Source: an uncultured Ignavibacteria bacterium (lineage in GTDB: Bacteria; Bacteroidota; Ignavibacteria; Kapaibacteriales; UBA2268). Taken from it: 53,979 nt of DNA. The notes below the pieces were generated by a model. The model was not told the origin of the DNA. It saw only the letters and a program-made list of their open reading frames with translations, and did no database searches. Positions 1 through 53,979 of the stretch are shown piece by piece. The first letter of the stretch is position 1. Each line of letters opens with the position of its first letter. Location of the stretch: the NCBI GenBank assembly GCA_903862655.1, contig CAIOZA010000148.1, positions 1 through 53,979 of the forward strand, in the 5' to 3' direction. The position numbers and the translations under genes are program-made.

Positions 1-1869
1 AGTAGTTCCCAAGCGGGCCTGTGCATATATATTAATACCATTATGGAAGAATTTCTGTTCATCATTAATCTTACTATAAGTTCTTGTTTGAGGAAAATAT
101 CTTAACCAGTATTTGGAATAATTGACAGAAAATTCTAAACCAATTTTAACTTCACTTCTACCAGATATAAATTTGTAAAATGAATTGATTCCGGCTTCAA
201 TTGTAGGACTTGAAAAAAGACCACTTCCACTATTATCATTGAAATAAAAGTTTCCGTTTAACTGATAGAAAATACTTTTATTCAATGCTGAAAAGAATTT
301 TATATCAGCTCCAACCAAAGTAGCATTATTCCCCTGAATAGATAATGTATTATAAATGAAATCATTAGAATCAGATAATGGGTTGGTGATAATTGGAGAC
401 TGAATATTTCTCATATAAAGTGAAGATCGGACATTCCAGTCTTTCCGTTCTATATTTGTACCAAACATAAAAAGAGTGTGTGTTTCATTTTTTAAGTCTA
501 ATCCTTCAACAGGTGATGGTGAACGCTGTGAGACAGAAATATCGGCAAATACAGATATACTATCATGCATGTAATATTGCGCTTTACCTCCCATCGAATT
601 GTAGAATCTATTCACCTGGCTGTTAATTCTAATACCTCCGGATAACTCAAAATCTTTAATTGGTCTTGCAGTAATGTGTCCGAAAATGCCTAAATTAACA
701 CCTTTAAGTTCCTCGTTAAAAACTGATTTGTCAACAGATGTGAAATTAAAATCACCACCAATTCTAAGAGTAAAGAAACGTGTAAAATTTTGCTCATATT
801 TGCCTGTAGCTCCCAATACTCTGCTCATAACTGTAATTTTGTTTGAGCTATCATTTAGACCTGTTATGAATTGATTATTGACCAAAGAAAAGTATTCAGC
901 ATTAGTAAAAAAAACAGAAGCAGAAAATGCAGAAGCAGTTTCTATTTCTGACGAAAGAATTGTACTTCCGGACAAAGTCAAATCATGTCTGAATAGACGT
1001 TCATTATAATTTTGATACAATGGACTAGCAGATATTGGATCAAAAATATTTGGTGAATTAGTAGGATCAATCCCACCGTTCAATCCATTGCCATTGTTTG
1101 TAAACATTTCTGTCAATGAAATACTGGTATTATCTGAAGGATTCCATCTTAAGAAACTTCTAAGATTCCAGTTGTCCATCCATTGATTATTATATTCACC
1201 TTTTGAGCTTTGCTTTCTAAAACCGAAAGTAAAATTTATATTAGGTAAAACATTCTGGCTAAAAACGCCATCGGAAGATAAATAGGAATAACCGGTTTGA
1301 GTGAACATCAGTTTTGTATATGGCGACTTTGTATTATAATTTATTTCCTGAGCATTGAATAAAGCTCCGGATGAATTATTAGAGAATATTACTGCATCTG
1401 ATCCGGTAATTATTTCCAGATTCTCAAAGAATTCAGATGGGAAAATATTAGGATTAAATGAACCATAAGGATTATCGGACAGGGGTCTTCCGTTAAATCT
1501 GAAACTCATATCTCTTGCACCACCCCCAAGAATCTGAAGTTGATTATTTGATGCAAATCCACCAAGTGTTAGTGGATACGATGGAGTATTATGATGAATT
1601 ATTTCATACAACCCTGTATATTCGAGCCAAAGTAAATCACTTTTATTAATTCTTCTGTCAAAATTAAATGGCAATAGGAATAAGCTACCATGATTACTCA
1701 TAGGTTTGTAGATTTTTGCAGTATCCTTGGGAATTTTTGATGTTGCTGTGTCAACCTGAGAGAAAGCAGAAAGACTAAGAGATGTGATCAATAACAAAAT
1801 GAAAAAGCTGTATGCAACTTTTACATTGAATACAGCTTTGTAAATATATTTACTATTGCTCTGGAACAT
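1..1869 (-). CDS. TonB-dependent receptor-like outer membrane protein, 3' end beyond window
   Basis: Reading the minus strand from the ATG at 1869, the frame stays open for 623 codons to the window edge, so the C-terminus is missing. Residues 1-38 form a signal peptide with a hydrophobic core (FFILLLITSLSLSAF) ending in Ala-Phe-Ser-Gln. Residues of about 70-160 look like a receptor plug domain: LGGGARDMSFRFNGRPL, then SEFFENLEIITGSDAVIF and a Gly/Asn-rich turn. The rest is alternating aromatic strands typical of a 22-stranded barrel. No N-terminal carboxypeptidase-regulatory-like domain is visible, unlike the receptor at 7889-10192. The start codon directly follows the gyrA stop with no gap, so the two are probably co-transcribed. 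The substrate cannot be inferred. Family-level call is fairly sure; whether it is a true TonB-energised transporter or a porin-like relative is open. Confidence 0.8.
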   Translation of the reverse strand, partial: MFQSNSKYIYKAVFNVKVAYSFFILLLITSLSLSAFSQVDTATSKIPKDTAKIYKPMSNHGSLFLLPFNFDRRINKSDLLWLEYTGLYEIIHHNTPSYPLTLGGFASNNQLQILGGGARDMSFRFNGRPLSDNPYGSFNPNIFPSEFFENLEIITGSDAVIFSNNSSGALFNAQEINYNTKSPYTKLMFTQTGYSYLSSDGVFSQNVLPNINFTFGFRKQSSKGEYNNQWMDNWNLRSFLRWNPSDNTSISLTEMFTNNGNGLNGGIDPTNSPNIFDPISASPLYQNYNERLFRHDLTLSGSTILSSEIETASAFSASVFFTNAEYFSLVNNQFITGLNDSSNKITVMSRVLGATGKYEQNFTRFFTLRIGGDFNFTSVDKSVFNEELKGVNLGIFGHITARPIKDFELSGGIRINSQVNRFYNSMGGKAQYYMHDSISVFADISVSQRSPSPVEGLDLKNETHTLFMFGTNIERKDWNVRSSLYMRNIQSPIITNPLSDSNDFIYNTLSIQGNNATLVGADIKFFSALNKSIFYQLNGNFYFNDNSGSGLFSSPTIEAGINSFYKFISGRSEVKIGLEFSVNYSKYWLRYFPQTRTYSKINDEQKFFHNGINIYAQARLGTT

Positions 1870-4386
1870 TTATATTAGTTCCGTTTGTTCTCCAATATCG
1901 GCTATATCGGTGTCTGTGAGTTCTACTCCCTCGACCCCTTCTTCAAGTTCATCAATTTCTTCATGACTTACGGTTGTTATGTCTGCGATTGAATCACCGG
2001 CTTCGAGTCTGATCAATCTCACACCCTGAGTGTTTCTACCGATTGTCCTGATATCTTTAACATGCTGACGAATAAGAATTCCGTTAGCAGTGATAACAAT
2101 CAGATCTTCACTGTCGTTAGCAGAGATCAATCCGATTACTTTACCGGTTTTCTCAGTAACATTCATGGAGATAACACCGCGAGCACCACGTCTGGTTAAT
2201 CTGAAATCTTCATATTTGGTTCTCTTACCATAACCATGCTGTCCGACAACGATTATCTGTGAATCGGCTCTCTTAATTGCGACCATTGAAATCACTTCAT
2301 CGTCTTCTTCAAGATTAATACCGATAACTCCGGCGGCTGTTCTGCCCATTGCCCGAACATCACTTTCACGGAAACGGCAAGCTATACCATTTCTAGTACC
2401 AAGTATAATGTCGTTAGTACCATCAGTAATTCTAGCTGAAATCAAACGATCATTTTCATTTATGTGGATTGCAATAATCCCAGTTTGTCTTACATTCGCG
2501 AAGAATGAAAGTTGTGTTTTCTTAACTGTACCCAATTTTGTGGACATGAAAATAAATGTGTTTTCATCAAATTCTTTAACTGCTAAGAATGCTGTTACTT
2601 TTTCTGTCGGATCCTTTTGGATAACATTTGAAAGAGAACGTCCCTTTGCATTACGGCTGCCTTCCGGTAAATCGTAAACTTTAACTTTAAAGCAACGCCC
2701 AAAATCTGTAAAGAATAGAAGATGATGGTGGGTTGAAGCCTGGAACACAAACTCAACGAAATCGTCATCATTTGTACCGGCTCCACTCAATCCGCGACCG
2801 CCTTTCAACTGTCTGCGGTATGTGGATGCTGGTGTTCTTTTGATATTTCCACGATGAGTAATTGTTACAATTACTTCCTCATCGGCAATCATATCCTCAA
2901 CTGTAAATTCGCGGGAGTCCTGAACAATTTCCGTTCTTCTTGGATCCTTATATTTTTCATTCAGAGCCGATAATTCGTCTGAGATTATCTTCATCTGAAG
3001 TTCCTTGCTTGCTAGAATAGCCTGCAATCTTTGTATTGTCTGAATAACTTCTTTATATTCGTTTTGAATTTTTTCACGTTCTAGTCCGGTAAGTCTTTGC
3101 AGTCTCATTTCAAGAATTGATTTAGCTTGAATCTCAGAGAGTCCAAATTGTGACTGTAATTTTTCAGACGCAATTTTGGCATCAGGAGAACTCCTGATGG
3201 TTTTAATTACAGCTTCGATATTATCCAATGCAATAATGAAACCTTCGAGAATATGAGCACGCTTTTCGGCAGCATCAAGCTCAAATTTGGAACGTCTTAC
3301 AATGACGACGTTTCTAAAATCAATGAAATGCTGGATTATATCTTTTAAAGGCAAAACGAGTGGTCTTCCATTGACAAGTGCCAGCATGTTTGCACCAAAT
3401 GTAACCTGCAATTGAGTATGCTTATACAGATTATTCAAAACTACTGAAGGGATTGCATCACGTTTTGTCTCAATAAAGACACGAATTCCGTCTCTATCTG
3501 ACTCATCGCGTATATCTGAAATGCCCTCAAGTATTTTATTGCGAACCAAGTCAGCAATTTTCTCGATTAATGTAGATTTATTAACCTGGTAAGGAAGTTC
3601 ATTAATTATTATAGCAGATTTTCCATTTTTATATTCTTCTATAACAGCTTTGGCTCTTAATATTATTTTACCTCGCCCTGTTGTATAGCAATCTCTTACG
3701 CCCTGATATCCATAGATAATTCCTCCTGTTGGAAAATCCGGTGCAGGTATATATCTAATTAAATCTTCAACAGTTAATTCAGGATTATTAATTAAAGCAA
3801 TAGTAGCATTTATCACTTCGTTAAGATTATGGGGCGGAAGATTCGTTGCCATACCGACCGCAATACCACTGGCACCGTTAACGAGAAGTGTTGGTACAAC
3901 AGTTGGAAGAACGGTAGGTTCTTCTAATGTTTCATCAAAGTTTGGTCTAAAATCAACAGTACCTTTATCGATATCCAGTAGTGTCTGAGTTGCTAAAGAA
4001 GTCAATCTGACTTCTGTATAACGCATAGCAGCAGGAGAATCGCCATCGATTGAACCAAAGTTTCCTTGCCCATCGACTAAAGGATAGCGCAGGGACCATT
4101 CCTGAGCCATTCTAACCATAGCATCATAGACTGCAGTGTCGCCATGGGGATGGAATTTACCAAGGACTTCACCAACGATTCTTGCTGATTTTTTGTAAGC
4201 TCTGTTGGGCTGCATACCCAATTCATTCATAGCAAAAAGTATTCTACGATGAACCGGCTTCAATCCGTCGCGAACATCAGGAAGAGCACGAGACACGATA
4301 ACGGACATTGAATAGTCCAGATATGAGCTTTTTAATTCGTCTTCTAATATTGTTGGAATGATCTGTTCTTTTGAAAATAACGCCAT
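1870..4386 (-). CDS. gyrA: DNA gyrase subunit A
   Basis: Catalytic breakage-reunion subunit of DNA gyrase, which introduces negative supercoils with GyrB (not in the window). Its 838 residues are usual for the family. The N-terminal opening (residues about 10-55, ending in [13 protein letters not shown]) and the quinolone-resistance region ([17 protein letters not shown], residues 79-95) are intact. The quinolone-contact positions are Thr84 and Asp88, and the active-site Tyr is Tyr123 in AMRYTE. The C-terminal half holds the DNA-wrapping propeller. Its GyrA box is degenerate, QLKGGRG at 526-532 against the usual QRRGGKG, and the protein ends in a strongly acidic tail. A ParC/topoisomerase IV subunit is the alternative; the length, box and acidic tail favour GyrA. 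Upstream lie a good FCB-type promoter and a perfect DnaA box; the receptor gene downstream abuts it. Confidence 0.95.
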
Positions 4387-4421
4387 TTTTCCACTTGATC
4401 TTATTTAATTAATAAATCTTA

Positions 4422-4453
4422 CAAAATTAACGAAAAATGGCGAGAAATCTAAA
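4422..4453 (-). promoter_or_regulatory. gyrA promoter, Bacteroidota type
   Basis: On the minus strand a perfect -7 element TAATTTTG (4422-4429) is preceded, after a 20-nt spacer, by TTTA (4450-4453), one mismatch from the -33 TTTG. This matches the TTTG-N19/21-TAnnTTTG promoter of the Bacteroidota primary sigma factor. The predicted transcript starts near 4416, leaving a 5' leader of about 30 nt before gyrA. Confidence 0.55.
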
Positions 4454-4489
4454 TATTTGTGCAATATTAATAGCATATTTTTAAAGTAT

Positions 4490-4498
4490 TTATCCACA
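4490..4498 (+). promoter_or_regulatory. DnaA box (perfect consensus)
   Basis: TTATCCACA is identical to the strong DnaA-binding consensus. It lies 37 bases upstream of the gyrA -33 element, at the edge of a 200-base tract of nearly pure A/T. No second close match was found by eye in 4430-4720, so control of gyrA or chance is as likely as a replication origin. Confidence 0.4.
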
Positions 4499-4685
4499 AA
4501 TTTTTTTGAATATTTCAATATATAATTATTTAAATAAAAGAATGTGATATTAGAATTCAAATTATTAGCTAGTCAAAATATATTAAAAAAAATTATATTA
4601 GCAAATGACCAAATATATTTATATATAAATATGAATTGATTTTTTGATTATTAAAGACTGATTATTACTGAAGTAATATAGATTT

Positions 4686-4718
4686 TTTGAAATATTTGTA
4701 AGCGTTGTCTTACTTTCG
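4686..4718 (+). promoter_or_regulatory. Promoter of the structured RNA
   Basis: TTTG (4686-4689), a 21-nt spacer, then TACTTTCG (4711-4718), one mismatch from TAnnTTTG. A start 4-6 bases downstream falls at about 4721-4724, exactly where the 5' strand of the long RNA stem begins, which supports both calls. Confidence 0.55.
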
Positions 4719-4720
4719 TT

Positions 4721-4860
4721 CTCCTGTTAAAATCGTCAATTATTATGTCTGAGAACGGTAAGAAGGTACGCTCCGGAAACGGGGCGTTTTCCTTTTTGCT
4801 TTCAGGCAGGGTGTTTGACGATACCTAACAGGAGAGCATTTAAGCGGAAATGCCCTTTTT
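4721..4860 (+). ncRNA. Candidate independent structured RNA, rod-shaped, unclassified
   Basis: The ends CTCCTGTTA (4721-4729) and TAACAGGAG (4826-4834) are perfect complements, followed inward by ATCGTCAA/TTGACGAT. Further in, CTGAGA pairs with TTTCAG, AAGG with CCTT, and ACGCTCC with GGGGCGT (G-U included), closed by the purine-rich loop GGAAAC. The whole folds as one interrupted rod of 114 nt, followed directly by an intrinsic terminator. Size and rod shape recall bacterial 4.5S (SRP) RNA, and the loop begins GGAA, but the conserved SRP flanks (CAGG before and GCAG after the loop) are missing. A 6S-like RNA or a leader/attenuator for the broken gene at 4909 are alternatives. The RNA call rests on promoter, fold and terminator agreeing; the identity is unknown. 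Confidence 0.55.
4836..4860 (+). terminator. Intrinsic terminator of the structured RNA
   Basis: GCATTT (4836-4841), loop AAGCGG, AAATGC (4848-4853), then CC and five T. The stem is short but the T-tract is well placed. Confidence 0.6.
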
Positions 4861-4908
4861 AATATAAATCGGGATAAATAATTTAATCAATTTATCAAGA
4901 GGTATGTC

Positions 4909-6510
4909 ATGAAAAAGTTTCTGTTTTTAATTATTTCAATGTTTGTTTGTGTCAAATTTGCTACTGCAGATGAATTTTCTCTTATTTGTTGTGATTATTT
5001 TACAGTATCAACCGAAGTTGTTGATACTTGATGTGTAAAGGTAACACTTCATAATCCATTTTGTGGTGATCCTATTATCATTTTCACTCAATGGGATCCA
5101 ATAGTTGGAGACTATGTAGTTCTTCATCGGGATTCAATAAATAGAAACGGCAGTAGTTCATTTATTTTTTGCCCAAATGATTCGACAAAAGTTGTAAAAT
5201 ATAGAATCAAATAAAACCATCATAATGATCCTAATACACCATATTGTCCGAAGGGAGATGGATTTTATGAGGGTTTCACGATGTTCACAGGGGAAGTTAA
5301 TTTATCTGACTGTTGCCCGTGTCCCACTAACCGAGATAGCTGGTTAACTTATGTGGGTAAGCGAGACAGAAGTTGTCCATCGGGTAGTTGCAGAGTCTTT
5401 TTAACCGGAATAAATTTTCCCGAAAATATTACCTGTTACAACAATTATATGATTGAATATCCGAATCAGACGATGTCAGGAATCCTAAATTTAGAAATGA
5501 ATCCTCCTTGGACTAAATCTTTCTGCATTGGTAGTGGAAGTTCAACTTTCAGAATATTTCTTCTTAAAGGAAGCTATCCAGGTGTGGATGATTGTATAAT
5601 ATCAAAAACAGTCAGCTGTGATTCAACCGTTGTAGAAGTTGATACAACTACTTCAATTTGTCCTTTAGATTGTCCAGAGGCTTGGTCAATTGAATCTTCC
5701 AGATTCTATACTTTGAGTAATGGATGCAATATTAGAGTTTACTATAGGAGTAGGATTGCTTGTCCACCTTCTAATTATCAAGACCTGCAAGTAACAAAAA
5801 TTATATATTTTAATAATAATTGCTTGTCTCTGACAGAAAAGGAACTATACCAAAAAGCGGTTTATAGACTAATTGAAGAAGACCCAATGGGTTTTAATCC
5901 TCGCCCAAAAACAATTGGTTGCTTTGATACATGGAGAATAATGAATGCTTCATGTTGGAAAACTGAACTTATGGGTGGACCATTCGGAGAAACTGTAATA
6001 GTTAAAATAATGTGTAAGGACTCAAACTGCTGCATCCAAAGGTATATGGTTTGTAGAGACAGTACGCAAACACCATCTTTAAATATAGTCCCAATTGGTA
6101 ATCCAATAATACCTAATCCAATAAATTGTTCGGTACTACCAGATCAATTAACAAATAAAATGCCTTGGGTATATTTCCAAGGTTGTCATACAACATGTGA
6201 TTGGCTTCAAATGGAACATTATTGGGATCCTATTACAATGAAAACATCCTTAAATGGAACAATTGAAAACTTTAAAGGATTACTGGTTTTAAATCAAGGT
6301 TCAGTTCTATTCAACTGTCCGAAGAGTACTTGCAAAATTCAGATTGATATTTTCAATTTACTCGGACAATCTATCTATTCATTCAATGAATCTTCTGGTG
6401 AAGCAACGAAAGAAATTGATATTTCAAACGTTATCAATACAAAGGGTTTATTTTTCTATAGAATCTATATAGATGGAGTATTGGCTGGAACAGGCAAGAT
6501 TATTAAATAA
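4909..6510 (+). pseudogene. Cysteine-rich T9SS-secreted protein interrupted by two in-frame stops
   Basis: From the ATG at 4909, preceded by AGAGG at good spacing, a signal peptide (MKKFLFLIISMFVCVKFATA) leads into a cysteine-rich protein. The frame is broken by TGA at 5029-5031 (codon 41) and TAA at 5212-5214 (codon 102), yet continues in the same frame with the same composition to 6510. The segment from the ATG at 5281 alone is 409 residues with about 25 Cys, with pieces such as CCPCPTN, SNGCNIRVYYRSRIAC and CHTTCDW. The last 75 residues (IFNLLGQSIYSF, then GLFFYRIYIDGVLAGTGKIIK) are a T9SS type A sorting domain. No indel is needed: each stop is one base change from a sense codon. Calling only 5281-6510 a gene would give a protein without a signal peptide. 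Alternatives are sequencing error or read-through. Function unknown. Confidence 0.75.
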
Positions 6511-6522
6511 TTTATCAACCAT

Positions 6523-6553
6523 ATTGTGATGGGGTTTTAAGCCCCATCGCAAT
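6523..6553 (+). terminator. Strong hairpin between two surface-protein genes
   Basis: ATTGTGATGGGG (6523-6534) pairs with CCCCATCGCAAT (6542-6553), including one G-T wobble, around a 7-base loop. No T-tract follows, so it may stabilise the 3' end or act as a Rho-assisted terminator rather than a classical intrinsic one. Confidence 0.4.
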
Positions 6554-6568
6554 CTAATTAAGAATCAT

Positions 6569-7882
6569 ATGAAAAGTTTTATAACTATATTTCTTTGGTC
6601 ATTAGCATTATGTTCAAATGTTGATGCAAAAATCCTTTGGGAAAAAGTCTGGGAAGAATTTGATAGCAATTCTATCTTGGAGATTAAAAATGCTGATTCA
6701 TTAAATGTTGTTACACTTGTAGGTATCGAGGGATTTTATACTCTAGTTTTAAAATCTGATGATGGTGGTAGAAATTGGCGAAAAATATTTACTGATTCTA
6801 ATTTTCATAATCCTGTTCATATGCCCCGTTCAATGTCTTATCCTGAGAAAGGGTTCATAATTGTTTTATGCGATTCGGGAACTTTTATTAAATCAACTGA
6901 CGATGGAATTACTTGGAAAGAAGGAGATATTAAAGAGATACATACTTCTAATATGACTGCAAAAGTTGATATGTTCAATCATGATCATGGGCTGATGTAT
7001 GACAACAAGAAATATTTCATCTCTCATGACGGTTTCGAAACTTATAAACAAATATATCTTCCTGTTTCTTGTGTATTATTAGATTTTCAAATGCTTTCAG
7101 AAAATTTTATTTTTTTGATGGCTGTTTATTATGATGGCAATCCAAACTATGATGAAAAATTCTTTAAATCAACTAATGGAGGAAATTCTTGGACAGAGTA
7201 TTACTATCCTGACTATATCTTTCCAATGAAGATTAAATTTGTAGATACTCTATACGGATTCACAGCAGGATTACAAAGAACGGGATTTGGAGATAATACT
7301 TATGATTACATTTATAGAACAACAAATGGTGGCGAAACGTGGATAAAAGTTCTTGATACACTTTGTTGGCCACCTTTTGGATTAGAAGATATTGATGTTC
7401 TTGACAGGAAAACTGCAATTGCTGTAGGACAATTCGGAAAAATATACTGGACACAAGATGGTGGGGATTCTTGGCAGAGAGACTCAAATGCTTTAATTGT
7501 TAACCAGTTACCTCCTACTATGAGAGTATGTATTATAGATGAAAATACTGCAATAATAGGGGATTACTATAATGGTATATGGCGGTCATATCTAGCTACA
7601 GATGTGGAGGAAGATAAGGAGCCAAACCAAGGCATCTTTTTATATCCAAATCCTATTTCATCCGGCAATAAATTGCTTCTGAAATTAAGTTCAGAAATTC
7701 CAGATAATTATTCTTTAATCCTATATAATGCCCTAGGGCAGAAAGTAGGTTGTGAATATCAGACACAAGAAACAAACACAGTAAACCTGGAATACGACAC
7801 GTCAGGTTTACAGAGCGGGATATACTTCTTGTTTATTAAATCAAGAGGTAAAAGTATTATGAAAACGTTTATTATTGAGTAA
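6569..7882 (+). CDS. T9SS-secreted beta-propeller (YCF48/BNR-like) protein
   Basis: Secreted or surface-bound protein of 437 residues. It has a signal peptide at 1-20 (FITIFLWSLALCSNVDA). The body has repeated blade motifs of the BNR/YCF48/sortilin type: KSDDGGRNWRKIF (about 68-80), KSTDDGITWKEG, KSTNGGNSWTEYY, RTTNGGETWIKV and TQDGGDSWQRD, i.e. S/T-x-D/N-G-G-x-x-W. The C-terminal 80 residues (LYPNPISSGNKL, LILYNALGQKV, SGLQSGIYFLFI) are a T9SS type A sorting domain. Such proteins are common cargo with unknown ligands in this group. It follows the broken Cys-rich gene on the same strand and ends 6 bases from the convergent receptor gene. No specific function can be given. Confidence 0.85.
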   Translation: MKSFITIFLWSLALCSNVDAKILWEKVWEEFDSNSILEIKNADSLNVVTLVGIEGFYTLVLKSDDGGRNWRKIFTDSNFHNPVHMPRSMSYPEKGFIIVLCDSGTFIKSTDDGITWKEGDIKEIHTSNMTAKVDMFNHDHGLMYDNKKYFISHDGFETYKQIYLPVSCVLLDFQMLSENFIFLMAVYYDGNPNYDEKFFKSTNGGNSWTEYYYPDYIFPMKIKFVDTLYGFTAGLQRTGFGDNTYDYIYRTTNGGETWIKVLDTLCWPPFGLEDIDVLDRKTAIAVGQFGKIYWTQDGGDSWQRDSNALIVNQLPPTMRVCIIDENTAIIGDYYNGIWRSYLATDVEEDKEPNQGIFLYPNPISSGNKLLLKLSSEIPDNYSLILYNALGQKVGCEYQTQETNTVNLEYDTSGLQSGIYFLFIKSRGKSIMKTFIIE

Positions 7883-7888
7883 AATATT

Positions 7889-10192
7889 CTAGAATTCAAA
7901 TTGGATACCAATACTTGGAAGAATTCCAAATGATTTATTGTAAACAACTGACTGAGTTCTGAAATCCCATCTGCCACCGGAAATATTTTTTGTATTAAAA
8001 ATATTCTGGACATCTATATATGCATCCAGAGAGAAGTTACCTAAATCGAATCTCTTATCGATACGGACATCTGTTTGATGGAATATTGGTAATCTTTCGC
8101 CTTCGTTATATCGGGTATAATCCTGGACACCAGTCGGCAGATAGGGAGTTGTAGGATTGCCAATAGCAGTTCTGTATTTAAATCCGATTTCCCAATTATT
8201 CTCGAAACGATAACCAAGAGCAAGATTGAAAATTAGTGGTGAATCATAAGCACTTAGCCTTTCTTTGCCTTCAATTGAAGTGAACATTGATCTGCTGTAA
8301 GATATACTGAGTAATCCATACAGAGGAAAATCAGGACGCCATTTTTTTTGTATGAATAACTCAACCCCTCTTGACCAACCTTTTGCTGAATTATTAACGG
8401 GTTCTAATCCAAATGGAATATCGGAATAAATATCTTCGAATCCGCCCGGAGTTAGGACTGCCTGAGGACGGAAGATTCTGGCGTCATAGTTTGAATAAAT
8501 CTTATAATATCCCTCAAGCTGAACTTTCACATCCTCCATCGGAGTATGTTCATATCCAAGGACTGCCTGATCAGCTGTCATTGGATTCAGCTTTTGCCCT
8601 GGTGCTCCGATCAACCAGATATATGAAGGAGACTGATAGTAACGTCCTGCACTCATAATTACAGCAGATACGGGATTGATCTGATATATAGCTGATAATC
8701 TGGGTGAAAAAAAGAACTTATCCTGAGTGAAACTAAAGTAATCTAATCTTCCGCCAAATGTGACTTTATGCTGACCAATTGTTGAGGTCAATGACACAAA
8801 AGTTGCATTCTTGAGTGTGTTGATTGATGAATCAACCTGGAGTGGCTGTGGTACATTAAACTGATCCGTTCTTAAAAATCCCGGGATCAACACATCGTAT
8901 TTAAGTTGTGAAGCATATTTGAATTGTGAGCCAAAATCAACCAGCCAAAATTTAGCAAGTTGAAATTCAAAATCGGCTTTTAGAGTGTTTTCACCTTCGA
9001 TAGAATAGTTCTTGAAAATAGTTTGTTTATTGGAATCGTTTTGAAATGTTTTATAATCTGTGAAACTTCTTCCTATAGTAACATTTGAAAATCCGGTTAA
9101 GAAAAGATGCTTCCAGGTTAAACCGGCAAAATACTGCTTTTGATCAGGGACTGCCACCTGACTATTTTTGTATTGATTATCGAGGTTGCTGTTGTTTAGA
9201 TAGACATTGTCCAAAGCAACAATTGATAGGAATGTTAATGAGTTTTCAACATCGAGCTTATAGTTAACTTTAGCCATAAAATCCCAGTATTGAGGAATAA
9301 AACCCAAACCGGCGGCTTTGAAAATCAAATCGAGATAACTTCTTCTTGCACTTAGAATATAAGATCCTTTATCGCTGATAGGACCTTCAACATTGAAACT
9401 GAATCCAGTGGCGGAAAGTATGGCTTTACCTCCAAAGCGGTCTTCATTGCCATTTCTGAGTGTAATATTCGTAATTGATGAGAGTTTGTCTCCATATTTA
9501 GAGCCGAATCCACCGGCACTAAAATTTACGTTATTAACAAAATCGATGTTCACTAATGCAAGCGGGCCACCGCTACTACCTTGAGATCCAAAATGGTTGA
9601 TGTTAGGAAGTTCAATATTATCGACTACAAATAGATTTTCAAAAGGTGCTCCACCACGCACTACCATATCGTTTCTACCCGGGGCTGAAACAGCTACACC
9701 AGGGAGAAGAGAAGTAGCCTGAATAACATCTTCATTTACTCCAGGAGCTCTACGAATTTCTTCGGCAGACAAGGATTGAGATGATGTAACAGTTTCAGCT
9801 CTTTTCAGAAAAAAACTACCTCGAACTTCTACACCTTTAAGTTCAATTGTTTTCTCAACGAGGTTTATTTCGAGTTGTGCGGGCTTAACATTTGAAACTA
9901 TAATATTTGATTGAATAAACTGATTGTAAGCAACACCAGAAAATTTTACTGCGTAAGTGCCTGGACTGAGACCTTTGATTACGAAACTTCCATCAGATTT
10001 AGTAATAGCTCCGGATTGAGTACCTTCAACTTTTACGGTAATTCCAGGAATTGGTTTTTGTGTTGTGGAATTTCTAACAATTCCAATAATTGAAACCTTT
10101 TTTGATTCGATATTATCCTGTTGTGATCTGGCAGTTGTGCATAAAAGTGAGATCATAAAGAAAAATCCAATAAAATACTTTTCTATACTCAT
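7889..10192 (-). CDS. TonB-dependent receptor with N-terminal carboxypeptidase-regulatory-like domain
   Basis: Outer membrane receptor/transporter of 767 residues. A signal peptide spans about 1-23 (IGFFFMISLLCTTARS). Residues about 32-110 form a carboxypeptidase-D regulatory-like beta sandwich (GIVRNSTTQKPIPGITVKVE, KSDGSFVIKGLSPGTYAVKF), typical of Bacteroidota receptors. The plug follows at about 125-235 (VIQATSLLPGVAVSAPGRND, MVVRGGAPFENLFVVDNIEL). The remainder is the barrel, ending in an aromatic residue (GIQFEF), as outer membrane beta-barrels do. No SusD-like partner lies next to it, so glycan uptake is not indicated; the substrate is unknown. It is convergent with the propeller gene. 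Confidence 0.9.
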   Translation of the reverse strand: MSIEKYFIGFFFMISLLCTTARSQQDNIESKKVSIIGIVRNSTTQKPIPGITVKVEGTQSGAITKSDGSFVIKGLSPGTYAVKFSGVAYNQFIQSNIIVSNVKPAQLEINLVEKTIELKGVEVRGSFFLKRAETVTSSQSLSAEEIRRAPGVNEDVIQATSLLPGVAVSAPGRNDMVVRGGAPFENLFVVDNIELPNINHFGSQGSSGGPLALVNIDFVNNVNFSAGGFGSKYGDKLSSITNITLRNGNEDRFGGKAILSATGFSFNVEGPISDKGSYILSARRSYLDLIFKAAGLGFIPQYWDFMAKVNYKLDVENSLTFLSIVALDNVYLNNSNLDNQYKNSQVAVPDQKQYFAGLTWKHLFLTGFSNVTIGRSFTDYKTFQNDSNKQTIFKNYSIEGENTLKADFEFQLAKFWLVDFGSQFKYASQLKYDVLIPGFLRTDQFNVPQPLQVDSSINTLKNATFVSLTSTIGQHKVTFGGRLDYFSFTQDKFFFSPRLSAIYQINPVSAVIMSAGRYYQSPSYIWLIGAPGQKLNPMTADQAVLGYEHTPMEDVKVQLEGYYKIYSNYDARIFRPQAVLTPGGFEDIYSDIPFGLEPVNNSAKGWSRGVELFIQKKWRPDFPLYGLLSISYSRSMFTSIEGKERLSAYDSPLIFNLALGYRFENNWEIGFKYRTAIGNPTTPYLPTGVQDYTRYNEGERLPIFHQTDVRIDKRFDLGNFSLDAYIDVQNIFNTKNISGGRWDFRTQSVVYNKSFGILPSIGIQFEF

Positions 10193-10344
10193 AATTTTTA
10201 TTCGCTTGTTTTAATACTTAATTATTTTTGAGGTGAAAAAACGGACTAATTTAGTCTTTATTTTATAAATTTGATATTGATGTTTGAAAAAAGAAAACTC
10301 ACCTAAAAATATTTAAATAGATAAGTTTATCTAGTTCCAAAAAG

Positions 10345-10749
10345 TTAAAAATAGTGAGAGTGTTCTTTCAATATACATTTATCTTCTATAAATTCAACTC
10401 CATTTTCTTCTGCAATGTTTCTAGCTTCCTCGTTGATTATTCCTTCCTGAAGCCAAAGAACTTTAACATCCCCCCTGGATTTTTTTCTTTCCATTGCTTC
10501 TTTTGCTACATTTAAACAATCTGCGGATGGACGAAATACATTTACTATGTCAATTTCACCAGGTATGGAGGCTAAATCATGATAAACTATAATGCCTGCA
10601 ATTTTATCAGCAACAGGATTAACCGGAATGACATCGTATCCTTGTTCTATCATGTAGATAGGAACCCTATGTGAAGTTTTTTCAGTATTTGCTGAGAATC
10701 CAACAACAGCTATGGTTTTATAATTTGTTAGAATTTCTTTCGTCGTCAT
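10345..10749 (-). CDS. CoA-binding domain protein (YccU family)
   Basis: Single-domain Rossmann protein of 134 residues. The opening IAVVGFSANTEKTSHRVPIY (13-32), then GYDVIPVNP (about 38-46), IDIVNVFRPS and the ending ECIxxEH-like motif DKCILKEHS match the CoA_binding_2 domain related to the succinyl-CoA synthetase alpha subunit. Family members bind CoA or a nucleotide; the cellular role is unsettled. The length is normal. A GAGG ribosome-binding-like motif precedes the ATG. It is divergent from the M15 peptidase, sharing a 77-base promoter region. Confidence 0.85.
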   Translation of the reverse strand: MTTKEILTNYKTIAVVGFSANTEKTSHRVPIYMIEQGYDVIPVNPVADKIAGIIVYHDLASIPGEIDIVNVFRPSADCLNVAKEAMERKKSRGDVKVLWLQEGIINEEARNIAEENGVEFIEDKCILKEHSHYF

Positions 10750-10826
10750 GTTAACCTCATTAGTAATTAAGTGTTGTAAAATTAGTATCTTGCATAATAA
10801 GATAATAACGATGGAATAGATAATTT

Positions 10827-11453
10827 ATGAGAAATGTCCATAAAAAAAGCATTTATTTGTTATTCTTAATAGTTTCTTTTGCTTTCTTGAGCATGAAAAA
10901 TAAGGAAGTTGAGATAATAATCGATAGTCAAATGACATTTGAAGAAGCAACTAAAGAGACAAAGGCACCCAAAGAAGTTTTAGATTCAATGATACTGCTA
11001 GATATTAAATATTATTCTTTCGATCACAAAATACATTCCGGGCAGATATTAATTAATAAATCTGTCAAAAGAGATATTCAGGAAATCTTCAAGCGAATTC
11101 TTGATGAGAAATTCCCAATAAATAAGGCTATTCCAATTTCTAAGTATAATTGGTCAGATGACGCTTCGATGGAGGACAACAATACATCTGCATTCAATTA
11201 TCGAAATATAGCTGGAACCAATCGCCTATCAAATCATTCTTTTGGTAGGGCAATTGATATTAATCCACAGATTAATCCTGTATTACATAAAGACGGAACA
11301 ATATCTCCCTCAAATGGGAAATATGAGATATCAAAAACCGGTACTTTTTCACAAAATAATTTTGTTGTGAAAGAATTTCTTGAAAGAGGCTGGAGATGGG
11401 GTGGGAATTTTTCTCAATATAAAGACAATCATCATTTTGATAAAACAAATTAA
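10827..11453 (+). CDS. M15 family peptidase (D-Ala-D-Ala carboxypeptidase/endolysin-like)
   Basis: Probable zinc peptidoglycan peptidase of 208 residues. An N-terminal hydrophobic segment (IYLLFLIVSFAFLSM, residues 9-23) indicates export or membrane anchoring. The M15C catalytic core is visible: NHSFGRAIDIN (first zinc His and Asp), and near the C-terminus ERGWRWGGNFSQYKDNHHF, with the third zinc ligand and catalytic acid region. The family cleaves D-Ala-containing cross-links or stem peptides, so cell-wall remodelling is likely. Catalytic residues appear complete. It stands alone between a divergent gene and a hydrolase 61 bases downstream. Confidence 0.85.
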   Translation: MRNVHKKSIYLLFLIVSFAFLSMKNKEVEIIIDSQMTFEEATKETKAPKEVLDSMILLDIKYYSFDHKIHSGQILINKSVKRDIQEIFKRILDEKFPINKAIPISKYNWSDDASMEDNNTSAFNYRNIAGTNRLSNHSFGRAIDINPQINPVLHKDGTISPSNGKYEISKTGTFSQNNFVVKEFLERGWRWGGNFSQYKDNHHFDKTN

Positions 11454-11514
11454 TATATTAAATTTATATTTTTGAAATAAACTACCTTATTAATATATAT
11501 TTTATAAAAAAGCT

Positions 11515-12390
11515 ATGACTCAAAAAATTGCAGTAGCTCTTATTCATGGAATAGGTAAGCAGAAAGCAAATTATGCTGATCAGATTTCCTATGATTTAAA
11601 GAAACTGGCAGAGATAGAGATTCAATCAATTCAACATATCAATCCAGCTGCTGAATTTATTATTGAACCTGTATATTGGGCACCAGTTATTCAGAAGTCA
11701 GAGGATAAACTCTGGGAAAACCTTAAAAAAGGCGGAGAGATGGACTTTAAACAGCTTCGTCGCCTTATGATTGACTTTGCAGGAGATGCAATCGCGTACC
11801 AGCAAATGGGTAATGACAGATCTATTTACGATGGTATTCATAGAGTTATAGCTAAAACAATTAAAAAGCTGGCAAAACATGCTGGAGAATCAGCTCCGCT
11901 ATGCATTATTGCACATGGGCTTGGGTCTGTAATTGCATCAAACTATATTTATGACATACAAAATGATTCCCCCCAAAAACCACTATTAAGTGATTTTGTT
12001 AAACAAGATTTAAGTGATTTGCCTATTGAACAGTGTCAAACCCTATGTGGATTTTTTACTCTGGGTAGCCCACTTCCTCTATGGGGCCTCAGATATAAGA
12101 ATTTTGGCATCCCCATTAAACTGAAAACTGAAATTTTATCCAAATATTACTCTGATATTGAACCACAATGGTGGAACTATTATGATAAAGATGATATTAT
12201 CGGTTACCCACTGAAAACAATAAACAAAGACTACAATAATGCAGTCAATTTTGACTTTGAAGTAAATGTCGGCACTCTAATGACTAGTTGGAATCCCGCA
12301 TCACATGCAGGTTATTGGAATGATGCTGATGTAATTAATCCTATAGCACGATACTTAGGAGAGCTATGGAAGAAAGTAAATAAATACTAA
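11515..12390 (+). CDS. Alpha/beta-hydrolase-fold protein with substituted nucleophile position
   Basis: Cytosolic protein of 291 residues with no signal peptide. The start (AVALIHGIGKQK, residues 6-17) has the HGxG oxyanion-type turn of lipases/esterases. The nucleophile elbow at 131-138 reads IIAHGLGS where the family has G/A-H-S-x-G, so the catalytic Ser is Gly135 (codon GGG). A candidate acid lies in the YYDKDDIIGYP stretch and a late His in SHAGYW. It may be a non-catalytic relative or use another residue. It overlaps the pseudouridine synthase gene by one base (TAATG), so the two are translationally coupled. No substrate can be proposed. Confidence 0.65.
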   Translation: MTQKIAVALIHGIGKQKANYADQISYDLKKLAEIEIQSIQHINPAAEFIIEPVYWAPVIQKSEDKLWENLKKGGEMDFKQLRRLMIDFAGDAIAYQQMGNDRSIYDGIHRVIAKTIKKLAKHAGESAPLCIIAHGLGSVIASNYIYDIQNDSPQKPLLSDFVKQDLSDLPIEQCQTLCGFFTLGSPLPLWGLRYKNFGIPIKLKTEILSKYYSDIEPQWWNYYDKDDIIGYPLKTINKDYNNAVNFDFEVNVGTLMTSWNPASHAGYWNDADVINPIARYLGELWKKVNKY

Positions 12391-13145
12391 TGAAATCAAA
12401 TACAAGAAATATAAGAGTCAAAGATACTGAACTAGTGCGACTCAATAAGTTTATAGCCGATTCTGGACTTTGCAGCCGAAGAAAAGCAGACGAACTAATT
12501 ATCAGCGGTGCTGTGAAAGTCAATAGCATGTTGGTTACTGTATTGGCGACAAAAGTTGGACCAACTGACTTTATCACAGTTAACGGCGACCCAATCAAAT
12601 CTTTCAAACATTTCACTTATATACTTTTGAACAAGCCAAAAGATACAATTTCGACTACTAACGATGAAAGAAGCCGAAAAACTGTTTTGGATCTGGTTAA
12701 GTCAAGTAGTCGCATATATCCTATCGGCCGTCTTGACAGAAATACAACAGGTGTACTTTTATTAACAAATGATGGCGAGATAGCTAATAGATTAACTCAC
12801 CCACGATATCAAATTGAGCGCATTTATTCAGCAGGATTGGATAAACCTATACATGAAAAGGATGCCTTGGCGATTAGCCAGGGTGTTGAACTTGAAGATT
12901 TTAGCTCATCTCCCTGTGAATTATATATCGATCATAAGGATAACGCAAAAGTAACTGTCATATTAAGGGAAGGCAAGCATCACGAGGTAAAAAGAATTTT
13001 CGAAGCTTACGGATATGAAGTTCAGAAACTAGACCGAAAATCATTTGCAGGACTAACAGCTCGTGGTTTAAATCGTGGAGAGCATCGCCATCTGACTAAG
13101 GCTGAAATCGACAGTCTAAAAAAAATCACAAATATTGATAAATAG
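12390..13145 (+). CDS. rRNA pseudouridine synthase, RsuA/RluB family
   Basis: Isomerises a specific uridine to pseudouridine in ribosomal RNA. It has 251 residues: an S4 RNA-binding domain at about 16-60 (LNKFIADSGLCSRRKADELI), then the RsuA/RluB/E/F catalytic domain with YPIGRLDRNTTGVLLLTNDG and catalytic Asp116. HHEVKRIFEAYGY (about 193-205) is the family's second motif. Whether it modifies 16S (RsuA-like) or 23S rRNA (RluB-like) cannot be settled by eye; RluB-type activity is slightly favoured by the S4 sequence. Its ATG overlaps the stop of the upstream hydrolase. Confidence 0.92.
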   Translation: MKSNTRNIRVKDTELVRLNKFIADSGLCSRRKADELIISGAVKVNSMLVTVLATKVGPTDFITVNGDPIKSFKHFTYILLNKPKDTISTTNDERSRKTVLDLVKSSSRIYPIGRLDRNTTGVLLLTNDGEIANRLTHPRYQIERIYSAGLDKPIHEKDALAISQGVELEDFSSSPCELYIDHKDNAKVTVILREGKHHEVKRIFEAYGYEVQKLDRKSFAGLTARGLNRGEHRHLTKAEIDSLKKITNIDK

Positions 13146-13214
13146 TCATTTTCGAATTAAATTTTTTTTTAATTGTGCCGATTATGAATATGTCAAAGAA
13201 ATTAATAGTGTAAA

Positions 13215-13544
13215 ATGGCAAAAGTTATATCGATTGATAACATAGAAGACGGAATGATCCTACTTGAACCTGTAATGAATAACTATGGGCAAACACTTAT
13301 TGGTGCTGGTGCTACATTAAGTGCCAAACACAAGAACACATTCAAAACATGGAATATCCTAACAGTTATTATTCAAAATGACGATTCAGAAGATGAAGAA
13401 TTTGCAATTAGTGAAGAATTAATGGAACTAGCAAGAATCAGAATCAAGGAAAGGATGAAATGGGAACCAAGAAATCAATTCGAGAATGAACTATATGACA
13501 TCGGTGTGTATCATTTAGCTAGACAAATGAGTAGAAAGCAATGA
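13215..13544 (+). CDS. Small HD-GYP-N-terminal-like domain protein
   Basis: Soluble protein of 109 residues. Residues 1-60 follow the pattern of the small beta-rich domain found at the N-terminus of HD-GYP and related signalling proteins: I..I..GMILLEPVMNNYGQTLIGAGATLS, then a helix and a VIIQND strand. An acidic stretch (DDSEDEEF) leads to a charged helical C-terminus with several Arg/Lys. Here the domain stands alone instead of being fused to an HD domain. The stop overlaps the start of the HDOD gene (ATGATGA), implying coupled translation and a shared role. No enzymatic motif is visible. Confidence 0.65.
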   Translation: MAKVISIDNIEDGMILLEPVMNNYGQTLIGAGATLSAKHKNTFKTWNILTVIIQNDDSEDEEFAISEELMELARIRIKERMKWEPRNQFENELYDIGVYHLARQMSRKQ

Positions 13545-14386
13545 TGAACTATCAACAAATTATCTCTAGGTTGGATGACTTTCCAACTCTGCCAACTATT
13601 TATAGTTCATTATTGGATTCAATTTCAAATCCAAGATCAACAGTTCAGGATGTTGCAGATATAATAAGTAAGGATCAGTCATCATCGATTAAACTATTGA
13701 AGGTGGTAAATTCATCAATTTATGGTTTTAAAACAAGAATCGATACAGTATCTCAAGCTATCTTTCTAATGGGATTCAACGAAGTAAAAAATATTGTTCT
13801 TTCTCTTTCAGTTTTCCAGATTTTCAATTCAATTAATTCACAATCAAAATTCAATGTAGTTGATCTTTGGAAACATTCTATCGGAGTCGCAGTTGCCTCG
13901 AGATTATTAGGTGTTACTCTAGGAATTAAAAATGTTGAGAATTATTTCTTAGCTGGTCTAATGCATGACATTGGGAAGTTAGTTTTTTTTAAACTTTTTC
14001 CTGATGATTATTCAAAAGCAGTCGATGAGGCTTTCAATACAAATATAAGAATTAAGGATTCAGAGAAGAAATTTTTTGTTATAGATCATGATATATTAGG
14101 TGATCTTCTTGCTGAAAAATGGAAATTGCCTATATCTATCCGAAATTGTATTAAACATCATTCTTCCGGATCTATTGATGGGAGAATTGACATTCAAGTT
14201 GCATGCGTACACTTAGCCAATGTGATAACATCTCTCCTAGAACTTGGTAACTCTGGTGATGATATTGTTGATGAACCAAATTATAATATCTGGAATGAAC
14301 TTAGCTTTAAAGAAAATTCGCTTAGAGGACTTTATGAGCAAATCACTTTACAGTATGAGCAATCTTTATCAATATTAACCCTATAG
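13541..14386 (+). CDS. HDOD domain signalling protein
   Basis: HDOD proteins are non-enzymatic or weakly enzymatic relatives of HD phosphohydrolases and act in signalling. This one has 281 residues and is essentially a single HDOD domain: FPTLPTIYSSLLDSI at the start, DVADIISKDQSSSIKLLKVVNSSIYG (in two blocks around 35-60), then AIFLMGFNEVKNIVLSL. The metal-type residues survive in part: WKHSIGVA, GLMHDIGKLVFF and IKHHSSG. The start may be either of two adjacent ATG codons (13541 or 13544). It is sandwiched between the small domain protein (4-base overlap) and a histidine kinase 10 bases downstream. Confidence 0.88.
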   Translation: MMNYQQIISRLDDFPTLPTIYSSLLDSISNPRSTVQDVADIISKDQSSSIKLLKVVNSSIYGFKTRIDTVSQAIFLMGFNEVKNIVLSLSVFQIFNSINSQSKFNVVDLWKHSIGVAVASRLLGVTLGIKNVENYFLAGLMHDIGKLVFFKLFPDDYSKAVDEAFNTNIRIKDSEKKFFVIDHDILGDLLAEKWKLPISIRNCIKHHSSGSIDGRIDIQVACVHLANVITSLLELGNSGDDIVDEPNYNIWNELSFKENSLRGLYEQITLQYEQSLSILTL

Positions 14387-14395
14387 GTTATTTCC

Positions 14396-15700
14396 TTGAG
14401 TCTTGAAAATCAATATTCATTAAAATATAATAGATTGTTCGAATCAGTTTCGAACTTCGTTGCCAATAAATATAATGTCAAGAAATTAAAATATCTTTTA
14501 GATGAAGGTCTTAAAGTATATCTTGATCTCCCGGATATGATATCTGTTTCACTTTATTTGTTAAACAAAGAAACATTTACTTTTGACCTTGCCCGAACAT
14601 ATCCTGACCATGAGGATGCTTCCGTGTTCTTTGATGCTTTATTAGAAAACCAATCTGTCGGTAATGCTCTTCGTTTAGGATCTCCGGTTGTAACTACTTT
14701 AGATAATGTAATTTCAAATTTTGCCCTACTTCCTTTAGTTTGTTTTGACGGAATAAATGGCTTGGTAATTCTTAGATCGGATGACAAACAGATATTTTCT
14801 GAGTTGGCTATACTGAATTTGTTAAACTTCTATTCCTCACTCTATGGAATTTCAATTAATGAAATGGTTGTTTCAGAAAGAGAGACTCAGAATAAGGAAG
14901 TAATGGATCAGGTTGTCGCTTCAAGAACTCTTGATCTACAGCACAAGCAAATGCAGATGGGAGATAAATTTTCTAGTCTGACCTCAAGTCTAACAATGGT
15001 TCTTCCACATGAGGTTCGAACTCCAATTAATCAGATTCGTGGACTGGCTGATTATTTGAAAAATCACATACTGGATAAGGATGCAGACATAAATGAAGTT
15101 GCAGAGATACTTACTGATATTCACGAATCAGCTAACAGACTTAATCATTTATTTGAGAATTATTTATATTATTCCAATTTAATTATTTTATCATCTGATA
15201 TTAATCAGATAAACTTATTACAAAAGCAATATACTCAATCTGCTGAAACTTACATTTTTGAAATAGTTATGGGCAAAGCAAATAATTATGACCGTCAGAA
15301 TGATGTTGTTTTGCACTTGGTTGAAGCGACAGTAGCTATTGGAGAAACTTTCTTAATGAAAGTAATTGAGGAGCTTAGTGATAATTGTTTTAAATACTCC
15401 CTTCAGAATACGAAGGTAATTGTCAGTTCATATTTCAAAGACAACAAACTCATTATAAGCTTCAAAGACTTTGGCATTGGTATGACAGATGAGCAAACTT
15501 CCAATATTGATGCCTATATGCAGTTCGACAGGAATACAAATGAACAACAGGGTTCTGGACTTGGGCTGGCAATTGTTACAAAAATTCTAAGCCTGCACAG
15601 AGGTGAATTGTCAATTAATAGTGTTAAAGATGCGTTTACCGAAACTATAATCACAGTGCCTTTAATGAATGAAGGTATAAACGACCTTCTTAATATGTAA
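14396..15700 (+). CDS. Soluble GAF-type sensor histidine kinase
   Basis: Cytoplasmic histidine kinase of 434 residues with a TTG start 10 bases after the HDOD stop; no ATG occurs before codon 48. Residues about 15-155 look like a GAF-type sensor domain, 160-195 a helical linker. The dimerisation/phosphoacceptor box is VLPHEVRTPINQIRG with His205. The ATPase domain has the N box EELSDNCFKYS (Asn330), G1 DFGIGM (358-363) and G2 GSGLGL (386-391). There are no transmembrane segments and no receiver domain, and no response regulator gene is nearby. The operon suggests that kinase, HDOD protein and small domain protein act together on an intracellular signal. Confidence 0.88.
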   Translation: MSLENQYSLKYNRLFESVSNFVANKYNVKKLKYLLDEGLKVYLDLPDMISVSLYLLNKETFTFDLARTYPDHEDASVFFDALLENQSVGNALRLGSPVVTTLDNVISNFALLPLVCFDGINGLVILRSDDKQIFSELAILNLLNFYSSLYGISINEMVVSERETQNKEVMDQVVASRTLDLQHKQMQMGDKFSSLTSSLTMVLPHEVRTPINQIRGLADYLKNHILDKDADINEVAEILTDIHESANRLNHLFENYLYYSNLIILSSDINQINLLQKQYTQSAETYIFEIVMGKANNYDRQNDVVLHLVEATVAIGETFLMKVIEELSDNCFKYSLQNTKVIVSSYFKDNKLIISFKDFGIGMTDEQTSNIDAYMQFDRNTNEQQGSGLGLAIVTKILSLHRGELSINSVKDAFTETIITVPLMNEGINDLLNM

Positions 15701-15852
15701 AATTTTTTACACCACCACTTCAGTTTTCCGTTTTATTAATTTACCCCCCAAGTTTCATTAAATATTTTCTTATCTTTTGTTTAAAATAATATTTTTTGTA
15801 AATTGCAAATCTATAATTTTCAATTATTTGAAAAATGTTTAACAAGATGCTG

Positions 15853-15872
15853 ACGGTGGCAGAAATTACCGT
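15853..15872 (+). promoter_or_regulatory. Leader hairpin upstream of rpsA
   Basis: ACGGTGG (15853-15859) pairs with TTACCGT (15866-15872) around the loop CAGAAA, ending 8 bases before the ribosome-binding GGAG (15881-15884). The position suits a translational control hairpin, as many ribosomal protein leaders have, but this is inference from position and pairing only. Confidence 0.3.
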
Positions 15873-15890
15873 TTAATAATGGAGTACATT

Positions 15891-17942
15891 ATGTCCGAAA
15901 ATTCCACAATGATCGAAGAGCTCGCATCTAACTCTTTGCAGGATAAAAAAATCCAAGAATCAAGCTCTCCTGCATTTCACAACTTATCATCTTTGGCAAA
16001 TATTCTCGAGCAAAGTCTTGAAAATCTCGATTTAAGTGATGATGCTTTTTTGGCTTTGACCGAATCATCAGTACAGAATATTAAGGAAGACGAACTTGTT
16101 AGAGGTACGATCACATTAATAACTAAAGACGAAGTCTATGTCGACATCGGCTTCAAATCAGTTGGTGTTGTTCCCAGAGCGGAACTCCTCAACTCAGAAA
16201 CACTCAAAACAGGCGATGTAATTGATGTTTATATCGAAAATATTGAAGATGCAACAGGCACACTCTTACTTTCAAGAAGAAGAGCTGATTTCATGCGTAT
16301 ATGGGATGACATTATCAACCTTAACGAAAAACAGGAAATTGTACAGGTTCGTATTCTTCGCCGCATTAAAGGCGGAATGGTTGTAGATCTTTTAGGCATC
16401 GAAGCATTCCTTCCAGGTTCACAAATTGACGTCAGACCGGTACGTGATTTTGATCAGTGGGTTTCAAAAACAATTGATGTAAGAGTCGTAAAGGTTAACC
16501 ATCCAAGCGAAAATGTTGTCGTTAGTCATAAGGTTCTTCTTGAAGAACAACTTTCCGAACAGCGCGAAGTAATTATCAGCAAACTTGAAAAAGGTCTTGT
16601 TCTTGAAGGCACAGTCAAAGCAGTTGCTGACTTTGGTATATTCGTTGACCTTGGCGGCGTAGATGGTCTAGTCCATATAACAGATCTCTCTTGGGGCAGA
16701 GTTACACATCCAAGTGAAATCGTTGAACTCGATCAGATTGTCAAGGTTGTTATTCTTGATTTTGATACTGATAAAAAGAGAATTTCATTAGGGATGAAGC
16801 AGTTAACTTCACATCCATGGGATACTATCGGCGAAAAATATGAAAAAGGTACAAAAGTTCGCGGCAAAGTTGTCAGTCTAACTGACTACGGTGCTTTCAT
16901 TGAAATCGAAAAGGGAATTGAAGGACTTATCCACATCAGCGAAATGAGCTGGACACAACACGTAAAGCATCCATCACAGATGGTTTCAATGGGACAGATT
17001 ATTGATGCAGTTGTCCTCAACATAGATAAAGACGATAAAAAACTTGCCTTAGGCATGAAACAACTTGAGCCGGATCCATGGGAAGACCTGATGAAAAAAT
17101 ACCCCGTAGATTCAAAACATACCGGGATTGTCCGCAATCTAACTAATTTCGGTGTATTCGTTGAATTAGAGCCAGGAGTTGATGGACTTGTTCATATTAG
17201 TGATCTAAGTTGGACAAAGAAAATACGTCATCCGGGCGAATTCGTTAAAAAAGGCGAAAATCTTGATGTAACGGTTCTCAGTATCGATCCAGAACAAAGA
17301 AGAATTGCTCTAGGACACAAACAAATAAAAGATAATCCTTGGGATTTCTTCGAAGATAAATATAAAGTAACTTCAGAAACAGAAGCAAAGATTGAACGCA
17401 TTATTGAAAAAGGTGTAATCGTTGAATTACCTGATGGTGTCGATGGTTTCGTGCCGGTGTCTCAACTTTCATTTGCTCCAGTTAAAACCATAAGCGATTA
17501 CTTCCAGATTGGTGATAAATTACCACTGAAAGTAGTTGAATTTGATAAAGAATCAAAGAAGATTGTTCTTTCTGTTGTTGAATATCTCAGAGATAAAGAT
17601 CAGGATATCATTACTGCTTATAATGGTTCACATCCTGTTCCAAATGCAGAAAAGTTCTCAATGGAGCCGCCTCCTCCAACACAGGTTGATTACGAGCTTC
17701 CTGAAGAGTTCATTAATTATGAGAAAAAAGAAGACAAACTAAAAATTGAAGAAGTAATGTCTGAAATTTCTGAAAGCCCAATAAAAGCAAAAACCGTAAG
17801 AACAAAAGCACCCGTAGAAGTTATTGAAACTCCAGTAGAAGTTATTGCTCCAATTGAAGTCATTGAAGTTCCCGTCTTAGTTGACGATATAGTGACCAAA
17901 GTTGTAGAAACTCCTGCTCCGGAAACTGAACCAGAAGCTTAA
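15891..17942 (+). CDS. rpsA: 30S ribosomal protein S1
   Basis: Brings mRNA to the 30S subunit. Six S1 (OB-fold) repeats are visible in order: [89 protein letters not shown] and a diverged sixth, [17 protein letters not shown]. Repeats 3-5 carry the typical LVHI(T/S)DLSW ending. A C-terminal tail of about 110 residues is Pro/Glu/Val-rich with EVIETP/EVIAP/EVIEVP near-repeats. I chose the ATG at 15891, giving 683 residues, because GGAG sits 6 bases upstream; an in-frame ATG at 15879 would add four residues but has no such site. A strong terminator follows. Confidence 0.95.
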
Positions 17943-17964
17943 TTCTTCCACGATAGAGCATTTA

Positions 17965-17997
17965 AAAACAGGCTGATTATACAGCCTGTTTTGTTTT
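17965..17997 (+). terminator. Intrinsic terminator after rpsA
   Basis: AAAACAGGCTG (17965-17975), 6-base loop, CAGCCTGTTTT (17982-17992), then GTTTTA. An 11-bp perfect stem. Confidence 0.85.
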
Positions 17998-18063
17998 ATA
18001 CCCGATTAAATATTTATCGATTAATTTCGTAAATAAAAACTCACTAACAGATGAACTGAACAA

Positions 18064-19314
18064 ATGAATATTTCCTTATTAACAATTGGCGATGAAATTT
18101 GCATCGGGCAGGTATTAAATACAAATGCTTCGTGGATAGCAGATGAATGTACTAAGCTGGGAGCAAAAGTTAATTATCACTCTACTGTAGGCGATAATGA
18201 GCCTGACATTACATCAGAACTAGACAGGTTACTCTATGTAACAGATATGGTTATTATAACCGGTGGACTTGGTCCTACACATGATGATATCACAAAGGAA
18301 GTTTTGGCTGAATATTTTAATGACATTCTTGTACTATCTGAACCAACACTACTTCATATCGAATCACTTCTCACAAACAGAGGTATCACAATTACGGAAA
18401 ATAGTAGAAAGGTTGCGATGCTTCCAACCAAATGCAACCTACTGAGAAACATGCTGGGGACTGCTCCCGGGATGCTTTTTGATATTGGTGAGAAGTACGT
18501 TATTTCTTTACCAGGTGTTCCTTTTGAAATGAAGTATATTATGTCTGATTCAGTACTTCCGTTTATCTCTGAAAAGATCAAGGATGAGGGCGATAAGATT
18601 GTTGTATATAAAGTTCTACAAACAGCGGGAATTTCTGAATCTGTTCTGGCTGAATTAATTGGAGACTCTTCGGCTTTTTTGAATGGATGCACTTTAGCCT
18701 TTCTTCCAAGCTATAAAGGCGTTCGTCTTCGAATCGGTTCAGAAAGTGATAATAAAGTGGAATGTAATCAAAAAATCAAAATCGTATCTGATTATATCTA
18801 TTCCAAAGCTGAGAAATTTATTATTGGTGAAGCAGATGATTCGTTGGCATCAGTTTGCGGAAAACTTCTTAAAAGTCAGGGTAAAACTGTCTCATTTGCT
18901 GAATCGTGCACTGGAGGCTTATTGAGTGGCGAAATGACATCCATTCCCGGAAGTTCTGAGTATTTTCAGGGGAGCGTTATTACATATAGCAATGAGATGA
19001 AACAACAAATGTTAGACATCAATCCAGAAACATTGACCATGAAAGGTGCTGTTTCAGAAGAGACAGCTATCGAGATGGCTCATAATGTTCGTGAGAAATT
19101 CAAAACTACAATTGGCATTAGCATCACCGGAATTGCAGGACCCGATGGCGGAACAACGGAGAAGCCCGTTGGGACGGTATGGATAGGATATTCTGATCAG
19201 CTGAAATCAATTGCCATAAAATTCAAGTTTGGCGGAGACAGGATTATAAACCGCAACAGAGCAGTATCTGCGGCATTAAATTTATTATTTAAGAAATTAA
19301 AAAACCAGCAATGA
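18064..19314 (+). CDS. cinA: CinA family nicotinamide-nucleotide amidohydrolase/pyrophosphatase
   Basis: Two-domain CinA of 416 residues, the family's usual length. The N-terminal half is the molybdopterin-binding-fold (COG1058) domain: LLTIGDEICIGQVLNTNASW, VIITGGLGPTHDDITKE (about 62-78). The C-terminal half is the CinA/PncC amidase domain: FAESCTGGLLSGEMTSIPG, GSVITYSNEMK, GITGIAGPDGGTTEKPVGT. Known members remove damaged pyridine nucleotides and deamidate NMN. The stop overlaps the tsaD start by 4 bases, an unrelated but coupled partner. Confidence 0.93.
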   Translation: MNISLLTIGDEICIGQVLNTNASWIADECTKLGAKVNYHSTVGDNEPDITSELDRLLYVTDMVIITGGLGPTHDDITKEVLAEYFNDILVLSEPTLLHIESLLTNRGITITENSRKVAMLPTKCNLLRNMLGTAPGMLFDIGEKYVISLPGVPFEMKYIMSDSVLPFISEKIKDEGDKIVVYKVLQTAGISESVLAELIGDSSAFLNGCTLAFLPSYKGVRLRIGSESDNKVECNQKIKIVSDYIYSKAEKFIIGEADDSLASVCGKLLKSQGKTVSFAESCTGGLLSGEMTSIPGSSEYFQGSVITYSNEMKQQMLDINPETLTMKGAVSEETAIEMAHNVREKFKTTIGISITGIAGPDGGTTEKPVGTVWIGYSDQLKSIAIKFKFGGDRIINRNRAVSAALNLLFKKLKNQQ

Positions 19315-20327
19315 CAATACTTGCTATAGAATCTTCATGCGACGAAACGTCTGCGGCAGTAATCGAAAACTCGGCAGTGCTATCAAATATTATTTCTTCA
19401 CAGTACTTCCACTCAAAATTTGGAGGTGTTGTGCCTGAATTGGCATCAAGAGCACATTTAAAGGCAATATCACGTGTAGTAAATGAATCACTTGATTCAT
19501 GCGGGAAAACTATGGCTGATATTGATGCTTTAGCGGTAACAAGCGAACCGGGCTTGATTGGCTCACTTATAGTCGGATCTAACTTTGCAAAGGCTTTGTC
19601 AATAAGATATAATATCCCTGTTGTACCAGTCAACCATATAGAAGGACACTTATTTTCGGGGAATTTACAAGAAGAAGTACCATTTCCATTTATATCACTG
19701 GTTGTGAGCGGAGGACATACTGCTTTGTTCTATGTTACATCATTTACTTCTTATGAGATAATGGGGTTGACAAAGGATGATGCAGCTGGTGAAGCTTTCG
19801 ACAAGACAGCTAAACTGCTCGGTCTCCCCTATCCCGGTGGACCGGAAATAGATAAGTTAGCAAAATCCGGAAATCCCAAAGCCTATAACTTTCCACGCTC
19901 TATGATGCACAGCGGTGATTATAACTTCAGTTTCAGCGGACTTAAAACATCAGTCAGATATTTCATCCAAAAGGAATTTCCGGATGGTGTGCCTGAAGAG
20001 AAAATGCCTGATATCTGTGCTTCTGTTCAGGCTGCAATAGTAGATATTCTTGTTCATAAAGCTATCACAGCCGCACTCGAAAAGAAAGTTAAATCTATCG
20101 TAATAGCAGGTGGAGTATCTGCTAATTCCGGTTTAAGAACGAAAATGTATGATGAATCAGCTAAACACAATATCCGTAGCATCGCTCCGATGATGTCATA
20201 CTGCATGGACAATGCGGCTATGATAGGCTACATAGCCTCTATGAAGCTCAAGGAATCAGGAACCGAACCTTTCTTCGATCTCTCCTTTAAAGTTAACTCA
20301 AACGCTCTCAGGGCGAAAAAGAAATAA
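19311..20327 (+). CDS. tsaD: tRNA N6-adenosine threonylcarbamoyltransferase
   Basis: Transfers the threonylcarbamoyl group to A37 of ANN-decoding tRNAs, working with TsaB, TsaE and TsaC (not in the window). It has 338 residues, normal length. The start ILAIESSCDETSAAVI and the metal-binding HIEGH (His109, His113) are intact, as are SGGHTALF, DDAAGEAFDKTAKLLGLPYP and the late AGGVSANSGLR and MSYCMDNAAMIGY. Its ATGA overlaps the cinA stop. A bidirectional terminator separates it from the convergent sucC. Confidence 0.96.
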   Translation: MTILAIESSCDETSAAVIENSAVLSNIISSQYFHSKFGGVVPELASRAHLKAISRVVNESLDSCGKTMADIDALAVTSEPGLIGSLIVGSNFAKALSIRYNIPVVPVNHIEGHLFSGNLQEEVPFPFISLVVSGGHTALFYVTSFTSYEIMGLTKDDAAGEAFDKTAKLLGLPYPGGPEIDKLAKSGNPKAYNFPRSMMHSGDYNFSFSGLKTSVRYFIQKEFPDGVPEEKMPDICASVQAAIVDILVHKAITAALEKKVKSIVIAGGVSANSGLRTKMYDESAKHNIRSIAPMMSYCMDNAAMIGYIASMKLKESGTEPFFDLSFKVNSNALRAKKK

Positions 20328-20330
20328 AAT

Positions 20331-20362
20331 AAATCATCCGATTCTTTTGAACCGGATGATTT
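20331..20362. terminator. Bidirectional terminator between tsaD and sucC
   Basis: AAATCATCCG (20331-20340) and CGGATGATTT (20353-20362) pair perfectly around a 12-base loop. A/T-rich tails on both sides suit the two convergent genes. Confidence 0.7.
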
Positions 20363-20408
20363 TCAATAAAATAGATACCTGTTTGCACACGAATGACATG
20401 CTTAGAAC

Positions 20409-21647
20409 TTATGCTGCGACTACTTCTGTAACCAGTTTGGCTGCCTGCTCAAAATTCTCTGCTACTTTGAATGCTAAACCTGAATTCTTGAGTAAGAGTT
20501 TGCCTTCTCTGGCATTTGTGCCATCAAGACGGACAATAACGGGAACATTAACTGAGACTTTCTTAAGAGCCTGAACGATACCCTCAGCTACCTTGTCGCA
20601 TCTTACGATACCACCGAATATATTTATAAGAACTGCTTTTACGTTAGGATCGCTCAACATGATTCTGAAAGCATTTGCAATTCTGTCAACATTTGCTCCA
20701 CCCCCAACATCGAGGAAGTTTGCAGGGCTTCCGCCGGACATCTGAATCATGTCCATTGTTGCCATTGCCAGACCTGCACCGTTTACCATACAGCCAACAT
20801 TACCATCGAGCTTGATGTAATTAAGATCAAATTTTGAAGCCTCTACTTCGAGAGGAGCTTCTTCTGTGATGTCGCGAAGATCTTCATATTCTGCATGACG
20901 ATAGAGAGCATTGTCATCGAAGTTCATCTTGGCATCCAATGCGATCATTGTACCGTTGGTAGTAAGAACTAGAGGATTGATTTCCAAAAGACTGCAGTCG
21001 AGGCTTTCATAAGCTCTTACCAGACGAGTGATAAAAGTATTGAAGCTCTTGAATGCATCACCGCTTAAACCAAGACCTATACCCAATCTGCGAGCTTGAT
21101 AATTCTGGAATCCAAGTTTGGGATCGATAGCTTCTTTCAAGATTTTTTCAGGGGATTCTTCGGCAACTTTCTCGATTTCGACACCACCTTCGGTGGAAAC
21201 CATGATAGTATTCTTGCCAGTTCCTCTATCGAGAACTATACCTGCATAGAATTCCTTAGCAATGCCGACACCCTCTTCGAGCAATAATCTGCCGATGATT
21301 GTACCGGATTCACCTGTCTGGATAGTCTTAATTTTATTGCCGAGCATTCTAACGGCATATTCATAAATAGTATGGGCAACATCATTGCCTGAAATTACAT
21401 TTACGCCTCGAACTTGTTTTTCGCCAACAAATTGAATTTCGTCGGTTGTAATATCATGGATTGAACCTTTTCCGCGCCCTCCGGCATGAACCTGAGCCTT
21501 CAACACGATAGTGTTGCATCCCATATTTACAAAGTCTTCGAATGCACTTTTGCCGGCTTCATCAGCTGTGTACACAACTTTACTCTTCAGAACAGGTACA
21601 TTGAACCTACGTAGAAGGTCTTTTGCCTGATGTTCATGAATCTTCAT
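20409..21647 (-). CDS. sucC: Succinate-CoA ligase [ADP-forming] subunit beta
   Basis: Nucleotide- and CoA-binding beta subunit of succinyl-CoA synthetase in the citric acid cycle. It has 412 residues, slightly longer than the 390 or so usual. The N-terminal ATP-grasp opens with MKIHEHQAKDLLRRFNVPV, then TIVLKAQVHAGGRGKGSIH. LEINPLVLTTNGTMIALDAKM holds the metal-binding Asn/Asp, and the C-terminal CoA-ligase domain has FLDVGGGANVDRI and NIFGGIVRCDKVAEGIV. The alpha subunit gene sucD is not adjacent, so the two are encoded apart. A perfect FCB-type promoter lies upstream. Confidence 0.96.
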   Translation of the reverse strand: MKIHEHQAKDLLRRFNVPVLKSKVVYTADEAGKSAFEDFVNMGCNTIVLKAQVHAGGRGKGSIHDITTDEIQFVGEKQVRGVNVISGNDVAHTIYEYAVRMLGNKIKTIQTGESGTIIGRLLLEEGVGIAKEFYAGIVLDRGTGKNTIMVSTEGGVEIEKVAEESPEKILKEAIDPKLGFQNYQARRLGIGLGLSGDAFKSFNTFITRLVRAYESLDCSLLEINPLVLTTNGTMIALDAKMNFDDNALYRHAEYEDLRDITEEAPLEVEASKFDLNYIKLDGNVGCMVNGAGLAMATMDMIQMSGGSPANFLDVGGGANVDRIANAFRIMLSDPNVKAVLINIFGGIVRCDKVAEGIVQALKKVSVNVPVIVRLDGTNAREGKLLLKNSGLAFKVAENFEQAAKLVTEVVAA

Positions 21648-21705
21648 AAAATATCCTGAATTATATTGAACAAATAATTTTCTTTTCGGGGAAGTTTATA
21701 ACTTA

Positions 21706-21737
21706 CAAATTTATTAAAAATATGGTAGATTAGCAAA
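21706..21737 (-). promoter_or_regulatory. sucC promoter, Bacteroidota type, perfect match
   Basis: On the minus strand TTTG (21734-21737), a 20-nt spacer and TAAATTTG (21706-21713) match both consensus elements exactly. The transcript should start near 21700, giving a leader of about 50 nt. Confidence 0.65.
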
Positions 21738-21846
21738 AATCTCGGGAATCAATTATTATTTGGGATATAATTTACATTGATTGCATTCAGTAATTAAAAA
21801 AATATCCTGCCACAATTTACGAACAAAACAAGAGTATACTAAAACA

Positions 21847-21875
21847 AAAAAACGGCTTTGAAACCGCTTTTTTTT
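21847..21875 (-). terminator. Terminator of the carboxylase operon
   Basis: On the minus strand A8-GCGG, loop of 8 bases, CCG-T7, 45 bases past the biotin carrier stop. The G/C part is only three pairs, but the A and T tracts extend the stem; it could work in both directions. Confidence 0.5.
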
Positions 21876-21921
21876 AATAGATTCCCTTTTCAATGGGAAT
21901 GACAAAATCTCAAATTTGCTT

Positions 21922-22422
21922 TTATTCAGAAGCTTTTTCTTTCTCGACGACCATCAGCACTTTATCAGCATCGACCTGCTCGCCTGTGGAGACATTGATT
22001 TCGGTGACGATACCATCGATTGTGGTGTAGATTGTAGTTTCCATTTTCATGGCTTCTACAATGATCAGACCATCACCCTCGGTAACTTTTTGTCCTTGTT
22101 CGACAAGTATTTTTACAATCGAACCGGGCATTGGTGGCTTAACATTGATAATATCTTCGTTTGCTGACTGACCTTCGCCATAGTCATTTCCATCGTTGTG
22201 AACTTTATCGAAATGATAGGTAGTGCCTTCAGCATTGACATAGTAATGATTCTTGTCCTCTGCTATGAATACATCCTGCCATACTCCGGAGATATTTATC
22301 TTCAAATGATTCTTGTCAATTCTACGGAATTCAAAATTATGCAGAACGTCATCGATGTTAATCGATTTATTGTCTTTTGCAGGCTGAACCTGATGTTTCT
22401 TTGTTTTAAATAATAGTTCCAT
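21922..22422 (-). CDS. Biotin carboxyl carrier protein of the acyl-CoA carboxylase
   Basis: Carries carboxybiotin between the biotin carboxylase and the carboxyltransferase. It has 166 residues. The C-terminal biotinyl domain (about 95-165) has the hinge PPMPG (96-100) and the biotinylation motif EAMKMET, with Lys126 as the biotin site. The N-terminal 90 residues look like the linker/BT part that is fused to the carboxylase in alpha subunits of methylcrotonyl- and propionyl-CoA carboxylases. The ATG abuts the stop of the biotin carboxylase gene (TAA then ATG), with GGAGG just upstream, so translation is coupled. It is not a classical AccB, since it lacks the long Pro/Ala linker. Confidence 0.88.
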   Translation of the reverse strand: MELLFKTKKHQVQPAKDNKSINIDDVLHNFEFRRIDKNHLKINISGVWQDVFIAEDKNHYYVNAEGTTYHFDKVHNDGNDYGEGQSANEDIINVKPPMPGSIVKILVEQGQKVTEGDGLIIVEAMKMETTIYTTIDGIVTEINVSTGEQVDADKVLMVVEKEKASE

Positions 22423-23925
22423 TTATCTGCTCCCTCCTGCGATTTCCCAATAGCCGATCTCAAGCCAGGGAGATGAATTAAGCTGTCGTGCAACATGATT
22501 GACTGTTTGAGTTTGATTGGTATCCTCTGATAAAGCTGCAGCCGCGAATGCATGAAGTAATGATGCTGTAGAATTGAACTTCAGATCATCGCTGTGAGAA
22601 TCGATGAAGTTTGTGCATGTATCGCCATCGATGAAATGCTGATTCTCCAGAACAGTCTGCATGAATTTATTGGAGGTCTTTACTCCAAGCACAACGTTGG
22701 ATTTAAGCGCATTGATCATTCTCAATCGTGCCTCTTCCCTATCTTTGCCCCAGACTATGAGTTTTGCAAGAATTGGATCATAGAAAATAGGAACTTCCGC
22801 ACCACTGTAAACACCTGAATCGTATCTGACGCCGGGTCCTACTGGCTCTTTCATGAAATGAATTTTTCCTGAGGAAGGCATAAAGTTGTTATCGGCATCT
22901 TCAGCATAGATTCTACATTCGATGGAATGACCGTTCTGAGACAATTCTTCCTGTTTGAAAGGAATAGCTTCTCCGGCGGCGATTCTTATCTGTAGCTTAA
23001 CGAGGTCGATACCTGTTACCATTTCGGTGATAGGATGCTCAACCTGAATACGTGTGTTGACTTCGAGGAAATAGAAATTATTATCTTTATCGAGTAGGAA
23101 CTCGACAGTTCCGACATTGGTGTAGTTAGATGCCTGAATCACTTTGACTGCAGTCTCTCCCATTCTTTGTCTAAGTTCGGGGCTGACCGCTGTTGAAGGT
23201 GTTTCTTCGATAATCTTCTGGTGGCGTCTCTGGATTGAACATTCACGTTCGAAGAGATGAACGAAATTTCCGTGTTCATCGCCAGCAACCTGAAATTCTA
23301 TATGACGCGGTGATTCGAGATATTTCTCGAGGAAGACGACTTCACTTCCGAAAGCTGTTTGAGATTCACGCATAGCTGCTTCGACAGAACTTTTGATGTC
23401 CTCTAACTTATGAACAACACGCATTCCCTTGCCACCACCACCGTCTGAAGCTTTGATCAGCACAGGGAATCCGATTTTTTCAGCCATTTCTTCGAAATCG
23501 CTGATATTCTTCGATGATGTCTTCATACCCGGAATGACAGGCACACCGGCTTCGATCATTGTAATTCTGGATTCAACTTTTGAACCAAGTAGTTTCATTG
23601 GCTCTGGCTTTGGACCAATGAATACAAGTCCTGCTTCGCGAACTTTTTTATTAAATTCATGTTTTTCGGAGAGAAATCCATATCCCGGGTGAATCGCATC
23701 GCATCCGTTTTCGAGAGCGGCATTAATCACAGCATCCATGTTCAGATAGGACTGGAGTGGTGCAGCAGGACCGATGCAGACTGCTTCGTCAGCAAGTTTG
23801 ACATGCTGTGCAAATTCGTCGGCTTCGGAATACACTGCAAGTGTTGGGATATTCATCTCTTTGCAGGCTCTGATTATCCTGCAAGCAATTTCGCTTCTAT
23901 TTGCTATAAGTATTTTTTTAAACAT
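22423..23925 (-). CDS. Biotin carboxylase subunit of acyl-CoA carboxylase (methylcrotonyl-CoA type)
   Basis: ATP-dependent carboxylation of biotin. It has 500 residues: biotin carboxylase N-domain (KKILIANRSEIACRII, HPGYGFLSE), ATP-grasp with Lys116 and GGGGKGM (162-168), and the signature EVNTRIQVEHPITEMVTG. Residues about 450-500 extend beyond the 450 of a plain AccC and resemble the start of the BT domain of an alpha subunit. Together with the next gene (166 residues) the total, 666, equals one fused MccA/PccA alpha chain, so this is a split alpha subunit. It lies 2 bases downstream of the carboxyltransferase gene. Confidence 0.9.
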   Translation of the reverse strand: MFKKILIANRSEIACRIIRACKEMNIPTLAVYSEADEFAQHVKLADEAVCIGPAAPLQSYLNMDAVINAALENGCDAIHPGYGFLSEKHEFNKKVREAGLVFIGPKPEPMKLLGSKVESRITMIEAGVPVIPGMKTSSKNISDFEEMAEKIGFPVLIKASDGGGGKGMRVVHKLEDIKSSVEAAMRESQTAFGSEVVFLEKYLESPRHIEFQVAGDEHGNFVHLFERECSIQRRHQKIIEETPSTAVSPELRQRMGETAVKVIQASNYTNVGTVEFLLDKDNNFYFLEVNTRIQVEHPITEMVTGIDLVKLQIRIAAGEAIPFKQEELSQNGHSIECRIYAEDADNNFMPSSGKIHFMKEPVGPGVRYDSGVYSGAEVPIFYDPILAKLIVWGKDREEARLRMINALKSNVVLGVKTSNKFMQTVLENQHFIDGDTCTNFIDSHSDDLKFNSTASLLHAFAAAALSEDTNQTQTVNHVARQLNSSPWLEIGYWEIAGGSR

Positions 23926-23927
23926 AT

Positions 23928-25535
23928 TTACATCCTGAATACGCCAAAATTATGTTCCGGAATTGGTTGATTAAGTGACATTGCTATTCCTAATCCAAGT
24001 ACAGTTCTGATGTCCAGAGGATCGATGATACCATCGTCCCAGATTCTCGAAGTACTGAAATAAGGACTGCCTTCAATTTCATATTTATTTAAGATAGGTT
24101 CGCGGATTGCGGCTATATCTGCATCTGATAGCTTCTGACCTTCCTTCAGCAATTGATTAATCTTAACTGAAGCGAGAACGTCAGCGGCTTGTTCGCCACC
24201 CATAACGGAGATTCTTCCATGAGGAAGCATCCATAGCATTCTGGGATTGTAACCTCTGCCACACATTGCATAGTTGCCTGCCCCGTTCGATGCACCGACA
24301 ATGAGAGTGAATTTAGGAACATTAGCGTTTGCAACGGCATGGATCATCTTTGCTCCATCGCGGGCAATGCCACCATGTTCGTATTTTTTACCGACCATAA
24401 AACCAGTGATATTCTGTAAGAACACCAACGGAATTTTTCTCAAACAGCAGAGTTCTATGAAATGAGCTGCCTTCTGGCTTGATTCACCGAAAATAACTCC
24501 GTTATTGCCGATGATGCCGACAGGATAGCCCATTACTCTTGCGAATCCTGTGATGATGGTTGTGCCGTAAAGTTCTTTAAACTCCTGGAATCTGCTGCCA
24601 TCAACAAATCTGGCGATTACCTCACGCATATCGAAAGGTAAACGGATATTTTTTGGTAAAACACCGTAAAGTTCTTTTGGATCGTAGTATGGATCTTCGG
24701 GTGCTTCTCTACCGATATCGAATTTAGTTCTAAGACCAATATTTTCAACTATGTTTCTTGCTATATCCAAAGCATGAGCATCATTCTGAGCATAATGATC
24801 GGAGACACCCGAAATCTTGCAATGCACATCGGCTCCACCAAGATCTTCATCTGTGACGACTTCTCCGGTTGCGGCTTTGACAAGGGGCGGTCCGCCAATG
24901 AAAATGGTTGCCTGATTTCGAACCATGATCGTTTCATCGCTCATGGCAGGGACGTAAGCTCCACCGGCTGTACATGAACCCATCACGACTGCGATCTGTG
25001 GAATTTTGTTCGCAGAGAGCTGAGCCTGATTGTAGAATATTTTACCGAAGTGATCGCGATCGGGAAAAGTATCAGCCTGAAGAGGCAGGAACACTCCACC
25101 TGAATCGACAAGATAGACACAAGGAAGGTTGTTCTGCAGTGCGACTTCCTGAGCACGGACATGCTTCTTGATTGTCATCGGGAAGTAAGTACCGCCCTTG
25201 ACAGTCGCATCGTTAGCGACGATAAGACATTCCTTACCTGAAACGACACCGATACCCGTAACAACACCGGCTGAGGGTGCCTGACCATCGTACATGTCAT
25301 TCGCTGCGAGAGCTGACATCTCGAGAAAAGGAGTATTTTTGTCGCAGAGTTTTTTGATTCTGTCCCTGACAAGAATTTTACCGCGATCTGTGTGGCGGTT
25401 CCTTGCGACTTCTGAGCCGCCCAGCTTGACAGCTTCAAGCTTTTCGTTCAGCTCAGCTACAATTTGCTTCGAGTGCTCGAAGTTTTCCTGATAGCCTGCA
25501 CTTTTGACAGATATTTTAGACTTAATTCTATTCAT
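23928..25535 (-). CDS. Acyl-CoA carboxylase carboxyltransferase subunit, methylcrotonyl-CoA carboxylase beta-like
   Basis: Transfers the carboxyl group from biotin to an acyl-CoA. At 535 residues it matches MccB exactly in length. Characteristic stretches are [19 protein letters not shown] (38-56), [65 protein letters not shown] and, in the second crotonase half, [20 protein letters not shown]. MccB acts in leucine breakdown, making 3-methylglutaconyl-CoA; propionyl-CoA or geranyl-CoA carboxylase are alternatives, less likely by these motifs. It is the first gene of the operon, followed by the biotin carboxylase and biotin carrier genes. No other leucine-degradation gene is in the window. Confidence 0.9.
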
Positions 25536-25682
25536 AACAATCCGGAAAAGTAAAAAATGAAGAAAAGCAATTTACTGCTATTTCTCAAATTTTAAAAATG
25601 TAGAGTTGTGAAATAGGATTTTTTTGGGAAATTAGTGGAATTTGATGTTGGATCTGTTTTAGTCAATCAAATTGCTAATAGT

Positions 25683-26585
25683 TTATTTATTTTTAATGCA
25701 TCGGACAGACATCCCACTCACTTTAAAGAAATCGGTCAGGGACATATTGATGGAATCGTAGTACAAGTACCTGCCCAATGCGACTTGCGAAGTTATATCC
25801 GTAGCAGACCACCAATAACCGCCGAATCCAATACTGCTGAAATCACCATTGAAAAGGCGGTCACAGCCCGGAAGTGCGGAAAAGCCGCTCTCATTGGTCG
25901 CACCTTCGTTGGGGTATGCCCAATGGGTAATACCTTTTTCTTTCAGTTTCGCACCTGCAATATTTTCACCACCAAGATATTCACTTAATTCTTCCCATTC
26001 AAAAGTACTAGGGATATGCCAACCTATCGGTACTAGGCCACGGGGATCATTAACAGCATACCAGTTATAAAGTTTGCCATAAATTAACCCAAAAGAAGTC
26101 TCATTGTTGTAATAACACCAAGCACCAGTTTTTAGACTATACCATTCATCTGGATCCTTTACTTCAGGAATAGAGTCGCCATTACGATAATGATCTACAT
26201 TGAGATTCTTCAGCATCCAGACCTGAGAGCCGATAGTCAGTGGCTGATACTGATCAATATAGAATATGACACTATCGATTGAGCTTAATATGTAGCTTTT
26301 GGGATAGGAAAAAATATAAACATTGAGAATATCGCGAGTGGCACTGTCTTTTTCAAATTTAATTCTTCCGACTATTTCTGTTGGATAATAAGCTACCAGT
26401 GTGTCCTGATAATGGATACGCATAACATAGTTGTTCTTTTTGTCAATTACTTTCAAGCTGTCAATATCGCTGAGATTATACTGCTTTGTACTTCCATCCT
26501 GAAGATAGAATTTGACGAGTGGTTCTGCTGAATAGAGCTGAGCAGAGCAAATGATAAAGACGAAGATAAGAAGTGCTTTATTCAT
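25683..26585 (-). CDS. Secreted FISUMP-domain protein
   Basis: Exported protein of 300 residues with a signal peptide at 1-20 (MNKALLIFVFIICSAQLYSA). The C-terminal 165 residues are a Fibrobacter succinogenes major paralogous (FISUMP) domain: IGSQVWMLKNLNVDHYRNGD, YGKLYNWYAVNDPRG, PIGWHIPSTFEWEEL, ESGFSALPGC, GYWWSATD and GMSVRCIKN. This domain is common in secreted proteins of Fibrobacteres and Bacteroidota, with a C-type-lectin-like fold proposed; no ligand is known. The N-terminal part has KFYLQDGSTKQYNLSDIDSL-type beta segments. There is no T9SS tail. It stands alone. Confidence 0.85.
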   Translation of the reverse strand: MNKALLIFVFIICSAQLYSAEPLVKFYLQDGSTKQYNLSDIDSLKVIDKKNNYVMRIHYQDTLVAYYPTEIVGRIKFEKDSATRDILNVYIFSYPKSYILSSIDSVIFYIDQYQPLTIGSQVWMLKNLNVDHYRNGDSIPEVKDPDEWYSLKTGAWCYYNNETSFGLIYGKLYNWYAVNDPRGLVPIGWHIPSTFEWEELSEYLGGENIAGAKLKEKGITHWAYPNEGATNESGFSALPGCDRLFNGDFSSIGFGGYWWSATDITSQVALGRYLYYDSINMSLTDFFKVSGMSVRCIKNK

Positions 26586-26626
26586 GATATTGCTTTAAAC
26601 AGCTTTAATAATTGTATTATTCGGTA

Positions 26627-26634
26627 CAAATATA
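26627..26634 (-). promoter_or_regulatory. -7 promoter element of the FISUMP gene
   Basis: TATATTTG on the minus strand, a perfect TAnnTTTG, 42 bases upstream of the ATG at 26585. The -33 region is only T-rich without a TTTG. Confidence 0.35.
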
Positions 26635-26807
26635 ATGATTTAATTTGTAAATAAAATTAGAATTTATTTGTAGGAGTTAAACTCAAAAATGCAATTCGAA
26701 TAAATAAATGCGTTTATTTCTTATGTATTCTCGCCTGCGAGGGTTAGACGCAGACCGATACGCTGGTACTATTAATGGTGAAATTGAAAAGTTCATAGTA
26801 AAAGTAA

Positions 26808-26838
26808 AAGCCGCATAAACACTAAGTTTATACGACTT
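26808..26838 (-). terminator. Terminator downstream of the tRNA
   Basis: As minus-strand RNA, AAGUCGUAUAAAC and GUUUAUGCGGCUU form 13 continuous pairs including two U-G wobbles, then UUACUUUU. On the plus strand the wobbles become C-A mismatches, which indicates the direction of transcription. Confidence 0.6.
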
Positions 26839-26843
26839 ATTTG

Positions 26844-26917
26844 TGGGCCCTGAGGGACTTGAACCCCCAACCTGCGGATTATGAGTCCGACGCTCTAACC
26901 AGTTGAGCTAAGGGCCC
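26844..26917 (-). tRNA. tRNA with anticodon CAT (Ile2 or Met)
   Basis: A 74-base cloverleaf on the minus strand. Acceptor GGGCCCT/AGGGCCC with discriminator A; D-arm GCTCAACTGGTTAGAGC; anticodon loop CTCATAA (anticodon CAT, plus-strand 26881-26883); T-loop GTTCAAG. The top anticodon-stem pair is a T-C mismatch. CCA is not encoded. The body resembles E. coli tRNA-Ile2 (lysidine-modified, starting GGCCCCTTAGCTCA and ending with GGTTCAAGTCC), but elongator Met is not excluded. It is not an initiator: the C1-A72-type mismatch and the three anticodon-stem GC pairs are missing. Confidence 0.93.
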
Positions 26918-26918
26918 A

Positions 26919-26941
26919 TTTCTCAAAACGTGTTTGAGAAT
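26919..26941. repeat. Perfect inverted repeat abutting the tRNA 5' end
   Basis: TTCTCAAA (about 26920-26927) pairs with TTTGAGAA (26933-26940) around ACGTG, two or three bases from the first tRNA base. It could end transcription of the gene at 26978 (minus strand), though without a T-tract, or guide 5' processing of the tRNA. Confidence 0.35.
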
Positions 26942-26977
26942 AGACTACAAATTTAAGAATTTTTTTTTAAAATTAAA

Positions 26978-27739
26978 CTAAAAATTAAACAATCCGACTA
27001 ATATTCCGAATTGCATTGTCATTCCACTAGTGTTAATACCTGAAGGTACATTATCCAGAGTGGCTTCCTTATTGTATTTCCAGGTTGGGAGGAATGACAT
27101 AGAATAGCCGACATTTGCTCGCACCATTAAGAAAGGAGTAAGGGCATATTCCATATCAATATGTGGCTGGGCGAACCAGAAGGTACCTTCTGCTCTTTTG
27201 TTATAAGCATTAACTTCATCTTTATTATCTATTTTTGTCCAGTCAAAACTCTTAGAAGTCTTATAGACCTCAAGAGTAGCACTTGACCAGCCCAGATTGA
27301 CACCAGGTAGAATTGCGAATGATTTGAAAAGTACAATTCCATAATTTATGGAGAAGCCACCGAGACTAATTGAATAGCTGGCACCTTTCAGAGTATCACC
27401 AATATTTCTGTTAACATTAGCTGTGCCACCCAACCCAAAAAAACCAACTCGAATATTTGGAATGATTCCAATGCCTGTTACTCCGTGGGCTCCCGACATA
27501 TAAATTGGATTTTTAAATTCAGGAAGATCAAGTTTATTTGCACTCAACAGACTATTTACTTCGGAATAATTTGCGAATATAAAAGTTCCGACATAACCGG
27601 CACCAATAGCAAAGTAATTAGGTCTTTCTTCGATGACAGGTGTTTCCTCAAACTGCATATTATCAACTTTGTCATCTTGTGAGTAAAGATTAATCCATAA
27701 AAACACTGATAATAGTAATATTGTTCCAATTTTTTTCAT
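26978..27739 (-). CDS. Predicted outer membrane beta-barrel protein
   Basis: I do not recognise a named family. The protein has 253 residues, a signal peptide (MKKIGTILLLSVFLWINLYSQ, cleavage near residue 20) and a short charged linker (EETPVIEERPNY). Then come alternating Gly/aromatic strands such as YFAIGAGYVGTFIF, GFFGLGGTAN, SISLGGFSINYGIVLF and MVRANVGYSMSF, ending in a terminal Phe (GLFNF), as outer membrane barrels do. A GGAG motif lies 7 bases before the ATG. It lies upstream of the tRNA on the same strand. Confidence 0.65.
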   Translation of the reverse strand: MKKIGTILLLSVFLWINLYSQDDKVDNMQFEETPVIEERPNYFAIGAGYVGTFIFANYSEVNSLLSANKLDLPEFKNPIYMSGAHGVTGIGIIPNIRVGFFGLGGTANVNRNIGDTLKGASYSISLGGFSINYGIVLFKSFAILPGVNLGWSSATLEVYKTSKSFDWTKIDNKDEVNAYNKRAEGTFWFAQPHIDMEYALTPFLMVRANVGYSMSFLPTWKYNKEATLDNVPSGINTSGMTMQFGILVGLFNF

Positions 27740-27837
27740 ATAGATCTCCGTGATGATTTATTTTTTATATTAATTTCAATGGTATAAAAATTAAGAGCCT
27801 AAAATCGTAATGTCAATGTTTTTATTTTAACAGCTCA

Positions 27838-29295
27838 TCATTTACGAATTGGACCTTTGTCAATTGCATCCCTAAAAGTACCAAAATCCCTATTTGGAAG
27901 AAGGTCAGGAAACTCATCGATAAAATCCTTTTTTTTGTTGGGATCAAGCTTAATTGCAGTCTGAAGAAATTCGATTGATTGCGGGAAATCTTCTAGTTTT
28001 GCATAAACTTTAGCAAGTGAATAATGACCTTCAGACCAACCTGGAGCTAATTCGATTATTCGTGAAAAAGTTTGCTTTGCATCGCTCAAATTATCTATTT
28101 CCATCAGAGTTGAACCATAGTCGAATAGACAGTCCAGATTAGTTGGTTCGATTTCCAAAGCTCTTTTATAACATTTGATGGCTTCGTTGTGCTTATTGTA
28201 ATTATAGAGCAGATCTGCCTTTGCATACCATAAATCAGAATATTCCTGATTGATTCTCAAAGCAGAATCATAATCTTTCATAGCAGAATCAAACTGCTCA
28301 AGAGCATCGTAACACACTCCCCTACCAAAATAAGACAAATAATGCCTTGCATTGATTTTAATAGCCTTTGAAAAGTATACGATAGCTTCATTGTAATTAC
28401 CTAAATCGCCATAAACACTGGCAAGGTTGTACAAAGTATCAACATCGCCTGGTTCTACTCGGAGAGCTTCGACAAATGACTCTATTGCCTCGTTTAGCCT
28501 TCCTAGACGTGCGAGTATTATACCTTTGTTGTGATACGACAAAAAGAAGTCTTCGCTGAGAGCCAGAGACATATCAAGACACTCGAGTGATTCATTATAT
28601 CGTGCAATTTCGTTAAGAATAAGAGCTTTGTTATACCAGAGAAAATTATCAAAAGGTTCTTCCTCTATCGCTAAATCATAGTATTTAATAGCAAGATTAA
28701 ACTTTGATTCATAATGGTAGCAGAATGCAATTTCCTGATAAGCATCTTTACGAAATTCATCATCTTCTCTTAATTTTTTAAATATAATAACAGCTCGTTT
28801 ATAATCTATTAAATTCTGATAAATCATTCCCTTGTTAAATAGAACCTCTGAATTGTCCGGCTCCATTGATATTGCTTTGTTGATATTACGCAAAGCATGT
28901 TTTGCTAATCCAATCTGACTATAAGTAAGTCCTTTATGAACATAAGCATCAACATCATAGGGATTAAGCGACAACGTTTTGTTGAACGATGAAACAGCTT
29001 TACTATATTCGTTCAGGTTATAAAAGATAACACCCTTTTTAAACCAGGCATCGGGATTAGAAGGCTCTAAAGAAAGCCATAGAGCGCAAATAGTCATTGC
29101 ATCCCGATTTCTTTCAGAATCTATACAGAAATCAATGATCTCTTCAAGTTCATCACTGGAAGGCTTTATACCATTCAAAGAATCAAGATTTAAAGCAGCT
29201 TTGCGATAAACCTTTATTTTTTCTTCAAATTCTAAAACCTTAAATTTATCTATTGGTTTATTTCTTTCTTTCATCTTATTGATTAAGTTACTCAA
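27838..29295 (-). CDS. TPR-repeat protein
   Basis: Protein of 485 residues with no signal peptide or membrane segment. From about residue 75 to 470 it consists of roughly a dozen tetratricopeptide repeats, e.g. PDAWFKKGVIFYNLNEYSKA, VDAYVHKGLTYSQIGLAKHA, SEVLFNKGMIYQNLIDYKRA, VDTLYNLASVYGDLGNYNEA and SDLWYAKADLLYNYNKHNEA. TPR arrays mediate protein-protein contacts; no partner domain or enzyme is attached. The N-terminal 70 residues are helical and charged. Function unknown; it stands alone between a barrel-like gene and rsgA. Confidence 0.88.
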   Translation of the reverse strand: MSNLINKMKERNKPIDKFKVLEFEEKIKVYRKAALNLDSLNGIKPSSDELEEIIDFCIDSERNRDAMTICALWLSLEPSNPDAWFKKGVIFYNLNEYSKAVSSFNKTLSLNPYDVDAYVHKGLTYSQIGLAKHALRNINKAISMEPDNSEVLFNKGMIYQNLIDYKRAVIIFKKLREDDEFRKDAYQEIAFCYHYESKFNLAIKYYDLAIEEEPFDNFLWYNKALILNEIARYNESLECLDMSLALSEDFFLSYHNKGIILARLGRLNEAIESFVEALRVEPGDVDTLYNLASVYGDLGNYNEAIVYFSKAIKINARHYLSYFGRGVCYDALEQFDSAMKDYDSALRINQEYSDLWYAKADLLYNYNKHNEAIKCYKRALEIEPTNLDCLFDYGSTLMEIDNLSDAKQTFSRIIELAPGWSEGHYSLAKVYAKLEDFPQSIEFLQTAIKLDPNKKKDFIDEFPDLLPNRDFGTFRDAIDKGPIRK

Positions 29296-29326
29296 TAAAC
29301 ATCTATTGAAAACAGAATTTCAAAAA

Positions 29327-29334
29327 CAAAAATA
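29327..29334 (-). promoter_or_regulatory. -7 promoter element of the TPR gene
   Basis: TATTTTTG on the minus strand is a perfect TAnnTTTG, 32 bases before the ATG. No clear -33 element is seen. Confidence 0.35.
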
Positions 29335-29446
29335 TTTTGAGTTTCTGTTAAATGTATTTGACGGTTAACAATTTCGATATTTTAATTTGATTTAGCAAGA
29401 AAAAAAATGTATCTATCTCATTTTGAAATTAACACAAATAAATGCA

Positions 29447-30454
29447 TTATTTAAGTGTTTCATAAATATTTACATAGCTGATATAACGTTCTTCGGTTAT
29501 CTTTCCTCTTTCCACTGCAGATTTGACTTCACAACCCGGTTCATGAGTATGAGAGCAGGGCATAAATCTGCAATGTTCATAGAAATCTGCGAATTCTTTA
29601 AAATAGAGTGTTAATTCTTCCTTTTTGATATTAACAATTCCGAATTCACGGATACCAGGTGTATCAATTATCGAACAATTATCATCAATTCTAAACAATC
29701 TGCCAGTACTTGTAGTATGCTTTCCTTTGCTGGTTTTACTACTGACGTCCTGTATCTTCTGAACAGGATACCCAAGTATACTGTTTAAAATGGAAGATTT
29801 ACCCACACCTGATGGACCTGTAAAAATTGAATGCTTGCCATGAAGAAATAATTTGAGATCATCTATTCCAATTCCAAGATGCGCACTAACAAATATAAGT
29901 GGACAACCTAACTGACGGTAAATTTTAAGATCACTATTCAGAATTGCTAAATCCATAAGGTCAATTTTATTAATGCACAATGCAGGTTTAAGATTGCCAA
30001 CAAGTGCCGAAACGATTAACCTATCAATTAGTCTAGTGTTATAGATAGGATTATCAGCTGACATTATAATCATTAGTATTTCCGCATTCACTGCAACAAC
30101 ATCTTCCCTGACACCTATCAAAGGCTTACGTGATAGCCATGATTTTCGGGTTTCAACATAAATTATTGAGCCAAAATTTATTCCCTTATCCAGATCTGGA
30201 GGAAGAAATGAAACTTTATCTCCAACAGACAATATTGAAGCCTTGCCATGCTCTGAAGAAATTGTTCCTGATACAATGCATTCAAATTCTAAATGATTTT
30301 CCGTCTGGACTATAAAGTTTTTTCCTACAATTGAAGAAACAATTCCTGATACAGCGTGAATAGGAATAAGTTTATTGGATTTTATCTGAATTCTTTCGAG
30401 AGATCGTTTTCCCTTTTGCTTCCTGGGAATTATAGCTTTATGTTCTTGATCCAT
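29447..30454 (-). CDS. rsgA: Ribosome small subunit-dependent GTPase A
   Basis: Late 30S assembly GTPase (also YjeQ). It has 335 residues. An N-terminal OB fold (about 30-105, GIVSSIVGKNFIVQTEN) is followed by a circularly permuted GTPase with motifs in the order G4 NKID (162-165), G1 GPSGVGKS (213-220), G3 DTPG (264-267), diagnostic of the family. The C-terminal zinc knuckle has Cys295, Cys300, His302 and Cys308. A basic N-terminal extension of 25 residues precedes the OB fold. It is divergent from recJ across a 152-base region with a perfect hairpin. Confidence 0.95.
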   Translation of the reverse strand: MDQEHKAIIPRKQKGKRSLERIQIKSNKLIPIHAVSGIVSSIVGKNFIVQTENHLEFECIVSGTISSEHGKASILSVGDKVSFLPPDLDKGINFGSIIYVETRKSWLSRKPLIGVREDVVAVNAEILMIIMSADNPIYNTRLIDRLIVSALVGNLKPALCINKIDLMDLAILNSDLKIYRQLGCPLIFVSAHLGIGIDDLKLFLHGKHSIFTGPSGVGKSSILNSILGYPVQKIQDVSSKTSKGKHTTSTGRLFRIDDNCSIIDTPGIREFGIVNIKKEELTLYFKEFADFYEHCRFMPCSHTHEPGCEVKSAVERGKITEERYISYVNIYETLK

Positions 30455-30516
30455 AATAGATAAATAATTTAAATAAATTCTAGCAGAAACAATTTACTAA
30501 AAAAAATGGAGTTCAG

Positions 30517-30546
30517 AAAAAGTGTGTAAATAATTACACACTTTTT
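30517..30546. repeat. Perfect 13-bp palindrome between rsgA and recJ
   Basis: AAAAAGTGTGTAA and TTACACACTTTTT pair around ATAA. It looks like an intrinsic terminator but lies between divergent genes, directly upstream of the recJ -33 element, so an operator or an end point for an antisense transcript is also possible. Confidence 0.5.
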
Positions 30547-30578
30547 TTTGCTTGTTAAGTGTATTTTTCTTATATTTG
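30547..30578 (+). promoter_or_regulatory. recJ promoter, Bacteroidota type, perfect match
   Basis: TTTG (30547-30550), a 20-nt spacer and TATATTTG (30571-30578) match both elements exactly. The start near 30584 leaves a leader of about 23 nt before the ATG at 30607. Confidence 0.65.
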
Positions 30579-30606
30579 AAGCAATTAGATTAAGAGACTG
30601 GATTAA

Positions 30607-32340
30607 ATGTTAAACTATTATTGGAAGTTTCAAGATAAACAAGATGAAAGTACCGTTAAACAACTAGCAAGTTCCCTAAAAATGCCAAAAAGTTTGGCAA
30701 GCGTTCTTGTTGCTCGTGGGATGAACACGGAGTCGAATGTAAAAAAGTTTTTTTCACCAACTGTTGAAGATATACACGACCCGTATTTGATGGATGGAAT
30801 GGATGTAGCCGTTGACCGCATCCTACATGCAATCAAACAAAATGAACTGATTTGGATCCATGGCGATTACGATGTTGACGGCACGACCAGCACAGCAATG
30901 ATGCTAATGTTCCTTAGGGGCATTGGTGCTAAGGTTGATTACCATATTCCTGACAGGTTTCAGGAAGGGTATGGTTTAACATTATTAAATGTTGATATAG
31001 CACACAAGAAAAATGTGAATCTGATATTAACTGTAGATGTTGGAATAACGTCATTAGATTCACTAGACTATGCATATAAGCTTGGGATGGATACTATTAT
31101 CTGTGACCATCATGAACCTGCAGAAACCTTGCCAAAGGCAGTTGCCATACTTGATCCATTTATACCAGGTTCAAATTATCCGTTTAAATACCTTGCTGCA
31201 TGTGGTGTTGCATTCAAGCTTATTCAGGCAATTGGAATCAGACTTGGGATTGAAGAAAGAGCTTTTGAATATCTTGATTTTGTAGCAATAGCTTCAGCAG
31301 CTGATATGGTACCTATGATCGGTGAAAATCGTGTTCTTGTAACTATTGGACTCGAGCTGCTTAATGAAAAACCACGTCCCGGCATTAAGGGTCTTTTGTA
31401 TTGTACAAATTTAAAGGTCGGCCAAATTACATCATCAGGGATTGTTTTTGCTTTGGCTCCACTTATCAATGCAGCAGGAAGGCTTGGCGACGCCTGCCGT
31501 TCGGTCGAAATGATGTCACAAGACTGTGAAATCCAGGCATTCCAGATGGCACAGCAGTTAGAACAAGAAAACAGACGTCGCAGAATATTTGATGAACAAA
31601 CATTTGAGCAGACTATTCCTTTAGCCGAAAAATTAATTTCATCCGGAAACAGAAAATCATTAGTATTACATGGGAATGACTGGCATGCTGGAGTCATTGG
31701 TATTGTTGCATCAAGACTGGTTGACAGATTCCATCTTCCTACCGTACTTCTTACAACTATGCACAATATGGCAAAGGGTTCAGCAAGAAGTATTATGAAT
31801 TTTGACATTCATACTGCTCTTAAACAAACTTCACATTTGCTATTTGAATTTGGTGGTCATAAACATGCAGCCGGTTTATCGATGAAACTTGAAAATGTTC
31901 CTATTTTCAGCGATTTGTTTGAAGAAATTGCGGGTGGTGTTTTAACACATGAAATGATGACACCAGAATTAGCAATTGATGCAGAACTGAATTTGCATGA
32001 GCTTTCACCTTTATTTATGAAACAGCTCGATAAATTTGCACCATTTGGATTTGATAATTATAAACCAATATTTTATTCAAAGAACATTAGTTCTAAAAAT
32101 GGAATAAAAATCGTTGGTTCAAACCACATAAAATTTCGAGCACAGCAATCACATCCTGATTTCCCAGATAATTCGAACATGAAATTTGAAATTGATGCTA
32201 TTGGACATAACCTTGCCGATAAGATTAATTTATGTAGCCATGGTAAAAAGTTCTCAATTGCTTATAACCTCGAAGAATATAATTATAACGGACATACATC
32301 GATTCAGCTAAGAATTCGCGATTTAAGGCTCGAAGACTAG
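30607..32340 (+). CDS. recJ: Single-stranded-DNA-specific exonuclease RecJ
   Basis: 5'-3' exonuclease acting on single-stranded DNA in recombination and mismatch repair. It has 577 residues, usual length. The DHH phosphoesterase core is intact: HGDYDVDGTTSTAMM (85-99, metal Asp87, Asp89, Asp91), TVDVGITS and CDHHEP. The DHHA1 domain has GGHKHAAGLSM, and a C-terminal OB fold closes the protein. The next gene, a Dna2-like nuclease-helicase, starts 4 bases after its stop, so the two form an operon. Confidence 0.96.
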   Translation: MLNYYWKFQDKQDESTVKQLASSLKMPKSLASVLVARGMNTESNVKKFFSPTVEDIHDPYLMDGMDVAVDRILHAIKQNELIWIHGDYDVDGTTSTAMMLMFLRGIGAKVDYHIPDRFQEGYGLTLLNVDIAHKKNVNLILTVDVGITSLDSLDYAYKLGMDTIICDHHEPAETLPKAVAILDPFIPGSNYPFKYLAACGVAFKLIQAIGIRLGIEERAFEYLDFVAIASAADMVPMIGENRVLVTIGLELLNEKPRPGIKGLLYCTNLKVGQITSSGIVFALAPLINAAGRLGDACRSVEMMSQDCEIQAFQMAQQLEQENRRRRIFDEQTFEQTIPLAEKLISSGNRKSLVLHGNDWHAGVIGIVASRLVDRFHLPTVLLTTMHNMAKGSARSIMNFDIHTALKQTSHLLFEFGGHKHAAGLSMKLENVPIFSDLFEEIAGGVLTHEMMTPELAIDAELNLHELSPLFMKQLDKFAPFGFDNYKPIFYSKNISSKNGIKIVGSNHIKFRAQQSHPDFPDNSNMKFEIDAIGHNLADKINLCSHGKKFSIAYNLEEYNYNGHTSIQLRIRDLRLED

Positions 32341-32344
32341 GCTA

Positions 32345-35300
32345 ATGATTGATAAAGAATTATCATCTTATTACTACAACACGATATCTGAAATCATATC
32401 TGATGACCAAGCTTCTTTAAGGGAGAGGACTTTGAGTCTTTATTCAATACTCAAAGATTCAATCAAACAACTTACAATTAATGAAAAACAAATTTTTGCT
32501 TCAAATTATGCTAAATTTATTTATATCCTCGACAAGTTAAATTTATCATCAGACCGCATTAGCAAGCTAAAATCTACAAGACATTTCCTCGAAGAATTAC
32601 ATCGACATTCAGACAAAGCCCTTAGTGAAGATTCATTTCATCAAGCTACAGCTAATATTATTCTCTTCATTAATGAGATCAGTGATTCAATAATTCCTGA
32701 GGAATTGACATACATTATAACACCATTTAAGAAGAATCTTGATTACAAAAGAAATAAACCGAGACAAAGGCTAGAATTAATCACAGTTGTTGTTAAAAAA
32801 ATTCTTTGTGTCGAAACAGAGAGAGCTGCGCAATTTGCTTTGAAATTACTTTGCTATTCACAGGATTATGATGAGATAGTTATCTATTTAGATAACAAAT
32901 GGAAAGAAATTGCAAATCAGGTCTATGAAGGTTCACTCATGAATTTGACTGAGGTTAAAAAGTCCAATGATTGGATTGAGACCACTTATAGTTCGATTAT
33001 TACTTTAGAACCAGATTTTTATACAGATGCTACAGAAATCGCTGAATTATTCAATAGTGCCGGCTGGAATCCTGCCTCATATTTTATCAAGAGGTATTCT
33101 TCATCTTCTGTCTCAACTTCTATGGTTATTGGAAATATAGTCAATTATTTGTTTGATTCTCTGATCGAGGAAAGTGAAGCAGATTTCGACAATAAATACC
33201 TTGATGGACTAAAAGTAAAACCTCTTCAGATATTCTCACTTGCAACAAAAGATAAAGCAAATAAAACATACATCAGACAAGAAGCATTAAAACATTTCAA
33301 TAAAGTTAAAGATCAGATTCAGTCTCTTGCTCTTCAAAAAGTTAGCATTGAACCATCTTTCTCTTCAGAAGTATTTGGATTGCATGGAAGATTAGATTTA
33401 CTTGTTGAGTATGAAGAAGATGAGAATAGAAAAGACGTGATTGAACTAAAATCAGGTAGGGCACCCGGTCTGAATCTTGTATATAAAAACGCGGATGGAT
33501 CTGATATTAAATCTGGAATCTGGCTTAATCATCTGGCTCAGGCAACAGTTTATAATATGCTGCTTGATACGGCATTCAAGGATAGAAAAGGCTCTTCAAT
33601 GATTCTTTACTCTCAGGCAGATGATAGCTATCTTCGTAATGCTCCAAATATTATTTCCCTGAAACAAGAGATTATGAAAGCCAGAAATGAAGTTATTTCA
33701 TTGGAAATAAAATTTGCAAATGGTGAAATTGATATAATTGATTTCCTTGAATCTGTTAAAGGTAATGAATTGACTTCTTATGTTCAGAATGATTTAAATA
33801 AGATTCTTTTATCTGTTAGATCATTAAATCCTTTAGAAAAATTATATTTCAGAGCATTCTCTTATTTTATCTTTAATGAATTAATAAGTGGTAGGATAAA
33901 TTCTGAAAATTTCAACATACCGAAAATCAATTCAAGACTGGACAGAATACTTCTTAATGGATCAAGTATTTCTACAAATGTTCTTGGAGGATTGAGACTT
34001 AATAATGATGAATGTGATTTCGAGAAGATGCATCTTAGTTTTGAGTTTACTAACGACGACTATCTCTTATCATCTTTCCGTAAAGGAGACATGATAGTCC
34101 TGTTTCCTGTTAAAGATGATTGTCAGAAAAGAACTTTCAAAGGGCAACTTTTGAAATGTGTGATTAAGGGAATAACAAGAGATAGGCTGAGATTAAGTCT
34201 GAGGAATAAACTGATAGAGGATAAATTGGACTCGATATCGCTTCATGATGGTGAATGGGCAATTGATAATGATACGACACTGACATCAACAAAATCTCTG
34301 TTCAGATCATTAGTTGAATTTATTCATACTGATATCAGAACACGTGAAATCCTGCTGGGCATAAGAAAGCCTGAATTCATAGATTTTAAAGCATCAGTCA
34401 GTTATCTCTCTGACAAACAGAATGAAATTCTGAGTAGAGCAATATCAGCAAATGATTATTACCTTATTCAAGGTCCACCAGGTACCGGTAAAACTAATTA
34501 CATGCTAAGAGCAATAACCGAAACGCTAATCAAAGCAACGAATGCTACAATTCTAATTTTAGCATATACTAACAGGGCAATTGATGAAATTATATCATCG
34601 TTAAGATTGATTGAAGATAAGCCAGAAATTATTCGATTAGGAAATAAGGAATCTTCAGAACAAATCGATGTCATGCTATCACACATAGTTGAACATAATG
34701 ATCTGAACTATGTATTCAAAAAAATCAAGAATTCCAGAATCATAGTATCAACAGTTAGTTCTGCACTGACAAATCCTGAAATTTTTGATATTAAGAAATT
34801 TGATACTGTGATAGTAGATGAAGCCTCGCAAATTTTGGAATCTTACCTAATTGGCATAGTATCAAAAATCAAAAAATTCATATTAATTGGCGATGAAAAG
34901 CAACTACCTGCAATAACACTCCAAAGCAAACTTAGAACAATTGTGTCTGATGAAGATTTATCAGGAATTCATCTAAATGCAACTGATTGTTCTCTATTTG
35001 AACGATTACTATTGATTTGCAAGAAAAATGGATGGCAAGACAGCTATTCCCTCTTGGACAAACAAGCACGAATGCATCAGGATATAATGGAGTTCCCAAA
35101 TAAATATTTTTACTACAATCAGTTATCAGTCTTTGATGAGGAAAAGCAAAGTTCTGCGATCGAATATTTCAAAAAGGACTCTGAAGATGAGTTAGAGAGA
35201 TTGTTATCTTCTCACAGGGTAATTTTTATAGAATCAAAACCTGATAGTCATCAAAAAATCAATTTATCTGAAGTTGCAGCAACTGTTAAAATCATCGAAA

Positions 35301-35701
35301 CAATAAAAAGAGTCTATGGTCCTGATTTTAAGCAAAGCACGGTTGGGGTCATCTCTCCTTTCAGAGCACAGTGTGCGTCAATTCTAAAAAGATTTCCAAT
35401 GGAATATGCTGATTTGATTACTGTTGATACAGTAGAAAGATTTCAAGGTTCAGAAAGAGAGATAATTATTCTTTCCACTGCAACAAACAGTAAATTTTTA
35501 TTGGATAAAATACAGTCAATAACTCAGTTCGATGATTCAATTGTTGATAGAAAGTTAAATGTATCTATGACAAGAGCAAGGAATCATCTAATAATTCTTG
35601 GTAACCCTGGTATTCTTGAATCATCTCCAATTTACAGAGAACTAATGAATTATATCAAAAACAAGAAAGCATATTTCCAATTAACTGATTTTGATACTTA
35701 A
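32345..35701 (+). CDS. Dna2-like RecB-nuclease/superfamily 1 helicase fusion
   Basis: Large DNA-processing enzyme of 1118 residues. The middle part holds a PD-(D/E)XK nuclease of RecB/Cas4/Dna2 type: HGRLDLLVEYEE (Asp351) and DVIELKSGRAPG (Glu367, Lys369). From about 690 a UPF1/Dna2-type SF1B helicase follows: Walker A QGPPGTGKTNYM (710-717), TVIVDEASQ (Asp825-Glu826), LIGDEKQLPAI, KQARMHQDI, VGVISPFRAQ, TVDTVERFQGSEREIIILST and LNVSMTRARNHLI. This order, nuclease then helicase, is that of eukaryotic Dna2. The four Cys of the Dna2/AddB iron-sulfur nuclease are not evident. The N-terminal 300 residues are unrecognised. It directly follows recJ. Confidence 0.85.
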   Translation: MIDKELSSYYYNTISEIISDDQASLRERTLSLYSILKDSIKQLTINEKQIFASNYAKFIYILDKLNLSSDRISKLKSTRHFLEELHRHSDKALSEDSFHQATANIILFINEISDSIIPEELTYIITPFKKNLDYKRNKPRQRLELITVVVKKILCVETERAAQFALKLLCYSQDYDEIVIYLDNKWKEIANQVYEGSLMNLTEVKKSNDWIETTYSSIITLEPDFYTDATEIAELFNSAGWNPASYFIKRYSSSSVSTSMVIGNIVNYLFDSLIEESEADFDNKYLDGLKVKPLQIFSLATKDKANKTYIRQEALKHFNKVKDQIQSLALQKVSIEPSFSSEVFGLHGRLDLLVEYEEDENRKDVIELKSGRAPGLNLVYKNADGSDIKSGIWLNHLAQATVYNMLLDTAFKDRKGSSMILYSQADDSYLRNAPNIISLKQEIMKARNEVISLEIKFANGEIDIIDFLESVKGNELTSYVQNDLNKILLSVRSLNPLEKLYFRAFSYFIFNELISGRINSENFNIPKINSRLDRILLNGSSISTNVLGGLRLNNDECDFEKMHLSFEFTNDDYLLSSFRKGDMIVLFPVKDDCQKRTFKGQLLKCVIKGITRDRLRLSLRNKLIEDKLDSISLHDGEWAIDNDTTLTSTKSLFRSLVEFIHTDIRTREILLGIRKPEFIDFKASVSYLSDKQNEILSRAISANDYYLIQGPPGTGKTNYMLRAITETLIKATNATILILAYTNRAIDEIISSLRLIEDKPEIIRLGNKESSEQIDVMLSHIVEHNDLNYVFKKIKNSRIIVSTVSSALTNPEIFDIKKFDTVIVDEASQILESYLIGIVSKIKKFILIGDEKQLPAITLQSKLRTIVSDEDLSGIHLNATDCSLFERLLLICKKNGWQDSYSLLDKQARMHQDIMEFPNKYFYYNQLSVFDEEKQSSAIEYFKKDSEDELERLLSSHRVIFIESKPDSHQKINLSEVAATVKIIETIKRVYGPDFKQSTVGVISPFRAQCASILKRFPMEYADLITVDTVERFQGSEREIIILSTATNSKFLLDKIQSITQFDDSIVDRKLNVSMTRARNHLIILGNPGILESSPIYRELMNYIKNKKAYFQLTDFDT

Positions 35702-35759
35702 ATTAAAATAGATAATTTGTTAGTTCATAATTGACAAGTTTTTAAAAACAGAGGAATAA

Positions 35760-36815
35760 ATGAATAAACTATTAAGTTATATAACAATCATTACGATTTT
35801 TGCCCTTATCTCATGTTCAAAGGAATCAAGCAAACCGTTAGATAAAGCTAAACAGACACAAAAGACAGAATCAAAGGTAGCATCAACATCATCTTCTGTT
35901 GGGTTGGTAAATAAGGATGGATCAGTTGTTCTGAAAATGAATTTGAAAAAAGGTGATAAATACGAAATGACAATGGCTCAGAGTCAGGTGATTACTCAGA
36001 CAATCAAAGGTCAACAACAGACAATGCGTCAAAATAATAGTTTTTCCTACTTATACACAATTGAAAATGTAGATTCACTGCAAAATATATTCACCAAGAT
36101 ATCATATTCACAAATTTATCAGGAAGTAGATGCTGGTGTTGGGGGAAAGCAGGTTTTTGATTCTAAAACTATTAAAAAAGATGATAAAAATCCACAATCT
36201 CAAATTCTTGGATCATTGATTGGAAAAGGCTTTACGGTTAAACAAACACCTTTTGGGAAGGTTACTAGTGTTAGTGGTATTGATGAAATTATCCAGAATG
36301 TAGTAGCATCTCTAAAGCCAGATACTAAGATGAAGTTGGACGATCAAACAAAAAAAGCTATATCAAATGCTCTAAAAGAAGAATTTGGTGGTAAGAGATT
36401 ATCTGACATGTATGAAAAGACATTAAATTTCTATGATTCGTTACCTAAAAAAGTAGGCGAAAAATGGCTTAGAAAATATTCAATTCAAGCTGGCTTTAAC
36501 GTAAATTATATTACATATTACACTTTTAAAGATATCAACAAAGATGAAATCGTACTTGAAATGATATCAAAGATAAAAACTGATTCAAAGCCAAAACCAT
36601 CGAGAATGGGTCCGGTCGAAGTGATCTATAATTTATCTGGAGACCAAAAAGGAACTTTATTCATTGATGCAACAACTGGTGTCTTGAAACGGAGTGAAAT
36701 CAATCAAAAAATATCAGGTGAGATAACGACATTGCCCAATGAGCAGATAAAAGAATCAATGAAGATTCCAATGCTTATTGAAGCAAAGAATTCATTAACA
36801 ACAGTTAAAAAATAA
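35760..36815 (+). CDS. Lipoprotein, DUF6263-like
   Basis: Predicted lipoprotein of 351 residues. The signal peptide ends in a lipobox, ALISCSKES, with Cys19 as the lipidation site. A Lys/Ser/Thr-rich linker follows, then beta-rich sequence such as MNLKKGDKYEMTMAQSQV and GKGFTVKQTPFGKVTSVSG, with DSLPKKVGEKWLR in the second half. The pattern resembles the DUF6263 lipoproteins of Bacteroidota, whose role is unknown. It sits between the Dna2-like gene and yebC with small gaps. Confidence 0.75.
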   Translation: MNKLLSYITIITIFALISCSKESSKPLDKAKQTQKTESKVASTSSSVGLVNKDGSVVLKMNLKKGDKYEMTMAQSQVITQTIKGQQQTMRQNNSFSYLYTIENVDSLQNIFTKISYSQIYQEVDAGVGGKQVFDSKTIKKDDKNPQSQILGSLIGKGFTVKQTPFGKVTSVSGIDEIIQNVVASLKPDTKMKLDDQTKKAISNALKEEFGGKRLSDMYEKTLNFYDSLPKKVGEKWLRKYSIQAGFNVNYITYYTFKDINKDEIVLEMISKIKTDSKPKPSRMGPVEVIYNLSGDQKGTLFIDATTGVLKRSEINQKISGEITTLPNEQIKESMKIPMLIEAKNSLTTVKK

Positions 36816-36859
36816 AAAATAACAACATTAATATTTATTAAATAATTCAAGAAGAAAAT

Positions 36860-37618
36860 ATGTCGGGTCACAGTAAATGGGCTAATATAAAGCACAAAAA
36901 AGCCGCAAAGGATTCAAAAAAAGGCAAAGTATTTACAAGAATAGCTAAGGAAATAACAATTTCTGCACGTGATGGAGGTGGAGATGTTGATTCAAATCCA
37001 CGTTTGAGGTTGGCTGTTCAAAACGGGCGGGCAGTAAATATGCCATTTGAAAACATCAAACGTGCCATATTAAAAGGTACTGGCGAACTTCCAGGAACTT
37101 CCTATGAAGAAATAACCTACGAAGGTTTTGCACCATGCGGTGTTTCAGTGATTGTAGAAACAGTAACTGACAACCGGAATCGCACTTTTGCTGAACTGAG
37201 AACGGCAGTCAGCAAACTTGGCGGAAACCTTGGAGAACCAGGTAGCGTTTCTTGGAACTTCGACAGAAAGGGAGTTATAACAATTAAATCTAACAATAAA
37301 AATGAAGACGAGCTTCTTGAAATAGTTCTAGAATCCGGCGCAGAAGATCTGGAGTTTGATGACGAAGAGTCAAGGGTTATTTGTGCTTATGAAGATTTGA
37401 ATATTTGTTATAAATACTTCGAAGATAAAAAATTTGACATAACTGAGAGTAAATTTGAATATTTACCTAAAACATTAGTCGAGATAGATAATTTAAATGA
37501 TGCAAGAAGAGTGATGAAATTCATGGATAATATTGAAGATTTCGAAGACTCTCAAAATGTGTTCGGCAATTTTGATATTCCTGACTCAATTATGGAACAA
37601 TTAGAAAACGAAAATTAA
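36860..37618 (+). CDS. YebC/PmpR family regulator (TACO1-like)
   Basis: YebC-family protein of 252 residues, usual length. Diagnostic segments are the N-terminal MSGHSKWANIKHKKAAKDSKKGK region, PRLRLAVQNGRAVNMPFENI, EEITYEGFAPCGVSVIVE, TDNRNRTFAELR and GSVSWNFDRKGVI. Members are described as transcription regulators, and the YebC/TACO1 type as helping ribosomes through difficult (e.g. polyproline) stretches. It precedes ruvC by 84 bases, an arrangement found in many bacteria. Confidence 0.94.
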   Translation: MSGHSKWANIKHKKAAKDSKKGKVFTRIAKEITISARDGGGDVDSNPRLRLAVQNGRAVNMPFENIKRAILKGTGELPGTSYEEITYEGFAPCGVSVIVETVTDNRNRTFAELRTAVSKLGGNLGEPGSVSWNFDRKGVITIKSNNKNEDELLEIVLESGAEDLEFDDEESRVICAYEDLNICYKYFEDKKFDITESKFEYLPKTLVEIDNLNDARRVMKFMDNIEDFEDSQNVFGNFDIPDSIMEQLENEN

Positions 37619-37702
37619 TTTAAGTGATTTCAATGCCCTGTAATACAATTAATCTATATTTAGAATTATTTGCATTTAAGGGAAAATTTTGACTGGTAAA
37701 CC

Positions 37703-38257
37703 ATGGGAATGAGAATATTAGGTATTGATCCCGGTTCAAGAATTTGTGGCTTTGGTGTTGTTGAAAAGGATAAAAGCTCAATTAAATTAGTTGAATATGG
37801 AATTGTAAAATTAGACGCCAAACATGACAAACTCGAACAACGACTAGTTGAAATTTACCTTCGATTAAAGCAGGTAATAATACGAACAAAACCAGACACT
37901 ACGGCAATTGAAAGTTTATTTTTTGCTAAGAATGTTCAATCTTTGGTGAAACTAGCCCATGCACGTGGTGTAGCAGTTCTTGCAGCAGCCGAAGCTGATC
38001 TCCCTATTTCAGAATATAGTCCACGAGAAATCAAGAAATCAGTTACCGGAAATGGTAATGCAAGTAAAGAACAGGTTCAGTTCATGGTGAAAACAATATT
38101 GGGGTTTAGTGAAACTCCTGAATCATTTGATGTTACTGATGCACTGGCAGTAGCTATTTGTCATGCTATCCGCTCTGATTCGCCAACTAAGTCAGCAAAA
38201 TCATGGAAAGAATACATAGAATTAAATCCAGATAAAATTACTAAGTTTAAGACATAA
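37703..38257 (+). CDS. ruvC: Holliday junction resolvase RuvC
   Basis: Endonuclease that cuts Holliday junctions with RuvAB. It has 184 residues. The catalytic acids sit in RILGIDPGSRICGFG (Asp9), TTAIESLFFAKN (Glu) and the C-terminal FDVTDALAVAICH (two Asp). KTSxxQ-type junction contacts are in KSVTGNGNASKEQVQFMV. The start may be the second ATG (37709, MRILGID), which fits the usual N-terminus better by two residues. It follows yebC; ruvA and ruvB are not in the window. Confidence 0.95.
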   Translation: MGMRILGIDPGSRICGFGVVEKDKSSIKLVEYGIVKLDAKHDKLEQRLVEIYLRLKQVIIRTKPDTTAIESLFFAKNVQSLVKLAHARGVAVLAAAEADLPISEYSPREIKKSVTGNGNASKEQVQFMVKTILGFSETPESFDVTDALAVAICHAIRSDSPTKSAKSWKEYIELNPDKITKFKT

Positions 38258-38338
38258 TTCTATTTTTTTTTATAAAACTACACTTAAAATAATATCAATC
38301 GTCTATATTGCTGTTTATTTATATTTTGGGGTAAAATA

Positions 38339-39283
38339 ATGTCAGAGCATCACAAAGTAATAATTATTGGTTCAGGTCCTGCAGGATTCACAGCCGGAAT
38401 ATATTCCAGCAGAGCTTTGCTGGATACTGTTATCTTCGAAGGTAATCAGCCTGGTGGTCAACTAACAATTACAACAGAAGTTGAGAATTTTCCTGGTTTT
38501 CCACAGGGAGTTCAGGGTCCTGAATTTATGGAACAATTACGCCAGCAAGCCCAAAAATTTGGCGCAAAATCAATTTATGAAAATATCGTTAAAGTTGACT
38601 TTTCGCATCAACCTTTTGATATCTGGTCAGACAGACAAACTCATTATACAGCCGATGCAGTAATAATTGCTACAGGAGCGACAGCACGAAGACTTCACGG
38701 CAAGGGTGAAGATAAATACTGGGGATTTGGAATTTCAGCCTGTGCTACTTGTGACGGGTTTTTCTTCCGTGATTCAAATATCTATGTAGTTGGTGGTGGT
38801 GATTCAGCAATGGAAGAAGCTCATTATCTTACACATTTTGGTAAAAAGGTTACTTTGGTTCATCGCAGAAGTGAATTCAGAGCTTCTAAGATAATGATTG
38901 AAAGAGCAAAATCGAATCCAAAAATTGACTGGCTACTAAATTCAGTTATAGAAGAATTTTTGGGTGAGGAGAATTTTGGGGTAAAGAAGCTAACTGGATT
39001 GAGAATTAAAAATGTCGTTTCTGGAGAAATGTATGATGTTCAAGCTGATGGAGTTTTCTATGCTATTGGTCATGACCCAAATACTCAAACATTCAAAGGT
39101 ATAATCAACATGGATGAAACCGGATATATTGTTACCGAAGGGAAAACAAGTCACACCAATGTCAAAGGAGTATTCGCCTGTGGTGACGTTCAGGATCAAA
39201 CCTACCGTCAAGCAATTACAGCAGCTGGTTCCGGCTGTATGGCGGCTATTGATGCTGAAAGATTTCTATCAGATCATAATTAA
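38339..39283 (+). CDS. trxB: Thioredoxin-disulfide reductase
   Basis: NADPH-dependent flavoenzyme reducing thioredoxin. It has 314 residues. FAD-binding GSGPAG (11-16), active-site disulfide CATC (135-138) followed by DG, NADPH-binding GGGDSAMEEA, and the late FAD motif GVFACGDVQDQTYRQAITAAGSG. All key residues are present. With bshA in the same window, a thiol redox system using both thioredoxin and bacillithiol is suggested. A strong terminator follows directly. Confidence 0.95.
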   Translation: MSEHHKVIIIGSGPAGFTAGIYSSRALLDTVIFEGNQPGGQLTITTEVENFPGFPQGVQGPEFMEQLRQQAQKFGAKSIYENIVKVDFSHQPFDIWSDRQTHYTADAVIIATGATARRLHGKGEDKYWGFGISACATCDGFFFRDSNIYVVGGGDSAMEEAHYLTHFGKKVTLVHRRSEFRASKIMIERAKSNPKIDWLLNSVIEEFLGEENFGVKKLTGLRIKNVVSGEMYDVQADGVFYAIGHDPNTQTFKGIINMDETGYIVTEGKTSHTNVKGVFACGDVQDQTYRQAITAAGSGCMAAIDAERFLSDHN

Positions 39284-39297
39284 TTTATTCCATAATG

Positions 39298-39341
39298 ATT
39301 CCCCATCAACTGTATAAACTTTGATGGGGAATTTTTTTTTT
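39298..39341 (+). terminator. Intrinsic terminator after trxB
   Basis: ATTCCCCATCAA (39298-39309), 11-base loop, TTGATGGGGAAT (39321-39332), then about ten T. The 12-bp stem is perfect. Confidence 0.88.
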
Positions 39342-39418
39342 ATAGTTTAGTATTTTATGAATTAATTCAATCGGATAAGCTTATTTTAATTCTATACAAT
39401 CATATTATTCTTCCCCTT

Positions 39419-40669
39419 TTGGCATTATACATATTTTTGGCAAAATTGTTCAATCCTAATATGAAACAGAGAGCAAATGACTGTTCAAGGTTATTAGGAG
39501 ATTTTCCTGTTTATGATTTCAGAAATGAATTTACAATTTGGGTCCATGCAGCATCCATGGGAGAATTCGAACAGGCTAAACCATTGATAGAAATGATAAA
39601 ATCATATAATCCTGAATTAAAGGTAGTGGTTTCATTCTTTTCTCCATCAGGTTATAATAATCAAAAGAACTATCGTTATGCTGATTACATACTCTATCTA
39701 CCATTAGACACAAAAAGAAATGCTCAGGAATTTATCTCCAGAATAAATCCTAACATTGCCATATTTGTTAGGTACGAAATATGGCATAATTATCTACTTG
39801 AGCTTAATAAAAATAATATTCCTACTTACTTGATTTGTGCAACCAAACCAAGTAATAAGTTAATGTATGAAAATCCAATCATTAAAAGTTTTACAAGATT
39901 GAATTACAGCTCTTTTAGCAAAATATATACTGTTGGTGAAGAACATACAGATTTTTTTAAAGCTCTAGCTATAACAACAGAGATTAAAACAACTGCAGAT
40001 ATACGATTTGACAGAATTCTAAGCATTATCGGTGAAGCTAGGAATCAACCAATTATACCCCGAGAAATTTTCTCAGAGGAAGACCTTGTTCTTGTTGCAG
40101 GAAGCACATGGGAACCAGATGAAGACTTGATTTTAAATGGCTGGAATATGCTTGCTGGTGAGCAAAAACAGAAAATAAGATTAGTTTTTGTTCCTCATGA
40201 GCCTACTGAAAAGCATTTAGGTTTATTATTATCGAAATTATCAAATTACATTTTACTCAGCCAGTTAGAAGAAAAGTTAAACAACAACTCTCCTACTGAA
40301 TTGAAAAAAGATTTATCGGGAAAAATTTTGGTTGTTGATAGTATCGGTAAACTTCTTAGGTTATATGCTGCAGCAGATATAGCTTATATTGGAGGCGCGT
40401 TCGGAGTTGGAGTTCATTCCGTCGCTGAACCAGCCGGCTACTCACTTCCATTAGCAACAGGGCCTAGATATATCAATTCTCCTGATGCCATAGCTCTTCT
40501 AAGCCTCCAAGCCTTAACAATTCTTAAAAATCCTGCAGAATTCAAAACCTGGATTGAAGGAATATCTGAAGATATTAGCAGAAATTCAATCGGAAAAATT
40601 TCTTTTGATTATATCTATAAAGGAGCAGGTTGGACGCAGAAGATTTTCTCTGAAATTCTTCCACACTAA
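39419..40669 (+). CDS. waaA: 3-deoxy-D-manno-octulosonic acid (Kdo) transferase
   Basis: Transfers Kdo to lipid A precursor at the inner membrane face, which implies an LPS-bearing outer membrane. As called it has 416 residues from a TTG. Catalytic HAASMGEFEQAKPLI (49-63, with the Glu base), LICATKPSNK, AGSTWEPDEDLIL, VFVPHEPTEKH and IGGAFGVGVHSVAEPAGY are all as in KdtA/WaaA. The start is doubtful: the frame is open further upstream and encodes LILILYNHIILPLL just before the TTG, which looks like the usual N-terminal membrane anchor, but no in-frame ATG, GTG or TTG exists there before the trxB terminator. An ATT start (e.g. 39383 or 39389) is possible. Confidence 0.88.
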   Translation: MALYIFLAKLFNPNMKQRANDCSRLLGDFPVYDFRNEFTIWVHAASMGEFEQAKPLIEMIKSYNPELKVVVSFFSPSGYNNQKNYRYADYILYLPLDTKRNAQEFISRINPNIAIFVRYEIWHNYLLELNKNNIPTYLICATKPSNKLMYENPIIKSFTRLNYSSFSKIYTVGEEHTDFFKALAITTEIKTTADIRFDRILSIIGEARNQPIIPREIFSEEDLVLVAGSTWEPDEDLILNGWNMLAGEQKQKIRLVFVPHEPTEKHLGLLLSKLSNYILLSQLEEKLNNNSPTELKKDLSGKILVVDSIGKLLRLYAAADIAYIGGAFGVGVHSVAEPAGYSLPLATGPRYINSPDAIALLSLQALTILKNPAEFKTWIEGISEDISRNSIGKISFDYIYKGAGWTQKIFSEILPH

Positions 40670-40808
40670 TTAGTTTGTTTAATACTAAATTGTTCATTAG
40701 ATCTATTTCCATACTTGGGAGATAAAGTTCTTCTGTTTCTTTTCTTCGAAAAAATAAAGATTAGCATTCCAGGTCTTCAACTCTTGAATAAGCTGTTATG
40801 AAATGTTG

Positions 40809-40839
40809 AAATGGCTTTATGATATTTAGCGCCATTTCC
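40809..40839. repeat. Inverted repeat downstream of waaA
   Basis: GAAATGGC and GCCATTTC pair over 8 bp around a 15-base loop, in the otherwise featureless 246 bases between waaA and the convergent gene. Function unknown. Confidence 0.35.
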
Positions 40840-40859
40840 AATTATTAAACTGGTTTAAT

Positions 40860-40905
40860 AATAATATCAAAAAAAGGAGCAGAAGCTCCTTTTTTTGATA
40901 TTATT
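40860..40905. terminator. Bidirectional terminator with perfect 21-bp stem
   Basis: AATAATATC-A7-GGAGC (40860-40880), loop AGAA, then the exact complement GCTCC-T7-GATATTATT (40885-40905). The A7/T7 arms let it act for both convergent genes, waaA and the T9SS propeller protein. Confidence 0.85.
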
Positions 40906-40915
40906 CGTTCATCAG

Positions 40916-42718
40916 TTATTTCACAATGATAAATGGATAGATATAATTTCTATCTTCAGAGGCAATTTTTATGAAATATTTGCCAGAGGATAGACCTCTC
41001 ACTGAGTTTTGATTATTGAATTCCTTGCCATTGATAATTTCACCGTTAAAAATTGAAGCAACTGTGATACCATTTGAGTTGACAATTTCGATTAATGCAT
41101 TGTGTGCGTCAAAATTGCATTTAATATTTATTCTGTCTTCAACCGGATTTGGTGATACTTCGATCAAAGTATTGTTCAGACTAAGATTCTCAAAAACAGA
41201 AGTAATAGCACCAGCAGTAAATTTATTTACTTCAGAATCAACAGTTTTAGCATCAGGACCGACAGATATGATTCTCCAATAGTAAACCATATCTTTTGTA
41301 AGTTTATCGTATGAATAGGTTGTATCGGTAATTCCGCTTTTTTCATGATCAATAATATCAAAGCCTTCATAGGTGCTAATATGAATTTTATAGGAAGCAG
41401 TTCCGGAAGATTTATTCCAAGCAAACTGAATAGGCTGTTTTACATCTTTAGCATCGTTTGAAGGATAAATAAGCGTGGTTGAGAGTAAATCCTCTTTAGT
41501 AGTGAATTTGAAGACCTCAGACCATAATTTGGAATTATTAGAGCCATTTGTTGCAACTCTCCAAAAGTATTCTTTTCCTTTTAAAAGTGTCGTTCCCCAA
41601 GTTGATTGCGGAATCAGATCCTTCTCCTGAATAGGATTAGTAAAATCGTTGGAAAGAGCTAATTGTAAATGATAGGACTGAGCACCTGGTACATCCACCC
41701 AACTAAATGATATATTGTAATCAACATTAATATCATTATTTGCAGGAGCAACTAAAGATGGAGCAGTTAACTGAGGAATTTTTATTTCAGTTAGCAGCCT
41801 TCTGGCAACAGGAGCATATTTACTGCCAGCATAGATATAAGTATTTGTGAAAGCCATTGAAAGGATGTTCATGTCAGGAATAGATTCATTAACAGCATAC
41901 CAATTGGATCCAAGATTATCGGAAATATAGATTCCACCACCTCTTGTTGCTAAATAGATTAAACTACCCTGGAATTTTACATCGGTAATATCCGTATTCT
42001 TAAGACCAGAATTAACAATGGCCCATGACACTCCGTTGTTTTTGGAAATAAAGACACCATTTGAAGTACCAGCAATAATATTTGTACCATTAACATCAAT
42101 TGTTTTTACGCCAAAGACTAGAGGAGAGGATTTAAGGTCGGTCCAATTCAATCCATTATCAGTGGTTTTATAAATATGACCATACTCACCACCAACATAA
42201 ACAGTTCCATTTATGACTCTTATTGTGTAAACACTTATGCCGAAGATATCCCCATTATTAATACTATTCCAGTTTTCACCTTTATCGGGAGATGTATAAA
42301 TACCAGCGTCTTCAGTTAAAACATATAATTTACCATTATCACTAGTCATTGAATAAACAGAAGTTGGACCAATGCTATTATCCTTTTTTTGTTCCCATTT
42401 ATCACCGAGATTAGTAGTTTTGAAGATTCCATATTTATCAGTTCCAATAAATATTGAATTGTCCACAGAAGAGATACAATTGACATGGACTGTATCAATG
42501 CCTAAACCTGTGTTTCTAGGTATCCACTGAAGACCATTATTAATTGTTAGATAAACGCCACCTGAATAGGATGCTGCAAAAAGCTTATCCTGAAACGTTA
42601 TAATTTGCTTAACATCACCTTCAGTTCCTGTTTCAGGAACTTCCCAAGCAGCTCTAAGGCAGCTTAAAGAGATGAATACTAAGAGAAGAACACCTAGAAA
42701 TAATCTGATACTTTTCAT
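40916..42718 (-). CDS. T9SS-secreted propeller and fibronectin-type protein
   Basis: Secreted protein of 600 residues. Signal peptide at 1-23 (LFLGVLLLVFISLSCLRA). Residues about 30-310 are a YCF48/BNR-like propeller with blades such as YLTINNGLQWIPRNTG, KTTNLGDKWEQK, TSPDKGENWNSI, KTTDNGLNWTDL, ISKNNGVSWAIV and ISDNLGSNWYAV. Two fibronectin-type repeats follow at about 315-500 (APSLVAPANNDINVDYNISF, TLIYPSNDAKDVKQPIQFAW). The last 75 residues (EVSPNPVEDRINI, IEIVNSNGITV, GLSSGKYFIKI) are a T9SS type A sorting domain. Probably surface-exposed; no ligand known. Confidence 0.87.
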   Translation of the reverse strand: MKSIRLFLGVLLLVFISLSCLRAAWEVPETGTEGDVKQIITFQDKLFAASYSGGVYLTINNGLQWIPRNTGLGIDTVHVNCISSVDNSIFIGTDKYGIFKTTNLGDKWEQKKDNSIGPTSVYSMTSDNGKLYVLTEDAGIYTSPDKGENWNSINNGDIFGISVYTIRVINGTVYVGGEYGHIYKTTDNGLNWTDLKSSPLVFGVKTIDVNGTNIIAGTSNGVFISKNNGVSWAIVNSGLKNTDITDVKFQGSLIYLATRGGGIYISDNLGSNWYAVNESIPDMNILSMAFTNTYIYAGSKYAPVARRLLTEIKIPQLTAPSLVAPANNDINVDYNISFSWVDVPGAQSYHLQLALSNDFTNPIQEKDLIPQSTWGTTLLKGKEYFWRVATNGSNNSKLWSEVFKFTTKEDLLSTTLIYPSNDAKDVKQPIQFAWNKSSGTASYKIHISTYEGFDIIDHEKSGITDTTYSYDKLTKDMVYYWRIISVGPDAKTVDSEVNKFTAGAITSVFENLSLNNTLIEVSPNPVEDRINIKCNFDAHNALIEIVNSNGITVASIFNGEIINGKEFNNQNSVRGLSSGKYFIKIASEDRNYIYPFIIVK

Positions 42719-42788
42719 ATAATAATCCTAATAAATTAATTTTGTACTCATTAAACGATACAATAACACATAAGAACCAGTTTTGTAT

Positions 42789-42796
42789 CAAATATA
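42789..42796 (-). promoter_or_regulatory. -7 promoter element of the propeller gene
   Basis: TATATTTG on the minus strand, a perfect TAnnTTTG, 70 bases before the ATG at 42718 and within the short gap after smc. The -33 region is T-rich only. Confidence 0.35.
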
Positions 42797-42822
42797 GTTA
42801 AAAAAAGTCATTAAAGTCTAAA

Positions 42823-45800
42823 TTATTTTCCAAAAAGAACATTTTGATCCTCAAATTTAACAGAGACAATCTTAGATATTCCTTCTTCTTCCTGAGTTAT
42901 GCCATAAATGGTATCAGCGGATTCCATAGTTTTTTTGTTATGAGTAACTATCAGGAACTGAGTATTTACACTGAATTCTCTAATCATATCGATAAATTTT
43001 CCGATATTGGCATCGTCAAGTGGCGCATCCACTTCATCTAGTATACAAAAAGGACTTGGCTTAACCAGATAAATCCCAAACAAGAACGCGATAGACGTAA
43101 GTGTCTTTTCACCACCAGAGAGCATTTCGATAGAGTGCGGTCTTTTACCAGGCGGTTTAGCTACGATTTCAATATCACATTCTAAAAGATTATCTCCAGA
43201 TAGTTTCAAATCAGCTTCTCCCTCATCTGAAAAAAGCTTTTTAAAAAGTTCCTGAAAGTGTTCCCTGATTTTTGTAAAAGTAACAAGGAATTTTTCTTCA
43301 GCTATTTTATTGATTTCCTTTATGGTTTCCTGTAGTGTTTTTTCTGAATCAACAAGATCTTTTAATTGTTTTTTGTAGATTTCGAGTCTCTGGTTTTGCT
43401 CTTCGAACTCTTCTAAAGCCAAAAAATTCACACTACCTAATGCAATTAATTTTGACTTTAAATCCTGAATAACATCTTTTGCAGCATGAACAGTGAATTC
43501 TTCCGGTAATTCGAAGGTATCAAAATTAATATTTCCATTTTCATCTTCTAATGTACGTTCTATAATTGAATTTAATTTAGTGTTTATTTCACTAATTTTA
43601 ATTTCTGTTTGATGAAGGGTTGAGAGTAGTTTTTCATTATGTTTTCTAAGTGAATTGAGGTCAATTTCCAAATTGTTAATTTGAAGCTCAAAGCTTTGTT
43701 TTTGCTGCTGAAGGTACTCTCTTCTGGACTGAGCCTCATTCATCAGTTTAGAGATTCGTTCAACTTCAACATTAAGGACACTAAGGGATTTTTCGCATTT
43801 TTTATGGGCGAACTGATCCTGTTCGATTTCAGCGATATAACCTTTAATTCTTGATTTGTGATTATTAATCTGAATGGTGTTGTTCTCGATATCTTTTCTA
43901 AATGCAGAGATTTCACTTAGAATTTTAACCTTATTATATTCAGAATTTTTGTTGTCATCAATTCTAACTGTTAATTCCTTAAGTATTTCCTCTAACAGAC
44001 TTGAAATAGTCTTGTATTCCAGGGATTCCTGTTCGAGTGAGATTTTCAGATTTCTTAATACATCGGTAGAGTCTAATGATTCCTGAGATAAGATTTTACT
44101 ATCAGCTTCAAAATGCAATATATTTTCTTTTATTAAACTGATATTATTTTGTAGAGATTCTTTTTTGTAATTAATTTGTGAAATTGATGAATTTATTGAA
44201 AATAACTTACTTTCAAGTTCTCGGATTTGTTTTGCAATAAGTTCGGGATTGATCTGTTTGAGGGCTTCTTGATTGATTATAAGAGTGTTATCCTCATTTT
44301 CAATCTGATCGGTTACATCATTAATTGCTTTCTTGAGCTTATCTAATCTCTGCACTTTACCAACAGTGATTCCTTCTTTTTTTGAAAGTCCACCACCCTT
44401 GATTACACCGGATTTTTCGAGAATTTCACCATTGAGTGTGATAGCTCGGTCGGACAAACTGCTTTCAATAGCAGATTTTGCTATATCAAGATTCTCGACT
44501 AATAAAGAATTGCCTAAAATGATTCTCAATGCATTGCGAAGATCATTTTCAACATTTACTAATTCACTCAATAATCCATACACTCCTTCAATTTTTTTTG
44601 ATGAAGACTTAGTGGCTGGAATTTCAGGTATCGAGTCTCTGCAAAGAAATGCGACTTTTCCCTTGTTATTACTATTCAGAGCTGACATAGCGAATTCAGC
44701 ATCTTTTGCAGTATCTACTACAAACACCCTGGCATAATCACCTAGTGCTGCTTCTACGGCGACTCTGAATTTTTCTTCAGTGTCAATTAATTCGACTAGA
44801 AGTGGCTTTTCTTTTGAAGGCAACCATTCTTTTAAATTAACAAGAAATTTTGAAGAATCGTCCGTAACAGCTATTGAAGATAAGAATTCAAAAGCAGATT
44901 TATCTTTAGTCTGTTGTATACGTAATTCATTAATCTTTGATTTTAATAGATCAATTTTATGTATTAAGTCATTTTTTATCTTTGTTTCATGTGCGAATTC
45001 TTCTTCTTTAGTTTTGACTAAGAGTACATGATTTTCTTTGTCCAAAAATAAATTTTTCGATGTATCATCAATTTTTTCTATTTCAATATCGAGTCTTTCG
45101 ATTTCCTCGATACTATCCTGAATTTTTGTTTCAAGGGTACTGAATCTTTGTGCATTTTTTATATTGTTTTGATCTAAAGTTCTGATATCATTTTCAATCT
45201 GCAGTACTGCTTCTCTTTGAGTATTGATATTGGATCGCTCAACATCAACTTTATCCTGTGCTGTCTTTACATTGGAAGATGTTATTTTAAGTTTGTCGTC
45301 TTCTTGTACCAGGTCTTTTTCTAAATCAGTAAGAGATGAGATGTCATCGATGTTCTTTTTGTTGAGTACCTGATCCTGCCTTTTGGACATTCCAATTTCA
45401 TTATCCAAGCGATTAATATTAGCAGATAGATTACGTATTTTTTCTTGATTAACAGCAATACTTTGATTATTCTCAGCAAGTTCATTATTCAGAGAAGATT
45501 CATTCAACAAAGCTTTTTGGAATTCTTCATCAATATTATGATATTTTACTTCAAGATCCTTCAAAAAGAGTTCGTTGGTTTGGAGTTCTTTATCGCTTTC
45601 TAATTTTTTATTACTGATCTGTGATAATTCAGAGTTTAATTGTTCTAGAATTTGGTGGGAAGATCTGTATTCTGAAACAATTAAGGCATGTTCCAAATCT
45701 TTGAGTTCAATATGGAGCTTATTATATCTTTTTGTTTTGGAAGCTTGCCTACCCAATGAAGCAACTTGTTTTTCGATTTCCTGAACTATATCCTGTACTC

Positions 45801-46368
45801 TAACTAAATCATTCTGTACATAACTTAATTTTCTGGTAGCTTCTTTCCGTCTTAATTTATATTTGTTGATCCCGGCGGCTTCGTCGACAAGATGTCTTCT
45901 TTCCTCGACTTTGCCACTAAGAATGGCTTCAACCATCTTGAGTTCAATAACTGAATAGGAGTCTGCTCCCATACCAGTATCCATGAATAAATCGAGAATA
46001 TCCTTAAGTCTGCAATTAGTATTATTAAGAAGATAGTTACTATCACCATCGCGGTATAAACGACGTGTAACAACAACATCAGAATATTCCGTAGGTAAGA
46101 TATTTTTTGTATTTTCTAGCGTCAGCGATACTTCAGATAATCCCAGAGGCTTACGATTACCAGTGCCATTAAAAATAACATTCTCCATGACCTCAGACCG
46201 AAGAACTGTTGTTTTTTGTTCTCCAAGAACCCAACGAATTGCATCAACAACATTTGTTTTGCCACAACCGTTTGGACCTACAACAGCAGTAATACCTGGT
46301 GCAAATTTAAAGACTGTTCTATTAGCAAAGGATTTAAATCCAAATATTTCTAACTTATTTAAATACAT
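42823..46368 (-). CDS. smc: Chromosome segregation protein SMC
   Basis: SMC ATPase of the condensin complex, 1181 residues as usual. N-terminal Walker A GPNGCGKTNVVDAIRWVLGE (33-52); long coiled coil; central hinge around 510-620 with LGDYARVFVVDTAKDAEFA and GGGLSKKEG; second coiled coil; C-terminal ATPase half with the ABC signature MLSGGEKTLTSIAFLFGI and Walker B PFCILDEVDAPLDDANI. ScpA and ScpB genes are not adjacent. It lies in a minus-strand run with a histidine kinase upstream and a surface protein downstream. Confidence 0.97.
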   Translation of the reverse strand: MYLNKLEIFGFKSFANRTVFKFAPGITAVVGPNGCGKTNVVDAIRWVLGEQKTTVLRSEVMENVIFNGTGNRKPLGLSEVSLTLENTKNILPTEYSDVVVTRRLYRDGDSNYLLNNTNCRLKDILDLFMDTGMGADSYSVIELKMVEAILSGKVEERRHLVDEAAGINKYKLRRKEATRKLSYVQNDLVRVQDIVQEIEKQVASLGRQASKTKRYNKLHIELKDLEHALIVSEYRSSHQILEQLNSELSQISNKKLESDKELQTNELFLKDLEVKYHNIDEEFQKALLNESSLNNELAENNQSIAVNQEKIRNLSANINRLDNEIGMSKRQDQVLNKKNIDDISSLTDLEKDLVQEDDKLKITSSNVKTAQDKVDVERSNINTQREAVLQIENDIRTLDQNNIKNAQRFSTLETKIQDSIEEIERLDIEIEKIDDTSKNLFLDKENHVLLVKTKEEEFAHETKIKNDLIHKIDLLKSKINELRIQQTKDKSAFEFLSSIAVTDDSSKFLVNLKEWLPSKEKPLLVELIDTEEKFRVAVEAALGDYARVFVVDTAKDAEFAMSALNSNNKGKVAFLCRDSIPEIPATKSSSKKIEGVYGLLSELVNVENDLRNALRIILGNSLLVENLDIAKSAIESSLSDRAITLNGEILEKSGVIKGGGLSKKEGITVGKVQRLDKLKKAINDVTDQIENEDNTLIINQEALKQINPELIAKQIRELESKLFSINSSISQINYKKESLQNNISLIKENILHFEADSKILSQESLDSTDVLRNLKISLEQESLEYKTISSLLEEILKELTVRIDDNKNSEYNKVKILSEISAFRKDIENNTIQINNHKSRIKGYIAEIEQDQFAHKKCEKSLSVLNVEVERISKLMNEAQSRREYLQQQKQSFELQINNLEIDLNSLRKHNEKLLSTLHQTEIKISEINTKLNSIIERTLEDENGNINFDTFELPEEFTVHAAKDVIQDLKSKLIALGSVNFLALEEFEEQNQRLEIYKKQLKDLVDSEKTLQETIKEINKIAEEKFLVTFTKIREHFQELFKKLFSDEGEADLKLSGDNLLECDIEIVAKPPGKRPHSIEMLSGGEKTLTSIAFLFGIYLVKPSPFCILDEVDAPLDDANIGKFIDMIREFSVNTQFLIVTHNKKTMESADTIYGITQEEEGISKIVSVKFEDQNVLFGK

Positions 46369-46471
46369 TCATTTACCGTTTATTGGTGCAGTTTAGGACT
46401 AAGTGCAAAACAAAATTCTATAACTTATCTAAAATTAACCACTATAACAAGACGGAATTTTCCACATTTTG

Positions 46472-47713
46472 TTAAGATATGTTTTTATGCGGTAATTCAA
46501 CAGTGAACGTAGTACCTTTAGATGGAGAGGTATCTTTAATGTAGATTTTGCCTTTGTGGTATTCGACTACAATTCTTTTACAAAGGCTTAAACCAAGTCC
46601 CCATCCACGCTTCTTGGTAGTAAAACCGGGGTAAAAAGCCTGCCGTCTCTGTTGGAGAGACATCCCTTTTCCATTGTCATTAAAATTAATAATTATTTTT
46701 GACTTAGTTTTAATCACATCAATTTTAATTTTTCCATTCTTGTTTTCGATTGCTTCAGCCGAATTTTTAATTAAATTTTCTATAACCCAAGCAAATAATT
46801 CTGGATTAATTCTAGTGATTATATTTGTTGAGTATGTTCTCACTATCTCAACTTTTCTACCTAGATGAGGTAATCTTTTTTCAAAGTATCCACAGACATT
46901 TTCAATTAATTCATTAAGGTTTTCTTTATGTAGTTCAGGTTGTGACCCGATTTTAGAAAATCTTGTAGCTATCATATTAAGTCTTTTTATGTCATTTTCC
47001 ATTTCCTCAAGAGTATCATTAAAAGCCTTGGGATCGTTATCATTGAATTTCAATATCTCGATCCATGCTAGTAAACTAGAAAGAGGTGTACCTAGCTGAT
47101 GAGCGGCTTCTTTAGCCATACCAACCCATACTTTAGATTCTTCGCTTCTTCTTATATTACTAAAGGCTATATATCCAATTAAAATAAAAACAGCTATTAT
47201 AAAAATTTCCAAAAGTGGGAAAATTTTCAATCTGTCAATCAGAGGAGAATGAGAAAAGTAAAATTTGGCAATAACCAAACCTTTGTCCTTAATGATTCTC
47301 GGTTCATACTCACCCTTCATTTTTTGAATCATTTGCTTTAATTGAATCAATTGTTGACTTGGTTTGAGTGAACTATCGAGTTTGATATTTAATGTGTAAT
47401 ATTCATAGGGTAACGATGGTTCATCTTTAGCGTCGGTAATAATTACAGGAAATGTGATCATTGGTACAATTTGATTTATCAATACTTCCATTGAACTTGC
47501 ATCTTGTGTCGGATCAATATATTTATCGTAGAGATTGGTATAGAGTTCAATTGATTTTTTTTCTCTGTCTATCAATTCATCAACAATCAAATTGGTGAAA
47601 TAAACTGCAGTAATCACAATGAGCAATCCAACAGAAACCAAAATGATCTTAATCTGCCATTTTGAAATTGATTGAAGTATTAGTTTTTCAAGAATTCTGC
47701 TTTTAAACCACAT
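46472..47713 (-). CDS. Membrane sensor histidine kinase
   Basis: Inner-membrane kinase of 413 residues. Transmembrane segments lie at about 22-46 (IKIILVSVGLLIVITAVYF) and 165-187 (IFPLLEIFIIAVFILIGYIAF), enclosing an extracytoplasmic sensor region of about 120 residues. The phosphoacceptor box is GMAKEAAHQLGTPLSSLLAW, the AHQLGTP variant common in this phylum. The ATPase domain shows WVIENLIKNSAEAI (N box), NDNGKGMS (G1) and GWGLGLSLCKRI (G2). No HAMP, PAS or receiver domain is obvious and no response regulator is nearby. It is 15 bases after hisS on the same strand. Confidence 0.9.
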   Translation of the reverse strand: MWFKSRILEKLILQSISKWQIKIILVSVGLLIVITAVYFTNLIVDELIDREKKSIELYTNLYDKYIDPTQDASSMEVLINQIVPMITFPVIITDAKDEPSLPYEYYTLNIKLDSSLKPSQQLIQLKQMIQKMKGEYEPRIIKDKGLVIAKFYFSHSPLIDRLKIFPLLEIFIIAVFILIGYIAFSNIRRSEESKVWVGMAKEAAHQLGTPLSSLLAWIEILKFNDNDPKAFNDTLEEMENDIKRLNMIATRFSKIGSQPELHKENLNELIENVCGYFEKRLPHLGRKVEIVRTYSTNIITRINPELFAWVIENLIKNSAEAIENKNGKIKIDVIKTKSKIIINFNDNGKGMSLQQRRQAFYPGFTTKKRGWGLGLSLCKRIVVEYHKGKIYIKDTSPSKGTTFTVELPHKNIS

Positions 47714-47728
47714 AATTATATAAAAAAA

Positions 47729-48976
47729 TTAGAATTCATAATTAGATATCTCATTAACCTGAATTTCTACCTGGTCGCCTCCATTCATATTTTTTACTAA
47801 GACAGACTGATTGTTGACCTCATTTTCCCCAATAATGACAGCGAATTTTGCATTTAAGCGATTAGCCTCCCTCATTTGAGCTTTCATGGAACGACGTATC
47901 AGATCAGTTCCGACTATTAATCCACGTTCACGCAATTGACCAGCAACTGAATGAGCATAAGTAATTGAAGCATCTCCTAATGAAATTACGAAACAATCTA
48001 CATGATCGTTCCAGTCCTTAAATTTTTCAAGCTTCTCTAGAATGATCAGGATTCTTTCAATCCCCAGAGCAAATCCGACAGCTGGTGTGGGTTTACCTCC
48101 AAGCTGTGCAAATAATCCATCGTACCTACCCCCGCCTCCGAATGAATCCTGAGAACCCAGATGGTTACTCTGAAATTCGAATACTGTGTGACAATAGTAA
48201 TCTAATCCTCTAACAAGATTGTTGTCAATGTTGAATTTGATATTTGACTCTTTAAGATTTTTCTTGACCAATTCAAAATGATTCAAACTGATGTCATCGA
48301 GATATTCAAGAATTAGAGGTGCATTTTCAACTATCTTTTTATCAATTTCATCTTTTGAATCGAGAATCCTTAGTGGGTTTGTTTCGATACGTTGCTTACT
48401 GTCATAGGACAATTCTTCTTCAACACTTTTCAGGTAAGCAACCAAAGCTTTTCTATAATTATCGCGTGAAATTTCATTACCAAGAGAATTTAGCTTGAGA
48501 GTATAATCGGTGATGCCGATAGATTTAAACAATGAATCAGCTAATAATATGATCTCAACATCGCTTTCTGGATAAGGAGAACCAAGACATTCAGCTCCAT
48601 ATTGATGAAACTGTCGCAGTCTTCCTTTTTGAGGTCTTTCATATCTAAAGAAAGGACCAAAGTACCATAATCTTTGAATAGGATTCTGATTGAGTAGATT
48701 ATTCTGAATAACACTACGGACTAATGATGCCGTCATCTCAGGTCTTAATGTAATTGACTCACCACCTTTATCTTCAAAAGTGTACATTTCTTTATTCACA
48801 ATATCAGTAGCTTCACCTATACTTCTATGAAATACTTCTGTCTTTTCGAATATTGGTGTTCTTAATTCATTATAGCAAAATTTTTCAGATACTTCTTTGA
48901 ATATTTTCTCTACATAATGCCACTGGTATATTGTTTCTGGCAGTAAGTCTTTAGTGCCTCTAACGGATTGAATCAT
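47729..48976 (-). CDS. hisS: Histidine-tRNA ligase
   Basis: Class II aminoacyl-tRNA synthetase of 415 residues. Start MIQSVRGTKDLLPE is typical. Motif 2 region TLRPEMTASLVRSVI and GPFFRYERPQKGRLRQFHQ; histidine-specific LVRGLDYYCHTVFEF and SFGGGGRYDGLF; motif 3 GFALGIERILII. The C-terminal anticodon-binding domain follows (VDCFVISLG, IRRSMKAQMREANRL, AKFAVIIGENE). It starts 6 bases after panC ends, so both are probably in one operon. Confidence 0.96.
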   Translation of the reverse strand: MIQSVRGTKDLLPETIYQWHYVEKIFKEVSEKFCYNELRTPIFEKTEVFHRSIGEATDIVNKEMYTFEDKGGESITLRPEMTASLVRSVIQNNLLNQNPIQRLWYFGPFFRYERPQKGRLRQFHQYGAECLGSPYPESDVEIILLADSLFKSIGITDYTLKLNSLGNEISRDNYRKALVAYLKSVEEELSYDSKQRIETNPLRILDSKDEIDKKIVENAPLILEYLDDISLNHFELVKKNLKESNIKFNIDNNLVRGLDYYCHTVFEFQSNHLGSQDSFGGGGRYDGLFAQLGGKPTPAVGFALGIERILIILEKLEKFKDWNDHVDCFVISLGDASITYAHSVAGQLRERGLIVGTDLIRRSMKAQMREANRLNAKFAVIIGENEVNNQSVLVKNMNGGDQVEIQVNEISNYEF

Positions 48977-48982
48977 TTTATT

Positions 48983-49843
48983 TTATTTTCCTGGTATTGT
49001 GACTAAAAAATTGTCAATTAATCTAGTTCGCCCTAAATAAACAGCCATGAGTAAAACGACTTTCTGGCCTGGTTTGAACTCATCAGGCTCATCTAAATCA
49101 TCTGAATCGGCAGCAGAGGCATAATCAATTTTGATGGAGCTAAGTTTCCGAAGAGTATTGTGCATAACTCCGTTAATAATTTTTCTTCGCCGTTCACCAT
49201 TCATAATAGCTTGTGTTGCATCATGTAAAGCAGTGTATAGAATTAATGCAGATTTTCGCTCTTCCGGGTTCAAATAAATATTCCTACTGCTCATTGCCAA
49301 GCCATCTGGCTCGCGTAGAGTGGGTGCAACAAAAATTTTAATGTCAAATAATAATTCTTTTGCCATTTGTTTAATTACTAATGTCTGTTGAAAGTCCTTT
49401 TGTCCAAAAACTGCAACATGTGGTTTAATAGCATTAAATAGTTTCGCAACAACAGTTGATACACCAATGTAATGAGTTGGTCTGAACTTTCCTTCGAATT
49501 TGTCGGTTATTCCATCAAGATGAATACTAGTATTAAAACCACCTGGATACATATCCTCGACATCGGGACAGAATAGATAATGTACTCCTGCCTTTTCTGC
49601 AATTTTTGTATCCTGTTTCAAATCTCTGGGATATTTCGAAAAGTCCTCATTAGGCGCGAATTGAGTAGGATTAACAAAAAGATAAGTAACGAGAATATCT
49701 CCCAATTCGAGAGCTTTCATCATTAAGCTAACATGTCCATCATGGAAGAAACCCATTGTAGGCACACATGATATTTTCTTTCCTTCTTTACGAAGAGAAT
49801 CTGAAATTGACTGCATTTCAGATACTTTTTTTACGATTTGCAT
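48983..49843 (-). CDS. panC: Pantothenate synthetase (pantoate-beta-alanine ligase)
   Basis: Joins pantoate and beta-alanine using ATP, the last step to pantothenate and so toward CoA. It has 286 residues. Nucleotide-binding PTMGFFHDGHVSLM (29-42, HIGH-like); VNPTQFAPNEDFSKYPRD; pantoate-binding GQKDFQQ; KMSKS-equivalent MSSRNIYL. No other pantothenate gene is nearby. It is between the YigZ-family gene (11-base gap) and hisS. Confidence 0.96.
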   Translation of the reverse strand: MQIVKKVSEMQSISDSLRKEGKKISCVPTMGFFHDGHVSLMMKALELGDILVTYLFVNPTQFAPNEDFSKYPRDLKQDTKIAEKAGVHYLFCPDVEDMYPGGFNTSIHLDGITDKFEGKFRPTHYIGVSTVVAKLFNAIKPHVAVFGQKDFQQTLVIKQMAKELLFDIKIFVAPTLREPDGLAMSSRNIYLNPEERKSALILYTALHDATQAIMNGERRRKIINGVMHNTLRKLSSIKIDYASAADSDDLDEPDEFKPGQKVVLLMAVYLGRTRLIDNFLVTIPGK

Positions 49844-49854
49844 TCAAACCCGTC

Positions 49855-50463
49855 TTAATCAATTAATAAAGTTCCGCCACGACCTCTAGTGACCGAAGTT
49901 ACTAAATTAGTAAATTCCTGAATCTTTGTTATAGGAATATCTGAAATAATTTCAATAGTATCAGAAAATTTTTCTTCATTTTTTACAGAAAATTGCTCAA
50001 GTAGAGATTTAATTGAAGCGAAATCTTCATAATTGCAGAAAATCTTAATTTTTTTTGTGATATATATTGGCTTTTTATTGCACTTTTCGAGTACCATTTG
50101 AGCCGCATCTGAATAAGCCCGAGCTAATCTTCCGGCTCCTAATTTTACTCCACCATAATATCGGGTGACAACAACGATAATATCCTTAAAGTCATATTTG
50201 TTCAAGATAAAATGTATAGGTTTACCGCCTGTTCCACTTGGTTCACCATCGTCAGAAAATCGATATTCAAGTCCCTGAGAACCGACAACATAGGCATAAC
50301 AATGGTGACGAGCATCCCAATGAGCTGATTTAATCACCTGGAGCACACCTTGTGCTTTTTCTTTAGAGTCAACCGGATAAGCTTGTCCAATAAATCTGGA
50401 TTTACTAATTAAAATTTCACTTTCCTTTTGTTCTTCAATAGTATAATAAATATCTGAATCCAT
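49855..50463 (-). CDS. YigZ/IMPACT family protein
   Basis: YigZ (UPF0029/IMPACT) family protein of unknown exact role; the human relative binds GCN1 in translation control. Diagnostic stretches: YYTIEEQKESEILISKSRFIG, HWDARHHCYAYVVG, RFSDDGEPSGTGGKPI and VVVTRYYGGVKLGAGRLARAY; the C-terminal half is the smaller ferredoxin-like domain. I chose the ATG at 50463 (MDSDIYYTIEE, 202 residues), which matches the family's N-terminus. An in-frame ATG at 50484 would add MLMSCKS and leave only 15 bases to the divergent bshA. Confidence 0.9.
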   Translation of the reverse strand: MDSDIYYTIEEQKESEILISKSRFIGQAYPVDSKEKAQGVLQVIKSAHWDARHHCYAYVVGSQGLEYRFSDDGEPSGTGGKPIHFILNKYDFKDIIVVVTRYYGGVKLGAGRLARAYSDAAQMVLEKCNKKPIYITKKIKIFCNYEDFASIKSLLEQFSVKNEEKFSDTIEIISDIPITKIQEFTNLVTSVTRGRGGTLLID

Positions 50464-50499
50464 CGACTTACAAGACATTAACATTAAAAAAAGAATTAT

Positions 50500-51624
50500 A
50501 TGAATATAGGAATTGTTTGTTATCCAACTTATGGTGGAAGTGGTATTGTTGCAACAGAACTTGGCTCAGAACTTGCCAGACAAGGTCACAAAGTACACTT
50601 TATCAGTTATGCATTACCAACTCGTTTGGATAAATTTCAAAATAATATTTTTTATCATGATGTAGAATTTCCTCACTATCCGTTATTCGACCATCAATTA
50701 TATACTCTAGCACTTGCCGGAAAAATAATAGACGTTATCAAGTATGAAAAAATTGATATTCTACATGTTCATTATGCTATACCTCATACTATCAGCGGGA
50801 TTCTTGCGAAGCAGATCATGGGTGAAACTCATAATTTCAAATTAGTGACCACGTTACATGGAACGGATATAACTCTAGTGGGACTTGAACCGGCTTTTCA
50901 TCCTTTGGTGAAATATTCTCTCGATCAATCTGATGCTGTCACTGCAGTATCTAATTATCTTGCAGAAAAAACAGTGCAGAACTTTAATCCTTCGAAGAAA
51001 ATTGAAGTGATTTATAACTTCATAGATCCGGAATTTTACCAGCGGCATGACACATATAATCTTAAGAGTCAGCTGGCTCCGTATGGAGAAAAAGTATTTA
51101 TGCATATTTCCAATTTCAGACCAGTGAAGAGAGTTCCGGACACAATAAGAATTTTAAATGAAGTAATCAAAAAACACCCTGCAAAATTACTTTTAGTTGG
51201 AGATGGGCCAGACAGAACAGAATGTGAAAGTCTAGTAAGAGAGTTAAAGCTTAATGATCATGTTAGATTTTTAGGGAAACAAACATCGATAGTGGAACTC
51301 CTGTCGATTGCAGATTTATTTCTACTACCTAGCCAGTCAGAGAGTTTTGGTTTGTCCGCTCTTGAAGCAATGAGTTGCGGAGTACCGGTAATCGGTTCTA
51401 ATATTGGTGGTATTCCAGAAGTTGTTTCTCATGGAGAAACAGGTTATGTAGCTGAATTAGGAGATGTTGAAAGAATGGCAAAATATGCCATTTCTTTATT
51501 TGATAATCCAAAAAAGTTTAAGATATTTTCAGGAAATTCAAGAAAGAAAGCTATCGAGAAATTCGATAGCAACCTAATAGTGCCACAATACATTAAACTT
51601 TACGAGAGGCTTTTGAATAATTAA
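50500..51624 (+). CDS. bshA: N-acetyl-alpha-D-glucosaminyl L-malate synthase (bacillithiol pathway)
   Basis: GT4 glycosyltransferase making GlcNAc-malate, the first step of bacillithiol. It has 374 residues. The N-terminus IGIVCYPTYGGSGIVATELG, HVHYAIPHTISGILAK and VTTLHGTDITLVG are BshA-like. The C-terminal donor site is SESFGLSALEAMSCGVPVIG with GGIPEVV. A general GT4 enzyme is unlikely given the exact N-terminal motifs. BshB and BshC genes are not in the window. It is divergent from the YigZ gene; its TAA overlaps the stop of the convergent M14 peptidase. Confidence 0.92.
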   Translation: MNIGIVCYPTYGGSGIVATELGSELARQGHKVHFISYALPTRLDKFQNNIFYHDVEFPHYPLFDHQLYTLALAGKIIDVIKYEKIDILHVHYAIPHTISGILAKQIMGETHNFKLVTTLHGTDITLVGLEPAFHPLVKYSLDQSDAVTAVSNYLAEKTVQNFNPSKKIEVIYNFIDPEFYQRHDTYNLKSQLAPYGEKVFMHISNFRPVKRVPDTIRILNEVIKKHPAKLLLVGDGPDRTECESLVRELKLNDHVRFLGKQTSIVELLSIADLFLLPSQSESFGLSALEAMSCGVPVIGSNIGGIPEVVSHGETGYVAELGDVERMAKYAISLFDNPKKFKIFSGNSRKKAIEKFDSNLIVPQYIKLYERLLNN

Positions 51625-53963
51625 TTTACTACTAACTTTCTATAAATTTGTTTGTAATCTGAATCTAAAATCAGAATATACATTCCAGCAGGCAAATCAA
51701 GTTTGATCTTACATTCTTCAAAATTCGGGAAGTATTTAGTTAATACATCATTACCTTTAATGTCTGTAATTCGTAAATGTCCCGTAACATTTAGATCTGA
51801 TTTAATAAATAAATCATCTCCAGTTTTTAATGGATTGGGATATATTTGAACCCAATTATCAACCTGTTTGGTTTCGTTTACATCGGACAGATAATCATAA
51901 ATTCTAAGAACGATGTTATCCAGAAAAATTCCATCCTCATGAACCGCATTATCGGATAACATACCAAACCTGAGTAAAATGCTGTTTCCAACATATTTTT
52001 TAAGATTTATCCTTTTAGATTGCCATATCAATGAAGTACCCGAAAAGCCAAATTCGCCACTTTTTATACTTGTTTTATTTTTTGTGGAGCCTTCAATCAT
52101 TCTTTCTGCAATTTGTTTTTGCCAGGTCTTTCCCTGATCCGATGATATCTCAACCACACCGAAATCGAATGATGGCTCAGTTTGCCAATATGCATCAAAT
52201 ACTAGTTCTGCATTATTGCAATTTAAATCAATTGGTTTTAACATTGTCAAATAGTTTCTTGAAGAATCAATATAATTGCCAGAAGGAGAATCTGTAAAAA
52301 CCATACTTTTTCTACCAGAATCATAATATGGTCCCCATGTTCCAACATCCCAAGAACCAGAAAGTGATCCATTTGAATATAGATTGATATCCTGGTAAGA
52401 GTAAACAGGAATAGAGAATACATCCTCCCTGTCGCAATCATCCTGATTAATAACAATACTAAAAGGCACACCTGTACCATTTATTAGAATTTTTCTGTCA
52501 ATTTCAACAGGAAATACTATATCTTTCCTTTCACCAGGATTTAAATTAGCAACACTAACTGAATCCTTAATAATTATACCTTTGATTTCAACTTTAATAT
52601 AGATTTTGACAGATTTCGATTGTCTGTTAACCCCTATATTGATCAATGTCAGCTTCAGGGATGTTTCATTTTTATCATTTAATAATTCTAACTTAGAAGG
52701 ACGAATATTGTAATCAGCTGACCAAAGTAGCTGAGAATTCATAAATAAATTATCTTCACCATGTCTAAGAATTCTATCGGGGGTTGTCCAAAAATTATCT
52801 TCTAAGGAACCTATTTCCGGTGTGAAGGCAAATATTTTACCTTTATTACTTATTTCAGTATACATCCAATCATCGGATGAACCTCTAGTGGCATAATTCA
52901 CAGTTTGAATATCCCGGCCAGTAAGATAATTTGTATTTTTAGTGAATTCAAAACCTTGACTTCTGAATAAGTTTGAATCATTTGTTTCTTGTTCAAGCGC
53001 ACTAAAGGGAAAGACCAGAAGATTACTGTAAGTATGATAATTCAAGGCGATTTTAATTTGATTAGCAACGCAAAAATCCCGAATAGCTTGGGTTTCAGGC
53101 TCTGAAAATGGAGAAGCCCCGCGATAAGTAATATCAGCTGGTTTGGCAGATGAACCAAAATTTGGAGCATCCCAGAATTCAATAGGACCATAATTGCGAT
53201 TGAGATCAATACCAAAGGTTGTGTCGGTAGTTTTACGTCTGTTTTTACGCCACAGACCTCCTCCTTTTGGTACTGAAACTTCATTAAAATAATATCCATC
53301 AGGATTTACGACAGGTATGTAGTAAATGGATCTGTTGTTCCATAGAAAAAGAGTTTCAGGGTCATCTGAGTTTAATTTCTCAAAAAAATCATACAAGAAA
53401 TAAATTACAGTTGTTGCAGAGCCAGGCTCTCTAGCATGATGGAGACTTGTCAATAAAATTCCATTGTCTGACTCTGGATTCCCAAAAGTGTAGGCATAAA
53501 TTGGTTTACCTTCTATAGATTGTCCTATTTCAGTTTTAGTTGAAGTAAATTTTGGATAATAAATTGAGAGGGAATCTAATTTTGAATAAATTTCATTTAA
53601 GGTAAAATATCCACCATAAGATCCTAAGGAAAACTTACTTTTTGACAAAATACTTGGATGGTTTTGTTTGTTGAATTGTTCTGATTTTGATTGAAAATCT
53701 TCTATCATATCAGGTATCAGGATATCATAAAAACCACCTAATTGATGGATACGATTCAATTCTGATTCATCGACAATAACATCACACCATGTATTCTTTT
53801 TAATTTGTGAACCTTCAAGATCAATCCCTAAGGTTTGAAACTTTTCAAAAGTGAATTCACTATTAAAATGAATCTTAACCTTTGAGTATTTACCGAAGGA
53901 AAATTGATGTATAGAGAATAAATTAACTAGGATGAAAATCGAGAAGATGACTATTTTTTTCAT
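51621..53963 (-). CDS. T9SS-secreted M14 zinc carboxypeptidase
   Basis: Exported metallopeptidase of 780 residues. Signal peptide 1-24 (IVIFSIFILVNLFSIHQFSFG). The M14 domain spans about 115-430: zinc ligands in SLHHAREPGS (His176, Glu179), substrate contacts in VNPDGYYF, WRKNRRK and GIDLNRNYG, third zinc ligand in NYHTYSNLLVFPF, catalytic Glu in FTPEIGS. A region of about 430-700 with beta-sandwich and adhesion-like features follows, and the last 80 residues (IYPNPLKTGDDLF, LRITDIKGNDVL, LPAGMYILIL) are a T9SS type A sorting domain. It probably trims C-terminal residues from extracellular peptides. Its stop shares bases with that of bshA. Confidence 0.92.
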   Translation of the reverse strand: MKKIVIFSIFILVNLFSIHQFSFGKYSKVKIHFNSEFTFEKFQTLGIDLEGSQIKKNTWCDVIVDESELNRIHQLGGFYDILIPDMIEDFQSKSEQFNKQNHPSILSKSKFSLGSYGGYFTLNEIYSKLDSLSIYYPKFTSTKTEIGQSIEGKPIYAYTFGNPESDNGILLTSLHHAREPGSATTVIYFLYDFFEKLNSDDPETLFLWNNRSIYYIPVVNPDGYYFNEVSVPKGGGLWRKNRRKTTDTTFGIDLNRNYGPIEFWDAPNFGSSAKPADITYRGASPFSEPETQAIRDFCVANQIKIALNYHTYSNLLVFPFSALEQETNDSNLFRSQGFEFTKNTNYLTGRDIQTVNYATRGSSDDWMYTEISNKGKIFAFTPEIGSLEDNFWTTPDRILRHGEDNLFMNSQLLWSADYNIRPSKLELLNDKNETSLKLTLINIGVNRQSKSVKIYIKVEIKGIIIKDSVSVANLNPGERKDIVFPVEIDRKILINGTGVPFSIVINQDDCDREDVFSIPVYSYQDINLYSNGSLSGSWDVGTWGPYYDSGRKSMVFTDSPSGNYIDSSRNYLTMLKPIDLNCNNAELVFDAYWQTEPSFDFGVVEISSDQGKTWQKQIAERMIEGSTKNKTSIKSGEFGFSGTSLIWQSKRINLKKYVGNSILLRFGMLSDNAVHEDGIFLDNIVLRIYDYLSDVNETKQVDNWVQIYPNPLKTGDDLFIKSDLNVTGHLRITDIKGNDVLTKYFPNFEECKIKLDLPAGMYILILDSDYKQIYRKLVVN

Positions 53964-53979
53964 TTTATTTAATAATTAA

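Follow-up and report, generated by a model that had tools for sequence, protein, structure and literature searches.

Introduction

Attenuators of the trp type are leaders of four segments, which pair either as 1:2 and 3:4 or as 2:3, with the 3:4 stem lying beside a T-run. Riboswitches with a terminator platform are 5' leaders in which conserved internal-loop strands stand between covarying helices and the folds are mutually exclusive; they can be multicopy and can stand in tandem. Among the structured RNAs of the Bacteroidota, FopS is multicopy (14), is about 65–70 nt long with a single-stranded 5' stretch and a terminator, and acts in trans (PMC11697453), and the trans-acting GibS is 145 nt long (PMC7366714); in the portions of these two papers drawn on here, neither RNA is described as the leader of a gene. 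Pedo-repair (RF01715) is typed as Cis-reg in Rfam, and Table 1 of Weinberg et al. 2010 lists it for Pedobacter and marks 'cis-reg?' with a '?' (PMC2864571).

Here we describe an element in a 53,979-nucleotide contig of an uncultured Ignavibacteria bacterium (CAIOZA010000148.1; this whole stretch is referred to as the window). A first-pass annotation had read it as an independent rod-shaped RNA with its own promoter and terminator, and had offered three identities for it: a lineage-specific regulatory RNA, a diverged SRP-like RNA, or a 5' attenuator for a broken gene at 4909. The element resembles trp-type attenuators in its four segments, its alternative pairings and the T-run beside 3:4, but differs from them in that no leader peptide was noticed, segment 1 is placed at the extreme 5' end, pairing 2:3 gives a long rod whose internal loops are conserved, and the same leader precedes unrelated genes. 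Two observations would argue against a leader peptide of the trp type: copies differ in length, and segment 1 is 5'-terminal. All of the riboswitch features named above are shared by the element, including one tandem pair (at locus L184), but its copies lack a common downstream pathway. A literature search of openly accessible articles, supplements aside, found no description of the element. We consider it probable that it is a cis-acting 5' leader controlling the entry of RNA polymerase into the next gene, and the evidence for this and for other readings is given below.

Results

A rod-shaped RNA with an intrinsic terminator

The rod at 4699–4860 is a genuine structured RNA. The minimum free energy of 4700–4870 is -72.6 kcal/mol, whereas 200 dinucleotide shuffles average -39.1 (sd 3.8) and not one of them is as low (z -8.8). 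Both the positions and the fold bear out the long interrupted stem of the first-pass annotation, closed by CTCCTGTTA (4721–4729) and TAACAGGAG (4826–4834), and the intrinsic terminator proposed 3' of the rod is also present, as a hairpin GCATTT/AAATGC followed by CC and the T residues at 4856–4860. The parts of the element are listed in Table 1.

The promoter requires revision. It had been placed at TTTG-N21-TACTTTCG, with a start near 4721, but TACTTTCG (4712–4719) is part of RNA segment 1 and pairs with about 4752–4761, a pairing that covaries among relatives. The Bacteroidota -7 promoter consensus is TAnnTTTG, and comparison of 75 family copies places an AT-rich stretch able to hold such a box just before 4699. 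The likely promoter is this stretch, ending at 4698, and the transcript in the window would probably start near 4700–4706 and not at 4721. Promoter elements at -7 and -33 are described in Bacteroides thetaiotaomicron (PMC7366714).

Table 1. Features of the leader element and its downstream gene in the window
Feature	Position	Strand	Basis
AT-rich stretch AAATATTTG, candidate -7 box of a Bacteroidota-type promoter	4690..4698	+	A/T-rich positions, G at -1 in 75 family copies
Whole leader RNA element (covariance-model match)	4699..4860	+	R1 and R2 scores
Segment 1, 5' strand, partner of segment 2 in the split fold	4699..4722	+	Duplex -16.8 kcal/mol in the window; matched better than permuted pairs in three sets
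P1 5' strand of the rod	4722..4729	+	Covaries, up to 6 standard pair types per pair
P2 5' strand of the rod	4732..4739	+	Covaries
Segment 2, common to the split fold (with segment 1) and the rod (P3 end, P4, P5 5' strand; with segment 3)	4752..4774	+	Covariation, permutation test, window folding
Segment 3, P5/P4 3' strands in the rod, partner of segment 4 in the split fold	4781..4798	+	3:4 duplex -21.6 kcal/mol in the window; z -16.3, -11.6 and -10.9 against permuted partners
GGT, can pair with ACC 4823–4825 around the P2 3' strand	4810..4812	+	T with ACC or C with GCC as third base in 35/35 class and phylum copies
P2 3' strand	4815..4822	+	Covaries
ACC, partner of GGT 4810–4812	4823..4825	+	GGY/RCC counts
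P1 3' strand	4826..4833	+	Covaries
Segment 4, terminator stem region: local hairpin (GCATTT/AAATGC) or pairing with segment 3	4834..4855	+	Covariation, permutation tests, window folding
T-run of the intrinsic terminator	4856..4860	+	T-run within 3 nt of the 3:4 stem in 126/142 rows
Downstream gene, secreted Cys-rich protein, broken by two in-frame stops	4909..6510	+	Translation: stops at codons 41 and 102, frame otherwise continuous

The element is multicopy and occurs in at least two classes

Among 60 genomes searched at the DNA level, 15, all from the window's own family, contained similar stretches, several of them in multiple copies. The covariance model R1 was built from A2, an alignment of 26 full-length copies; left out of A2 and its predecessor A1 were L027, in which the T-run is not in reach, and L014 and L018, which are truncated leaders that retain the 5' part only and have a decay-like appearance. 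Within the window's family R1 detects 79 places, spread over 17 of 54 genomes with up to 14 copies per genome; it also matches 39 of 245 genomes of the class and 29 of 395 in a sample of the phylum, the three genome samples overlapping. A further model, R2, for which 35 copies from the class and the phylum were used, matches 60 of the 237 genomes of a second Bacteroidota class at 126 places; searches with both models were confined to Bacteroidota. The element is thus present in at least two classes, and the description 'lineage-specific' does not hold. The window element scores 164 bits with R1, of whose alignment the window copy is part, and 118.3 bits (E 5e-24) with R2, which was built without it; the only other R2 stretch in the window has 13 bits (E 0.74). 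By R2 there are two clear copies in the window's genome, that in the window (118 bits) and one at C21:52214-52372 (73 bits), together with a weak stretch of 22 bits.

Three sets of copies were used for comparison. A4 holds 76 of the 79 family places found with R1 (L090 was left out as truncated) in 79 rows, three places being entered twice; A3 consists of 35 loci from the class and phylum R1 searches; and A6 comprises 29 matches in 28 newly returned loci (L179–L206), from the 126 places in the second class. Counts of orientation, gap, terminator-hairpin energy, GGY/RCC and nearest neighbours refer to distinct elements.

A DNA pattern search of genome contigs returned 41 stretches, 16 of which hold the element by R2, all on MAG contigs titled Ignavibacteria, Bacteroidetes, Bacteroidetes/Chlorobi group or just bacterium. 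The remaining 25, including two from Aequorivita, have no R2 match at E 0.1 and were taken as chance terminators. At L184 the two leaders stand in tandem on the minus strand, at 1501–1661 and 1785–1944 and 123 nt apart, and a simple frame call found no same-strand gene nearby. L025 lies at a contig end, and there, by eye, the sequence ahead of the leader is a mirror of what follows it, which may be an assembly artefact.

Covariation of the rod

Compensatory changes among relatives, a check proposed in the first-pass annotation, are abundant in both A2 and A3. In A2, 86.5% of cells pair and double changes occur in 31 of the 48 pairs, with 173 double-change cells compared with 57 for shuffled and 34–48 for slid structures. 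The wider A3 copies, in an alignment fitted to the structure, have double changes in 46 of 48 pairs (429 cells, against 127 shuffled and 56–78 slid). G-U pairs stand at many positions, as at one P5 pair that is C-G in 15 and U-G in 11 of the A2 copies, and these favour an RNA over a DNA palindrome. Helix sequences vary freely and the internal-loop strands are conserved, with GAAAA and RCC between P1 and P2, and ATTTT and GGY between P2 and P3. The variable but matched P1 and P3 may prevent cross-pairing among the leaders of one genome.

The element is a leader of accessory genes

The orientation of neighbouring genes was scored by one rule for both strands, using open reading frames alone, of at least 80 aa and with the near edge no more than 600 nt away. 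By this rule, 101 of 105 scored copies (from 111 distinct copies) have their next gene on the element's own strand, as do 26 of 28 scored in A6 (from 29), at median gaps of 36 and 40 nt respectively. The upstream gene is on the same strand in 64/91 and 11/23, with median gaps of 235 and 268 nt. Raising the length limit changes the downstream counts to 98/103 and 26/26 at 100 aa, and 97/100 and 25/25 at 120 aa; an earlier scoring with unequal limits per strand, which could favour the same strand, gave 104/106 and 26/28 downstream and 74/106 and 14/29 upstream. Because the downstream gene lies on the same strand at a short gap and the upstream gene does not, the element is a 5' leader and not free-standing. 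Moreover, in 38 of 104 copies the start codon is no more than 30 nt from the element's end, which is too short for a separate promoter, so that these genes should be read through the element's terminator.

These same counts weigh against a self-standing small RNA that carries its own promoter and terminator, acts in trans and has been copied around the genome, although an AT-rich stretch is conserved before the element and a terminator after it, some genomes have up to 14 copies, and Bacteroides is known to possess multicopy sRNA families (FopS, PMC11697453). We regard this explanation as unlikely. It counts against our preferred reading, a leader controlling transcription of the adjacent gene, that no common downstream theme is evident from Pfam, NCBIfam and PADLOC searches of 104 downstream proteins, Pfam and PADLOC searches of the 26 later ones, and ten proteins by name. 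Among the 104 are 13 with Por_Secre_tail, up to 10 WD40-like propellers, four thioester-reductase-like proteins, and restriction-modification proteins that include at least the type III restriction enzyme of L095 and the methylases of L097 and L145. The later 26 include a type IIG enzyme (L187), type III methylases (L191, L193, L194), a type I methylase (L204), two RibD_C proteins and two response regulators; that of L189, which had been read as a methylase, has no PADLOC match. The protein downstream of L135 is a retron-type reverse transcriptase, whose frame starts 452 nt after the element, a gap that would fit the retron's own noncoding RNA. In annotated plasmid records of Bacteroides ovatus and Parabacteroides distasonis, the leader lies 56–59 nt before a dihydrofolate-reductase-family gene. 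The leader is therefore associated with accessory genes and with no single pathway. The nearest neighbour of a leader by identity is in the same genome in 28 of 76 cases and precedes the same downstream family, as judged by eye, in 15 of 35, figures that point clearly neither for nor against leader and gene travelling together.

Pairings that exclude the rod

Besides the helices of the rod, the data support three further pairings: 1:2, 3:4 and GGY:RCC. When matched and permuted partners are compared, the 1:2 pairing has z values of -11.1 (A4), -10.5 (A3) and -8.8 (A6), and its 5' part alone gives -6.9, -7.4 and -4.2 in the same order. None of 2000 permutations was as good for either 1:2 or 3:4 (z values for 3:4 are in Table 1), whereas the control pairings A:C, A:D and B:D range from -1.9 to +3.1, with A:D in A6 borderline (71 of 2000); the permutations ignore relatedness, which acts on the controls too, and the A4 tests (n 78–79) count the three duplicated places doubly. 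Since A6 was collected with R2 and had no part in building it, both 1:2 and 3:4 are repeated there. Around the P2 3' strand, the A3 copies divide into 19 with GGC/GCC and 16 with GGT/ACC; the 76 distinct A4 rows have 66 GGT/ACC, one GGC/GCC, four GGT/GCC and five other combinations, and in A6 the rule holds in 25 of 29 copies and fails in four as counted.

As 1:2 and 3:4 use the strands of the rod (2:3), they exclude it. Each half of the element folded apart makes its own hairpin, the second of which ends at the T-run. In 73/78, 29/35 and 24/29 rows of the three sets, the distance between the 3:4 stem and the start of the T-run is at most 3 nt. The two halves of the window element fold at -18.5 and -35.6 kcal/mol, compared with -72.6 for the rod, so that the split form is less stable by 18.5; the corresponding means are -47.3 versus -59.8, -54.4 versus -67.0, and -50.9 versus -63.7, with the split form weaker by 12.5–12.8 kcal/mol. 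Because the rod is the more stable fold, termination would need either a bound factor or co-transcriptional kinetic trapping.

The short local terminator hairpin was also compared with an upstream pairing of its 5' arm. The hairpin is the less stable in 63/74 and 25/35 copies, a point against attenuation, though by medians of only 1.8 and 1.0 kcal/mol, and is favoured in 11/74 and 10/35, ties aside; the two forms lie within 3 kcal/mol in 81 of 109. As weaker evidence, the near-equal predicted energies would suit a switch. In 77/109 copies P1 can also be extended outward, by at least 4 pairs, into the arm of the terminator; this extension hardly covaries (332 and 50 of 2000 permutations were as good), and we consider it a minor possibility. 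We dropped an antiterminator in which the 5' strand would pair with that arm (z +2.8 and -1.5).

A different role for the 3' end would be to act on translation or stability, with the T-run masking an A-rich region at the start of the gene. A matching A-run does follow the T-run just before the start codon in six copies of the later set by eye (L187, L191, L192, L193, L194 and L204), but none was seen by eye in the window's family, and the 3:4 stem abuts the T-run in the manner of an intrinsic terminator in most rows; we think this role quite improbable. In the same six copies, the T-run is followed by GTGGC...ACACAAAA before the start codon, which by eye is a possible second hairpin masking the start region.

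Plasmids, phages and mobility

Of 72,556 plasmid records, four match L196, all confirmed by R2, and their hosts are Bacteroides ovatus, Parabacteroides distasonis and Phocaeicola massiliensis; with L191 as query no plasmid record matched. Primase/helicase and topoisomerase genes lie beside the leader in the plasmid records related to L196. The L196 stretch also contains an Rfam rteR sRNA match, at 38–120, and rteR is named for the conjugative transposon CTnDOT in the reference list of PMC7366714. In the window's family, upstream neighbours are often toxin-antitoxin-like when their translations are read by eye.

The first-pass annotation had held that many copies in the genome would mark the element as a mobile repeat. 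Further copies do exist, one more clear copy in the window's genome and up to 14 in a relative, but they stand before genes. The integron attC recombination site has R' and R'' ends of GTTRRRY / RYYYAAC and lies in a cassette array. Inspection by eye noticed no conserved ends of the attC type, and most copies of the element are on different contigs. An attC-like or MITE-like DNA repeat that folds as single-stranded DNA would be in keeping with the copy number, the plasmid occurrence and the accessory neighbours (restriction-modification, the retron-type reverse transcriptase and the toxin-antitoxin-like upstream frames). Against it are the many G-U pairs, the conserved terminator, and the gap that is short downstream and wide upstream, as well as the lack of any match to two queries among 50,697 phage records or to one exact pattern among viral contigs. 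We judge such a repeat very unlikely, and a transcribed leader remains the reading that we favour.

Relationship to known RNA families

With Rfam 15, the search suggested in the first-pass annotation gave a tRNA and nothing else at gathering across the window. The element stretch, taken to E up to 10, has three poor hits, the best being RalA with 18.1 bits against a cut-off of 170. A diverged SRP RNA is refuted, despite the similar size of the rod and the GGAA in the window's apical loop that had been noted: the true ffs, sought elsewhere in the genome as had been proposed, is a small SRP RNA at G000:C3:12963-13061 (73.7 bits, above the cut-off), so that the rod is not ffs, RF00169 has no match in 4600–4920 at E up to 10, a conserved apical loop with Ffh flanks was not found because the loop differs among the other copies, and the element is multicopy and in leader position.

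When the loci of 40 relatives were compared with Rfam at E 0.5, the only match at an element was that of L111 with Pedo-repair, which was below threshold; the other matches in these loci (tRNA, rteR, Flavo-1 and weak ones) lie away from the elements. L111 aligns with Pedo-repair over its full length, in the same place and on the same strand, with 24.2 bits and E 0.003 in the genome or 0.0017 on the stretch. The layout of the printed Pedo-repair consensus is also similar by eye, with P1, a P2 whose 3' strand has matching CC and GG flanks, a 5' strand able to pair with a bulge after P3, and P4 and P5. However, the score of L111 is far below the Rfam cut-off of 150, and no such match is seen at the window element or the 39 other stretches. 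Twelve chosen genomes were searched for RF01715 at E up to 10 and seven gave matches, of which only that in G183 is at an element; at E 0.01 the family was found in 0/395 and 0/395 genomes, with the controls silent in both. We do not file the element as Pedo-repair, although from these likenesses a common origin is possible, perhaps as a distant relative. Neither the window element nor those in the 40 relatives' loci score above the cut-off of any Rfam 15 family, and Rfam 15 has no entry for the element beyond this possible one-genus relative.

The gene behind the window leader

The gene following the window leader had been described as broken, and its translation contains both in-frame stops (Table 1). 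Its open part, 5281–6507, is similar, at 32–33% identity across about 120 residues, to the proteins encoded after leaders L077 and L078, and the end of its product has a Por_Secre_tail match that is below threshold (23.3 bits against a cut-off of 27). The downstream frames at L077 and L078 are open to the end of the stretch examined. With its gene broken, the window copy of the leader may be a relic; the leader itself is perhaps intact while the gene is lost.

Discussion

The element combines a same-strand 5' leader position, a stem beside a T-run and mutually exclusive covarying pairings, as an attenuator does. Of the three identities first offered for it, the data support the last, a 5' attenuator of the gene at 4909; the independent RNA is opposed by the orientation of the next gene, and the SRP-like RNA by the true ffs elsewhere and the varying loop. 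We propose that transcription starts just upstream of about 4706 to give the four-segment leader. If segment 2 pairs with segment 3, the rod P1–P5 would form, the long 3:4 stem would be blocked, and RNA polymerase would read through into the gene. If instead segment 1 holds segment 2 in the 1:2 hairpin, segment 3 would be free for segment 4, and 3:4 beside the T-run would cause termination. The three pairings rest on covariation, and the direction of the switch and the promoter are inferred; a ligand, a protein, an RNA or folding kinetics are candidate triggers.

More tentatively, and with less confidence than we place in attenuation itself, the element could represent a new class of metabolite-, protein- or RNA-sensing leaders across the Bacteroidota, which would gate accessory, defence and surface genes (restriction-modification, retron-type reverse transcriptase, secreted and lipoprotein genes) by a switch between two hairpins and a rod, with Pedo-repair as one lineage-specific branch. 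Models R1 and R2 make the element annotatable now, and with four covarying segments the mechanism can be tested directly in vitro. If the proposal is correct, one regulatory RNA class governs many unrelated accessory genes in a large phylum, and its trigger would reveal the signal by which these bacteria open or close such genes.
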